Shown: one piece after another, positions 1-64,000 of the stretch | Numbering within the stretch: the stretch's first letter is position 1 | Layout: every line of letters starts with the position of its first letter | Assembly: GCA_020466095.1 (NCBI GenBank) | Contig: CM035806.1 | Location: 19,273,571-19,337,570, forward strand | Origin: Chlorops oryzae | Taxonomy: Eukaryota > Arthropoda > Insecta > Diptera > Chloropidae | Length of the DNA stretch: 64,000 nucleotides | Direction: 5' to 3' | The notes under the pieces: model-generated | Told to the model about the DNA's origin: nothing | Database searches by the model: none | The model's input: the letters and a program-made list of their open reading frames with translations, nothing else | Program-made: the position numbers and the translations under genes

Positions 1-960
1 CGAAGCCTGGAAGGAAATTGTGGTCGCAAAAGTACGAAAAAAAACTCTCTGGGCTGGAAATGCTCATTAGGGTGTCCCAAAAAAAACGTGAACGGTGATT
101 TTTTCGAAAGCTTATGGGTCAAAGTACTTTTGAGATTTTTGCCAGATTTTCCGTAAAAGGCTTAAAGGTGCTAAGCAGATTTTCCTAAAAAGCCCCGATT
201 TTCCAAATTTTTGGTGTAAGCTGCTTTATTAGCAATGTTTTTCAGGATTTTTAGGTACTAGTCGGTGCAAAAGTATCCAATCTTTGTTCTCACTTACATA
301 AACTACAAAATATAATAACGTTATAGGCTATTTAGGCGTCTTTAATAGCAGTTCTTATGAAAAAAATTCGGCGTCACAAAAATGAGGCCTCATCTTTTCT
401 TATTTTTATATGAAAATGGTTAAAAATAACAATTCAAAACAAAACATGTTTTTCCTCCAAACATCCACTACGCCATTTCTTCAAACCGACCGATGAAAAC
501 CGATCAAAATTATATTTAAATCAAGATTTAGTTTTCTTCGAATTTCCCAACACTTCGTTATGTTGAACGGCGGGCACTAAATTTCTTTCACTAAGTCCAT
601 ATACGTATGTAGGTGCATCTCAAAATCTGTTCGTACAGGTAATGGTTTTCTGTGTTGGCGAAATTTTTAAATAAATTGCCAATTCTGAGAAGAAGTTGAC
701 ATTTTTAGAATGCCTCAAAAAAAAAAGTTCTTCCTTTTATAGCATTAAAGTATCGTTCAGAAATGTAAATGTGCTTTCTTTTCATCGCGGACTGTTTAAA
801 CGCATTCACTTAAATTCAAGGTAAATGTGAAATTATAAATTATTTTCATTTGTTCTTGAAAGTCTCCAGGATAACTTGTCTTAATGGTCGTTGTCTTGGA
901 GTCTGCCTTCAAGATATTCAAACGCGTCCAACTCACGTTTAATCTGTATCGGGTATTGTA
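1..960. other. Gene-free AT-rich DNA
   Basis: A words-level look shows T-rich, low-GC sequence with no splice-bounded coding segment. TAGGGTGTCCC-AAAAA near 72 has the look of a transposon end, but no partner was found. Confidence 0.5.
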
Positions 961-963
961 TTA

Positions 964-1074
964 TCGGGCATGTTTGACTTTAACATCCTTACTTCTTTTA
1001 ATCCTTCATTTAATTCTCAAAATGGAAACGACTTACAGTGCAACAAAGAAAGCTTAAGCTTACAGCATGCCCGA
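964..1074. mobile_element. Possible TCGGGCATG-ended miniature element, degenerate
   Basis: Begins TCGGGCATGTTTGAC and ends GCATGCCCGA, 111 bp, close to the 118 bp of the copy at 55814. Only the outer nine or so bases pair, so it is a tentative member. Confidence 0.35.
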
Positions 1075-1185
1075 CAAAATAAAAAAAGCAGAAGGAAAGG
1101 GTTACAAAATAAAATTCAATAAAATAGAAAGTTATTGTTCGATTTTATTGAATTGCAACTTTCAGGACCATTTGTTACTTGTAAC

Positions 1186-1453
1186 TCTAGGGCAACAGAA
1201 AATATTTAAATTTACCACCTAAAAGTATGCATTAGAATTATTGAAAACAAAAAAAAAAAAATCATTTTAAGCCTTTATAAGAGGAGCTCATTAAAGACTT
1301 CAAAGATATCCGCAGATCTTTCAGAGCCTATTCCTCAAGATGTTAATGAATGGGAAAATCTTCAAAAATGAATAGGTTTGTCACTATCGGAAATACTCAA
1401 ATTATTCGAATGCACACTTTTGGGTGATGAATTTAAATATTTCCGCTCCCCTT
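1186..1453 (+). mobile_element. AGGGCAACAG-ended miniature element (family 1), copy A
   Basis: Starts TAGGGCAACAGAAAATATTT, contains CACCTAAAAGTATGCATT, GAGGAGCTC and GATCTTTCAGAG, and ends with GGGTGATGAATTTAAATATT plus a decayed inverse of the start. CTTGTAAC stands at both 1178..1185 and 1454..1461, an 8-bp duplication of hAT type. Confidence 0.7.
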
Positions 1454-1893
1454 CTTGTAACGAATACGGTTGTATTGAAACATTCATAGACAGAGGCAAT
1501 TCAGTGCGATTCAATTAATTAAATTTCTTACAAACGATTGAAAAAAACGTCATATGTACAATTATAGTTTCTATACACATATGCGTTAACACATACACGC
1601 ACATGATTTATTTACAATTATAAAATAAGCGGTATAAAACACTCTCCTTAACCCTATTATAACTAATTTTCTTTTCTTTTTCATTTGAATTTCAATCGGT
1701 CATTTCAAAAACCTTAGGTCTTAAGGTACACTCTTCAGAGGTAGCATATTTTGGGAAAAGAGCACCAAAGTGAAAATATTCCTTCCTCTTTAAGGATAAT
1801 AAAAAAAAAAGAACCCATTTAAGACTCAATGAATTAAGCATGAAGCAGTTTTTTCATTGATTCCTGGAAACTTTTATTCTGTTAACGTATGAG

Positions 1894-2158
1894 TAGGGCA
1901 AGAAACAAATATTTCAATTCAGCACCCAAAAGTATGCATTTAAATACTCCGAATATTTCCGATAGCGACAAAACTGTTCATTTTTGTAGGTTTTCCCATT
2001 TATTAAAATCTTGAGGAAGACCTCTGAACGATCTGCGGATAACTTAAAAAAGTCTAAGTTGAGCTCCTATTATGCAGGCTTAAAATAATATTAATTAGTT
2101 TTAAAATATTCAAATGCATACTTTTAGGTGGTGAATTTAAATATTTTCTATTGCTCTT
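1894..2158 (-). mobile_element. Family 1 miniature element, copy B (reverse orientation)
   Basis: Same order of words as copy A but inverted (GAGCTCC at about 2060, ATGCATACTTTTAGGTGG near 2120). Near-identical 8-bp flanks CGTATGAG and CATATGAG support a hAT-type duplication. Confidence 0.65.
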
Positions 2159-3506
2159 CATATGAGGTTTTCGAAGAATGATCGATTCATTTGTATATCA
2201 ATCTTAATAAATAAGGAAGGCGTAAGAAGAGGGCGAGAGTCGTATTGCGTATTGACGGATGATGCACCGGCTCTCAAAGGGTTAAGAAAATGTAATTAAA
2301 CTACACCTATAATTAAAATATTATTTGAATAAAATTTAATTGGATAATTAGAGTCGAAAAACAATAGACCTCATTTACGTTATACGTCAAATCGATCTGT
2401 GGGAATCGGAGTCGTGTCCCGTTCTATTTTGGTCTATATATATTAATTCTCTTTTGGCCTTCGTGAAAGGCCATGTAAAATGGGATTTTTGCCATACGGT
2501 TTTCTTTGGCGCTAATTGAAAATGGATTCGAACAGTTGTCACTTAATTCATTTATGCATTTTTAATCAATGATCGTGACGTTGACAGAAATAATGGGAGA
2601 ACAATTGCGAATGTTGGGAAAAAAAAAAAAAAAAAAAAAAACATCACTGTTCAAATTCTTCGATTTCCCTGAAATTAGCAATGTTATAAAAAAACTACTA
2701 TGGGCTTAAAAATCAAAGAATATTCAAAGTTTGCATATACATAAACGGATACTAATCTTTTGATGTATTCGTCTAGTTATTTAGTAACATACATAGGTGT
2801 TTGGATCGCTGCGTTAGGGACGTTGCAAAAATTTCCCACATGTGGTTTTCGCGTTATGAACGTCGAGCATCATTCTTATAATCTAATTTTCATTGAATAT
2901 AAAAGAAAACAATACAATGCAGTTGTAGGAACGCTTTCAGCTCCGTCGTTGTCCTATAAATTACATTGCGAGTTCAAATAGAGGGAAAAATTCTCAAAAT
3001 TGCTTAAAATCATGACATATTCTGTTTTTTTTTTTTTTAATGGACGAAAACTATGTTGTCCTTATGCGTCGTTGTCTTCTAATCACCGAGAATTTAAAGA
3101 CAGAAATCTCTCCTATCGATATTGAGAAAAATGTTTGCCTTTTCAAGTTATTAGCATATTTTTAGAAGCAATGAAATAGTTGAAAAATTGAGAAAACATA
3201 TAGCATACTCATAGGGTCGTGTTACCTATTTGCTATTTTATATATGAAAATATTTTTTTTTATGGTTTACGGGAGGTGGGTGGTAGGCATGACCGATGAG
3301 GAAAATCGCAGGGTGTTTTAACATTGTTATTTTAAAGGTTTGGGGTAAAATTTTAAAACGTTCCGACCAAAATTATAAGTTTTTTTTGAAAAAAAAAAAA
3401 CTTTTTGTGGTGTATGAGAGGTGGGTGGTGGGTGTTTTTATGAAACTTTCATATTTTCTTAATATTATCTACAGAAATACGTGTACGAAAATACATTGCT
3501 CTAAAA

Positions 3507-3685
3507 CAGTGCTTGTCAGCACGACCACTAGCACAATTTCTCTCATTCTTTACATGTATGTGTGCTTAAGAGGCTCATGCAGTAAAAAAAAAACACAGAA
3601 GCTGTGTGTGAGAAACAACAACAAAGAAACAACAAAGCCGCAATACTCAGTTTTGTATGAAAGAGTATCACGCTGGGAAGCACTG
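3507..3685. mobile_element. hAT-like miniature element, 179 bp, with perfect 8-bp duplication
   Basis: Left end CAGTGCTTGTCAGC, right end in reverse CAGTGCTTCCCAGC. The 8-bp duplication CTCTAAAA is perfect (3499..3506 and 3686..3693) and fits the hAT preference for T at position 2 and A at position 7. The open frame running across this element at 3296..3691 is therefore not a gene. Confidence 0.8.
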
Positions 3686-5269
3686 CTCTAAAACAACTTC
3701 TTCTTAGTTTTACCAAAATACTTATGAAGCCGAACCACTGTGCGGGTAAATAGAGTTCTTATGAATCCTCTGAAAATCGTAATTTGAAAAATATTGTTGA
3801 ATGTTAATTATTTGTAATATATAAATGTGTATTTAACACAAAAAATAAACAAATAAAAAAAACCCGGCCAGGCCTTGGCAAAGAAAAAAGTGTGAGATGG
3901 CGTTTTGTACGAAGATTTCCGTACAATTGCCCATAAATATGCAACATTTTGTGATTTTTCGTTAAAAAATGTCTCGTGAATTTTGTTTGAATTTACGATT
4001 ATTTCAAATATAGCAGATATTAGCAGCTGATTTTGGATTTAATCAAACCTCGAGTGGACCAGGAAAATTTTAATGAAACGGTCGAAAGTTAAAAAAAAAA
4101 AACTACATAACTTTAGTTTTTGAACTGAGCATCGGATTGAGTGTCATTATCCGAGTCACAATGCCTTTGATACTGATGCACTACTCGACGACATGCCCAA
4201 ATGCTATTGAAAATTCACCAAAAAATTTAATAAAGCTGATAAAACTAGCTAACACTATTTGATATGTTTGCGAGTCTGCTGTGTTAAACAACTTTTAAGC
4301 AATAGAACGGTTCGGAATTTGCACTTTTATTTCAATCGCTTTATTTTGTATATTCTATACGTAATTTGGCGAATTCGCTTCCGCCCTCATCAGGATGATT
4401 CCTAATTCTAACTGCTAACACTGTTCCAAAATCTATTTGCATATATCCATAAACATGCTAAAGTATTAAGAATGAAAGCTTTTGACGGTCCACTCAAGGT
4501 GAATCATACGATTTGAAGTGAGCTCCCAAAACTTATTCCAACATCTACTTAAATTTTTTTTTTTTCTTTTGAAAGCGCTCGCTTCTTAACAAAAACATGT
4601 GTGCTCCGCTGGAAACTTTATTGGTTACTGTTGACGTTTGCGGGGAAGTTTGCTGTGATATTAGTTTAACATTTCAACTGTCACAACATATTTAGTAAAC
4701 ATTCAAGTGGTCCACTCGAAGTGACAGTCCCCTTGAGGTGACCTTACCCTATATATATGAGTTATGTAGAAATCGATTTGAGGAATTATTCTCTGTGTGA
4801 CTGTCTTCAATGTCTTGATGAAAACTATTGCCATTTGAGCTATGTTACTATATTTTATTTATTTTTTTGGCAAGCAGTTAAGACGCCATCGTAATATATA
4901 TGAATGGAAAAATATTTCACATAGAAATGTTTAGAGTAAGCCGTCCTACAATCAAACGGTGATTGAGATAAAACTGTAGATAAATACATACTATATAGAG
5001 AGAACGTGGCTAAATGTGAAACCGCAACCACAAGGCGAAAACGAAATCGGCTAAAAATAGTTCTAAATTGCATTGAAATGTTTAAATATGAAAATTTTGC
5101 CCTCAAAAAAAAAAAAAAAAAAACAAAAGTGCATCGTCATGCATTGTGAATGCGCTCCGAGTTTTTCCCGCCGAAAGAAAATTCGTCTTTTAACAAAATG
5201 CGTCACTGCAAGTCGCCCAATAGAATTATTTGTCTTGCGGTAGACTGTCACACATCCACGTACATATGG

Positions 5270-5350
5270 ATGTATACATTGTATACCCAGCAGAATATAT
5301 ATTCCGGCCTCACAATCCGAAGATCGCGGGTTCGATCCCTGGCCGAGCGA
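5270..5350 (+). repeat. tRNA-derived SINE fragment
   Basis: Contains a perfect B box, GGTTCGATCCC (5329..5339), within CGCGGGTTCGATCCCTGGCC; no clear A box upstream. Its reverse-strand translation, ARDRTRDLRIVRP, is the pattern often seen when tRNA-derived repeats are translated. A (GA)n microsatellite follows about 100 bases on. Confidence 0.5.
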
Positions 5351-5452
5351 AACAATAATTGTAGAAGCAGAAAGAAAAAAAAAAATTTCGAAATACAAAG
5401 AAACAAGATGAGAGATCCTCTCTCTTGAAACCCGAGTTTCTTCCAGCTTTCA

Positions 5453-5457
5453 GGAGA

Positions 5458-5528
<71 letters not shown>
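5453..5528 (+). repeat. (GA)n microsatellite
   Basis: Nearly pure AG/GA run of about 75 bases with a few A substitutions. Minus-strand frames across it translate as Ser-Leu repeats and are not genes. Confidence 0.95.
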
Positions 5529-5530
<2 letters not shown>

Positions 5531-6812
5531 GCCAAACGATTTCTAAAAATAGATACTGAGAGAGAAAAGAGCACGTGTGCGGCTTTCAAATAATTTTTTC
5601 GCTATAACGGATTTTCTCGCGCCGCCCCGATGACTTTGTCCGGCGTGATGCGCAATGCCATTTGTGTAGAATAATCACCGCGCGACTCCTTTACAAAGGG
5701 AGTCGGGACGGCTCCTTTTTCATGCTGATTTCATCGCAGAAGCCCGCCTGACATTTTCTACTGGGTAACTTTCGCTACATATGAACCTGTTAGAATAATC
5801 GCGTGTTCCATGATAATCAAGAAACAAGTTAAGCTAACAAACGAACAAGCAAATAATGGTGACGGAAAGCACAAAGCTTTTTCCTTTTTCCTTTTTGCTT
5901 ACTGCTTTCTTGTTTTTGTTTTTGTCTTTTTTTGTTTGTTTTCGTTTTCTCTCTCTAAAGTGAAAAGGTTCTATTTCTGAGAATAAACGATTTCCTCGAG
6001 TCATTAATTTTGTGACACTAAAAATAGAAAATTTGACAAGCAAACAAAAACGAAACTCAACGTAAGAAAAGAGCAGAAGGAGCGTGCATTTTACGCTTTT
6101 TGTGCCCACATTTTCAACTGCTTAAATAATTTCTGTCTTTGTATAAAAATTTTTTCTTTGTTGGTTCCGCCACTTCCGTTCCGTTCCGTTTCGGTCCGTT
6201 GCGTTTCGATGCCTACTTAACCCCTTGAACGAGCACAGCAGGAAATTCATTTAAAATTTTTTCAGTGTAGAAAACAAAGGTATTTCTACCTGTTACAACA
6301 AGGGCAATACCCAAAACGCTGACAAGGAACCTAATTTCCAAGCACCTACCAAAGCCCCATCCCATTTTTTCCCCGATTTTTATTAAACGCGTACTCTTTG
6401 CCTTTTGGCCCTGGCGTTTTTTTTTTTTTTTGTTTTTTTTTGTTTTTTTGATATTTGATTTAAAGTGGAAAAAATATGTCATGTCATGTGGAAAAAATCA
6501 ATTGACTTTTCTATTTTATTTTTATTTTTAATTCGGCTTTCGATTTTCACAAAATTTAAGAACTATTTTGAGTTATTTACGCAAGTTTGTACAAATCTAA
6601 TTTGATTAAAAATTTAAAAACAATCCTCTTCACATTTTTCTACTTATTTTAAGCCATTTGGAGTGAATTATCAACTCTTTGAATTCAATTTCAATGTCGT
6701 AATACCTAGTTTTCTTAACGGAAGAATCTACTTATGTTCTAAGATTTGAATTTGTGTGATGTCCGATAGACAAAGATATCGCAATTTCCATCATTCACAC
6801 AATTACTCGAAT

Positions 6813-7071
6813 AGCTTAAATACGGGTATGTGATTGGTTTCCCTCTCGCGCGAAAGGTATTTCAATATCGAAATTGAAGTGATTAATTCCCCTTTTTCCT
6901 AGATTGAGATGGAAATTGAAATACTTTAATAGAGAATGCATATTGCCAGTTAGATTATGAGGTTATTAAAATTCCTCCACAATCTAGAGAAAGGGAAATC
7001 ACAACAGTTGGGGAATTGAATTCCCCGGGAAAGGGAAAATAATCACATACCCGATACAGGTATTTTAAGCG
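6813..7071. repeat. Inverted-repeat structure, about 260 bp (probable miniature element)
   Basis: GCTTAAATACGGGTATGTGATT at the left pairs with AATCACATACCCG-ATACAGGTATTTTAAGC at the right, allowing a short insertion. Inside, GGTATTTCAATATCGAAATT pairs with AAATTGAAATAC. No clear target duplication. Confidence 0.5.
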
Positions 7072-7530
7072 AAAACATGCAGAATACTTGCAGCATTTCT
7101 GACCCCAATTTTGTTGTATGTTTAATATTAGTAAACAGAAACGCATTAATGCATGAAGCATTCAATGTTTGATGCGATGATATGACTCGAATTCTCTGGC
7201 CGACCTCAGGCACGCCATATAAATATGCATGTGTGTATAAACATCAAATAACATGTCAGCCCCGATGAATGCAAATACCAGAACGCGCCCAGCTTTGCAC
7301 ATCATTCCTGGGCAATTCAAAGCGCAATAAAAATGTGCTCTATGCAAACGGAAAATGGACAGACAGACGAACAAACACACGAACGCAAACACAAATATAA
7401 ACTCACACGAATGATCTCTCGCATTCGACATTCGTTTTCTGTCCTCTGTTAGGGAATTGTTATAAATAAACAAAAAAAGAAATAAAGGTATGCTTCTATT
7501 ATTTTCGTGTCCACAATTCGAATCATTACT

Positions 7531-7796
7531 AGGGCAACTGAAAATGTTAAAATTTACTACATAAAAGTATGCATTCGAATATTTTAAAACTAATAAATAT
7601 TATTTTAAGCCCGTATAAGAGGAGCTCAATTAAGACATCAAAAGGTATCCACAAAACTTTCAGAGGCTTTCCTCTCTAGATGTTAAAAAAAAATGGACAA
7701 ACCTACAAATATGCACAGATTTGTCACTATCGGAAATATTCGGAATATTTCAATGCATAATTTTGGGTGCTGAATTGAAATATTTTCTCTTGTTAC
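7531..7796 (+). mobile_element. Family 1 miniature element, copy C
   Basis: AGGGCAACTGAAAATG at the left, then AAAAGTATGCATTCGAATATT, AAGAGGAGCTCAATTAAGAC, ACTTTCAGAGGC and TTTTGGGTGCTGAATTG at the right. The right terminal bases have decayed. Confidence 0.65.
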
Positions 7797-7857
7797 TATT
7801 CAAAGAAATTCTTCAACTGATGTAGTCTTCGAGGTAAAGTATTATAATTCGAAATTC

Positions 7858-7858
7858 T

Positions 7859-7898
<40 letters not shown>

Positions 7899-7907
7899 TC
7901 TATCTCT
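7858..7907 (+). repeat. Compound (TC)n(AC)n microsatellite
   Basis: A TC run of about 24 bases passes directly into an AC run of about 14. Confidence 0.95.
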
Positions 7908-8839
7908 CAGTCGTCGTTGTCACCATCGCCTTCCACTGCGCAATTTAATAAAACAAAATTTTTATCATACCGTTTGGCGTAGTAATAAATGAAAGCATTA
8001 TTTGCGTAATACCCAATTCAAAACATCAAAGATCGTACGGCAATTAGTATGATTGAATGAAAGCAATTATTAAACGTGAAATAGGATTAAAATTTAATTA
8101 TATTTGACCAACAATGGAAGCCACATGCGTTCAATGTTGTGATAATCTCTGAAATAATTGCAACAATTTGTGATTTGGGCAGTAATTGGATTTCATCGGT
8201 GGTGATCAAATGTTTTGCAACGCATTTGAATTCGGAGAAACGAAATTAATGAGTAGATATCTATGTATGATAGTTCATTGCGGTCGTTAAATATAAACGT
8301 AAATGAATTGAAATATGTATTCCAATTTGACTGGTTTCGTCACTTTAGCCTTTGACTAAGCGAAACGCAATAGCTGGATATTTTAGTCAATTGAATTGTC
8401 GGTTGAATTGTCCATTCAAACCAATTGAGACAGAAGGCAATCGCAAATGACTAACACAATTCCCCGCTGTTAGCACAATTTCAATTCAATTCGAATTAAA
8501 CAGGAAATATCGAAAAATTATCGTGCAAGACAGACAAGAACTAAATTTTACAAGAGAGATTTTTTTTTTTTTTTACTAAAACCTCTCAGATAGGTTGCGC
8601 CACTCAGATTTGCACAAAAAAAAAATTACTTTTCTGAGTTTTAAGTTAAATTTTGTTCATATATTAATTTTATTGCTCATTTAGGCGTCATTAATTTTTT
8701 TTTTTTGAATTTTGAATTTTGAATGTCTCCAAAGGGAGGCTTTATAGCTTTCCAATTTTATATAAAAGTGGGCGAAAAAAAATGATACAAAGAAGTGAAG
8801 TTCTCATTGAATTTCTATAAGAAAGCATTTCTCTCTTGT

Positions 8840-9066
8840 TCTAAACCTATACATAGTTAAAGCATACTTTTTGGGGAAAATTTTTGCTTGCCAACATTTT
8901 GCGAATAAGTTATGCGAAGTTGAACTTCAAACCACTTTTCTAATTTCAAACAAATTCGTATTAAACTTAAAAATTGATTTGAAGCCTTACTTTATGCGAG
9001 TTAAATAAAATTTTTACTCCATCAAGTATGCTTTAAATTGATGAAAGTGAACAAAGTTCTAGCCCT
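8840..9066. mobile_element. CAGGGCT-ended miniature element (family 2), copy 1
   Basis: Shares AAAGCATACTTT near the left, CCAACATTTTGCGAATAAGT, GAAGTTGAACTTCAAACC and CAAGTATGCTTTAAATT with the copies at 10459 and 16584, and ends TCTAGCCCTG. The left terminus is decayed. Confidence 0.65.
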
Positions 9067-9107
9067 GTGCATTATGTTCTCAAAAATATTTTCGCTAAAA
9101 TACTGCT

Positions 9108-9229
9108 GATAACTTTTGAAGTCTTAATTTAGCTTTACTTATAAAGGCATAATAATATATATTAATTGGTTTTAAATTATTCAAAAGCATACTTTTAGGT
9201 GGTGAATTTAAATAAATTCTGTTGCCCTA
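9108..9229 (-). mobile_element. Family 1 miniature element, copy D (truncated)
   Basis: Only the reversed left half remains: GAAGTCTTAATTTAGCT, then ATACTTTTAGGTGGTGAATT and the terminal CTGTTGCCCTAG. It abuts the family 2 element ending at 9066. Confidence 0.6.
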
Positions 9230-10458
9230 GTTATATTCATTGTATTACTTTCCCAAAAAATCGCACCGTCTAAGACTTTTCCAAAAACAGCAAACAACAA
9301 TTCTCAAAAATACTTTAACCAACAAGCTTTTGAGAAAAGCATGTTCTAAAAAAAAGTTTCATTTGAGCATCAATTCCTGACCCTTTGAAGCTTCAAATCA
9401 TGACAGGAAAAAGAAAATAAAAAGCCTTTAATATACTTATTTTCGCAAATTTTCAGTTACGAAAAATATTTTAACGGCTTTGCACAATTTTCCATTGTCC
9501 TTAAACAAATTTCAAAAAAAAAAAAAAAGCTTTCAATGAATTTATTAAGAACAAAGACTTCCTGAAATACGGCACAACAAAGAAGAGTCTCAAAAGTAAT
9601 TTAAAGTTGAAGCTCTGAAGAGAAGCGAAACATCTTACAGAATGAAAGAAATTACAGCGAAAAAAAAAAATAATAATAATAATAAAACAAAACCAAAATG
9701 AAGAGTAAAGGGGCAACATTTTCTTCGTACAAAATGACAATGAACTTTTCGTTCGCAAATTTCAACTCCAGAATTAGACTTCGGCTGAAATGAAAGGGAA
9801 AAGGGGAAAAGGCTTACCAAAAAAAAAAAAAAATTAAATTAACGTTTTCCCCCCATTTTCTTCATTATATTTATATTGACAGACATGCTTACATTTTGTG
9901 CAAAAGGTTTCTTATCAAGCAGCAAAGGCAGCAAAATGCTTTGTCAGAAAATCTTCTTGCTTCCAAAGAAGCTTTTAAAAAACGAACAAAAATGAAAATA
10001 AAAACAAAAGAACAAAAACATTAAACATAAAACATCAACCAAAGAGAAAAACAAAAACACTTTCATTGTGCATGAAAGACTTAATAAAGAATTACCTTCT
10101 AATTACAGTTCGGCAGTGCGTATGAGCAATTTCTTTGCTTGGCATTTTAACCGCACACATACGTCGTGATGCAGCTAAGCGTAAATAAGCTTTTTGAGGA
10201 AATTTGAAACGAATTTCGCACAAATATAAAATTGAAAAGAGCTGAAAATGAATTCAGTCAGGCAAAAAGAAACGAAGCAACCTTCTCAATATCACGAATA
10301 AAATTTAAAAAAAATATATAATAATAACAAAACATAAAAAATTATAATCATAAGCTGTTTTGAGATCACGATGAAACGTCCAAACCCGTTTTTTTTTTTT
10401 TTTTTGCATCTTTCGATTTTGAAGTTGAAAATGGAAATAGCTTCCCCATCTTCTTAAG

Positions 10459-10704
10459 CAGCGCTCGGTTATTTTTTACTTTTATAAATTTAAAGCATAC
10501 TTTATGGAGCTAAAAATTTGTTCTTACCAACATTTTGCGAATAAGTTTATCCATGTTGAACTTCAAACCTCAATTTTAACTTCAAAAAAATTCATATTGA
10601 AAATAAAAACTCGATTTGAATCCAAAATTTAGGCGAGTTAAACCAAATTTCTACTCCATAAAGTATGCTTTAAATTTATAAAAGTCAAAAAAATTCGAGC
10701 CCTC
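10459..10704. mobile_element. Family 2 miniature element, copy 2
   Basis: Long inverted ends: TTTATAAATTTAAAGCATAC near 10480 against GTATGCTTTAAATTTATAAA near 10662, then outward to CAGCGCTCGG and CGAGCCCTC. The interior is collinear with copy 1. No coding capacity. Confidence 0.7.
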
Positions 10705-13559
10705 TTCGCTTGAATTCCTTGAACATTGCGATACATGGAGGTTTCACTTCACAGAATGTTCATAATCTATTCCTCTCGTATCTCTTTTTCTCGATTTGAA
10801 TAAACCAACAACTTAGGCTTAGATCTTGTTTTTTTTTTTGTTTTTCAAATAAGTTACCTATAAAGTTGAAAACAAAACCAATAAAAACCGCGAAGAAGAC
10901 AATAAATTTCCGACTTTTCACAAAAAAAACATGCAAGAATCTTTCATTTACGCATTCCATAGCGCATTGACAATTGAGCTAAATTCGACTGAAGTTTTGC
11001 TTTCAATCAGTTTCTATTTTTATTCCAAAGTCCCATCGCTTTTGTGTTATTTTTGGTCCATGTTCCGATGAGAAATTTCCGCCATTGTCGTCGCTGTCAT
11101 TCATTTGTCAGCTCTCCTTGTGCTGGTTGCATGAATGCAATCACTACAGCTGAGCTCACCAAGCAAGCGCCTATTATATTTAATGCTTTATTCTCTTCTC
11201 TCTATTGACTCGATTGAATTCTTTACCACATATGAGCCCTTACTCAAAGGGCACCGCAAGTGTTCGCTTGATTTGAAAATTCTCCTTTTTTACTTTTGAG
11301 TTTTATTCGCCTTTTCTTTTTTTTGTTTTTTTTTTTTTTTTTTTTTTTTTTTGTCTGCGAAATGAATTTGTTATTAGATTTGATGGAATTTGTGACGGTT
11401 ACCAGCCAAGCTAAAATTGAAAAGGAATCATGCTCATGTGCAAACAGAGAAAACGATTTATATTTTTCTTATTTTTCATTATTATTATTATTATTATTTG
11501 TCTTTCTTACTTTTTCAATACCGAGTCCTTGCAGATTTTGTTTATTTTTGTCTCTCTGTTTCAGTTCTATTTTTTTTTTTTGTTTTTAATTTAATTTTCC
11601 TCTGAAAACACAAATTGTTTTCCATGTTTTCCTGTAGGTAGGTAACCTGTAGCGATGAAGTTGAGATTTTCTTCATTTAATTCTTTTTATAATTATGTAT
11701 ATTGTGTTTTGATTAAATTGGCATTGAATGCACGTCTGACATTTCAATTAAACCCAACAATTTGTCCTTTGTTCGGTTCATTTTTTGCTCAAATTGTTTT
11801 GTGTTGCAGCATGCAGCATTTTGAAAGCGAAGAGCAAATGATGAGGGCCTGCAGAAGAACGATCGAGGAAAATGTGACCGCAGCATATCTTTCAATTTCC
11901 GTTAGGTTTCCCATTATCCACCGTCATTGCTTTTCTTTGTTTTGTCACACGATCTTCTTATTCTTCAAACGCTCTTTCTTCATAATTATTTGCCCCTGGC
12001 TATTGTTGTAAGTATTTTACTTTGCATATCGCGCGTTAAGCTGAAGTCGTTCTTGTCGTTTCTGTTGTTTGCGTCGTTTGAAAAATTCTTTTTTTTTTGT
12101 TCCGCATAGCGCTCACGTTTGTCCCGAACAACAATGGATAACGCAAAGTGTTCGAGAGACAAAGGATTCAACAATTAAGAAATCGTTTATTAAATTCCCT
12201 TTCTCCGGCTTAAGTAGCACAATGCATTACTATAGCATGGGTTGAGGTTGACGACAGTTGCAAACTTTCTATGTAAATTAATACAATAAAAGTTTTAAGC
12301 TATAAAATGCAACATTCATTATTCTGATAACGAGACGGGCTTTCTCTCCCTCCAACAATGGAAACATGTTCTTCTACTACGTCTTTCGTTTTGCAAATCT
12401 TAAATAAAACACACACAATAATTGAATAAATGGACCAAACACTGTTTTGCTTCCGGCATTGATCACTACAATAAATATTCTCTAATTTGAAAACGACTTT
12501 AAAGTCCATGAACGAGCTTATTGTCAATACAATGAAATCGAGTTATGGACATTTAATATGCTAATTGATATTTCAAAGAATGTCACATATTCGAGCCAAA
12601 GGTATAATATATAATAGCATTAAAATGGCATTGTCCTATGAGCTGTTAGATTAGTTTGAGCAATTGAGCTTAAGCCAAACTACATCCTTACATAGAACCC
12701 ATCACATAAGTCAATTGAGCTATATGTTAGCTTGATCGTTTTTCTTTAGGCTACTTGTGGAGCACATTATCTAAAAGTATTTGAAAGACTTAAGATAACG
12801 AATTAACGATATGTTTTCGTCTTCGAAAATGTTGCAATTCAAAGCTTTTGTTTTTGACCATCCGTCTTTTATACTAACAATAAAGTTCTTGTGCATTTAG
12901 TATGATAACATGATGTTCAATTAAAAAAAAATATAAAAAAAAAAACAAATATAGTAAATCAAAGATTTAAATAGAGAATTTTTACATCTTTTGAATTGGA
13001 AAGAGCAATATGTTGCTATTGATAATCGCATTACTATTGACGTAAATTCCAAAAACGAAATGCTCGATCCTGCAGGATCCCTCATGAGGGAGACAGAATT
13101 TTTGCATGCACATGAATTCCAATCGTATTTCTAACCTTCTCGGATTGCTCTATGGTGATATGTTGGATAATTCTACAAATATCTGTTAGTGTAGTCATAA
13201 ATACAAATATAAAATAGATGAAAAAAAAAGAGGAATAAAATAAAATATTCCAAGGTTTGCATTTGGTAATGCCACGGCAAGGAGTGAACTGTGATCAGAA
13301 TCGCTGTGACACCACCAAAGCACCAAAAAAAAAAAAAAAATATAAGAAGGAGCAAGCTGCTCATGTCATTTCAACATCAGCACGTCATCATCGTTACTCT
13401 TTTCATTTTTGGCAACTACTCTCGTATTTCTCTCACTCTCTCAAAGCTGTAGAGCACGTTGAAATAATGGTGCATAAAGCACCGACTTAGAGCCCTGGTA
13501 ACAACGGGAGACCAATCCTATCATTATTTCCATAGATAGAATGGCAATAAAATTATGAA

Positions 13560-13624
13560 TGATAGCGACAATGACAACGACAGCGACACCGATGATGACA
13601 GCGGCGGCGGCGGCGGCGGCGACA
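13560..13624 (+). repeat. GAC/GGC trinucleotide-rich tract
   Basis: ATGACAACGACAGCGACACC leads into six or so GGC repeats, the most GC-rich spot in this part. Frames across it are low complexity. Confidence 0.8.
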
Positions 13625-15358
13625 ATCAATGCAACGGTGATATGCATTTAATAAAACAAATGCCAAAAAATTATAAAAAAAAGAGACGGGAAAAACGTCA
13701 GACCTGAGAAGACTGCTAGAAAAAAAAAAAGAATTGTGCGTCGTAGACAATAAGTGAGCACCGTCTGAACCGTTGAACTGTCGCTGCGACTTGACAATGA
13801 AAAATTATTGTTGTCGGTGTCGTTGTTGTTGTAGCTGGTTGCGTTGCGTTGCGTTTTTCTCTGCTCAACCCTGCCCTTTTGCCACTTCAGCACTTGCCAT
13901 TTTCAATGCCCAACAACACCAGAACCAGCAGCAACAACAGCTCTCATGGAATGAAAAACGAGAAAATAGGATCAACAAAAAAACGGTGGAAAATGGGGAG
14001 GGGGGCGGGGGCCAAAAATCAAAAGAATGAAACGAATGAAATGAGATTCCGCTGTCAAGTGCACGTCATCATGTTACACAAACTTAAAAAACGCTTGAAT
14101 GCTGCCTTTCAACAGAGTTACACTTCAACTCTTAAATCCAGCAAGCGAGCAAGCAGCCTGCTCGCTATTCTCCAACAAGAGGATCTGAGCTGGTCTTCAG
14201 TAACCAAACCAGACCAGACCAGACCAGAGAAGACCATAATAGACCAGAATCCAGCATAATAGACATCATCACAATCACTTCCAATTTATTTATTTACTTT
14301 TTTTTTTCTTACCTTCATTTCACATTTCTCCATTTGAAACTTTTATTTAAAATTTACTGCTCTCTCCAATTCTTAAAAAAAAAACTAATTTTATATTGAA
14401 TTGATGAAAAAAAAAAAAAACAAATAAGTAGGAATTCAAAACGCTTCGGATCAGCTCTTCATGATACTTGACGCATCAATTCCCTGTTCAATGGTCTCTC
14501 CTCGTTTCTCCTTTCTCCACCACTGCTTGAATGCGTGATTGCGATTGATAAGTGCCAAGCAGAAGAGCGAACTTCCCGAGGGTAAAAACAAAAAAAAAAA
14601 AAAGAAAAGAACAAAATAAAGGAAAAAACATCCCATTCATCTAATTCGCTCTATGAGATCTTAATGGTCTTCTGCATTCGAGATGAAGATAAAATGGTAT
14701 TCCATGCACACCATTGCACAAGGTGCAAGCTGCAAGCTGCAAGGTGCAAATAAAACAGTAAATTCGCCATTCATACATAGTTCAGCGGAGTGCAACGGAA
14801 ATTAATGTGCTTAAGCACGTATGAAAAATGGAAAGGAAAATAATGTTTCTTCCGTTGATTGCCTTTTCTTTTTTTTTTTCTTTTTAAATTCAATTGAATT
14901 CGTTATTTAAGTGAAACATTAATATCTCGAACGGAAATACGAATCTTTCAAATCAACAGAAAAAACAAAAAAAAAAAAACAAAAAACAAAAATTAAAATA
15001 AGAACAACAAAAATAATCATCTAAATTGTATTACCCCGAAATGCTCCTTGCACGCGTTTCTGGATCTGAATATGCATTTTTGTGAAACCATTTGCCGCCC
15101 ACTGCAAGCTGTCTCGTCAAATTGGCGCCTAAAACTCTGCCAAATTTGCGCGAGCGCTCACAGTTGAGACCCTAGCCCATATGCGCTTGCAGTTATTGCA
15201 TGCATGGGATGTGTTCCTTTGTGTGCGAGCGTGTGTGTGTGCATTTGAATAGATGTATGTAACTGATTTGCCATCGAGTACGGTTGAGAGAAAGCGAAGA
15301 GAGAACGACAAATTTCGGTTTTGTCACATTTTTAAGGATGACTCAAGTCGCCCAGGAG

Positions 15359-15485
15359 TGCAACAACAACAGAGTAACCACAACAATTTTAACGGATATG
15401 CTGAATACCACAAGGAGCAACAACAACAGCAGCAACAACAACAACAACAACAACAGTAAATCGTGCAACAACAAGAAATAGCAGC
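15359..15485 (+). repeat. CAA/CAG trinucleotide tract
   Basis: Interrupted CAACAACAG repeats give Gln or Asn runs in two overlapping frames. No splice sites or conserved flanking residues support translation. Confidence 0.8.
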
Positions 15486-15850
15486 AGCAGCACTAGAAAC
15501 TTAGCACAGGAAGAGCAAAAGTGGTAGTGGAAAGGGGAGCAGAAAGGAAAGAGGAAGGAAAAGAAGAAGCATAAGAAGAATAACAACAAGCAGAACTTTG
15601 ACAACAGCAAAATTTAAGACGCTGTCGCCAATTTACTCGGTTCTTTGTAGCCTTTACTGACAGCAGATACAACAATTTTTGGCGATTTGGCATTTCTTAC
15701 ATCACCAAGTTGACTTTATTATTGTGTTGTTGTTGTTGTTGCTGTCTCTGCTACTATTGATGTTGTTGAAATTGCTCGCTGCTTGTTGTTGTTTTGGTTG
15801 AAAATATTCTTTATTTTTTTAAATTTTTTATTACATATATTATTGTGACC

Positions 15851-16361
15851 AGGGCAGTCAGAAATGCATAAATTAATGCCTAAAAGTATGCATTTGAAAA
15901 TTTTAGGAAATCACATATACTATCGAGGTAAATTTTTTTGGTATTTCTTATCAATAGGGTTCCAGCCAACGAAAAGAGTCCGCACGGAGCTATTTAAGAT
16001 TCTATTTGTGGAGTGCAAATCCTCCTTAAACGCTCCTGCAGGAGCTCTAAACGAGCGTTTTTTTTTTTTTTTTGTTTTGTTTGGAGAAAAGATCACGGAG
16101 GATAATATAGAAAAACTGTACTTTTTGGGATCTCAAAATGATTGCTAGAATGCTTCTTAAGAGTCCTTTTGCACCTAAAAGTATGTCACTTGAAGCCTTT
16201 GTACGAGGAGTTCAATTCATACCTTAAAGATATTCGCAGATCTTTCAGAGGCATTCCTAAAGATGCAGAAGAGATAATAAATGGGCAAGCCTACAAGAAT
16301 GAACAGATTTGTCACTATCTGAAATATTCGAAATATTTCAATGCATACCTTTGGGTGCTGT
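15851..16361 (+). mobile_element. Family 1 miniature elements, copy E (composite or interrupted)
   Basis: AGGGCAGTCAG and CCTAAAAGTATGCATTTGAA begin the copy at 15851. About 260 unrelated bases follow, then CACCTAAAAGTATG restarts near 16171, continuing to GATCTTTCAGAGGCATTCC and CATACCTTTGGGTGCTG. Either one copy was interrupted or two partial copies lie side by side. The open frames here are not genes. Confidence 0.55.
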
Positions 16362-16583
16362 TATGATGAGAAAGGACACTTTTGTCGGGAGAAAATGGAG
16401 TTCTAGCGGCGAGCCTTCTTGGGTAGTCATATTTGCTATCGCTTTCGAGTCTTTTCTGAAATATATTTTTTTTTATCGTTTGCTTACCCAATCCAAATTT
16501 TTGTATTGTCTTTTATTAATCCTTTATATAGTTAAAGTTTTATTTAAATAGCTAAGTGAAGTTGGGCGTTAAACTCATATAAG

Positions 16584-16828
16584 CAGGGCTAGAAATTTTT
16601 TTGACTTTTATACATTTAAAGCATACTTAATGGAGTAGAAATTTTGTTTAACTCGCATAAAATTAGGATTCAAATCGATCTTTAACTTCAACATGAATTT
16701 GTTTGAAGTTAGAAAAGCGGTTTGAAGTTCAACTTCGCTTAACTTATTCGCAAAATGTTGGTAAGAAAAATTTGTAGCCCCATAAAGTATGCTTTTAATT
16801 TATAAAAGTCAACAAAATCCGAGCCCTG
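16584..16828. mobile_element. Family 2 miniature element, copy 3, best preserved
   Basis: Starts CAGGGCTAGAAATTTTTTTG and ends CGAGCCCTG, with about 50-bp inverted arms. Interior is inverted relative to copies 1 and 2 (GGTTTGAAGTTCAACTTCGC). Flanks CATATAAG and CATAAAAG agree at 7 of 8 bases, compatible with a hAT-type 8-bp duplication. Confidence 0.7.
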
Positions 16829-18406
16829 CATAAAAGATACGTATGCGATTGTGAACAGTTCAATTGATAACATATCCAAAAAATTAATAGACCCTTTTCA
16901 ATTTCAAATTTCAATTCCAATTGCCAATTGTAATAATGATTTTTTTTTCTTTTTTCTGTGTGTATTTTGTGCATCCATTCAGTCCTTTTAACAATTCGCC
17001 CTTTCTCTATCTGAATCTCAATCACAATTGCAATGACGGTCGAAGGAAGTTCGTAAAATTCGTGAATGGATTTTGTGTGAAATTTGAACTCGGCAGACTT
17101 TTAGCTTCACAAAATGCGAAATGCACTTTTGAAAACCTATGAAGCCAACGACGACAACAACTATTTTCTATTCAGACGCAAAAGAAGAGAAAATAAATGA
17201 AAACCTCTCACAAAAACAACATTTAAACGTTCTTCTCCTTCATGCGTTGTTGAAATTTCTTCGTCTTATGGAAATTTCACAATCGCATGAGACATTTTCA
17301 AACAAAAAAAAAAAAAAAAAAATAAAATAAAAAATAAAATAAAAAATAAAACAAACAAAAAACCGCATATGAGGAGCACACGAGCAGAAAGGGTTTCACC
17401 CAAAAAGCATTCGGGCATGCTGCTTCGAATGGATTTTCCTTTACGATTCTTCAATTTTCTTCGTGCCGATAATGCTTTATGTTTTGCTTCCCACGCAAAA
17501 GTGCTTCAGACTTGGCGCTGCCAAAAATAAAAATCTAAAGAAAAAATAAAAAAATATAAAAACAAATTGTAATAAAAATATAACTCCGCGTACATACAAA
17601 TTCCACTGGGCAAAGGGAGAAAAAATAATTTCGTAACTTCCAGTGACATGATTACTATCGTAAGGACATTACTCCCACTTGGAGTAACGAGAAAAATGTT
17701 CGCTCAATAGATATTGAAACGCATTTAAAAGTAAAAGTAAAATAACAGAATTTCAGCTGTTTATGACTCAAACGAAGGGATATATTAAAAACCGGTTAAT
17801 TTGGTTTGAATTTTATGCAAATCAGAAAAATTCATGAAATTTTTCCACTCGATTTTCATTCATAATTCAATGCCAGAATCATTTGCAACTAATTTTTCAT
17901 CACAGCGAAACGCCAATCTTAAAAAAATCCGAAAAATCTGTCGATTTTCTCAGCAATTCCGAAATCGTTCATGGAATTTGCCATGACGTTTTATCTTACT
18001 ATTTTATATGGCATTTATTAATTTAATTTTTAATTTTTATTTTCATTTTCCACTTTCATTGTGGAAAATGTTAATTGTGGGCATATCGAAAAAATGCCGA
18101 GAATTGCGGAAACCCGATGTGATCAATATCGAACCCATTTACGAGTTCATAATTAGACATCTTTAGCAGCACTTCAGCCACTTCGACCACATCGGCTACG
18201 TGATTTTTATTTTTTTTTATTTTTTATTTTTTATTTTTTTTTTTTATAAAACGAACTCAAAAGGAATGAAAAATAGAAAAAAACACAGTTTTCGATTTTA
18301 AATATTTTTTTCACGTCTGAAACACCCTTATGGATACCTGCATGCCTACATACATATATCGACTCTTTTTCGCGAAATCAGATACATACATAATTCGGAA
18401 TCGGTT

Positions 18407-18669
18407 TAAGGCACAGAAAATATTTAAGTTTCGCACCTAAAAGTATGCATTTGAACATTTTAAAGGCAATTAATTTCATTTGAAGCCTTTACAAGAGGAG
18501 CTCAATTAAGGCCTTAAAGATATCAGCGGATCTTTCAGAGGCATTCCTGAAGATGTAAATAAATGGGCCAATCGAAAAAAATGAACAGATTTGTAACTAT
18601 CTGAAATAGTCGGAATTTTTCAGTGCATACCTTTGGGTGCTGAATTGGGGAACGTTTTCTGTTCCCCTA
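18407..18669 (+). mobile_element. Family 1 miniature element, copy F
   Basis: AAGGCACAGAAAATATTTAA at the left, CACCTAAAAGTATGCATTTG, AAGAGGAGCTCAATTAAGGC, GATCTTTCAGAGGCATTCCT, and TTTTCTGTTCCCCTA at the right. Confidence 0.65.
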
Positions 18670-19315
18670 ATAACAATCGTAATTGTTTGCGAAACTAAAA
18701 ATATGTATAAGATTTCAATGGAATGAACTAAGAATATAGCTTAAATACATATTAACCTGTGAGCCTTAATTGCATACAATGTTTTTTTCTTTTTTTCTTT
18801 TAAACTGCGTGCATCATGCAATGCAATCAAATCCTTTTGATTAAAAATAAAATTTTTTTTTGTTGCTACATTTTTCTACATTGTGTGTTAATCCCTTCGC
18901 ATGCGTAGAGAAGAGAAACAAACACGTTAATCGGAAGAAGTAGATGAAACAAAAAACAAACAATGGGAAAAGCCATTACAACAAAAAAAAAAAAAAAAAA
19001 AAAAACATAAAAATGCGATTATATATAGAAGAAGTAAAAATACAGTAATGGCGAAAATAGGAGAGAAAATTGGAGGAAAAAAAAAAACACAGAAAAGAAA
19101 TCAGATATGCTTACATGAAATAGTCGTGTTTTATTGTGATTACAAGCAACTATTTCTGCAGCTAACTTACTCATTGCAAAGCAAAATCTAAAAGTTGGAA
19201 AGTTGTAAAATCGGAAAATCAAAAAATGAAGTGCTGCGACAGGTAAACGGCGACATCATTAAGCATTAGTAAAAATAAAATGAAAAATACAAAAACAGAG
19301 TGTGAGCGAGCGTGA

Positions 19316-19355
<40 letters not shown>

Positions 19356-19697
19356 GAGAGAAAAAAAGGTAGGAAAAGGAGGAAAACAATAAAAAAAAAA
19401 TACCATACAAAGCGCTTCAGCAGTGAATGCGAAGGCCCGAAGCGCATAAATCGCTGTCGCAAAATCATTGAAACATAAAATCCAAAGCTTATAGAAATAA
19501 ACCAAAACTAAGTACATATGTACATGTAGCATATATGTATACTGCATATGTGACTTGTGCTGTAGGGCTGCATAGGTGGGATCTCAGACAGTCGTATTGT
19601 GCAGAAGTTATGCCAGCACACTAGAATTCGCCATGTCCAGAGTGGATGCATTCGAATGCGGTATGGAGTTTTGCAGGTTTAGTTCGTTTTCGTTTTC

Positions 19698-19729
<32 letters not shown>

Positions 19730-21174
19730 GTGTGGGGGTTGTGTATGCATGCATTTGGCCATGCATGAACCCTATGCATATGGATATGTATGTATATAAA
19801 TGGGTATTAGTTTGTGACCGTTTGTGCAACTGCCACCTTTTGGTGCTTTGAACTGTGCGTAATGCTGTTAGACGTAAAACCTTTTTACCTTTTTCACTTT
19901 TTTTTATGCTATGTATTTGTCTGCATTTTTCCCCCTTTCTTTTCTAAATAGTATAGCTATCTATTTTTATTGGTATTTTCTTTTATATGACAATCATTGA
20001 ATATACATTTACGGAAGGTTCGATTTTAGATTTTATATGAGTTCTATTCCAGAGAGTATTGGGAGTATTCTCGCCATCGAACAATTTTAAAGATTTTTCT
20101 TCTTTCTTTTAAAAAGCATTCAATAGGTAACATACGTTGTATGAGGTTTGATGGGGTTTTAAGCTTAAAATTTTTACTGCTCAAGTAATGCAGATCTTAA
20201 TATGCTACAATGCAATTCAGACCCAGTCCAGTTCAGATCTAGTTCAGTCCATTTCAATCCATTTTCGTCGATTTCAGTCCGTTTCAGTTTATTTATTTTA
20301 TTTTATTTATTTTTTTTTTCAACTCGAAAATGTTCGAATGTTAACGGTCGTAGTTTTGTGCCAGCAATTGCTACCTACTTTGTCCATATCTATTTATGTA
20401 TGTACACGTATGTATGTACATATATGCAGAAGAACGTATAAAGACACGTACTACGTAGTGAATTCGAGACACGTGGACAACTGTACCAACGATTTGTTGA
20501 ACAACTGTTTTTCTTCCTTCAATAGATATACATATAAAAATAAATCACTTGTAGGACTTGTTGGCGCCTCCGGTTTAGCTTTTCACTCATTGCATGTTTG
20601 AAAATGTCTTTATTTTCAACGGAGTTCAAATTCTGCTGCTTATTTTTAGACAAGAAAGTTTTTTGACTTTCCTTAATTTTTTTATTTTATTTTTTATTTT
20701 TGTTGCAATTCTTCCTTTGAGAATGAAAAAAGGAATTTAAAAAAAATTATTCAATGGTTCTTTGGGATTACTGGAAAAGAAATGCGAATGTGGTGCGAAT
20801 AAATTCGGTTTAAATAGAACCGAAAATCTATTTATTCTTACGATTTTCAAATACAGTCAGACTTCAATAATTGGAAGGCATTGAAAATTATGGCATTTCA
20901 TTGAATAACGAAATGAAGGGAGAGTATCAAAAAATATAACATCGAAAATTACGGCTTTTCTCCTTTCAATGGACAAATGTTCCGTCGTTCTCTGTGTTCT
21001 TGTAAATAAAAATCTCTTCTAACGATTCAAAAAAATAGGTTTTGCCTACACATGCCACTTTCTCGATAAGGTCCATTTTAATGTAAAAAAAAAAAAAAAA
21101 TCGTCCACTAGTTTATCCAAATCATAAGGATTTTTCATTAACGATTTAACGTTAATAAAAATGTTTCCTTTCAG
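18670..21174. other. Gene-free upstream DNA, probably intron of the LDLa gene
   Basis: The exon at 21175 begins in phase 1, so this stretch is inferred to be intronic. It holds A runs, a (GA)n array, a T run at 19698..19728 and CAGTCCATTTCA-like repeats at 20220..20290. CAGTCAGACTTC at 20855 resembles a pogo-type terminus, but no partner was found. Confidence 0.4.
19308..19365 (+). repeat. (GA)n microsatellite
   Basis: About 55 bases of GA repeats, interrupted by single T and C bases. Confidence 0.95.
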
Positions 21175-21571
21175 AATGTCCCTCCGCCATGGATGGCATG
21201 GAACGTTTCGCATGTCCGACACCTGATCTCCAAGGACGCTATCGTTGCATAGACGATCATGTACTATGCGATGGTTTCATTGACTGTCCAGAGGGCGAAG
21301 ATGAAGACCGAAGATCGTGCATGTTTTACAAAACAGTAAGTTTGGCTATTTTATTTTATTTTATTTTATTATTTTTTTTTTTTTTTTCAACTCGAGTTGA
21401 AGATTTTTTCGTAGACTACAGTAGCTTAACATTAATTGAGAATAAAAAGTTTTTGTATTTCTTTATTGAATTTGTTGTCCATTTTTGTTTTTCTTTCTTT
21501 CTTCTTTGTAGACAAAAGCACATCTCGATGTCCTAGCCGATGCGCTGCTTCGTTGGGCAAGAGGTCGCTAA
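21175..21571 (+). CDS. LDL-receptor class A domain protein, last two coding exons (partial; possible neuropeptide precursor)
   Basis: Exon A is 21175..21335, entered through a polypyrimidine acceptor ending TTTCAG and left through a GTAAGT donor in phase 0. Exon B is 21512..21571, entered after TTCTTTGTAG and ending in TAA at 21569. Exon A begins in phase 1, so an upstream exon supplies one base. It encodes a complete LDLa module: six cysteines in the order CPS, FAC, YRC, VLC, IDC, RSC, and the calcium-cage segment CDGFIDCPEGEDED. Exon B adds 19 residues, TKAHLDVLADALLRWARGR, an amphipathic-helix-like tail ending Gly-Arg. LDLa modules are secreted or extracellular and bind calcium through the acidic residues. 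A single LDLa followed by a short helix resembles the insect prohormone-4 (IDLSRF-like) precursor layout; that is comparison from memory, not a search. Missing: the signal peptide and all upstream exons, probably beyond a long intron. Exon calls are strong, the family name is weak. Confidence 0.8.
21336..21511 (+). other. 176-bp GT..AG intron between LDLa exon and terminal exon
   Basis: The intron starts GTAAGTTTGG, contains a long T run near its 5' part (about 21362..21388) and ends in a pyrimidine-rich TTTCTTTCTTCTTTGTAG. Joining in phase 0 gives ...FYKT/TKAHLDV.... Reading through instead gives a low-complexity extension rich in Phe, which argues for splicing. Confidence 0.8.
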
Positions 21572-21689
21572 ACAGGTAAAACCAAGAAAGTAGAACTAAG
21601 AAGCAGCAAAGAACACACAACTTATACAAAGTTGCCAACAACAACAACAACAACAAGAACAACAACAAAAACAACAGCAGCAAAAAACA

Positions 21690-21695
21690 AATAAA
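21690..21695 (+). promoter_or_regulatory. Candidate polyadenylation signal AATAAA
   Basis: First canonical hexamer after the LDLa stop codon, about 120 bases downstream. It lies in A-rich DNA where such hexamers arise by chance, and a second one is at 22146..22151. Confidence 0.35.
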
Positions 21696-21895
21696 AAAAA
21701 AACCAAGTTGAGCCCACACAAACAAACAGATAGACGACACACATAGCACATACATGAACGAATGGAAAACAATGCAGCTAGAAGATCGAAGTCCTTAGCA
21801 AAAAAGAAAACACAACAACAACAAGAAAAAAAAGTTCCATGAAGCTAACTATGACATTGTATAGTCCAAACATACTCAAACAAAGAAGAAATAGC

Positions 21896-21898
<3 letters not shown>

Positions 21899-21952
<54 letters not shown>
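21899..21952 (+). repeat. (CA)n microsatellite
   Basis: About 27 uninterrupted CA units, 330 bases past the LDLa stop codon, possibly within its 3' UTR. Confidence 0.97.
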
Positions 21953-21953
<1 letters not shown>

Positions 21954-22344
21954 CCACAAAAACACAGTTGCGAGCACGTAAATTGATAGACGCACACATC
22001 CAAACAGTTAAAACAAGAAATCGAAAGAAAAATTCAACTAAATTCATGAAATTATGTTCAAATCCAAACAAAAATAACAACAAAAACCACAACAACATCA
22101 ACAGAAGAACAAAAAAAAAAAAAAAGAAAAAAAAAAAAACCATACAATAAAAGTATGAAGAGCAGTTCTTACTGTGTATGTTAGCAACATACAATCTACA
22201 TAATGTAGATAAAAGTGTGTGTAAAAAAACAAAAGAATTATTAAAAATAAATTCACTATTACTATGTTGATTATTATCAAGATAACGGAAGAAAACAAAA
22301 ATGCATATTTTGACTATTATTGAAGTATTGTCTACAATGACTTG

Positions 22345-22498
<154 letters not shown>

Positions 22499-23125
22499 CA
22501 TAATATACATATATACATATATATATTATATATGCATTTATATATGTATATATATACACATAAACATCAATATAAATCTTATTATAAATATAAAATATAT
22601 ATACATATACATATGTATAGCAAAAATTGAGAAAAAAAAAATGTTTTAATTTTTGTGTACTCGTAAAGCATGAGAAATGTTTAAAAAAAAAAAAAAAAAA
22701 AACAAGAAATACTGATGTTGTAATTAAAGCACGTACGCATTTAAAACAAACGAAGAATACAAAGCATGAGAAATAGAAAGGGTAGTAAGATAGTAAAAAA
22801 ACCAAAACAGGAAAGAAAAAAAATAAAATAAATAAATAAAAGAGATCGAAGGCAAAAGCAAAGATAGATACAATATCGGAGCAAAACTACATGGACTACA
22901 TAGGGGTGTACTAAATCGAGTTGAAATTGCAGAAGTTAATGGTGTAAATCGAAGCATGGTACTATGACGTAACACAGAAACACACACCCACACACACCCA
23001 CTCACACGTACATATAAGCATACATACATACATTCACACATACGTAAATATGCATTGAATTCATATGTATACACATATTCACAATTTGAACACAGAGGCC
23101 CACAGATCCAAGCAAACAAAGAAAT

Positions 23126-23127
<2 letters not shown>

Positions 23128-23168
<41 letters not shown>
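23128..23168 (+). repeat. (CA)n microsatellite
   Basis: About 19 CA units, downstream of looser ACACAC and CATACATA sequence from 22980. Confidence 0.95.
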
Positions 23169-23170
<2 letters not shown>

Positions 23171-25644
23171 TACACAAAAACTATACCACAGTAAGAAAAA
23201 TAATTTGTTTTAAGCGCGTACAACAAGAAGACTAAACTTTACAACTTAAACTTAAAAAAAAAACAAATACAACAACATTAACAAAAACAACAACAACAAT
23301 AAGAACCCAAGAAAAACAATACTTTTCTGTTATTTTCAAGCAAAGAATAAAAATTTTAAATTTTCATTTTGCGAGTTTTCGTTTTCCCTTATTTTAACAA
23401 ATGCAAACAGTCTCGCTCTCAGAAAAGTGCTTCAAAGGCTTTCCATTTTGATTAACTAACATGAACACATACGTACGTATTTACACATATACAAATATAC
23501 ATGTATATTATATAGGTACATAATTTCTTTTCAATAATTAAAAAAAATTTCTGTTTGAAGTTCATAATTCGCTTCCCTCGGAAATTACTTTTTTCATTTT
23601 GATTTTTTTCTTTCTTCTACTTAGTATTTTAAAAATCAATTACTTTTAATTTTCTCCATATATACATATATATATGTATATATATATATATGTCTATATA
23701 CATATATGTTCACATAAAAAGCTTAATTAATTTGAGAGTTTCGTGTCCAACAGGCCGTTTCGGAATTGATTTTTCGAATCCTAGAATCCTAGATCTATAG
23801 GAGAGATCGAATTTCATGCGTTCATGTCAGAAAATGTTTTTCGCAATTAATGCTAACAAAAAAAAAAAAAAAAAAATATGGCTCGCAACGATTGTTGGCC
23901 ACAGACAGAGTAGTACGCAGTAAGCTTGACACTTGATCTATCGATCAATTTCCGGTCTTAGTCCATGATATGAAAATTGTGTGTTTAATCATGGAATATG
24001 TATTCAATTTCGAAATTCATCTTTTATTAGCTCCGCATCCAGAGTTCAGAAGGTCTCTGCTTAGGCGCGTTGGCGGTGCATTTCCTATTTTTGTTTTGTT
24101 TTTTTTTTCGCTATTCTCTATTCTATTAAGAAATTTTCTACTTACCGACATTTTTTTATTTTTTTTTTACCAAAATGTACATTTTCCAAGAGATTTGGTA
24201 GGAGTATTGTAGAGTAGGTACGGATAGCACACACGTTATGACAATGAGAAAATGGCATGTCGAAGGTGTATTGCTTGCGGATGAAGATCTTTATTTTTTA
24301 ATTTTTCAACAGAGCCCCAAGAAAGTGCTGTCCTTTGGACTGGAGACTGGAGTTTTTGCTGAAGCTAATCTATTAAAAGAAAAAAAAAAAAAACAATTAA
24401 AAAACTTTCGAGAATCTTTATTTTAACTATTTACAAAGACTTAACATCCCAATGCGTCTAAGTATTAATCAAAAACAGACTAAGAAATAAATAAAAAAAA
24501 TAGATAAAAACCAAAAATCGATCATAAATTTTTTCCTGCGAAATTGTTCTCCAAAGTAATGTAACAAATTTTGTTCACACCTCCAACGGCTCAATTCTAA
24601 ATTGTTTCACTTTTTGCTTTCTTCGAATGATTTTCTTTAATAATTTCTCGCCCTCTCCACATGAATTCATTTTATTTTTCGATTTATAAAAATGAAAATA
24701 GTAACAATTCTCATGGATGTGGCAGCTATTGTAGTTAAGTAAATTTATTTAAATTAAATATATATATATGTATGAAGAACTAACAATTTATTAATTACTT
24801 ATATTAAAAGAAAAGAAAAACAAAAAACCAATTCAAAAGCTTATCTTCAAAAATTCTCGTCAGTAAAATAAAACGAAAACAAAACAAGTTATAGATAAAA
24901 ATTTTAACAAAATATTAACTATTTAAAATATTATAATATGCAAAATGCATTGAGAAATATCTTGAAAAGATATATATATATATATATATGTTTTTTATTT
25001 ATTTTTCATTTTGTTCTTTTTCATTTTCTTTGCGATTTTTATTTTTTTCTTTCCAATTTTATTCCAATCCAATTTTGTATTTATTTGAATATATGAAAAA
25101 CAAAAGCAGAAGATTTCTTTAACCCCTTTCTATTGGCTAATTCTAACGAAGCAGTGTAGTTAAAAAACAATCAATCGTAGAACAATCATAAAAAGTAAAC
25201 TTTCTTATATAAAGAACTAATAAAAAAAAAAAAAAAACAAGGAAATTCAAATGAAAAACCAAACAACAAAACAATAAATCAAACGATAATAATTGAAGAA
25301 AATAACGAAATTAAATTTGAAAAAATAAACAAATAATTAAATAAATAAAATAAATAATAAAATAGTAAAACAGGTTGTGGCACACACGTTAATTGAGGAA
25401 GAACGAATTTTCGCAACTCCAAATTTTCTTTTCACGTTCAATAAAGCTCGAATTTTATTGGCTACCTTTCATGCAGCCCAACGCTCAAAAAGAGAAGGAA
25501 GGCATTCAAAACCGATGTACCATAAAACTGTTTTCATAAAAAATAATCTCCTTTCTTCGTAAATTACGAGATCTACGCATTTTAAAACACCAGCAGACGA
25601 CTCTTCTTTTGGCTCGCCCGATTTTATTCAAGTTTATATTCCCT

Positions 25645-25691
<47 letters not shown>

Positions 25692-26789
25692 CAACTATGG
25701 CTTGCTTGCAAAATTTAATAGGCTTGCACGTTATATAAATTTTATTGAATTCATTTACGAAAGAAATTTTAGAAAAATGAAAAGAAATACTATTTTTTCC
25801 TTTCAATAAAACAATATTAAAAAAAAAAAAAAAGAAGAAGAAAATACACTGAAAAAACCCACCTCTCAAAAATTCAAATTCAATTTAAAATCTAAAGTTT
25901 AATATAAAGCTTTGTTCAAAGCTTTGGAAAACGAAAATAGAACAGTAGAGAAAACAACATTAGCACCTCTATATTAAATGTTGAGAGCACAAATTACAAT
26001 AAAAAAAAATTAAAAATAAATATAAATGAAAATGAAAATATAAGAAAAATAACAAGAAAATAAAAAATAAATTAAAAAAAATATGAAAAAAAAATTATGA
26101 AGAATAAATAAGAACAAATTCTGCAACCAAAGCGCACGAGAAATTTAACATTAAACTAGTTCTCTACATAAATGTAAGCAAGCCTAGTCTAAGGTATAAA
26201 GTTATATCCCCCGCGGAACCCTTCTTATTAGAAGATATATGGCAGGATCGCCCAAATCTATTTAGCCAAAAGATGTAGAACAGCACATACACAGACACAC
26301 ACATTCACATACACATACATATACACATGCATATACACATACAAATGTATTCAATGAGCTCATTAAGAAGAAAAACTTTTCGATGAGTGAAAATCAGGTT
26401 GAATACAAAAATACATACATCAATATATTTTTAGCCAATTTTTATATGGAAAAATACTATAAAAAAAAAAAAATAAATAAAATTAACCTGTAAAAAGAAC
26501 TCCCCCTTCTGTCCAAAGAGCTTTCGTTTTTCCTTAATGCCAACCTCAATAGATACTTGCGTTCAGTTTAGTTTTTTTCATCTTTTTAACTTTTACACAG
26601 AGCAATGTTCAAATTGAAAAAAAAAAAATATAATAAAAATCTGAATGAAATACACTATTTTAAAAAACATAATCGAACGGACATGGACTGAAAGAAGGAA
26701 GGGCGTATATACATACATGCTAAAGGTTAACATTTTGAAGCCTTCCTTCAGTTTAAGACCATCAAAATATTTTAACATCCATAGCATTA

Positions 26790-27966
26790 GGGGACGTCCA
26801 TTAATTACGTCAACATAATTTTTCCAAATTTGAACCCCCTTTACCTCCCTAAGTTAAGGTTTAGTGAAATTTTTCCGCACCCACAGTGTTTTTTTTTTGT
26901 ATTTTATAACCAAATTAAGAACATTAAACCACCACAAACTATATTTGGCAAGCACGGTTTCGGTGACTGAATAGCTCCTGACTAGAAAACAGGAATTTCC
27001 AGGTTCAAATCCCCCAAAGGCGTAATCAAAATCGAGTAGTGCGCATTTAAAAAAATATTTTATATAAATATGTAAAAACGGAAAAATCATTGATCTATGA
27101 GTCTTTTTAAGCTCATAACTCATATGGGCATTTCCAAACGGACGCGACACTTAAATGAGCAATTTTAAGGGCCAATATTACCAAGCACATTTAAAAATAT
27201 TCTAAAATTAAAATGAAATTTTTTTAAATTTTTAATTTCACTTTAAAATTTGTAGCTTTTTTAAGTATAACAAAATGTGGCAGCACGCTCCACTGTCAGA
27301 GTAGTCAGTCAAATTCACAGCTGCTTGAAATATTATTTTTGGGCATGGAGCCGAGCTGCGAGCGCTCGATTTTTCATCAGTTTCATATCGCTGCAGTCCG
27401 AATCCATAAATTTAAAGCTTTGCTTCTTTCGTGCTGCAAAGATTTTTTCCGTAATATTTTAGAATGAATATAATCAGCTGCTTTTCTACCGCTTACAACA
27501 GGGCTGTTACGGTATTTAAAAAAAAAAAAACTAAAACGACCTACTGAGGTAGTTTAAATTTTTTTCAAAAGAATTTTAAAAATTTCTTTGTTGAAAATGA
27601 AAATCAGATTTTATTTAAAAAATTTTTTTAAATATACTTGGTAATATTGGCCCTAAGTCCCGAATTCAAGTATGCGGTAAATTGTGTTTTTGCTTCTCAA
27701 TACTTTCGTGCAGCTTATGCAGACTTTTATATTTTTCAAAGTTTCTATGCAGTCCCGTATGGCAATCAGCTATATACGGACGCGACAAAAAGTTTACTTT
27801 GCCCATATGTATTTGTGCAGCTTAGGCATAACGAAGCGAATACACAAGACGAAAGTTGACGTAAGAGTTTCAAAAAACCCCCTCCCTCCCCTTGGTGAGA
27901 ATTAGTGAGATTTTTCTTAACCCCCTTCCCACCATATTTTTGTTGACGTAATTAATGCACGTCCCC
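26790..27966. mobile_element. PIF/Harbinger-like non-autonomous element with TTA duplication, 1177 bp, hosting a nested element
   Basis: Left end GGGGACGTCCATTAATTACG, right end in reverse GGGGACGTGCATTAATTACG, both continuing TCAACA, with one mismatch in 26 bases. TTA flanks it at 26787..26789 and 27967..27969. A three-base TTA/TAA duplication with a G-rich end points to PIF/Harbinger, but a few other families could produce it. The interior has CATATGGGC and GCCCATATG arms around the inserted element and no transposase. Confidence 0.65.
27169..27653. mobile_element. Nested PIF/Harbinger-like miniature element with TAA duplication, 485 bp
   Basis: Ends read GGGCCAATATTACCAAGCA on the left and GGGCCAATATTACCAAGTA in reverse on the right, then A/T-rich arms. 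TAA flanks both sides (27166..27168, 27654..27656). It interrupts the larger element at 26790..27966, so it inserted later. Interior is non-coding. Confidence 0.75.
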
Positions 27967-28955
27967 TTAAATAGTTACAGGTTCGATGACAGGTATTTCT
28001 TGCCAATTTTGGCTCAATTGTGGAAACGCGGACCTTTTTCAGATAAATTTTAGGCACAAAGTGTTATTCCAAAAAAAAAAAAAACACAAAAAACACAAAA
28101 AACAAAATAAAAGCCAATATGTTGCTTTTTCATATGATACTTTTGATGCGTTTACGATCAAGTGCTTTCAATGATGCTTTGAGCTCAAAGATATTTTCAT
28201 TTTTTTTTTGTTTTTTTTTGGTCTGATTTGGTTTTGAATAACCAAAAAAAAAAAAAAAACTTTACATCGAATGTTTTGTTAAATCCATTTATAAAGACTG
28301 CTCGCTCTGAGCTTTCATTGCTCTGCCAAGGAAATAAAATTTCAATTCACAAAAATCCGTTTGCTTGCCATTTTCGCCACAGTATTTTTTGGTTTTGTTT
28401 CTTATGATTTAATTTTTTTTAATTTTTTTTATTTTATTTTTTTTGGACAAGATATAAGATATTTTGTGTGTAAAATAATGTAAATACGTTTTTATAAGAT
28501 ATACATCTATTAATTTTTTTAAAAATTTATTTTCAAAGACTTGATGTGTATGATACAAAAAAACAAAAAGAAAAAAATAACAGTTCAAATGTTGAATGAC
28601 TAACGTTGAATCAATAAAAACTTTATCAATTTTTTTCGAATATAAATAACCATAACGATAACGATTACGATTATGTAATTTATCTATGTATATCTGTGTA
28701 ATATTCCTATATAAAGAAAAAAGAAAAGAGTCAAATTCCAACCCCAAATCAATGTTATTGCATATTATTATTGTAATTGTTAAATGTTATTAATAAACTA
28801 ACACACAAAGAAAACAACAACAACAACAAAAAAAGAGAAAGAAAGAAAATACGAAAAAAAAATAAAAGCAAAAGAAAACAAGGAAAGCAAAGGAAAGGAG
28901 AAAATAATTTACAGAAATATGAAATAAAAAACAAGAACAATTAACACGTGAAAAG

Positions 28956-28959
<4 letters not shown>

Positions 28960-29007
<48 letters not shown>

Positions 29008-29008
29008 C
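28960..29008 (+). repeat. (TA)n microsatellite
   Basis: About 45 bases of TA with one CA interruption. Confidence 0.95.
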
Positions 29009-29214
29009 GCATACATTTACAAATGAGAGGAGGGAAAACCCGAAAAACCGAAACAACATCAACCAAGTACACTTAAGCATTCAAATACATACAAACATTC
29101 TATGTGAAAGCACACACATAAATGACAAACATACATACAGATATAAAGAAAAGCAAACATGAACAAATGGAAAGCATATGAAATTAGTTCTTTTATTTAT
29201 ATTTATGATATATT

Positions 29215-29525
29215 TCTATTTGATTTTGTGTTTTAGGTTGTATTTATAAGTACTTATTTATATTTCTTTTTGTATTTGTATTTGTATTTGTATTTCTTTT
29301 TGAATTGGTATTTGATTTTGTATTTGTATTTGAATTTGTATTAGTGTTTGTTTTTGTGTTTTTTTTGTGTTTGTTTCTGTGTTTGTTTCTGTGTTTGTTT
29401 TTATGTTTGTTTTTGTGTTTGTGTTTGGTTTTGTGTTTGAGTTTGTATTTGTTTCGTTATTGCATTTGCATTTCCATTTACATTTGTGTTTGTTATATAT
29501 TTGTATTTCTTTTTGAAAATGTCAT
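29215..29525 (+). repeat. Degenerate (TTTGTR)n tandem tract, about 300 bp
   Basis: Begins as TATTTG repeats, shifts to GTTTGTTTCTGT repeats and returns to ATTTGC/ATTTGT. The resulting Phe/Leu/Val frame is an artefact of the repeat. Confidence 0.85.
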
Positions 29526-30399
29526 TGTATACCTACCTATTCATAGTATTCATAATACTATGTGAAGCTTAAATGTGTAATTTACATGTATTAAAAAAAT
29601 ATAAAAAAAAATAATAATAAAAACACAATTCATAAAAATAAAACTATGATTAAAAAGAAAAACACAAAAAAGACGCAGAGACGCAAATGTTGCTTTATTT
29701 TAATGACTTAAGTTTTCAAATGCGTATACACATACATAGTATATATGTATATGTACATAGTATATAATTGTATACACATACATTATTGCACTTATTATAT
29801 AATTACATTAAAATTTGATTTATTTTAAACATTTTTCTTTACCAACCATTTATATGTAAATTTAGCAGTTGATGTTTCAAATGGTGCATCTACATACCCC
29901 GTTTTCTTCGATTTATGCAACAATTGCGTCTTCAATTATTTAAGTAACTCAAAATTATTATTCCAAAGTCAAAAACAAAAGCAACAACAAAAAAACCGAA
30001 ACCAAGAAACCAAAACAAAACAAAATAATAAAAGAAAAAGCTTACTATTTAATATAACAAAAGACAAAAAAAAAAAAAAAAACAACAAAAAACAAACAAA
30101 ACAAAAAAAAAACAAATAAACACATTATACACCAAAAAACAAGTGAACACTTTTCTTCTCTTTTCTTGCATGTGAATATCTTCCTTTTTCAGTTCTGTCG
30201 ACAATAACAACAACAAAAAACCTCTACAACAACAATTTTCTATCAATTTTCAATTCTATTTTGTCTCCGGGAATCTCTCCAACATATGCAACAACAAACA
30301 AAATGCAAAAATACACACTTAAAAAGTTATATATATATACAATGTCACTTCCTGTCTTTCCTTGTCTTCTTTATTTTTCATTCATCATTTGCTACACCG

Positions 30400-31450
30400 C
30401 ACAGTAGGGCCGCTCCATATATTTCTTGGAAAAAATAGAAGGAGTGGTCGTAGAGCATTGAAATTTTGCATAAGCACTTCTGTGGGCTAAACTAAGATAT
30501 TTTGAAAAAATCTTGGAAATCCGCCCACTGCCACGCCCACCTCCCATATAAGTGCACATGTCAAAATTTTTATTTTTGGACCTAGGGACTTGAAATTCGG
30601 GACACTTCTTAATTGAGTTCTCTTCAAAAAAAAGCTAAAAATAATGCGGCTGCCACGCCTACTTTTGGTTTAACGCCCATCGGAAATTGCAGATCTTACA
30701 TGTTTTTATTTCCTATCTAGCAGTATATGGAATTTTCACATAAATTAAAGAATTTTAATTTTTTCCAAAAGCTTAAACTTTGGTTGTCTCCATTCAAAAC
30801 AAGATAATACCCTCAACAGGCAAAACTAATGTTTCATACATAAATCGTTCCATGTTTTAATTACGTAAAACCTACAAGTATGCCCCATTTTTTGTCTTAT
30901 TGAGCAATTGTATGAAATATTGCTGTGACTTTTGAAATTCAAATCGATGTTAGTTACAGAAAAGGTATTAGAAGGTGAATTTTTCTGTTTAGATTGAAAG
31001 TATAGACTCGTACCTTCCATTTGTATAAAGTAAGAGGGCTAAGCAAGGCAAAGCACATAAAGTTGTATTCCAAGAAAAAATGAGAAGTTGATATTTTTTA
31101 CTCTAATTTCTGTCGAATTATAATAATTATTCTACTCTTCTAATCTTAATAAATTTTTTTTTACATGAAAGAGTAATTGCTATATTTCCACCAAAAAGTA
31201 AAACAAAGGCAATCGCGTTGGGTTTTCACATAAAAAAAAATTTCTCTATTTGGACAACAATTTTAATCTGAAATTTATTGAATAACATTCCCTTGACTTT
31301 TGTTAGTTTTTTTTAAATAAAAAAATTCAATTTAAAAAAAAAACATGTCGAATTCCTCATATCCAAATATTTCTTTATAAAAGTGAATCATTAAAATTTT
31401 GAAATTCAAAAGTTGAAATATCCTATTTTTTCCACTGATTCCCCACTGTG
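30400..31450. mobile_element. Transib-like non-autonomous element, copy 1 (1051 bp), with recombination-signal-like ends
   Basis: Flanked by a perfect 5-bp duplication CACCG (30395..30399 and 31451..31455). The left end starts CACAGTA, then a 23-bp spacer, then AAAAAATAG. The right end in reverse starts CACAGTG, then a 12-bp spacer, then AAAAAATAG. Transib elements are known for CACWATG-type termini, A-rich inner nonamers and GC-rich 5-bp duplications. There is no transposase frame inside. Internal sequence shared with copy 2 includes GGAGTGGTCGTAGAGCATTG and a CCACGCCCACCTC block. Confidence 0.75.
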
Positions 31451-32845
31451 CACCGTCGCATACATTTCCGATCAATATATTTCTAATCATTAAATCATCA
31501 CAAACATAGGTAACATACATGCCTGCAAGAATTTGCTCTTGGATGGAAGTATACGCCAGAGACTGAATTGACAGAAAAATTAAGACCGTTATCAACATTT
31601 TTAATCCAATTCTGAGCGAAAAACATGGCCTTTCAGATACTTAATGCTATTAAGCGCTGTCAACATTAGACATCCTTGAGAATCAGGTCTATTTTTTTCA
31701 ATTACATAGAGCCAAAAATGGGACGCGATAATACAGGTGCGACATGTATTGTGATGCATGTTAACTGGAAGACCGATTACGAAAAAGAAACATTGAATCT
31801 TTGAGTTCTGAAACAATTTTTAATTCTACATAGCTTTCTTCGGCTGCGTGTCCATTAATTAATAAAAATTACTATTTAGGGTCTTCCCATAATCGTGAAA
31901 AGTTCGAAAAAGCGGAACAATGCAGAATTTTTCATAGAAAAATTCGTTCATTACCTTCGAAGCCTTCTCTTGATTTACGAGTTTTTGATGTTTTCGAGGC
32001 AAATACATGTTTAAGGGAAGACCCCTTTTTATTTTAATGTGATCATATGCCATCGCTGGGAACGAACACCATCTCGAATTAAGGCAATAGCAGAGAATCA
32101 AATACCGTTGGGCTGGCCCAACCAAAAACCGAAAATCCACTTCTTTCTATCTCACAGTTATGGGCTTCTAAACCTAATCTCGAAACCCTTTTTTGATCTC
32201 ATGGTTATGTCGTTCTTAACCTAATCCTTAAACTCTTAACTAATCTAACCGCGAACTCAGCATGCTCTTAAATCAAACACGAACATAAAATCTGCTCAAT
32301 CGTTTGTTCAGTGGGATTTATGAAAAAGGATCCGGCTGAAGAGATCAAGCAAATATTATGATATGGTTTTGATTTCGTCCAATGCAAGCTTACACATCTG
32401 ATAATGATTTTTAAAGGTAACTCATCTCTTTTGAACGAACTAAAATCGTAAATCATCAATTCACACGTGATTTCGAGCGGAAATCTCTTTTAGAATTCTT
32501 GTCTTAGTAACTAGAATGAAATTAGATGTAAGAACAAATTTCATAAATGGTTACGTAGCGATTCGAAACAAAAATTAAAAAAAAATTTTTTGTCTAGTGA
32601 AAAAAACAAAAATTGATTATAATTTATAAGATGATTCCCGATATCGATGTTCTAGAAGTGAGAAATTAACATTGTTTAGCTTCAATGTTTTGAATAGGCG
32701 TACGTGTCTGTAAATGTATGTATGTGCATGTTGATGTTTATATCTTTATAGAAGAGGAAAAATCTAGTCATGTAGAATTTATACCCAAGAATGATAAGAA
32801 TCAAAAGATTTAGAAAGGATCTGGGCAGAAGAGTATGTTTTTCTA

Positions 32846-32995
32846 CTCTGAGAAAAAAAAAACCCAACAACTTTATTGGTTGAAGGTGTACCCAATAACG
32901 CCACAGTGGCACTCTCACTTTGAGAATATAAAGTTGTTGGGTAAACTTCAATCAATTAAAGCTGTTGGTTTTACCTTTTTTTCTTTTTCTGAGAG
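32846..32995. mobile_element. TA-flanked miniature element, 150 bp, with nested inverted arms
   Basis: Outer ends CTCTGAGAAAAA and, in reverse, CTCTCAGAAAAA, flanked by TA on both sides. A second pair of arms lies inside, CCAACAACTTTAT at 32863 against ATAAAGTTGTTGG at 32928. TA duplication suggests a Tc1/mariner-type mobiliser. Confidence 0.6.
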
Positions 32996-34115
32996 TACGA
33001 TAAGTACATGGAGCGAGAGCGAGAGATAGAGAGCAAAGTAGGAGAGGATCTTATTATAGCAAAAGATTTTATTGATTGGCTTAAGAAAACCCAAAACTGC
33101 ATACTCACTCACACATATATGTGTGTGTTGATGTGTATGCATGTATTCAAAATTTAATCATTTTTGAAACTTGATGTCAAATTAAATTAAAAAAAAAAAA
33201 TTATATACATACTTATATAAAAAAATTTACTAATTTACTAAAAAAAAAAAAAAATTCATAATCAAATTTAAATATTTATATTTTAGACACACAACCTCGT
33301 GTTTACACGTAAAATTTCGCACACCCTACAAAAAACCTAAGAAATTAAACAAAGCTCCCACTCTTTATAGATGTTCGAAATGAATTCATATATAAAATGC
33401 TAATTAATGTTTAAAATATATTTATTGCAGTTCATGTTATGTATGTATTGAATGGACGTAATGGTGCCAGAAACAAGTTTCCATTTTTGATTTTCTTTTT
33501 TTCTTTTTTTTTTCTTTGCAAAAATAAAAGCAAAAAAGAAAACGCAAGTGAAGAAGGAAAATTATCTTTATTCATTTCAGTTGAAACTTTTTCTAGCCTA
33601 CATCTAGGCGACGTCATCTTAAAAGAGATTTCCGCTGAATTTTGAAGGATTTTGTTGTTCACAAAGGAGTTCAAAAATAGAACAGTAGGATCTTATTTAA
33701 AAAAAATAAATAATGTTATTATAAAAAATTCCCTTTTTAAAGTAGCTTCAGAAATATTTTTCTACGGAAAACACATACAGTGGAGGCTGAATGTAAAAAT
33801 TATAATGAAAGAAATAACATTGAAAAGAAAAAAACTGATGTCCATAAAAATTCCAACAGTTTTTTTTTTTTTCATTCTTTCATTTCATTCTTGAAACTGC
33901 TTTTAAATTCTATATGGGGGAGGGTGTGTTGGCAATAAAAAAATATTTTTAACTCATAAAAAAAAAAGAGGATAGAAAACTTTGAAAAAGTTATCTTGCA
34001 TTACGTCAGGAGATGTGTCGTTTCTTTTCAAGAAATTCACATTTAATACTTATATATATATGTATTTTTTTTTTCTGCACTTTCAAACCCGTAAACATTA
34101 TTAACCTCACATCCG

Positions 34116-34201
34116 GAGCCACTGACGTAATGCAACATTACTTTAGATCGAAACCGAAAGATGAGTCCACACCAGAGAGCGATTCGCTGAATCCGCCTTA
34201 A
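34116..34201 (+). CDS. Possible terminal coding exon, unrecognised
   Basis: After a long T run (34064..34074) and a TTAAC branch-point-like word, ATCCGGAG could serve as acceptor. The following frame, entered in phase 1, reads TDVMQHYFRSKPKDESTPES and DSLNPP before TAA. Base composition is near 47 percent GC against about 30 percent around it. No donor exon is found, and the phase does not match the LDLa exon at 21335, so it would belong to another transcript. I do not recognise the protein. Confidence 0.3.
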
Positions 34202-34345
34202 ATACTATATAGCTATTTATAGCTATGTACTTATTCTTATAGTCAAGGGCCAGAGAAACCCAATGTATCCTACTTAATTTTGATCCAGCAATAACTGCAG
34301 TATTTCATTTAATTTTACATTCAATTTGTATGTAAATTTTTGCAG

Positions 34346-34410
34346 CTAGTTTGCAAACAAAGCCGTCGTCTACGTCGTCATCGTCATCGTCGTTGTCTAG
34401 CCGATAGGTA
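34346..34410 (+). CDS. Possible short alternative terminal exon, unrecognised
   Basis: A good acceptor (ATTTTTGCAG) precedes 34346. In phase 0 the frame reads LVCKQSRRLRRHRHRRCLAD then a stop at about 34409; in phase 2 it reads a serine-rich tail. Phase 0 fits the donor at 21335, but the intron would be 13 kb. The CGTCGT-rich composition could also be a simple-repeat artefact. Confidence 0.2.
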
Positions 34411-35122
34411 GTAAGCCATTGAATATTTTAAGAAGAAACTGCCTTTCTCTTCAACAACATGAAGAACAATAACAACAATAACAGCAACGACTCACATCGT
34501 CATGCATAAACAGGTACGGCGCTTACTCGTACGTGTTTGCGCTTTGGCGCGTCGTTCATGTCAATGAATTTGAGTGTAAACAACCTTTAAAGCTCCTTAA
34601 ATTATGCTATAGAAAAATTTCAATTACTTTTGTCAGATTGATAAGAATATCTAATCATTTTCTATATTGTATGTATGTATGTCATCTATTTTTATACTTA
34701 ATTATAACATCAATCGGAGTTCCCTTCTGAGTTACCAAAGTGACCATCAAAGAACGAGATATCTCTTCCCTCAGCGCCCAACACTGTTGATATCCATTCG
34801 CAAATAATGGTCTTCGAAATTGAACGCACTACAGTGTTCTTCAGTCTATTATTTCCCTTGAAGAATTATTCGAAAAAGTTCAACTCTTCACTCTTCAATC
34901 TTTTTGAATTACTTTCGTACAGAAATTAGATACAAAAGCATACTCGATCATAATAGGAAACAAATATCATTGAAATTTCCAAACAATTCCTTGTAAAAAA
35001 AAAATCACTTAAAGGCTGCATATGTGACCTAAAGTTTTCCCCTATCGGTCTATTCATTAACATAATAATAATAATAATTAAAAAAAAAACTATTCCTCTA
35101 CTACTCATAAAATTGTTTAGTT

Positions 35123-35151
35123 AAATCAATGATGGTGATCATCATTGATTT
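35123..35151. repeat. Perfect 12-bp inverted repeat with 5-base loop
   Basis: AAATCAATGATG, loop GTGAT, CATCATTGATTT. The arms contain ATCAATGAT, similar to homeodomain or GATA-like site halves. Function unknown. Confidence 0.85.
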
Positions 35152-35570
35152 TCCAGTAATGCTTTCCAAATTAATATTTCACAATGGAGCAGCGTTTTGT
35201 CTCCATTTGGGCTTGATTCTCTAAACTCGCCACGAATATTAACACCGCCATAAAATGCAACAACAACAAAAAAAAATAGTAGTCGCAATTTTTGTTCTAC
35301 CCTCTAAACGATGATTGGAAAATCATGCGAGCGCGATCTATCGAGTCTTCTTCATTGGTGTCACAATGTCATCTTCTCATATTTCGATTAACTGCTGTTC
35401 AACTCACTTCGATAGTTTCATGGTCACATGGTCAGTTCTGAGTCGGACGCGCCAAGAGGAATTTTACACTGGCAGATTTGGTTTCGCCGATGCGTAATTG
35501 AGTAGGCATTGCAGAAAGGACGAAACTGCTACGAAATCGGTCCTATTGAATAAGTCCTAGTCCATCCGCG

Positions 35571-35729
<159 letters not shown>

Positions 35730-36065
35730 CTACTATTCGGAATAAGGTAATATATTTGATTTGATTTTTTTTTGGTTTCTTCTAAACTTTTTTTATAATA
35801 ATTTTTTTTTAACAAGATTTCCTTTAGAAGGAATTCGAAATACTCCATCGACTCTTATATGACTTTCAATCAACCGCACACAAGGCACAAGGATACACCT
35901 ACACGTTCAAACGAACAACAGTGGTTTAAAGGTCCTCATTCACTCATTCATTCATTCAATTAGCTAATCAGTCGATCACCGAATCAATGATTCCGTAATG
36001 CACATATTATTTTTATAGAAATAAAGTTTTAAATCACTTAATTAATTGCCTCAATTATAAAAAAT

Positions 36066-36240
<175 letters not shown>

Positions 36241-37047
36241 TTTCTTTCTTAAATATCACACACAGCAAATTATGCACCAACACTGTTTTTATTGTGATAA
36301 TTTGGCACAAATGCACTTAAGGCGAATTTTTAAAAATGCACATAAAGTGATGAACGATTTTAAATAAATACATATAAGGACATATCTACATATTTGAAGG
36401 AAATTTTTGAAAAATTTTTCGATCACAATTTGATGTTAAAATACTTAAAAATTGAATAAAATGCACAAATATTGACGATTTTATTTGTTTTCTTTTTTCG
36501 TTTTTCTTTTTAAATATCGTTAATCGATTATAACCTCAAGTACCGTATGTGCTTTGAGAGAGTTTTTTTATTTAAATCTAATATTTATTTTTTTTTATCG
36601 GGATGCAAAAAAAACATGCCCGATAACAAGCATTACCCCTTGAAAAGAACATATACGAATTGAACCGACCCATTTATAATACCGAAATCAGATTCGCATT
36701 GGAAACCTTAATCGGAAAAGTTTTCCCTAGGCTTTTTCTTCCAACAAAGTCCGAAAGCATCCGTAATCGTATTGCTTTGATGGGTTCAGCTAGGCAAACC
36801 GGTAAAAACTCACAATGAAAATGTTTAACGACAATGTCAAAGAATCAGTATTGTTTGAGCTGCTAAAAGCGAATTAATATGTTTATTTAGAAATATTAAT
36901 ATATACTAAACAAAAAAAAAAAAAAAGAAACAAAATATTTAAACAATTCCAATATATTATATTATATGAAGTAATATATGTAAGTAGTCACATGTACCTT
37001 TTTAAATAACAATGGAGAGAACTAATCAAAAATTTGCACTTCACACT

Positions 37048-37050
37048 TGT

Positions 37051-37092
<42 letters not shown>
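37048..37092 (+). repeat. Poly-A tract, about 42 bases
   Basis: The longest homopolymer in the window. No recognisable retrotransposon lies on its 5' side. Confidence 0.95.
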
Positions 37093-37094
<2 letters not shown>

Positions 37095-37769
37095 ATGTAA
37101 CCAAAAACGAAAAAGATTTACAACTATTTATTAAAAACGGAACTTTCTGTCACTCGCTCAATCCGTCCTAAGCTGTTGAAAATTTTTTTATTCAGTTCAA
37201 AACTATTGACCACAGTGCTGCCTCTCTAGCCTCTATGTCGAAAAACAAAACATTAGCCACACACGAAAGTAAACAAAATATAAAACACATACCTACATAT
37301 AAACACACGCGCTTCAGAAACTTACAAGGAAAATTAACGAGAAATTCGCATAGAATTTCGCACGTCCTCCAAAGTGTCCCAGATAAGGCTTTTGATGGAA
37401 ACATGAGTTAACATGAAAAAGAATAGCTAATGGAAAACGAAATTAAAAAACAAACAAACAAGGATACAACAAAATAACAACAGCAGAAGTTGTTGGTCAA
37501 GAAATTTTCTTCCTTTTACAGAAAAAAACAATCAAAAATAAAACACATAGCAGAAATTTTTTTTTTTTTTTGGAAATCTATAAGTGTTAATGTTTAATTG
37601 CACACTTTGGGTATTTAGACCAAAAAAAAAAAAAAAAAGAAAAAAAAAATTATTAAAAATTCGCACTTGTTCAATACGTTCTCATATTTACACACACACA
37701 CACCCAAACGCACGCACGCATACATGACGCATGCACATATATGCATACATGTTTTTATATATGCATGTA

Positions 37770-37771
<2 letters not shown>

Positions 37772-37817
<46 letters not shown>
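37772..37817 (+). repeat. (TA)n microsatellite
   Basis: About 22 uninterrupted TA units inside a wider ATATGCATACAT region. Confidence 0.95.
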
Positions 37818-37819
<2 letters not shown>

Positions 37820-39979
37820 TGTATGTCTCTAAGTATTTATGCAATATGGATATATAAGACTTGTAAAAATGTTCTTGCACCAATTTATGTGGACTTAAAT
37901 TGCACCAACTTAAAGCAAAAAAAAAAAAAATTATCATATTAAAAATATATAATTTATACGTATATAAGTATATGTATACATGTACATATATGTGTATACA
38001 TATATGTGTGTATATTTATATACTTTACCAAATTATTAAATCTACTCAATGCGAAGCAAAGTAGAATTATTCGAAAAAGCACGATTTTTTGTTGTTTTTT
38101 CCAGTTTATTTTGCCACGTGCTTTATAGCACAACATATATGAGCATACATACATATATGCTTTTTAGGAGAGATTTTCTAATTCCTTTCTTTCTTATTTT
38201 ATTTTATTTTTATATACATATACATATGTATTCTCGATTTCTTTCTGTTTAATCAATGTGTGAAAATCTTAAATATTCTATTAAGAGATTTTCCAAAGAC
38301 GCTAATTATCGAAGTCTTACGGTATGAGGATATACTCAAGATATATCAAGCTTCCTAGCTTGGTTCTGGCAACATGATCATGCGAATAGTGATGGGGAAA
38401 ATATTGAAATATATTGATATTTCCTAAACGGTTTTTTTCTTTCTTTCTTGTTCTTTGCACATCGAACGATCAAGTTTTCAATTTTGTCAAACATACATAT
38501 CTCTATATATTTTATATACTTACTTATATAAATCGATAGTTCTCATGATTTCGTTATTTCGATGTCATTCAATTTTTTTAAATACAAACTATATTTTTAA
38601 CATTTATTTTTTAAAGTAAATTTTAATAAAGAAATTCCAAGTTTTTGTCAATGTTTAATTGTGTTCATGTATACAAAAAAATAAAAATAAAAAAAAATTT
38701 TAAAAAAATATAAAAAACAACCCTCAAATCACAAAAAAGAAACGAGAATATGACGATTTTATTAGTCGGAAAATATTTTTCTCGCTTACATTGCAGAGTA
38801 ATCAACCTTCCCCAATATTTATCCAATTTAAAAAAAATATAATTTCATATTTAAATTATTAATATCGTACATTATTTTTAATAAAATACATTGGCTATGT
38901 TTGTCAAAGGCCGCGATTAACATGAAAGAAAAATATTATATCAAAAATATTTAAAAAAAATTAAAATATGAATGAAAAAACACATTCCTTTAACCATTTA
39001 TGTTATTGTATTGAAAAGAATCCTAAAAATTATTTATTTAAATATATATACATATATATATATATATATTTATTAATTATTAATTATCAATTGCAATATC
39101 TATACAGAAGATATCGAATGGAATATATACATTCATGAGAAGTACTAAAAGTCACTATACGATGAAGAAGAACTCAAAGTAATTTATGAGAATATGAAAA
39201 ATGTAAGAAAGAAGCAAAAATATGGAAAGAGAAGAAGAAAAAACCAAAAAAAAATAAACAAATATATATATATAAAGATGAAAATTCCAAAAAACAGAAT
39301 TATCTATATACATATATGTATGTACATATATAGTTATATTAATATATATATATATATATGTATAACGAAAATACATAAATGCCTCAGTCAGTATAAAAAA
39401 AATATAAACGAAAATGAATAAAAAAAAATTTTAAAATTTAGATAAATCGTGTTTTATTTATGCCGCTGGCCATTAGTAGCGTACTTAATAACAGAGACAA
39501 ATGTGTTCGAGACATTCCGAATTGAGGAATTTCTGTGTGTAGCCAAAGCCGAACCGAATAGAATGTGCGTACTTATAAATAAATATGAGTTCAAATGGTA
39601 AAACTTGGACTCTTGATTTATACTATGTCTAACCTTTTGAATATTTTTCCCTCTCCCTCTCTCTCTCTCTCTCTCTGTGTTTTTAATGTTGCAGCCACAT
39701 TCGTGTGTGAGTTTTTTTTTATTCTTTAATTTTTTTTTTTTTTGTATTTTCAAGACCACGGAAAATGGGAAAAGACAAAAAATTTAAATCTTAAAATTTC
39801 CTTCTTGCATACATTACATATTGCAGGACATGCAAAAGTACTTAAAGCAACACGCGTGGGCAAAGTCTTTCTTAAGGCATCAGTGCTACCTACCACCACT
39901 TTTTAACTTAATGATATTTCACTCTTACCACGCATTAACAGAAGACAGAATGAGAGAAGGATAGTGAAAGAAAAAGATA

Positions 39980-39981
39980 GG

Positions 39982-40049
<68 letters not shown>

Positions 40050-40107
40050 GAGAGAGACAGAGAGAGAGAGAGACAGAGAGAGAAAGAGACAGAGAGAGAG
40101 AGACAGT
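39980..40107 (+). repeat. (GA)n microsatellite with GACA interruptions
   Basis: About 125 bases of GA; GACAGA and GAAAGA interruptions recur every 16 to 20 bases, indicating secondary duplication of a longer unit. Confidence 0.95.
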
Positions 40108-41192
40108 TAAGAGCAAAAGAGCATGGTTTGATGGAAATAAAAAAGACCAGCTGGAAAATCTGAATCAAGTTACTGAGGATAGCTGAAACTGAGTGCCAAG
40201 GTTCTCGGGGATCTTCTTCTTGTTCTTTTTCTTAGCGATTATTAATACCGTTTGCAACGGGGCACGCTTTATGGTCCATAATGAAAGTTTTCTTACTATC
40301 TAGAGTCTAGTAATAAGAGTGCTACCTACAGTATAACGATGACTCGGAACGGCAAATTGCTTTTCAAAGAAGCTTTTTACAGTGAACCACGGATAAATGC
40401 AACACGAATAAATGAAATATAATACAAGCTTTTAAGTGATCATATAGAAAAAAAAAAAACACGTTTATCTTTTAAGGAAAATTTTTCCTTGCATTTCAGC
40501 AAGGCCAAGGGAATATTTTCAGACTCGTCCGAAAGGTTTTAGTATATTTGCTATCGAGCAACAGTAGCTGATATCGATGGACGCTCTTGATCGTGATAGT
40601 ATTAGGCTAAAGCAGTTACAATTTTCCAAAAATTTCGGAATCTACATACATACATTTAAGTATGTTCCCTACAAATTTGAAGTTAGTCCTATAAATATTT
40701 TCGGAGAAAGACTTGAATTTGTAAGGCGACATCATTGTTGGAAAGTAGGAAAGTTGTTTTCAAACGCGTTTTTCTCAAATTGGTATTTTCAATATGGGTG
40801 ATCTCGATTTACCTATTCTGAAAACATATTAAATTTAGTCTGAGATCAGACATTTTTGGTATAAATAATCGCTGGGCTATTCGCTTTTTAAATTTTGAAC
40901 CACTCAAATCCTGAATTGAGCATAAGTAAGTCCTTCTAAACTCATTGGTTTGTCCATGAAACAGTTCTTATTGATTCCTGAAAATTTCCCAGCATGCATT
41001 TGCATAAGCTTTTACAAAAAGTGCTTACTGTTCATTTGTTTTCAAGTAGGTTTCTATATTCTGTCGAAGCATATAGATTAGATACGATGTATGTGTTGTA
41101 TAAAATTTGCAACGCTTACCAAATGTGTTTGGGAAATGTGGAATTTCTCAAGTTATTCGCATATCCATCCAAAATAATATGTATAATATTTT

Positions 41193-42766
41193 ATATATCG
41201 TCGTCCCGGAGTTATCTCCTCGTATATCACAAAATCAAAAAATTTGAGATAAGCACGTTTTCCCGTTTACTTTTCCGAGATCTATCCATCTGTCGAGTCT
41301 CCAGGATGCTATACCTTATAGTTTACGAGATATTTGTGAGCTAAATAATTGTATATCCTTTAAAATTATAATTTCTACGCGTTATAGCATCGTATATCCA
41401 TATTTTGTGGATATACTATGATTTATATATGAAATTTGCGCAGTAAAAAGTTGTTGCGTTATCTCATCGTATGTGCAAACAATTTTTTTTATATTTAAGA
41501 AAAATTTTTTTATGTTAATTTTAAATAAAAAAAAGATTTATTCGTGTGAAAAAAAAACAAAAGAAGCAAATAAAAGCAACACTCCTACAAAAATTTTCAT
41601 TCTGAAAATAATGTGGAATGCTTATTATACTTAGAATATAACAAATTCCATTTCATTAAATTTATAATATAAAAAGTTCTATTAAATTAATAAATTTTGA
41701 AAATATTTAACATCTTCTTCTGGAAGATAGCTGAATAGACTCTCAATGTCTTTTTGTTTCTGTGGCGCTATTTGTTTTGGGGTTGAAATACTTATTTAAA
41801 ATGGTTTTGCATTTTCGCTGAAAAATTTTTTGTACATTATATTGAATAAATTGTTCTTATTGTATTTAATTAATTTAATCTTATTGAAAGGCACTAACTA
41901 AAGCTAATGCAGGTAGTTCAGCTCCTTAAAACAAATGTGGAACGTTCTACCAACAACAATACCCATATCAATTCCTTATTTGAAGCTTGGTTGCTTACAT
42001 TAACATACATATAATAATATAATTTCCCCAACAAAAAAACGAATTCTAATTTTTTATTTTTAATCTATGGCTGAGAAGAAGAACGACTTAACTCCACTTT
42101 TCTGTTTTTTGAGAAAAATCTATTTGAAAGGTGTAAATGTTTAGGTCACGGGAAAAGAATAAGAGATATGTGTATTATTTAAATAGGCACATTTTTAAGG
42201 TATCAGGTATGACTTTTGAATGCTACCTTTAATGTACAAAAAAAATTTCGCTATTTGATGCAGTGGCAAGTCGTTTTTCTCAGGAAATGCGGAGTTAAGT
42301 CATTTTTCAACAATAAGATTATGATTTGGACTCCTTTTTTTTATTTTTAAATGTAAAAAGGATACTCAAATAACAAATTTCCTATATAATCTCATTAAAA
42401 AAAATTTAGTTATGTCGTTTTTCGTGTCAAAAAAAAATAAAACAAACAAAAATTTTTCAAATCTTTATTAAATCATTTGCTCGTATATCCACTTTCCAAC
42501 ACAGGTTGCAAAAAAAGTGGCGTATACGATGAATTGTCAAAAATTCTTGGAATGAAAAAAACCCTATAACTTAAATAATTTTCCAAGTAACTTTAAATTA
42601 ATGATCAGAAATAATAAAAAGTAAAGCATTTTATATAAGGAAAACAGAATCAACGATTTTCAACGAGCCATTTTTTTTTATATTCCATGTTAAACTTTAA
42701 ACTTCAATTTCCCAACAAAAGGTTGATTGTGATATACGAGAAGATAACTCCGGGACGACGATATAT
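41193..42766. mobile_element. Palindrome-rich non-coding element with 40-bp inverted ends
   Basis: ATATATCGTCGTCCCGGAGT followed by TATCTCCTCGTATATCACAA at 41193 recurs inverted at 42727..42766 with one mismatch in 40 bases. The motif GTTATCTCNTCGTATATC or a variant also appears at 41381 and 41458, and inverted near 42529. Local hairpins contain it: CATCGTATATCCA against TGGATATACTATG (41388..41420), and TCGTATATCCACTTT against AAAGTGGCGTATACGA (42481..42536). No coding frame. Family unknown; fold-back-like structure is inferred. Confidence 0.6.
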
Positions 42767-43028
42767 CATATATACGAGGCACCGTTCAATTTTCTCGAAC
42801 GTTGATATAATAATCTAGCATGCGCGAATTCGATCTCTCCGTGGCGTAGTGGATAGCGTGTGCGCTCATCCCAACAAAAGGTTGATTGTGATATACGAGA
42901 AGATAACTCCGGGACGACGATATATCATATATACGAGGCACCGTTCAATTTTCTCGAACGTTGATATAATAATCTAGCATGCGCGAATTCGATCTCTCCG
43001 TGGCGTAGTGGATAGCGTGTGCGCTCAG
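42711..43028 (+). repeat. 159-bp tandem duplication, two copies differing by one base
   Basis: Unit 1 is 42711..42869 and unit 2 is 42870..43028, both beginning CCCAACAAAAGGTTGATTGT and ending GATAGCGTGTGCGCTCA plus one differing base. Each unit contains the right terminal repeat of the palindromic element and the first half of a tRNA-like sequence. The near identity implies a recent duplication. Confidence 0.95.
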
Positions 43029-43066
43029 CAATCTGAAGTGCTCGAGTTCGATTCATGGCTCAAGCG
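42994..43066 (+). repeat. tRNA-like SINE head or tRNA pseudogene
   Basis: An A-box-like TGGCGTAGTGG (43001..43011) and a B-box-like GAGTTCGATTC (43044..43054) stand at tRNA spacing. Anticodon and T stems do not pair properly, so this is a Pol III-type relic rather than a working tRNA. The first half is duplicated at 42835..42868 without the B box. Confidence 0.5.
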
Positions 43067-43698
43067 AAAAAGCGGGTAGAAAAATGGGGACTTGAGGCAA
43101 GAGGCAAGTTTATTTTAAAAGTAAGAATATTCAACTCAGATAGGAGAAAAGAAGTTCCCAGCCACATACTACATATCGCACACTAATCACTAAACAGGCA
43201 CAATTCAAAGTTTTTTCATCAATTTTTTTAATCAATTTTTTTACTGCAGGAAAGGGAAAACTTGGAAAATTAACATTGATATTTATTGATTCTGCAGTTA
43301 ATTCAGATTAATATAGATTTATATAAGAAATTGATTTTACAGGCGTCGAGAGTTATCGGCTGTTTGCCCGAGAAATGCAAAACTTTGAGTTGTGCCGATT
43401 TAGTGATTAGTGTGAGATATATCCTGCCTTCAAAAACGTCGTGCACAAACTCTTTTCAAAAATTCCTATGAGTTCCCCTGGAACCTTTCTTTTTTAATTC
43501 TTGGCACAAAGGAAGCTTGTGAAGGCCTGGAGAATTTTTATTTCGAATGCTTGGATATAAGGGTTTTCTATTCTTTAATCCAATTGAACAAAAAGTGAGT
43601 GTTTTTGGTTGTTATGTGTTGAATTCCGAACAAATTCCAACAATTGGAATTCAGTTTTTTCCAAATCTTTTGTTTGCGGTCGCAAATTACTTGCAATC

Positions 43699-43954
43699 CA
43701 AGGTGTATTTATTAAGGTGATAGCAGTTCTACAACAAATACAACACGACAAAAACAACAGCGAGGTTTTTGTTGTGCCGAGTAGGTACGTCCAAATGTCA
43801 AATATGTTGTTGTGAATACAGAAATTTTAATATCAACTAATGAATACAAAAACAAATTTTGAAAAAAATAAAATTTGTGACATTTAAATGGGAAAATAAT
43901 AAAATAAGAAGAAGACAGATGTGCTACTGCTACCATCTTATTAAATACACCTTG
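43699..43954. mobile_element. Mutator-like miniature element, 256 bp, with perfect 9-bp duplication
   Basis: Ends match at 26 of 29 bases, starting CAAGGTGTATTTATTAAGG on the left and CAAGGTGTATTTAATAAGA in reverse on the right, both running to GTAGCAGT-like sequence. The 9-bp sequence CTTGCAATC is repeated perfectly at 43690..43698 and 43955..43963. Nine-base duplications are the Mutator/MULE norm; no transposase is present, so the assignment rests on the duplication length. Confidence 0.7.
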
Positions 43955-43963
43955 CTTGCAATC

Positions 43964-44516
43964 GTTTAGTAAAGAAAAATGCTTACTGGGTTTTAATTTA
44001 ATGACTTATGAGCGTTTTTGAAATGACTGATTCATTTGTGGAAAAGTAAAAAAATAAAAAAAATAAATAAAATACAATAAATTAAAAAAAAAACATAAAA
44101 AAATGCAAAAATTCCAAAAAAGAAAAATAATTTAAAAAATTCCAAAAACAAAAAAAAATGCACAAAAAAAAATACAAACAAATACAAAAGCGTAAAAAAA
44201 AAAATGAAAAAATACAAAAAAAAGCCAAAAAGCGAGCAAAAGAAATAAAAGAATTGAAGTTCTTGAAACAACGAAGAAGAAAATCACTTTTTCTTTTATT
44301 TTTAGCTCAGTCCGTTGGCTGTCATTTTTTTTTGTTGGATTTTTTCCAAAAAGAAATTTTTTATTGTTTTTCGTATTATTTTCTACTTTTCTACTTTTTG
44401 TTTTGTTAAAAATAATTTTTGAAAAAAAAATCTCTTGTAAATACTAATTTTTTTCTTTTTAAGAATTTTCTCTCGAATTTTTCGAAACGAGAAACGCGAA
44501 AAAAAAATTGCTTTAA
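43964..44516. other. A-rich upstream flank of the OCA2-like gene
   Basis: From 44040 to 44270 the plus strand is dominated by A runs separated by single C or T bases, followed by a T-rich segment to 44480. The 5' UTR and promoter should lie here, but no TATA box or initiator stands out. The start codon context is TTTAAATG, with no upstream in-frame coding sequence. Confidence 0.5.
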
Positions 44517-46736
44517 ATGCCACCAAAACAAGTTGAGTTAGCTCAGACCAGCAATAGGAATGAAGACGATGACGCATCCTTTATCGACGAGGAGCCCGAC
44601 GAAGTTTCGGTAACGAAACAAAAGGTACAACGTTTCAAGTTTTTACGATTCATCCGAATCGGTTTGCTTTTCTCAATTTGGTTCACGTCAACGATAATAT
44701 TATTCATAACAAATGAATATAAGGGCACATGGCAATATACGCAAATTCCGATCCGTGCCGAAGGCAAAGAATATCCGATCAAAAATCAGCCTGCATCGAA
44801 CGAGGTGACCTTATTGATGAAAGGTCCATTTAAGTATAAGCTTGCGGATCTATTTGGACGTGAAACGGTCGAGCAGCATGGCCATTTAGAGGGCACGACC
44901 GAGAGCGAGGGTTATGCTGGCGGCGGCGGTGGCGGTGGCGACAGCTCTGGAACATTTCTAATTGTCGAAGTTTGGCGCCGTTTTCAGAATGCGGGCGGGA
45001 ATACTCAAATTGAGAACGTTACGAACGCACTCGAATTCGAATTGATAAATCCGAAATACTTCGATTCATCGGAAATAGTTACACGGGCGCGTATCTTTCA
45101 TTTAAGGCCATCGTCGTCGGGCGGAACGTTTTTCTATCATTTTTCATTGAAAAATAGTGCCGAGCCATTGCCATTGGCAATACAAAGCTTCCCGGCAGCA
45201 ACGTTTTCAACGCTCAGTGTTATCCTATCAATATGCATTGTGATCGGCCTCTATATGATGCTCTTTTGGGATATAACCTCGCGTGTGATCATCGGCATTA
45301 TGGTCTGTACACTATCGGTGGCACTGATGAGTTTTAGCGAAACTCGTCCGCCACTCCCGAAGCTGGTCGAATACGTTGATATCGATTATGTTATGCTGCT
45401 CTTCGGCTTGACGATCATATTTGGCGTTTTAGCTGAGACTAGCGCTGACATCACGCTAGCGGTACATGTCTATCGCCTGTCGAACGGTCATGTTTGGCCC
45501 CTTTTGACGGTCCTGTGCGCAATAACATTCATCGGTTCGGCCATTCTCGATCATTTAACAATTCTGGTGCTAACGACCTTATTTACGCTACGGATCTGTG
45601 AAGTTGCACAACTGAATCCCGCTCATGTTCTAACATGTTTAATCGTATTCGCAAATACCGGTGATATGCTCGGTCCGTCGGCGAATATAAAAAATCTAAT
45701 GCTCGCGCATGCGAATAACGGTTATGTGCATTACCATCAGAGCTATTTCAAATATATATCCCATATGATAATTCCTGTTGTATTATCGGCAGCATTAACT
45801 TATGGATTCCTTCGATTATTTTATCGTGGCACAGTCGCGATGCAAAACGAGGAGGCACCCATTGTGTCGCGTCTGAAGCATGCCATACGTTTCTGGAGTC
45901 ATACGGCGAAGAGTCTCGGCGAGTACTCGGAAGCGGAGAAGGCCGTTCATCAAAATGTTCAGCTAAAGGTAACACGTTTGAGGGATCGTCTGAAGCGTTT
46001 GGGGAAAATGCCATTACCATCGGAGGGCTTCAATGAGAAATTGAAACGTCTAATCGAGGCGAACGAGATCCGTAAGAGACCGCAAATGATCATGTGCCTT
46101 GTTATATTATCGCTGGTTATAATGATGCAATTATTGCATGCACTCAAATTGGTGAGTGTCTCGAACGGATTTATATGTATGCTCTTTTCGCTTGTCCTGC
46201 TCGCACTTACCGATTGGCATGATTTTGAATCTTTAATGCATCGTGTCGATTGGTCGACGATTATCTTTATGGCATGCTTTATGATTATATCAAAATCGTT
46301 GGCATCGCTCGGATTATCGGAGGAGCTGTCGAATTTAATTGTCCATCGAATATCAAGAATTGATAGTAGCTATCAACTCGAGGTCGGATCATTAATTTTA
46401 ATAGTGATCTCGACTTTTTCGGCTGCACTCTTCGATACGGATTATATTCGGGATATAATTGCGAAAAGTGTTGCCAATTTAGCTGACGTTAATCCGGAAC
46501 ATCAATTGGCTTTGGAGCCGTTATTATTATCCGTAATATTGGGCACCGGTTTCGGTTGTAATCTGACGCTCATCTCGTCGTTCTCAAATATTGTTTGCGC
46601 CGGACTGGCGGAGAAGCACGATTATAAATTCTATTTCTGGGATTTCTTTAAGGTCGGCGCAACAGTCACTTTAATAAATATTATTTTAAGCATGGCTTAT
46701 ATTAGCCTGTTCATCTTGGCTTTAGGATATGAATAA
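44517..46736 (+). CDS. P-protein (OCA2/hoepel-like) membrane transporter, single exon, 739 aa
   Basis: A single ATG-started frame of 739 codons ending TAA, with balanced codon use quite unlike the AT-rich flanks. It belongs to the ArsB/NhaD-type permease fold of OCA2/P proteins, anion or ion transporters of intracellular membranes; Drosophila relatives are hoepel1 and hoepel2. Residues 1-40 are acidic and cytosolic. The first membrane helix is about 43-64, followed by a large luminal loop to about 225 with a run of seven glycines near 135. Membrane helices then run from about 228 to 435, a basic linker spans 445-520, and a second helix block covers 523-738. The C-terminal signature is clear at about 676-700 (GTGFGCNLTLISSF then NIVCAGLAEK). 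The first repeat reads AILDHLTILVL (342-352) and TGDMLGPSANIKNL (381-394); the second reads AALFDTDYI (636-644). OCA2 proteins carry Asp-Asn in both places, so substrate handling may differ. Being intronless, it could be an old retrocopy, yet the frame is undamaged. Confidence 0.9.
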   Translation: MPPKQVELAQTSNRNEDDDASFIDEEPDEVSVTKQKVQRFKFLRFIRIGLLFSIWFTSTIILFITNEYKGTWQYTQIPIRAEGKEYPIKNQPASNEVTLLMKGPFKYKLADLFGRETVEQHGHLEGTTESEGYAGGGGGGGDSSGTFLIVEVWRRFQNAGGNTQIENVTNALEFELINPKYFDSSEIVTRARIFHLRPSSSGGTFFYHFSLKNSAEPLPLAIQSFPAATFSTLSVILSICIVIGLYMMLFWDITSRVIIGIMVCTLSVALMSFSETRPPLPKLVEYVDIDYVMLLFGLTIIFGVLAETSADITLAVHVYRLSNGHVWPLLTVLCAITFIGSAILDHLTILVLTTLFTLRICEVAQLNPAHVLTCLIVFANTGDMLGPSANIKNLMLAHANNGYVHYHQSYFKYISHMIIPVVLSAALTYGFLRLFYRGTVAMQNEEAPIVSRLKHAIRFWSHTAKSLGEYSEAEKAVHQNVQLKVTRLRDRLKRLGKMPLPSEGFNEKLKRLIEANEIRKRPQMIMCLVILSLVIMMQLLHALKLVSVSNGFICMLFSLVLLALTDWHDFESLMHRVDWSTIIFMACFMIISKSLASLGLSEELSNLIVHRISRIDSSYQLEVGSLILIVISTFSAALFDTDYIRDIIAKSVANLADVNPEHQLALEPLLLSVILGTGFGCNLTLISSFSNIVCAGLAEKHDYKFYFWDFFKVGATVTLINIILSMAYISLFILALGYE

Positions 46737-46991
46737 ATGGAATTATCAAATTTCACCTAAAATAATTGTGTGTGCATAATAATGTGTGAGCGTGCTTGCC
46801 TGTGTGCGAGAGTCATTAAATTTAATAAGTATAATCAATAATATTAATATTCAAAAATTCTGTAAACATACAGCGCTCATGTATGCACCTGTGCTTGTTC
46901 TTGTGTGTGTGTCTGTGTGTAGGTGTGTATATAAGAATGTTCGGTGAGGTGAGGTCGAAATATGAGCCCACGTGAATTTTCGTTTATCAAT

Positions 46992-46997
46992 AATAAA
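46992..46997 (+). promoter_or_regulatory. Candidate polyadenylation signal AATAAA for the OCA2-like gene
   Basis: Canonical hexamer about 255 bases after the stop codon of the transporter, in moderately mixed sequence, so less likely to be chance than hexamers in A runs. Confidence 0.4.
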
Positions 46998-47267
46998 AGA
47001 CAAGAAAGCATGTGTAAGTATTCGGATGTTTGTGCATTTTCTTCTTTTTTTTTGGATTTTTCGATATACATACAAACATACATTCAACTTATCCTCAATT
47101 CGAAGCACGTTGGGTGCTTAATACCGCCTGGGCCTCTGGGTTAAAGTGCTATAGAAAAAATGAAAAATTTTTTGCCTGAACAGATGCGCTTCGGTTTCGT
47201 TTGTTAAGTCTTCCCCTCCCTTTCTCATTAACACTTCCTCTCTCTCTCTCTCTCTCTCCCTCTCACC

Positions 47268-47342
<75 letters not shown>

Positions 47343-48340
47343 TCTTTATATATTTCATTTAGTCTCCCTGTCTTTCCTTATAATTAAAAGTCATAAAATT
47401 GAACCGTTGAAATGGATAAGTTAAACGAAATATTCAACTGAAGCCGGTTCTTAAAACTCCAAATTTGGCCAAACTTTCAAATGTTTTAGATTCCACAGTT
47501 GGTAATAGGCAGACGGAAAAGAAGAAAATAGAGGAGAATAGAGAATAAAATAAGAGAATTTAAAGTGAATTTTAAGGTTTTTGGGGAGTTTTTTTTTAAT
47601 ATTTTTTTTTTTTTATCTATTGATCTCCTAAAGCCCCAATTGTTCGAGACCACACAAACCTGATTACTTTGCGTGTTTCCTTTTGATAAATTTTTTTGAG
47701 TAAATTCAAATGCTCCAAAGGGATTTTTTGAAAGCATTTGTATAACAAAACCCAACGGCCAACACTGTCTGCCACCTACAAAGTATACGAGATTTTAGGC
47801 GACCTGCCTACCAATAATAGCTTACTCTATGTGGTGGTGGTAGGCGTTCACTCCACAAAACGGCAACGCTCGAACAAAAGTATAGTAGGATTGTATATGA
47901 GGTCGTAGGCATCACCGCTTATGGCCTACGAAATTTGTTGCGGTTCATCGTTTCTGTAAGCAGCATTTTGGCCAGTATTCAAAATTTATAGTCTATTCTC
48001 AAGATATGTACCTGCTGGAAATTTCTGTCGATTTTGAATTCGATTTCGGCTATATAAAATATTTACAAAAAAAAAAGGAAAAGTAAAACATTGATACTTT
48101 TTTGATAAAAAAAAATATGTAGATAGAAATTGATTTTTTTTAGCAAATGAGTTGAGTGCGCAAAAAAGTCAGTTTTATCCTGCTGTAGATATATCTAATC
48201 GTATTATTAAATGGACTTTCGTTAATTCTCGGATCAATAATCAACAGAGAGGCAGTAAAAAAATAAAACAAAAACCGATACAATGAGCGTCAATCCATCT
48301 TAATTTCCTTGTACTATTAATTACCTTAATCACAGCGCCA
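46998..48340. other. Gene-free DNA downstream of the OCA2-like gene
   Basis: Holds the (TC)n array and, at 47755..47950, a GC-richer patch with several TAGGC/GCCTA words in both orientations (GACCTGCCTACC, GGTGGTAGGCG, GTCGTAGGCAT, TGGCCTACG), probably transposon debris. Confidence 0.45.
47237..47342 (+). repeat. (TC)n microsatellite, about 100 bp
   Basis: TC run with CCCTC and ACCC interruptions, ending in a short AC run. It lies 500 bases beyond the OCA2-like gene. Confidence 0.95.
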
Positions 48341-48345
48341 CATCG

Positions 48346-49389
48346 CACAGTGGTGCCCGCCACATTCATTACAAAAAAAAATTAATAAATAAATAAATAA
48401 AAGGAGTAATCGTAGAACATTGGATTATGGCACACCCCACAAATTTGATCAAATTAAGAAAATTTTAAAATTTGGTAAAAAATCGAATTATTTCCACGCC
48501 CACCTCTCACACACTTGAAATTTCCAAATATTGCATTTTTTATCCGATCTTGATAAAATTTGGTTTCTATGGTTTGAGACTCTTAACCAAAAAAATAAAA
48601 ACTTATCTTGATGAAAATCGGATCACTGCGACGCCCATTTTCCTAAAAACAACAAAGTTTCAAATTTAGTATTTTGAACTTGAAGTGATATAGTTTCGTA
48701 CAGAAACGGGAATTAATGTTTTACCAAAATTTTTTCACATTTATCCAAAAAGATTTTCCAGTTTTACATTTTTTTTTTAAGTTAGAATAGGCTTCAAGCG
48801 GGAGCAACCAAACTTTATGGCGATCAAAATTGTAATATAATTATAGCAGGCACGTTTAAAGTGTAATTTTGTATTATATTTTTTGGTATATGCATAGGAA
48901 ATTTATATATTCTTGTCCCGGCGACTACCGAAGAGCTTCTAATTGGAAGTATCTTTTCGACATCCCAAAATTTTGATTTTTAGTGGTCACAGGTCAACGT
49001 AATATAAACCGATTTTGTTGTTTTATAGCTTAAAAAAAAAGTGAATGTGTTTTCAAAATTCACACTTGGATCAAAAAGGTATATCAAAAAGGTATATCAA
49101 ATTTTAACGAAACTAAAACAAACCAAGGTATTTCCCCATACAAATCACTTTTACAGATTTCAAGGTCCTTTATGTTTTCTTTGGCTCATAACTTTCTTTT
49201 TTTTAATTCAATTTGATTAATGAAGATGTTTTTGGAAACGTATAATATAGAAGAAAAATAGAAAATAGCATTTGAAGATTGTGGTAGGCAAAGTGACAAA
49301 GTTTAAAAATTCCGACCCACCTTAATAAGTAAGTATATAAGAATTGGATGTTCGAAAAATTGAATTTTTTCTGCTGAGGCACCACTGTG
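48346..49389. mobile_element. Transib-like non-autonomous element, copy 2 (1044 bp)
   Basis: Flanked by a perfect 5-bp duplication CATCG (48341..48345 and 49390..49394). The ends match over 12 bases, CACAGTGGTGCC. On the left a 23-bp spacer separates the heptamer from AAAAAATTA (48376..48384); on the right a 12-bp spacer separates it from AAAAAATTC. Same family as copy 1 by size, ends, 12/23 layout and shared interior (GGAGTAATCGTAGAACATTG, CCACGCCCACCTC). No coding capacity. Confidence 0.75.
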
Positions 49390-50027
49390 CATCGTGCCAA
49401 TAAATCTTCGCCGTGTTCTTTGTATATTGAAAAGATTAGTGTATTATCTGCTGTACCGTGAATTATTGTGTGAGCAAATTACACTTGAGAAACGAACGGT
49501 GAATTTTAGGAACCAAGCCAATCCGATCAGCATCTGTTTTCGTAAGTAATACGGGTTGAACCGTAATTACAACAACAACAACAACAGCTACAATAAAAGA
49601 GCTTAACTACGATTTGAATTTCGACTAGTAAAAAGTTAGGCTCGGTGTAAGCATTTGGTGTTTCTACATAGTGCAAATAAAATTTTTTATAGCCGACACC
49701 TTCTTTAGAGGGTGTATTACGTTTGTGCGTATGTGTGCAACATCCAGAACCAGCCGGGATAGACCAAACAGACCATAATGTACCTATAGAGAAACATCAG
49801 CGTCACCAGGAGATTCGAATCCGGCAGGTCCGTCCGTCTGTCCGTCCGTATACAGTTTTCTTATCGAAGGAGTAAGAACAAGTTCGAGAATGGACCCGAT
49901 TCGACCATTTTTTAGGGTACCTCTAGTGCTAGGGTCTGTTATGAGCACTGTTATGAAAACTGTTCTAAAATCTTAATTTTTCAAGAAATTTTTTTTTTTT
50001 TTTAATGAAATTTGAAATTGTAACATA

Positions 50028-51315
50028 TTAGGTGTAGTAAAAAGAAATCCATTATTTGTCCAATAGATGGCGTTATTTATCTGCATCACGCGTTGTATAA
50101 GTCCGATCGTGTTACGCTAGGGGGCATTAGAAAGATGACAGTTCCTACTAAAAAAGCTTTTTTGACACTTTTTTGATTGATTGATTCAGTTTTGTTTGAG
50201 AGCTTGTCAAAGATGGACATCAGCAAAGAGAAAATTCGCTACATTTTACAGTTTTTCTTCGATAAGGGAGAAAACGCAAGCCAGGCGGCTGAAAATGTGA
50301 ATAGCGTTTATGGACCTGATACTGTAACAGCCAATCATGCGCAATTTTGGTTTCGTCGATTCCGTTCCGGTAACTTCGATGTCAAGGATGCACCACGCAC
50401 TGGAAGGCCAATTGTCGAAAATGTCGATAAAATCATGGAAATTATCGAGTCCGACCGTCATGTTAGCACTGTTTCGATTGCAAAAGAGCTAAAGATTGCA
50501 CAAAAAACCGTTTGGAACCATTTGAATAAGGCTGGATACACAAAGAAGCTCGATGTATGGGTGCCACACGAGTTAACGCAAAAAAACCTCATAGACCGAA
50601 TTTCCATCTGCGAATCGCTGCTGAACCGCAACAAAATCGACCCATTTCTGAAGCGGTTGGTGACTGGTGATGAAAAGTGGGTCACTTACGACAACGTCAA
50701 GCGAAAACGGTCGTGGTCGAAACACGGCGAACCGTCGGAAACGGTGGCCAAGCCAGGATTGACGGCCAGGATGGTTTTGCTGTGTGTTTGGTGGGATTGG
50801 CAGGGAATTATATACTATGAGCTGCTCCCATACGGCAAAACTCTTAACTCGGAACTCTACTGTCAACAATTGGACCGTCTGAAGGAAGCAATCGCCCATA
50901 AGCGGCCAGCTTTGGCCAATAGGAGAGGAATTGTGTTCCATCAGGACAACGCCAGGCCACACACATCGATAGTGACTCGCCAGAAGCTCCGGGAGTTTGG
51001 TTGGGAGGTTTTTCTGCATCCACCTTATAGTCCGGACCTGGCACCAAGTGATTACCATCTGTTCCTGTCCATGGCGAACAATTTTGCTGGTGAAACATTC
51101 GCTTCAAGAGAGGCTTCTGAAATTCGACTGTCTCAATTTTTTGCTAATAGGAACGAGGGCTTCTATGAGAGAGGCATAATAAAATTACCTTTAAAATGGC
51201 AACAAGTTATCGAACAAAACGGCGCATATTTGACCTAAATCGGGTCATTCTAACTATCTTAAATAAAGCCCTCAATTTAATGCAAAAATAATGGATTTCT
51301 TTTTTCTACACCTAA
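50028..51315 (+). mobile_element. Full-length mariner transposon, 1288 bp
   Basis: Terminal inverted repeats match over about 30 bases: the left end starts TTAGGTGTAGTAAAAAGAAA and the right end, read in reverse, starts TTAGGTGTAGAAAAAAGAAA. Both then continue with TCCATTATTTG-like sequence. A TA target duplication lies at 50026..50027 and 51316..51317. The length and single uninterrupted transposase frame are typical of mariner. It sits inside a Helentron-like element and directly abuts a Tc1-like element on its right. Confidence 0.95.
50213..51238 (+). CDS. mariner transposase (D,D34D), apparently intact, 341 aa
   Basis: DNA cut-and-paste transposase acting in the nucleus on the element's own ends. 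I start at the ATG at 50213 (MDISKEKIRY); frame continues upstream only through a TTG, which is not a eukaryotic start. Two helix-turn-helix units occupy about residues 1-110, with the RTGRP linker near 66-70. The mariner signature WVPHELT follows at about 115. The catalytic triad is complete: VTGDEKW, then HQDNARPH, then YSPDLAPSD with exactly 34 residues between the second and third Asp. Length is close to the usual 345. No stop or frameshift is seen, so recent activity is plausible. The flanking inverted repeats are also intact. Subfamily is not determined. Confidence 0.93.
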   Translation: MDISKEKIRYILQFFFDKGENASQAAENVNSVYGPDTVTANHAQFWFRRFRSGNFDVKDAPRTGRPIVENVDKIMEIIESDRHVSTVSIAKELKIAQKTVWNHLNKAGYTKKLDVWVPHELTQKNLIDRISICESLLNRNKIDPFLKRLVTGDEKWVTYDNVKRKRSWSKHGEPSETVAKPGLTARMVLLCVWWDWQGIIYYELLPYGKTLNSELYCQQLDRLKEAIAHKRPALANRRGIVFHQDNARPHTSIVTRQKLREFGWEVFLHPPYSPDLAPSDYHLFLSMANNFAGETFASREASEIRLSQFFANRNEGFYERGIIKLPLKWQQVIEQNGAYLT

Positions 51316-51319
51316 TATA

Positions 51320-52617
51320 AAGACTGTCCCAGAAATAACTGTCCTTTTGTTTTTTTTTTATTGCAAAAAAGCCAATGATGTTTTTTTAAAAATTCTTTCA
51401 GTTTATTATTAAGTGAACATTACAAAATAAATAAAAATTTTAATTACACTGAAAAAAATACACTTAAAAAAAATTATACACTTTTTTATTAAGGTCCTCC
51501 ATTAGGTTTTTTACCGACCTTTCGTTCACCTTAGTGTATGCCCGACGCCATTTATGTCGAAATATTTCGATGTTATTCGCAGTTTGTTTGGTCTTCTTAA
51601 GGTTCCTTTTCATTAAAGCCCAATATTTTCCGATTGGACGAAGTTCGGGGCAATTCGGAGGATTTGCTTCTCTTGGTACCACAGTGACGTTATTGGCTTG
51701 GTACCAATCCATCGTTCTCTGGCCGTAGTAAGATGTTGCTAGGTCAGGCCAAAATAGTACTGAACCTTGGTGTTGACGTATAAAAGGCAGCAAACGCCGG
51801 TCCAGACACTCTCTGATGTAAATTTCGGTGTTGATTGTGCGATCTGTCACAAATTCCTTACTTTAAAGGCCACATTTGCAAATTGCCTGCCACACCATGT
51901 ATTTCTTTGGAAATTTGGTATGTTTTTCGGTGGTAAATTTATAGGATGCTCCACCCCTTCTAACCGCAGTATAATATCCGTGTCCAGGTAACTGCTTGAA
52001 ATCCCCTTTGCAATACGTTTCATCGTCCATGATCACGCAATCAAATTTGGGCAGGTAATCGCGATACAGTTTTCGAGCCCTCCTCTTGGCTTCGGCGTCC
52101 TTTTCTTCTGACCTATCAGGTACTTTTTGTACTTTATAGCTCCTTAGGTTGTAAAATTTTTTAATCCGTTGAGCACTTGACTTCGATGTTCCCGCTTTTG
52201 CTGCCATATCACGAACCGAAGTGCCTGGATTCTGAGTAAACAGCCGCTTAACGTTCTGGGCCACCGCTTGGTTCGCTGGACCACTTTTTCTCCCTGATCC
52301 CGGTGTTTTTGATAATGGGGTAAGCTGTCTGTATCGTTTTATGGTCCTACCGACAGTTTTTTCGCACACGCCAACTTCCTTAGCGATCTTTTTGTACGTG
52401 GTGTTTGGATTTTCCAGGTGTTTGTAAATAATTGCTTTCCGCTTTTCTTCTTGTTGAGACGACATCTTTTCAGTAGCTCTTTTATTTTACGAATGAGTAT
52501 TTTTTTTTAATCTGCAATATTTATACTTTATTTAGGTACCAAATATGTTGCTATAGAGTTAACACTTTTTTATAAATAGCCTAAAAACAAAAGGACAGTT
52601 ATTTCTGGGACAGTCCT
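51320..52617 (-). mobile_element. Tc1-like (D,D37E-type) DNA transposon, inactive, 1298 bp
   Basis: Inverted ends read AAGACTGTCCCAGAAATAAC on the left and, in reverse, AGGACTGTCCCAGAAATAAC on the right, continuing TGTCCTTTTG on both sides. TA target duplications are at 51318..51319 and 52618..52619. The transposase gene lies on the minus strand. Its left TA follows immediately after the TA of the mariner, so the two elements are back to back with no sequence between their duplications. Confidence 0.93.
51464..52465 (-). pseudogene. Tc1-like transposase pseudogene with in-frame stop and lost catalytic Glu
   Basis: Reading from 52465 down, 200 codons run from MSSQQEEKRK through paired helix-turn-helix units (IAKEVGVCEKTVGRTIKRY; then GTSVRDMAAKAGTSKSSAQR) to the first catalytic Asp in VIMDDETY. 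A TAA at 51863..51865 interrupts after CKCGL. The same frame then continues with SKEFVTDRT for 132 more codons to the normal end. The second Asp is in FWPDLATSYYG. At the third catalytic position, 37 residues on, the family has Glu in RPIEKYWA; here it is RPIGKYWA, a Glu to Gly change. Two independent lesions in an otherwise complete frame indicate a dead copy that decayed by point mutation. Confidence 0.92.
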
Positions 52618-53814
52618 TATGTAGGTAGGTCATCACTCAGGTCTTCAGTGTAATTTCCAAAAATTGGGCGTGACAGAAGGGCGTTTTTCTATAATTGTCT
52701 CTTACACCTAAAATTCAATTTGAGATTGAACGAAAATTGCCACGTATTGTCTTCTTCTATAAGTATGTAGTACATAATAAACACACGCTTCAAAAATTTT
52801 CGTGATCGATCCATTTTTAAGGGTGCCCCTCCAGTACGATTGTCTGTAACTAAAATCGCAAAAATTGCTCAAATTCGTCAAATGAGGCGATTCAATATTG
52901 TCTTGGAGCTTGTGTTAAAAATTATCAAAACACATTTATCTTTGTCGGGTGTTGTGTTGTCAGGTTCCCCTGACTATAACACCCTTAATTGTTTTATATT
53001 TTCTTTACTCATCAGCTTAAGACAAGAGGTTATAATTCAAAAGTTATTGACTTTTAGTATTTCGAATTTTTTTTTTCTTTGAAAAACGTAAAAAGAAAAA
53101 CAATTACGAATATAAATAGGAATATCGGAGAAAAACCTATTGCTTTTTGCCTAAGGTACATTGACGTATAGCCTTCAAGACGATAGCATTAAGAATATAC
53201 CTACCTATTCAACCAGACGAACAGTCAAACTCCATATAATGCGAATCGGTCTCAGTATGGAAAGAATTTCATTTTCAATTATGGATAATTTGGCCAAAAG
53301 GATAGATATGTAGAACAACTCTATCGCCACCTGAATTAGTTCGAGGTATGGAAGTTTGACTGTGCGTTAATTGAAATTGTGCGCAAATATTCGAAAGAAG
53401 AAAAAAAAAATGTAAATGTCATTAGGGAAAAATAAATTATTTTAAAAAGCGGACATTGTGACAAACAACACGAAAATGCAATTAAGTTGAGCGTTAATTA
53501 CAAGCCACAAAAAGAAAAAAACATTGTACATAAGTACATACATGAATAAATAAGTAAACAATTTTCTTCGCCAATGGACGAAATCTTATACTCGACAGAG
53601 AAAACAAAACACATAAAAAATACAAAAACAATATGAGGTTTGAAGTTAATTGACCAGAGCACTCAATAAAGATGTTCATTGTTTTTATACCTTTTCCGAA
53701 GGAAAGGGTATATTAAGTTTGGCACGGTGTATGTAACATACCAAAGGAGTCGCGGTAGATATAGACATATATATATATTCTTGATCAGGGTGACAAGAGG
53801 AATCGATCTAGCCA

Positions 53815-53815
<1 letters not shown>

Positions 53816-53870
<55 letters not shown>
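53816..53870 (+). repeat. (TGTC)n microsatellite, about 13 units
   Basis: Uninterrupted TGTC/CTGT tetranucleotide run, located where HINE/mini-me elements usually carry one, right after CGATCTAGCCATG. Confidence 0.95.
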
Positions 53871-54264
53871 GGTCACACTTTAGTTTTTCGTAATTTACTC
53901 CTAAGCCATGAAAGATATCATATTGAAATTTGGCATGGACTTCAACCAGGTAAATGTCCGAAAAACTGCATACAAATTTTTTTCGTAGTCCCTTCTTGGG
54001 TCGTGGGAAGTGGTTCAGAAGTTTCAAAAATCACGATTTTTAACGTTTTTCCTGGATAACTTTTTTACTATACATCCCAGCTTATTGAAATTTGGTGAGT
54101 GTATAGCTACTATGTAGACTTAAGCTTTCGCTAAAAAAAAATTGCGACATCGCTCTAACTATGGTCATCATCCTACACAATAGAAAAAAACACTCTTTCT
54201 CTTATTCTCATATCTGAGTACAAAAATTATTTTTTTGCTTCTTCTGATTGTGTATTTTGCCGCC

Positions 54265-55235
54265 AAATAAAGTCGTCCATTATGGATAAATTTTGACCAT
54301 GACCACATTTCGCGAAATTCGCAAAATTTGATTTTCACTATTTTGAAGTGAGTATTTCGCAGCTAAACTAAATTTCCTCTAAGGGTTAAAATTTGATCAA
54401 GACCACCATCCGCGAAATTCGCGAACATTTTATTTTCACTATTTTGAATTGAGTATTTCGCAGCTAAACGAAATGACCGCTAAGGGTTAAAATTTGACCA
54501 TGACCACCATTCTTGAAATTCGCAAAAATTGATTTTCACTATTTTGAATTGAGTATTTCGCAGTTAAACAAAATGTCCTCTAAGGGTTAAAATTTGATCA
54601 AGAACACCATCCGCGAAATTCGCGAAAACCTGATTTTCACTATTTTTAATTGAGTATTTCGCAGCTAAACAAAATGTCCTCTAAGGGTTAAAATTTGATC
54701 AAGACCACCATCCGCGAAATTCGCAAAAATTTTATTTTCACTATTTTGAATTGAGGTTTTCGCAGCTAGACAAAATGTCCTCTAACGGTTAAATTTTGAC
54801 CATGACCACAATTCGCGAAATTCGCAAAAATTTAAATTTCACTATTTTGAATTGAGGTTTTCGCAGCTAGAAAAAATGTCCTCTTACGGTTAAATTTTGA
54901 CCATGACCACCATTCGCGAAATTCGCAAAAATTTTATTTTCACTATTTTGAATTGAGTATTTCGCAGCTAGACAAAATGTCCTCTAACGGTTAAAATTTG
55001 ACCATGACCACCATTCGCGAAATTCGCAAAAATTTTATTTTCACTATTTTGAATTGAGGATTTTGCAGCTATACAAAATGTCCTCTAACGGTTAAAACTT
55101 GACCATGATCACCATTCGCGAAATTCGCAAAAATTTTATTTTCACTATTTTGAATTGAGGTTTTCGCAGCTAGACAAAATGTCCTCTAACGGTTAAAATT
55201 TGACCATGCTCACCATCCGCGAAAATTTTGTGCTT
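54265..55235 (+). repeat. 101-bp tandem repeat array, about 9 to 10 copies
   Basis: The word AAATGTCCTCTAA or a close variant recurs at 54370, 54471, 54571, 54672, 54773, 54874, 54975, 55076 and 55177, a spacing of 101 bases nearly every time (once 100). Each unit contains a GACCACCATCCGCGAAATTC-like segment, TTTTCACTATTTTGAATTGAG and TTTCGCAGCTA. Later copies share GGTTAAAATTTGACCATG and AACGG, earlier ones AAGGG, so the array grew in steps. The array is embedded in the element at 53684..55388. Confidence 0.93.
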
Positions 55236-55813
55236 AATAATAATCTCGAGTCTTAGAAGGTATAAATAGATATCCAAGCTAGGAACGGCAGGAATTTTTG
55301 TTAAGGTAATGTTTTAACATATTTCAGGCTGAGGAAAAGGTATGTGTGCAGTCGGCTAAGCCGATGTAAACTTCTTTACTTGTTTTTTTTATTTTTTTTT
55401 TTTTTTTTATTTAGAAAATTAATGATTTACAAAAAACTCCAAATCATTTGGGGTTTCAGATTGCTTTCAACTTTCGGCAGTGAAATATCGATTGCGCTTA
55501 TATCAGAATATTATCTATGGTATTATGGAAATTAACAGTTATCGGAATCGATTTTGAAATCGACCAAAATTCCTTCAAAGTACTTATAGGTGCCATGAAA
55601 AACGATTGTTGATTTTGATACATACCGGGTTCTTTTTCAAAAATTATTTATTGTCGTTTTTTCGGGTCGCCGAAATCGATTTATAATTCTTACTGCCGAA
55701 TTTAAATGAATCGATTTCTGGTCATTTTATGTTTCGACCTCATTTTCGGTTTTCAAATTAGACATTTTCCAAAATCGAGACGATTCCCATGACAGCCCTG
55801 ACAATAACAATAA

Positions 55814-55931
55814 TCGGGCATGTCACAGAAATCGAATGCGATAGAAAAAGTTCGATTTCGTTTAAACTTGTATGGAAATTTCATTGATTTCGAACGTTTT
55901 CAATCGTATTCGATTTCTGTGACATGCCCGA
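55814..55931. mobile_element. TCGGGCATG-ended miniature inverted-repeat element, 118 bp
   Basis: The two ends are identical for 24 bases starting TCGGGCATGTCACAGAAATC and agree at about 38 of 42 overall, so nearly the whole element is one long stem. Non-coding. Related termini occur at 964..1074 and 36598..36623. Confidence 0.8.
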
Positions 55932-56084
55932 ATATATGAGAAGATCATATTTTCCATATAAATGTTTTCAATGAATTGTGAATATCAATTTGCATTCTTT
56001 TATTGAAACTTTCAAGCTCGAGGGACTTTTGAGACACCATTATTTCCCATTTGTATGGGAAATCGCGTTTGTGCGGTTATATAT

Positions 56085-56211
56085 TATATAACACCCAGAA
56101 CCACTCGAGATAGACCATAGGAAAGATGTTTAGAAATAATCAGCGTCACCAGGTAATTTGATCAAGACATATTTCTGTCCGTCTGTCAGTTTTCTTATTG
56201 AAGGCTCGCCA

Positions 56212-56213
<2 letters not shown>
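56085..56213 (+). mobile_element. 5' fragment of the same HINE-like family
   Basis: Shares CCAGAACCA, GATAGACCA, AATCAGCGTCACCAGG, CTGTCCGTCTGTC and CAGTTTTCTTAT with 49736..49865 in the same order, and is followed at once by a (TTC)n microsatellite. The remainder of the element is not recognisable. Confidence 0.6.
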
Positions 56214-56243
<30 letters not shown>

Positions 56244-56258
56244 CTTCTTCTTCTTCTT

Positions 56259-56288
<30 letters not shown>
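56212..56288 (+). repeat. (TTC)n microsatellite, about 25 units
   Basis: Uninterrupted TTC triplets, then TTATTCTTG variants. Gives Phe, Ser or Lys runs in different frames. It directly follows a HINE-like fragment. Confidence 0.97.
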
Positions 56289-56289
<1 letters not shown>

Positions 56290-59200
56290 TTCTTGTTCTT
56301 ATTCTTATTATTTTTCTTCGTCTTTATCTTCATCTTGCGTATTCAAGTGTCCCGGCCTATGCGGAGGTCCACCCAACGCGACCAGTTCCTCAATTTCGTT
56401 CTATCGGTTGTCGAGGTCCCATTTTATTGTGTCCATCCAATGCTGTTCCGACCGCCCTAGTATTTTTAGTGTGTAGCTCTTTTCCGCCAAGCTGTCCTCA
56501 TTGGGTCACAGGGCGTATCTATTCTTACAATTTCCCAATAATTGGAGCAAATCTGTAGCAGCTACGAATTTCCACGTTTAGAGCATGATCAAGACAAGCC
56601 AGTCCGAATATCCAGCGGAACATCTTTGTTTCCATAACACTAAATCTTTTTTCTGTCACTCTCGTTAAGGCTCCCCGTACTAGAACGCCATTATTTTTGT
56701 AATGTTTGTTTGGTTTTATTCTGAATATGGATATCCTGGTATTCAAAGAACAAGGTCAAGTGTAAGTCACTTATTATAAATTGTAATTATAAAATTTATG
56801 TCTTTTTTGTACATATTTTTTTTTTCTAGAAGGATGTCAAAGGATGAGGAACTAAAAATGTCTGATTGAAGTGGCGGTGTTAGTTGTTCACTCAAACCCC
56901 CATAGCTCGAAATCAATCGAATTCGAAGCCATCACAAGTCGAACGAATGCTTTGCAACAAAGATTGTTCGAAATATGGAAAATTGATTGTATCGCAATAA
57001 GTGCCTCATTATTAATGTAATCTGAGTTATTCAATCACGATGTTCAGAGTTGAGCAATTTTTTTTCTTATCGCCATCCAATTAGTCAGTTATTAATGCCA
57101 AATGGATATTATGTAAGTCAAGTCAAAAGGCATTGAAGAATTCACCACTGGCGCTTAATATTTATAATTATTATAATTTATTTTTATTTTTTTTTTTCAA
57201 ATAGTTTATTTTATTTTTGGCTTAAGGTTTTGAGAACCTTCTCTACATGTTCCGTAAAACTTTGCTTGTTTAAACAAAGAAAAACACAATAATTTGTCTT
57301 TGCTACTTAGGCAAAATAAATTCGTGTTTCTAGTCCAGTACAAACTGAAAACTAATAAAAATAAAAATAAAAAACAAACAATGTACAAGAAATTAAATAA
57401 AACGAAAAAAAAAAAAAATAAAACAAAATGAAGAAACAAAACACAAGTCGCAACGGAATGCCGATGTGGGATGTGGTGGCAAGCACAAAATCACAAAAAA
57501 AAAAAAAAAACACTAACAAAACACTCAAAAAAGAAAATACAAATAAAGAAATTATACTTTGCGAATCGGGCGAATTCTGAAAGCTTAGATAATAATAAAA
57601 ACATATAACGATTTTTAAATGACAGGACAGATGACATACAAGCAATGGCCATACACAAAAAAAAAAAAAAAATCAAACAAGATATTATCGAGTCCCCAAA
57701 AATGTTGCAACAAGTTGACAACAAGATTCATGGCAGCGCAACGGTCCATGCTCTGTGATATTGCTTTGGAAGTACGATTTGCGGGAAATGCGTGAGAATT
57801 TTATAATATATAGACCACTTGCCTCCTATGAGATACATCCATATACATATATATAAATATGTATATATATATATATATGAACGATAATATATTTATACAC
57901 ATAAATATGTGTGATGTACCTACTATATGGACATATATATGATGTCTGCCGGTGTCGACTGTACAGCTGTATACTCTCAAACAGTTCATCGGCGCGTCTC
58001 GTACCGTAGAAATCAAGGCGTTCGCCCGCAGTACGGTAGTGACGGTGATAGTTTCTTCATTCTTAAAATATTCTTATATTAGATCCATAACATATATATA
58101 AATATATTTAGACAGTTAAGAAGATAAAGGTAGTGAAATTATGTTGTGTAAATGAACGAACAAAAAAAATAAAAAAAACAAAATTGCAAATAAAAAAAAA
58201 CCAAATGATAAAAATTTTTTAACAAAATACATTCAATCGGTCACTTACAAAAATAATTAAAAAAACCGAATAAAAACATTCGGAAAGAATAAGTTTTCTT
58301 TCAATAATTATTTTATTAAAATTTGTTATCTTTGATTATTCTCCTGTTCCACAGTTCGACGAGCATCGACTGCGAAATCGCTTGCCCAAAATGCAAGTTT
58401 TCAATAGCAACATTGTAAGTATGTAATTGAATCGCTATAAGGAAGCACAACTTAGGTTTGCTTAGAGCACGCTTTTCGCTTTCAAAAATAATGCACTTGA
58501 TGAATGAACGAATTAACAAATTAATAGATACTACTATGTTACCACAACGATAATAGAGCGCAGTAGAAAGTAGAAAGAAAAACCTTCCTGCTTAGATGCA
58601 TCCCGCTCAGAGCCCTGTTGATCTCTCGTTTAAATACTTTCGCAAATGACGATCGACTTCAAAATTCAACTTTACGTGGAAGCAAACAAAAGTTCGCTTA
58701 CTTTAAAACTACCAAGCATACAAAAAAATTCAGAAATTCAATCTACTCAGTCCCCACTTGAAATATTATTAATCTAATATAACTATGATCCAAGGCGAAT
58801 CTACAGTTTAGAGTCTTCTTTATCGGTTATCATTTTTGCGCGTTTTCTATTCAAGCTTTTAGAATTTTAGGAATTTTTTGGTTCAAACAAAGACGGAATA
58901 GCAATCAAATGGCAAAGAAAATCAACTCTCGAAAATTCATGTTCTCAAAGACTAGCAACTATCCGCTTCATCGCACCTGAAATTGTGCAATCGTAGAGAG
59001 ACTCTTCCGATGAAAGTAAAAGATTTGTTTTTTCTTAATATTCTTAAAACACGAAAATGACTTCTGCTAAAATAAAAAAATAATGAATCAAACGGTCTGA
59101 CAGTGTTCCCACAATCGACTTCTCACTGTAGCAATTCCCAATACCTTCAAATTTATTGTTTGAAGGTTTATGGTTTCTTTTTTAAACATTTTTGTAATTG

Positions 59201-61089
59201 AATTACTCACAAAATTTGTAATGAGTTTATCTTAAAACCGATTCTATGATAGACTACAATTATTTGAAAAGGCTTGATTGAAAAAAAAAAAAAAAAAAAA
59301 AATTTAAATTCACTTAATGAAAAATCGTTACATAACTTTCAAAGAACATTTAAAAGAAAGAAAAAAAAATTTTTTTTTTTTTTTGGAATTTTCCTTTGCA
59401 TTTTTATCAATTTGATTTTCTTTTTAAAATAACACTTTTGAGCATAAAATGCGAGAGCGAGCCAATTTTAAGTTTTTGCTTTCTAATGACATTCGAGCGA
59501 AAAAAAAAGAAAAAAAACATGGAAAAAATAAATAAATTAATAACAAGAAAAACTCTGAAAACGCTAAGGGGCCAGACGAGGCAGCCTTATTTTCCCCATT
59601 ACACTTTTAAAGAGAAAATATATTTTTGATTTTTTTATATTTTTCTTAATCACATATTTAAGAGGTCCACATTTGCTTTTTGCATTTTGGTTTTTTTTTA
59701 CACTCTTTAATATTAAAAAAAAAATTTTTTTTATTCTTAAAATTAAATGTGCTTAAAATTATAAATTTAGAAACGATGGCAAAAGATTTGGAAATATTTC
59801 AGATATTTCTTTTCATTTGCTTGAGTAATTAAGCCAAAATGGTTAAACCTTTTTAGTTTCTGTCAAAGAAATAGTACAATGAAAATAAAATCAAGTAAAA
59901 TGAGATTTGGAATTTCGAAATTCCAAAAAGTCCCATAAAATCTTATCATTTTTTCATGGCATTTTGTTATTCGAAATACCTTAAGAATTCATCAAATGGA
60001 TCTTGAAGGAATTCGAAAAGAGTAATCAAGCTAATGAAATCTCAGAGGTCTTATGAGAAGCTCATTGAGAAAGCAATTACATTTGTGTTTACTTAAGATC
60101 TTCGTTTAAAAGAAAATAAAAGAAAAGAAAAGATAATAAGAAATATGTATAAAAAAGTTTTTGTTGATGGAAATTACATAGTTTCTGTTTTCCTGTCGTT
60201 AAATGTTTAATTCCCTTTTATCGAATGGGCATAAAAATGGGGCTAGGAAATTTTGTAAACATATATTTGATGTGTTTTACATCAATTAATTGAGAGAGAA
60301 AGAGAGGGAGAGCGATTGAGATTGAGAGCGGGAGCGAGAGGGAGAGTGATTGAGATTGAGACTGAGACTGAGAGCGAGAAAAAACATCGGATTTGTAATG
60401 AAAAAGTCACTAAAAATAGCTTTACATGCACAATTTTGACGTTCTCATTTTCCATTCGATTGGTGGGAAAATAGTGGCAAGGTAGCACGGATGCATTGCG
60501 TGTTCAAGGAAAACATTTGGAGCACGAAATGAATGGCACGGCACTTATGCATAAAAGCTAAATTCTTTGACCCCAAACGGCATGCGTTGGGTCAAAAGGT
60601 AACACGTCAATTATATTCTTTTAACGTCGCTCAAATAAATAAAAAAAGAGGGATATAATAAAAAGAAAAAATTACATCTATTAATATAATTAAATTAATC
60701 GATCTATTGCTCTTGAAGTAATGACCTTATTTTTTTTTTTTTTTTGTTTTTGTTTTTTGTTGAGAACGAATTCGAAGTGAAAATAATGTGGAATTTTCGT
60801 GTCTTACACACACGCACAAACACGCACATTCAAATCGGTCAGAAGCGTATATGTAGATCGGGGACATTTTTTAAAATGATATTACGTTTTTTCTGTTACT
60901 GACTTTCATCAGCGGGACACAGTTTGTTGTAGACAGTCGCCTTGGCCTTGAAAAAATTTCAAAAATGAACTTAATGGCAGTGGACGAGGCCTCTCATATT
61001 TATGTAGGTAGAAATCGTCATTACTGCTAATTTCCTCCATATAATCATATTGATCATCATCAACATCAGCATCATCAGAATCAACGCCA

Positions 61090-61194
61090 TAATCATAATC
61101 ACAATCATCATCATCATCATCAAAGTCATCATCATCATTATCATTATCATTATCATTACCATGATCATCAAAGTCATCATCATCATCATCAAAG

Positions 61195-61229
<35 letters not shown>

Positions 61230-61275
61230 GTCATCATCATCATCATCATCATCATCGTCGTCGTCATCATTATCA
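61090..61275 (+). repeat. (ATC)n trinucleotide tract, about 180 bp
   Basis: ATC/CATCAT triplets with recurrent AAAGTC interruptions; the CATCATCAAAGT word recurs at least five times. Met or Ile frames across it are artefacts. Confidence 0.95.
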
Positions 61276-62267
61276 CAATCTTATAATTTGTAAGCCACCT
61301 AGAACATAGAACTACCTGATCAGGAATTACTTTATTGCTTCCCACTCCCCTTTCTGCCACTTCTTCCTCATCAATGTTAGGTTAGGTTAGGTTATGAAGT
61401 GTAGGGCTTAGAATTATGTACATAAGTGTGAGAAATTTTAAAAAATTCACAATTCAATTAATTCGAAGGCAATTCAAAGATCCTTTCTTTTAATTAGGAA
61501 ATTTAGAAGCTTCCCCCGGCCTAATACTTACTTACAAAAGGTCATTATAGGATTTTTGTTTGTTTATTCGTTTGTTTGTTTGTTTCTTTGTTTGTTTCTG
61601 GGCTTATCTGTTTGACCTATAAGACTCGGTCCGAGCTAATAACAGAAAATTTACTGTACACACACTAAAGTAATTCAATTTATGGCTTACTTTATGAAAT
61701 CATTAATCAATTTACACAGTCATTTGTGAACAGTGTTTCGACGTCTGAGCCGAACTGATTTACGGTAATTATACCCACCGACACGCAGGCTTAGGGGGTA
61801 ATAAATTCGATTTATGTACCTACCGTTGCCTTGTTCAGCTTAAATCAATGCAGAAATATGGCAAAGAGAGTACTTAAGAATTGATAATATATATAGCTCT
61901 GGATTTGAAAAGAACAAGAACAAAAACAAAAACAAAAACAAAAGAAAGAACAACAACAATAACGAAAATAAAAACTGGTCACTCTATTAAGAACAAATCA
62001 AGCGCGGGGCAAAGTTTTCGTTTCTTTTTTTTTTCGTTTCATTTATTATTTTTGTCGAAGATACAAAAAAGGAATATTTGAACGCTCAAAAGTATGCTAC
62101 GCGCAATTTTCGTAGCAATTTTTCGTTCAAATCGATTCCGTTCACTTGTACGTAGCACAAAAAATCGTTAAATGAATATTGATGCTCGTGATTCGGCGAC
62201 TGCGAGCAAAATAAGAAGGAGCTCGTTTGCATGCAAATGAAGGATTTAAAAGCCAGAGTCTAAGTAG

Positions 62268-62314
62268 AGGAACAAAAAACAAAGCAAAACAAAACAAAAC
62301 AAAACAAACAAAAA
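62268..62314 (+). repeat. (AAAAC)n tract
   Basis: About eight AACAAA/AAAAC units. A similar (AAAAAC)n tract lies at 61915..61945. Confidence 0.85.
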
Positions 62315-64000
62315 TGAAAGCATAGAACATCTGCCAATGATGCTGTGGAAGGCAGTTCAAATTGCTACCCGAAGCCGCCACGTACGAATTATTCCTCTAA
62401 TGAGATATACGTGAGATCTTTTCATGCAAAGTAGAGTTTTCCGAACAGGTTAGCATAACAAAGTCAGCCCCAGGAATCTTTCAACTAATACCAACTTTCA
62501 AATCAATTCAAATCTATTCAAATATTCACTTGCATTTCTCGCTAAAAGAAAAGTGAAACCTGAAAACATTTCAAGGCTTCAAAGAAAGCAACAAAATGGC
62601 AAATAAAAGAGGGTAAAATGGAGAAGGCAAAAGGGTTCAAGTCCTTTTGAAAGCCTCTTAGCTCGCTTAGATATCGCTCTCTTATGCTCAAGAGAACAGT
62701 GCAAATGGACTCGATATTCCCGCATAAGAATGAATGAAGTTATTGAGTCTTGAACTTTGGAAATGCGTATTCCATTCCTCTTTTCCAGCATTCGTTTAAA
62801 CAACAAGATAAAGAGCCATTTAATGCCATCGGGTCTTCTGAATTTAAATTCATCTTTCAATGTATTCCGTCGTTTCTGTTTGAATCCTTTTATGGCGAAG
62901 TCATTAATTCACTTAGCCAAGTTGTTTTTTTGCCAGAGATGAAAGATGATTTTCATCTTCCTTTTTCGTTTTTTCGCTCTTTTCGCGACGAAATTTTAAA
63001 TTCGAATATACATATCTATGAATGTATGTAAATATATGCGAGGAAAATGCATACAAACAGCATGCATGGGTATGTATGTGTGGGAAAATATGATGCCAAA
63101 AGCATAACCGCAACTCTTTCATTTCGACTGCTTTCCTCTCAAGAAATTATTTCGTTTATAAGAGCAGCTGTTTACCTACTTTAATTACGCATGCAATGTA
63201 CTTGTGCATACATTTATGTGTATACATACATACATACATATATTTGCATGTAAATGCGATGCACACACTCGGCGAGCACATCAGCAGAATGAAGCGTACA
63301 ATAACCCACTTGGAAGCACGCCACCGAATGAATTCTTGTAATTAATTTTCACGAAAAAACGAACAAAAGCAACACAAAAACGAGCCGCGGAGACGTGCGA
63401 AAAAGCAAAAGATCCCATATAAGAACTCAAAAAAAAATACAAATAAAAAAAAATAAATAAAATAAAATCCGGCAAAAATAAAATTATCAAACCAATCACG
63501 ATGTTATTACAATATTTGGCGCTTCATTCTCCTTAACGGTTCTCCTTCTTCCGTTGTATATTTGCTCTATCGAAGTTGCATTAAGGCACTTCGCGTTCGC
63601 GTTTGCATTCTCATAAGAACGAAGATGCTCTGCGTTCCGTTCCGTTTTGTCTCAATTCCTTTCGTTTCTGTTTATTTTGGCTACAGGAAAGTGGGTTACA
63701 AAAACCGTGCTATTTTCGTATTCAAATAAAAATAAATAAATATTTGGCAGTCGAATGAATATGCATAATTTCTTTGTTGCCAATAATCAATTTCGGAAAA
63801 AAGCAATAAATTGAAGGAAAAAAAAAAACCAAAAAATTAAAAAATAAAACACAAACATTTCGTGTTCTCTTTAATGGTCCGACGTGTGTAGAAAGTGCGG
63901 TTTCTATAAATAGCATAAAATTATAGTTTTCAAGTTTTATTTCCATTCTCCTGCAAGCAATGCGATCTGAGTGCGGGAGATACTCTCTCACTGGTTTCTC

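What the first reader, a model, noticed from the sequence alone, without database searches (positions are those of the whole stretch)
30400..31450. Element whose ends mimic a 12/23 pair of V(D)J recombination signals
The left end is CACAGTA, 23-bp spacer, AAAAAATAG (30400..30438). The right end in reverse is CACAGTG, 12-bp spacer, AAAAAATAG (31450 back to 31423). A perfect 5-bp duplication CACCG flanks the element. Transib transposons are the accepted relatives of RAG1 and have RSS-like ends; a 12/23 asymmetry with the same nonamer on both sides is a striking case.
Basis: partly seen in the sequence, partly recalled or inferred. Interest (0 to 1): 0.85.

Follow-up and report, generated by a model that had tools for sequence, protein, structure and literature searches.

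The report
Fly Transib transposon with RSS-like ends
This is a small, non-coding relative of a recently mobile fly jumping gene of the Transib kind (the kin of our antibody-recombination enzyme), and its two ends really do carry the 12- and 23-base spacing seen in antibody genes; such Transibs were known, but this is a clear new case.

Summary
It is one copy of a non-coding, about 1,226-bp interspersed family in a 442-Mb fly-like genome. Of 39 other copies fetched, 35 keep both ends: the 5-bp duplication is perfect in 28 (consensus CGNCG), the right spacer is 12 in 33, the left spacer to the first A is 23 in 29. An autonomous relative exists: a 3,048-3,050-bp element with a Transib transposase (HzTransib 6PQN, E 1e-116, D-D-E kept), six copies with intact ends, at least 99.6% identical, and the same layout (23/12 to a CAAAAAATAG-like block; 24/13 if counted to the first A). 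Seven other Transib families, told apart by their ends, have near-equal ends; the 12/23 elements with coding remains share one transposase lineage. 12/23 Transib ends were already reported (Transib5 of D. melanogaster, Transib2/N1-N3 of A. gambiae; PMC8355894): a new member of a known kind. Its value is a young 12/23 Transib with no second gene seen, beside near-symmetric cousins. Whether the enzyme enforces a 12/23 rule is untested.

The parts
30395..30399 (.). target-site duplication CACCG, left
   Evidence: sequence; 28 of 35 other copies have a perfect 5-bp duplication
30400..31450 (+). non-autonomous Transib copy, 1,051 bp, oriented 23-end to 12-end
30400..30406 (+). left heptamer CACAGTA (family consensus CACAGTG)
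30407..30429 (+). 23-bp spacer
30430..30438 (+). nonamer-like AAAAAATAG (family AAAAAAATAG)
30400..30470 (+). end shared with the 23-end of the autonomous L061/L065 element (family consensus 1-72, 77.8% identical)
   Evidence: window coordinates derived from the gaps listed
30819..30820 (.). junction of a 173-bp internal deletion relative to the family consensus (consensus 424-596 missing)
31299..31450 (-). end shared with the 12-end of the autonomous element (consensus 1074-1226, 70.8% identical)
   Evidence: window coordinates derived
31423..31431 (-). nonamer-like AAAAAATAG, right end
31432..31443 (-). 12-bp spacer
31444..31450 (-). right heptamer CACAGTG
31451..31455 (.). target-site duplication CACCG, right
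48346..49389 (+). second, diverged element of the same kind (1,044 bp): CACAGTG ends, right spacer 12, left A-run of 9 beginning after 20 bases
48341..48345 (.). target-site duplication CATCG of the second element (repeated at 49390-49394)

Best explanation
The element is a non-autonomous (transposase-less) Transib transposon. Shown: it belongs to an interspersed family with CACAGTG termini, an A-rich nonamer-like block 23 bases in at one end and 12 at the other, and CG-rich 5-bp target duplications; the same genome carries a nearly identical set of autonomous Transibs with that layout and homologous ends. Inferred: the transposase of this lineage (or a close relative not seen here) binds heptamer and nonamer-like block at a 23-end and a 12-end, synapses the two, cuts at the heptamer as HzTransib and RAG do, and inserts with a 5-bp stagger into CGNCG-like sites. 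The 11-base difference, about one DNA turn, would let unequal ends sit on a two-fold symmetric enzyme through a tilted nonamer-binding dimer, as in RAG (recalled). The window copy lost 173 bp inside, before or after it inserted.
For: Ends and duplication in the window. Copies: 28 of 35 perfect TSD, consensus CGNCG; right spacer 12 in 33 of 35, left first-A spacer 23 in 29 of 35. Genome-wide right end: 110 matches, control 0, 93 of 100 listed of equal length. RAG1 profile PF12940 finds 27 places in the genome, 5 above the Pfam cut-off. L061 and five copies (L065, L066, L067, L069, L070) have perfect TSDs and identical first 40 bases at each end, and are 99.6-99.97% identical. Their transposase matches HzTransib (6pqn, E 1.1e-116), then RAG1 and RAG1L weakly (E 0.0036 and above); D174, D278 and E488 of the L065 frame align with the catalytic residues published as D126, D225, E436 (positions counted by eye). 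Family consensus and autonomous element share both ends: 72 bp at 77.8%, 154 bp at 70.8%. A further element with such ends, L078, keeps a transposase piece closest to L061 (71.8%; the other families 46-55%). The left-to-right shift of the inner part of the ends is 11-12 in all five 23/12 rows and 0-1 in all eight rows from other Transib families.
Against: The window family is non-coding and only 71-78% identical to the autonomous element at its ends, so L061 need not be its mobilising partner. The L065 transposase scores 19.3 bits with the RAG1 profile, under its cut-off of 25; its place rests on HzTransib. Counted to the first A, L078 is 24/13 and L061 24 with no A-run of four at its 12-end; 23/12 holds only if the C before the A-run is taken into the block. 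Constancy among copies 3.5-6.4% diverged (one 11%) is partly recent common descent: indels in the terminal 30 and 19 bases are few (2 and 0 of 35) but 31% and 16% of internal windows have as few, and copies were kept because their ends matched. The nonamer-like block differs from the V(D)J nonamer ACAAAAACC, and at the autonomous 12-end it is CAGAAATTC. In the second window element the left A-run begins after 20 bases, in a third related left end (L050, base 6289) after 26 (counted by eye), and L071 has an 11-base spacer at its 12-end, so 23 and 12 are not exact everywhere. Among the other families L057, L058 and L074 give their best shift at only 0.56-0.57 identity, and L058's ends agree at 18 of 40 bases, hardly more than the 15-17 of the 23/12 rows; their symmetry rests on the A-run positions. 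No activity was measured.
Confidence: 0.93

Rival explanations
1. 12/23 is only an inherited layout: an ancestor happened to have ends offset by about one helical turn, and the transposase of this lineage would accept 12/12 or 23/23 pairs as readily. No functional 12/23 rule exists here.
For: The 23/12 elements with coding sequence (L061 family, L078) belong to one transposase lineage, so the layout may have arisen once. PMC8355894 states that RAG1 without RAG2 does not prefer 12/23 over 12/12 (passage), and PMC7204232 expects invertebrate RAGL to be relatively insensitive to asymmetry (passage). Within the window family, few indels at the ends are not exceptional.
Against: The 12-spacer keeps its length between four families whose spacer bases agree at only 6-9 of 12 places, and the 23-spacer between three families agreeing at 14-17 of 23 (the second window element was left out of the latter because its A-run begins earlier). 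None of the 100 listed 12-ends of the window family (of 110 found) has another within 7 kb (read from the list), so no 12/12 derivative was seen; 23/23 derivatives were not searched for.
Confidence: 0.45
2. The ends are a chance resemblance on an element of another superfamily.
For: The window family codes for nothing recognisable, so its superfamily rests on its ends and duplications.
Against: 5-bp CG-rich duplications, constant spacers and shared ends with a Transib of the same genome; 0 of 30 random sequences gave such a pair.
Confidence: 0.02
3. The locus is a recombination signal or RAG-like (RAG1L plus RAG2L) element proper rather than a Transib.
For: The family heptamer CACAGTG equals the V(D)J consensus as quoted in PMC8289069 (passage), and spacers are 12 and 23.
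Against: The autonomous relative is about 3,049 bp and shows one frame over 130 aa in L061, L065 and L066, the transposase; no RAG2 profile was run, and introns could hide short exons. Its best solved match is HzTransib, with RAG1 far behind. Receptor gene segments around the copies were not searched for.
Confidence: 0.02

Closest known systems
12/23-asymmetric Transibs: Transib5 (Drosophila melanogaster), Transib2, N1, N2, N3 (Anopheles gambiae)
   Same: Transib termini with heptamer, nonamer-like block and 12/23 (plus or minus 1) spacers, as described in PMC8355894 (passages); the N families are non-autonomous like the window copy (recalled)
HzTransib (Helicoverpa zea, PDB 6PQN)
   Same: Transposase homologous over 453 residues, E 1.1e-116, DDE conserved
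   Different: HzTransib TIRs are reported as symmetric with little or no nonamer likeness (PMC8289069 passage); here they are 23/12
Vertebrate RAG1/2 and 12/23 RSS
   Same: Heptamer CACAGTG, spacers 12 and 23, A-rich nonamer-like block, 5-bp duplications on transposition (PMC7204232 passage), weak likeness of the transposase C-terminus to RAG1
   Different: No second gene seen in the element, nonamer not ACAAAAACC, a dispersed mobile element
Near-symmetric Transib families of the same genome (L057, L058, L059, L060, L062/L073, L074/L076, L075)
   Same: RAG1-profile match inside, CAC ends, perfect 5-bp TSD
   Different: First-A spacers 22-25 at both ends (L075 has no A-run; L074 has a second A-run at 13-14 on both sides), inner shift 0-1
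ProtoRAG (amphioxus), AanRAGL
   Same: Asymmetric bipartite ends
   Different: Spacers 27/31 and 4/13, RAG2L present (PMC8289069, PMC9435367 passages)

Membership tests
Transib superfamily | 5-bp, GC-rich target-site duplication | tested here: met
   CACCG in the window; 28 of 35 copies perfect, 5 with one mismatch, 1 with two, 1 with four; CGNCG consensus; GC bias of Transib TSDs stated in PMC8289069 (passage)
Transib superfamily | Inverted termini starting with a CAC heptamer | tested here: met
   CACAGTG in 29 of 35 left and 34 of 35 right ends
Transib superfamily | Transposase homologous to Transib with DDE (in the element or in an autonomous relative sharing its ends) | tested here: met
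   Absent in the window family; present in L061/L065, which share both ends. With the RAG1 profile L065 stays under the cut-off, 19.3 of 25 bits
Transib superfamily | Cut-and-paste movement by that transposase | not testable with these tools
   Dispersed copies with distinct duplications imply movement; no assay
12/23-asymmetric Transibs | Spacers of 12 and 23 (plus or minus 1) at opposite ends | tested here: met
   Window family 23/12 to the first A; L061 and L078 23/12 to a C-A-run block, 24 and 24/13 to the first A
12/23-asymmetric Transibs | Common descent with Transib5 or A. gambiae Transib2 | not tested
Functional 12/23 rule | Preference for 12/23 over 12/12 or 23/23 synapsis | not testable with these tools
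   Needs an excision assay; only the absence of 12-end pairs within 7 kb among 100 listed ends was seen
RAG-like (RAGL) transposon | RAG2-like gene beside RAG1-like gene | tested here: not met
   No second frame over 130 aa in L061, L065, L066; no RAG2 profile was run
V(D)J RSS | Nonamer ACAAAAACC | tested here: not met
   Block is A6-7TAG in the window family
V(D)J RSS | Flanking antigen-receptor segments | not tested
   No search made; the element is a dispersed repeat

The most novel reading that the evidence does not exclude
The L061 transposase, with no RAG2 partner, itself enforces a 12/23 rule, so that the pairing rule of V(D)J recombination can exist in, and may have been inherited from, a lone Transib transposase; near-symmetric Transib families in the same nucleus would then show by comparison which protein parts set the rule.
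Probability: 0.35. Interest if true: 0.8.

Novelty: new member of a known kind. Interest (0 to 1): 0.5.

Why it matters
How the 12/23 rule of antigen-receptor recombination arose is open; one hypothesis paper ties its recognition to RAG2 (PMC8355894, passages). Here one genome holds a very young Transib with 12/23 ends and no second gene seen, non-autonomous derivatives with the same layout, and seven Transib families with near-equal ends. That is a ready natural comparison for asking which part of a Transib transposase reads spacer length, and whether asymmetry is required without RAG2.

Tried and rejected
Chance resemblance: rejected by controls. Coding capacity of the window family: the longest stop-free stretches of the consensus, all under 120 residues, were read by eye and show nothing transposase-like; no profile was run on them. 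Second window element as a clean second proof of the 23 spacer: only partly usable, since its left A-run begins after 20 bases; its relatives L080-L086 gave no end pair. Spacer constraint inside the window family: the indel test was not decisive. Four of the 39 fetched copies (L041, L045, L046, L047) were dropped from the 35 because one or both ends were not placed; for L041 and L047 the script had also taken the wrong strand, and wider fetches (L049, L050) show a 12-end and no matching left end; L045 and L046 keep the 12-end. Within the autonomous family, L068 showed only its 23-end; L071 has both ends but unequal flanks and a one-base-shorter 12-spacer; both are left out of the six. Of the 27 RAG1-profile places, 22 were fetched wide; L052-L055 were seen only as 3.3-kb loci and gave no perfect pair, C50:79180 was not fetched. 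Of the 22, L063, L064, L068, L071 and L077 gave no pair with an equal duplication, and L072 one with a mismatch in the duplication. L069 and L070 lie about 6 kb apart with the same duplication and are 99.97% identical, so they may be one event copied. Host: one protein search with the 739-aa citrate-transporter-like frame gave one match at E 1e-50 or better, 28% identical, from Lucilia cuprina, enough for 'fly-like', no more. Never answered: the genome-wide left-end pattern, the copy count of the autonomous element and of its 12-end. Kapitonov and Jurka 2005 is not held.

Full report
What is there. The finding is exact to the base. The window lies at C1:19273571-19337570 of a 442-Mb assembly; the only protein clue used, a citrate-transporter-like frame, has one listed match, a blow fly protein at 28%, so the host is called fly-like here. 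The element 30400-31450 is flanked by CACCG. A scan for heptamer pairs with a perfect 5-bp duplication gave two in the window, this and 48346-49389 (duplication CATCG), and none in 30 random sequences of the same first-order make-up.

The family. A DNA search with the element scored 40 of 1,317 first-look candidates and listed 82 pieces. I fetched the 39 places besides the window copy. Both ends could be placed in 35; 4 were dropped. Duplications: 28 of 35 perfect, 5 with one mismatch, 1 with two, 1 with four (L039, whose left end is also unlike the rest); in the 33 with at most one mismatch, base 1 is C in 29, base 2 G in 25, base 4 C in 23, base 5 G in 29, that is CGNCG. Distance from heptamer to the first A of the A-run: left 23 in 29 of 35, 24 in 5, 20 in 1; right 12 in 33 of 35, 13 in 1, no run read in 1. 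Heptamer CACAGTG: 29 of 35 left, 34 of 35 right. The consensus of 34 copies plus the window copy (L039 left out) is 1,226 bp; 34 of the 35 are 3.5-6.4% from it, one 11%; the window copy is 4.9% away and lacks consensus 424-596. No frame of note was seen.

Genome-wide check of the 12-end. A pattern with the outer part fixed (CACAGTGGGGCATC) and 0-20 free bases before AAAAATAGG gave 110 matches, reversed control 0; of the 100 listed, 93 have the length expected for 12 plus A6, 4 are one longer, 3 one shorter (lengths read from the list). The window copy itself, with one change in the outer part, is not among them. No two of the 100 lie closer than about 7 kb, so no 12/12 derivative shows among them. 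The matching count for the 23-end did not complete.

The autonomous relative. The RAG1 profile PF12940 has 27 matches in the genome, 5 over the cut-off (all one family, that of L057, with symmetric ends), in frames up to 688 aa, and rings in 0 of 14 control genomes. Of 22 loci fetched wide around such matches (22 of 27 places), 16 show paired CAC ends with a perfect 5-bp duplication. L061 is decisive: 3,048 bp, duplication CGGCG, transposase frame 569 aa, ends CACAGTG-GTATTGCTTCATACATTTCTTGG (23)-CAAAAAATAG downstream of the gene and CACAGTG-GTATTTCGGTGG (12)-CAGAAATTC upstream. Five more copies have the same ends with duplications CGTCG, TGACG, CGCCG, CGCCG, CGCCG; identity 99.6-99.97%, hence recent movement (inference; L069 and L070 may be one duplicated event). 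Two further places of this family, L068 and L071, lack one end or equal flanks. Counted strictly to the first A, the 23-end of L061 is 24 and its 12-end has no run of four A; the 23/12 reading takes the C before the A-run as part of the block, which is where the window family has its first A. The frame matches HzTransib at E 1.1e-116 and RAG1 and RAG1L weakly (E 0.0036 and above), and stays under the RAG1 profile's cut-off (19.3 of 25 bits). D174, D278 and E488 fall on the residues published as D126, D225, E436 (numbers in PMC6941560, passage; positions counted from the alignment). A first exon with a GT-AG intron of about 66 bases is likely from tblastn matches upstream (inference).

Same ends, same lineage. 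The window family's consensus matches the autonomous ends over 72 bp (77.8%) and 154 bp (70.8%). L078, a 1,934-bp element with duplication CGACG, has such ends (24/13 to the first A) and a transposase piece 71.8% identical to L061, against 46-55% to the other five families compared. Comparing the two ends of each element, the inner part is offset by 11-12 bases in all five 23/12 rows (consensus, window copy, second window element, L061, L078) and by 0-1 in all eight rows from seven other Transib families. Some of these best offsets are weak (identity 0.56-0.57 in L057, L058, L074), and L058's ends agree at only 18 of 40 bases; there the near-symmetry rests on A-runs at 25 and 24. Right spacers of four families keep 12 bases with 6-9 of 12 identical, left spacers of three keep 23 with 14-17 of 23 identical. 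In a tree of 56 transposases (6 of this genome and 50 of the 388 homologues found) L065 sits among 67-80% identical unnamed relatives, apart from L057-L060 and L062; L057 and L059 are on long branches and their places are unsure. The end layout of those relatives is unknown.

Mechanism. Shown: dispersal with 5-bp duplications, a near-constant 23/12 layout, one transposase lineage. Inferred from HzTransib and RAG biochemistry: heptamer cutting with a hairpin on the flank (HzTransib, PMC6941560 passage), pairing of a 12-end with a 23-end, 5-bp staggered insertion. A GRP motif, noted in PMC9435367 as shared by the RAG1 nonamer-binding domain and Transibs (passage), stands in the N-terminal part of L061 and of L057-L060 and L062, so the motif alone does not explain asymmetry.

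What is known. PMC8355894 (passages) lists Transib5 of D. melanogaster and Transib2, N1, N2, N3 of A. gambiae as 12/23, after Kapitonov and Jurka 2005, which I could not read. PMC9435367 (passages) reports asymmetric ends in all Subgroup I and some Subgroup II Transibs; PMC8289069 (passages) says most Transibs are symmetric. So the layout is known, and this is a new member. Seven paper searches showed in their listings no report of this family, but an unnamed host, missing subscription papers and the absence of Repbase make that a weak negative. What is unusual is the close agreement with the V(D)J heptamer and spacers in a young autonomous copy, with near-symmetric cousins alongside.

Noticed in passing
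window 48346-49389: Second, diverged Transib-like non-autonomous element, duplication CATCG, right spacer 12; its relatives (42 pieces listed, 40 of 357 candidates scored) are 71-84% identical apart from itself, and none of L080-L086 gave clear ends.
   Followed up: partly
L050 bases 6289-6480 (G000:C1:113270000-113279999): A third related left end, CACAGTA with the A-run after 26 bases, followed by sequence like the window family; no right end sought.
   Followed up: partly
window 50177-51238 (+): 353-aa frame with mariner (Mos1-type) transposase domains, PF01359 and PF17906.
   Followed up: no
window 44517-46736 (+): 739-aa frame with a citrate-transporter (CitMHS) domain; one match listed, 28% to a Lucilia cuprina protein.
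   Followed up: partly
window 54221-55224: Tandem array of about ten copies of a roughly 100-bp unit (read from the self-comparison).
   Followed up: no
window 42710-43027: Perfect tandem duplication of 159 bp.
   Followed up: no
window 1187-1442, 1899-2157, 7529-7792, 18413-18647 and others: A family of roughly 250-bp repeats in both orientations, about 78-83% alike.
   Followed up: no
L057-L060, L062, L073-L076: Seven further Transib families, told apart by their ends, with near-symmetric ends and, in five, open frames of 597-688 aa, in the same genome.
   Followed up: partly
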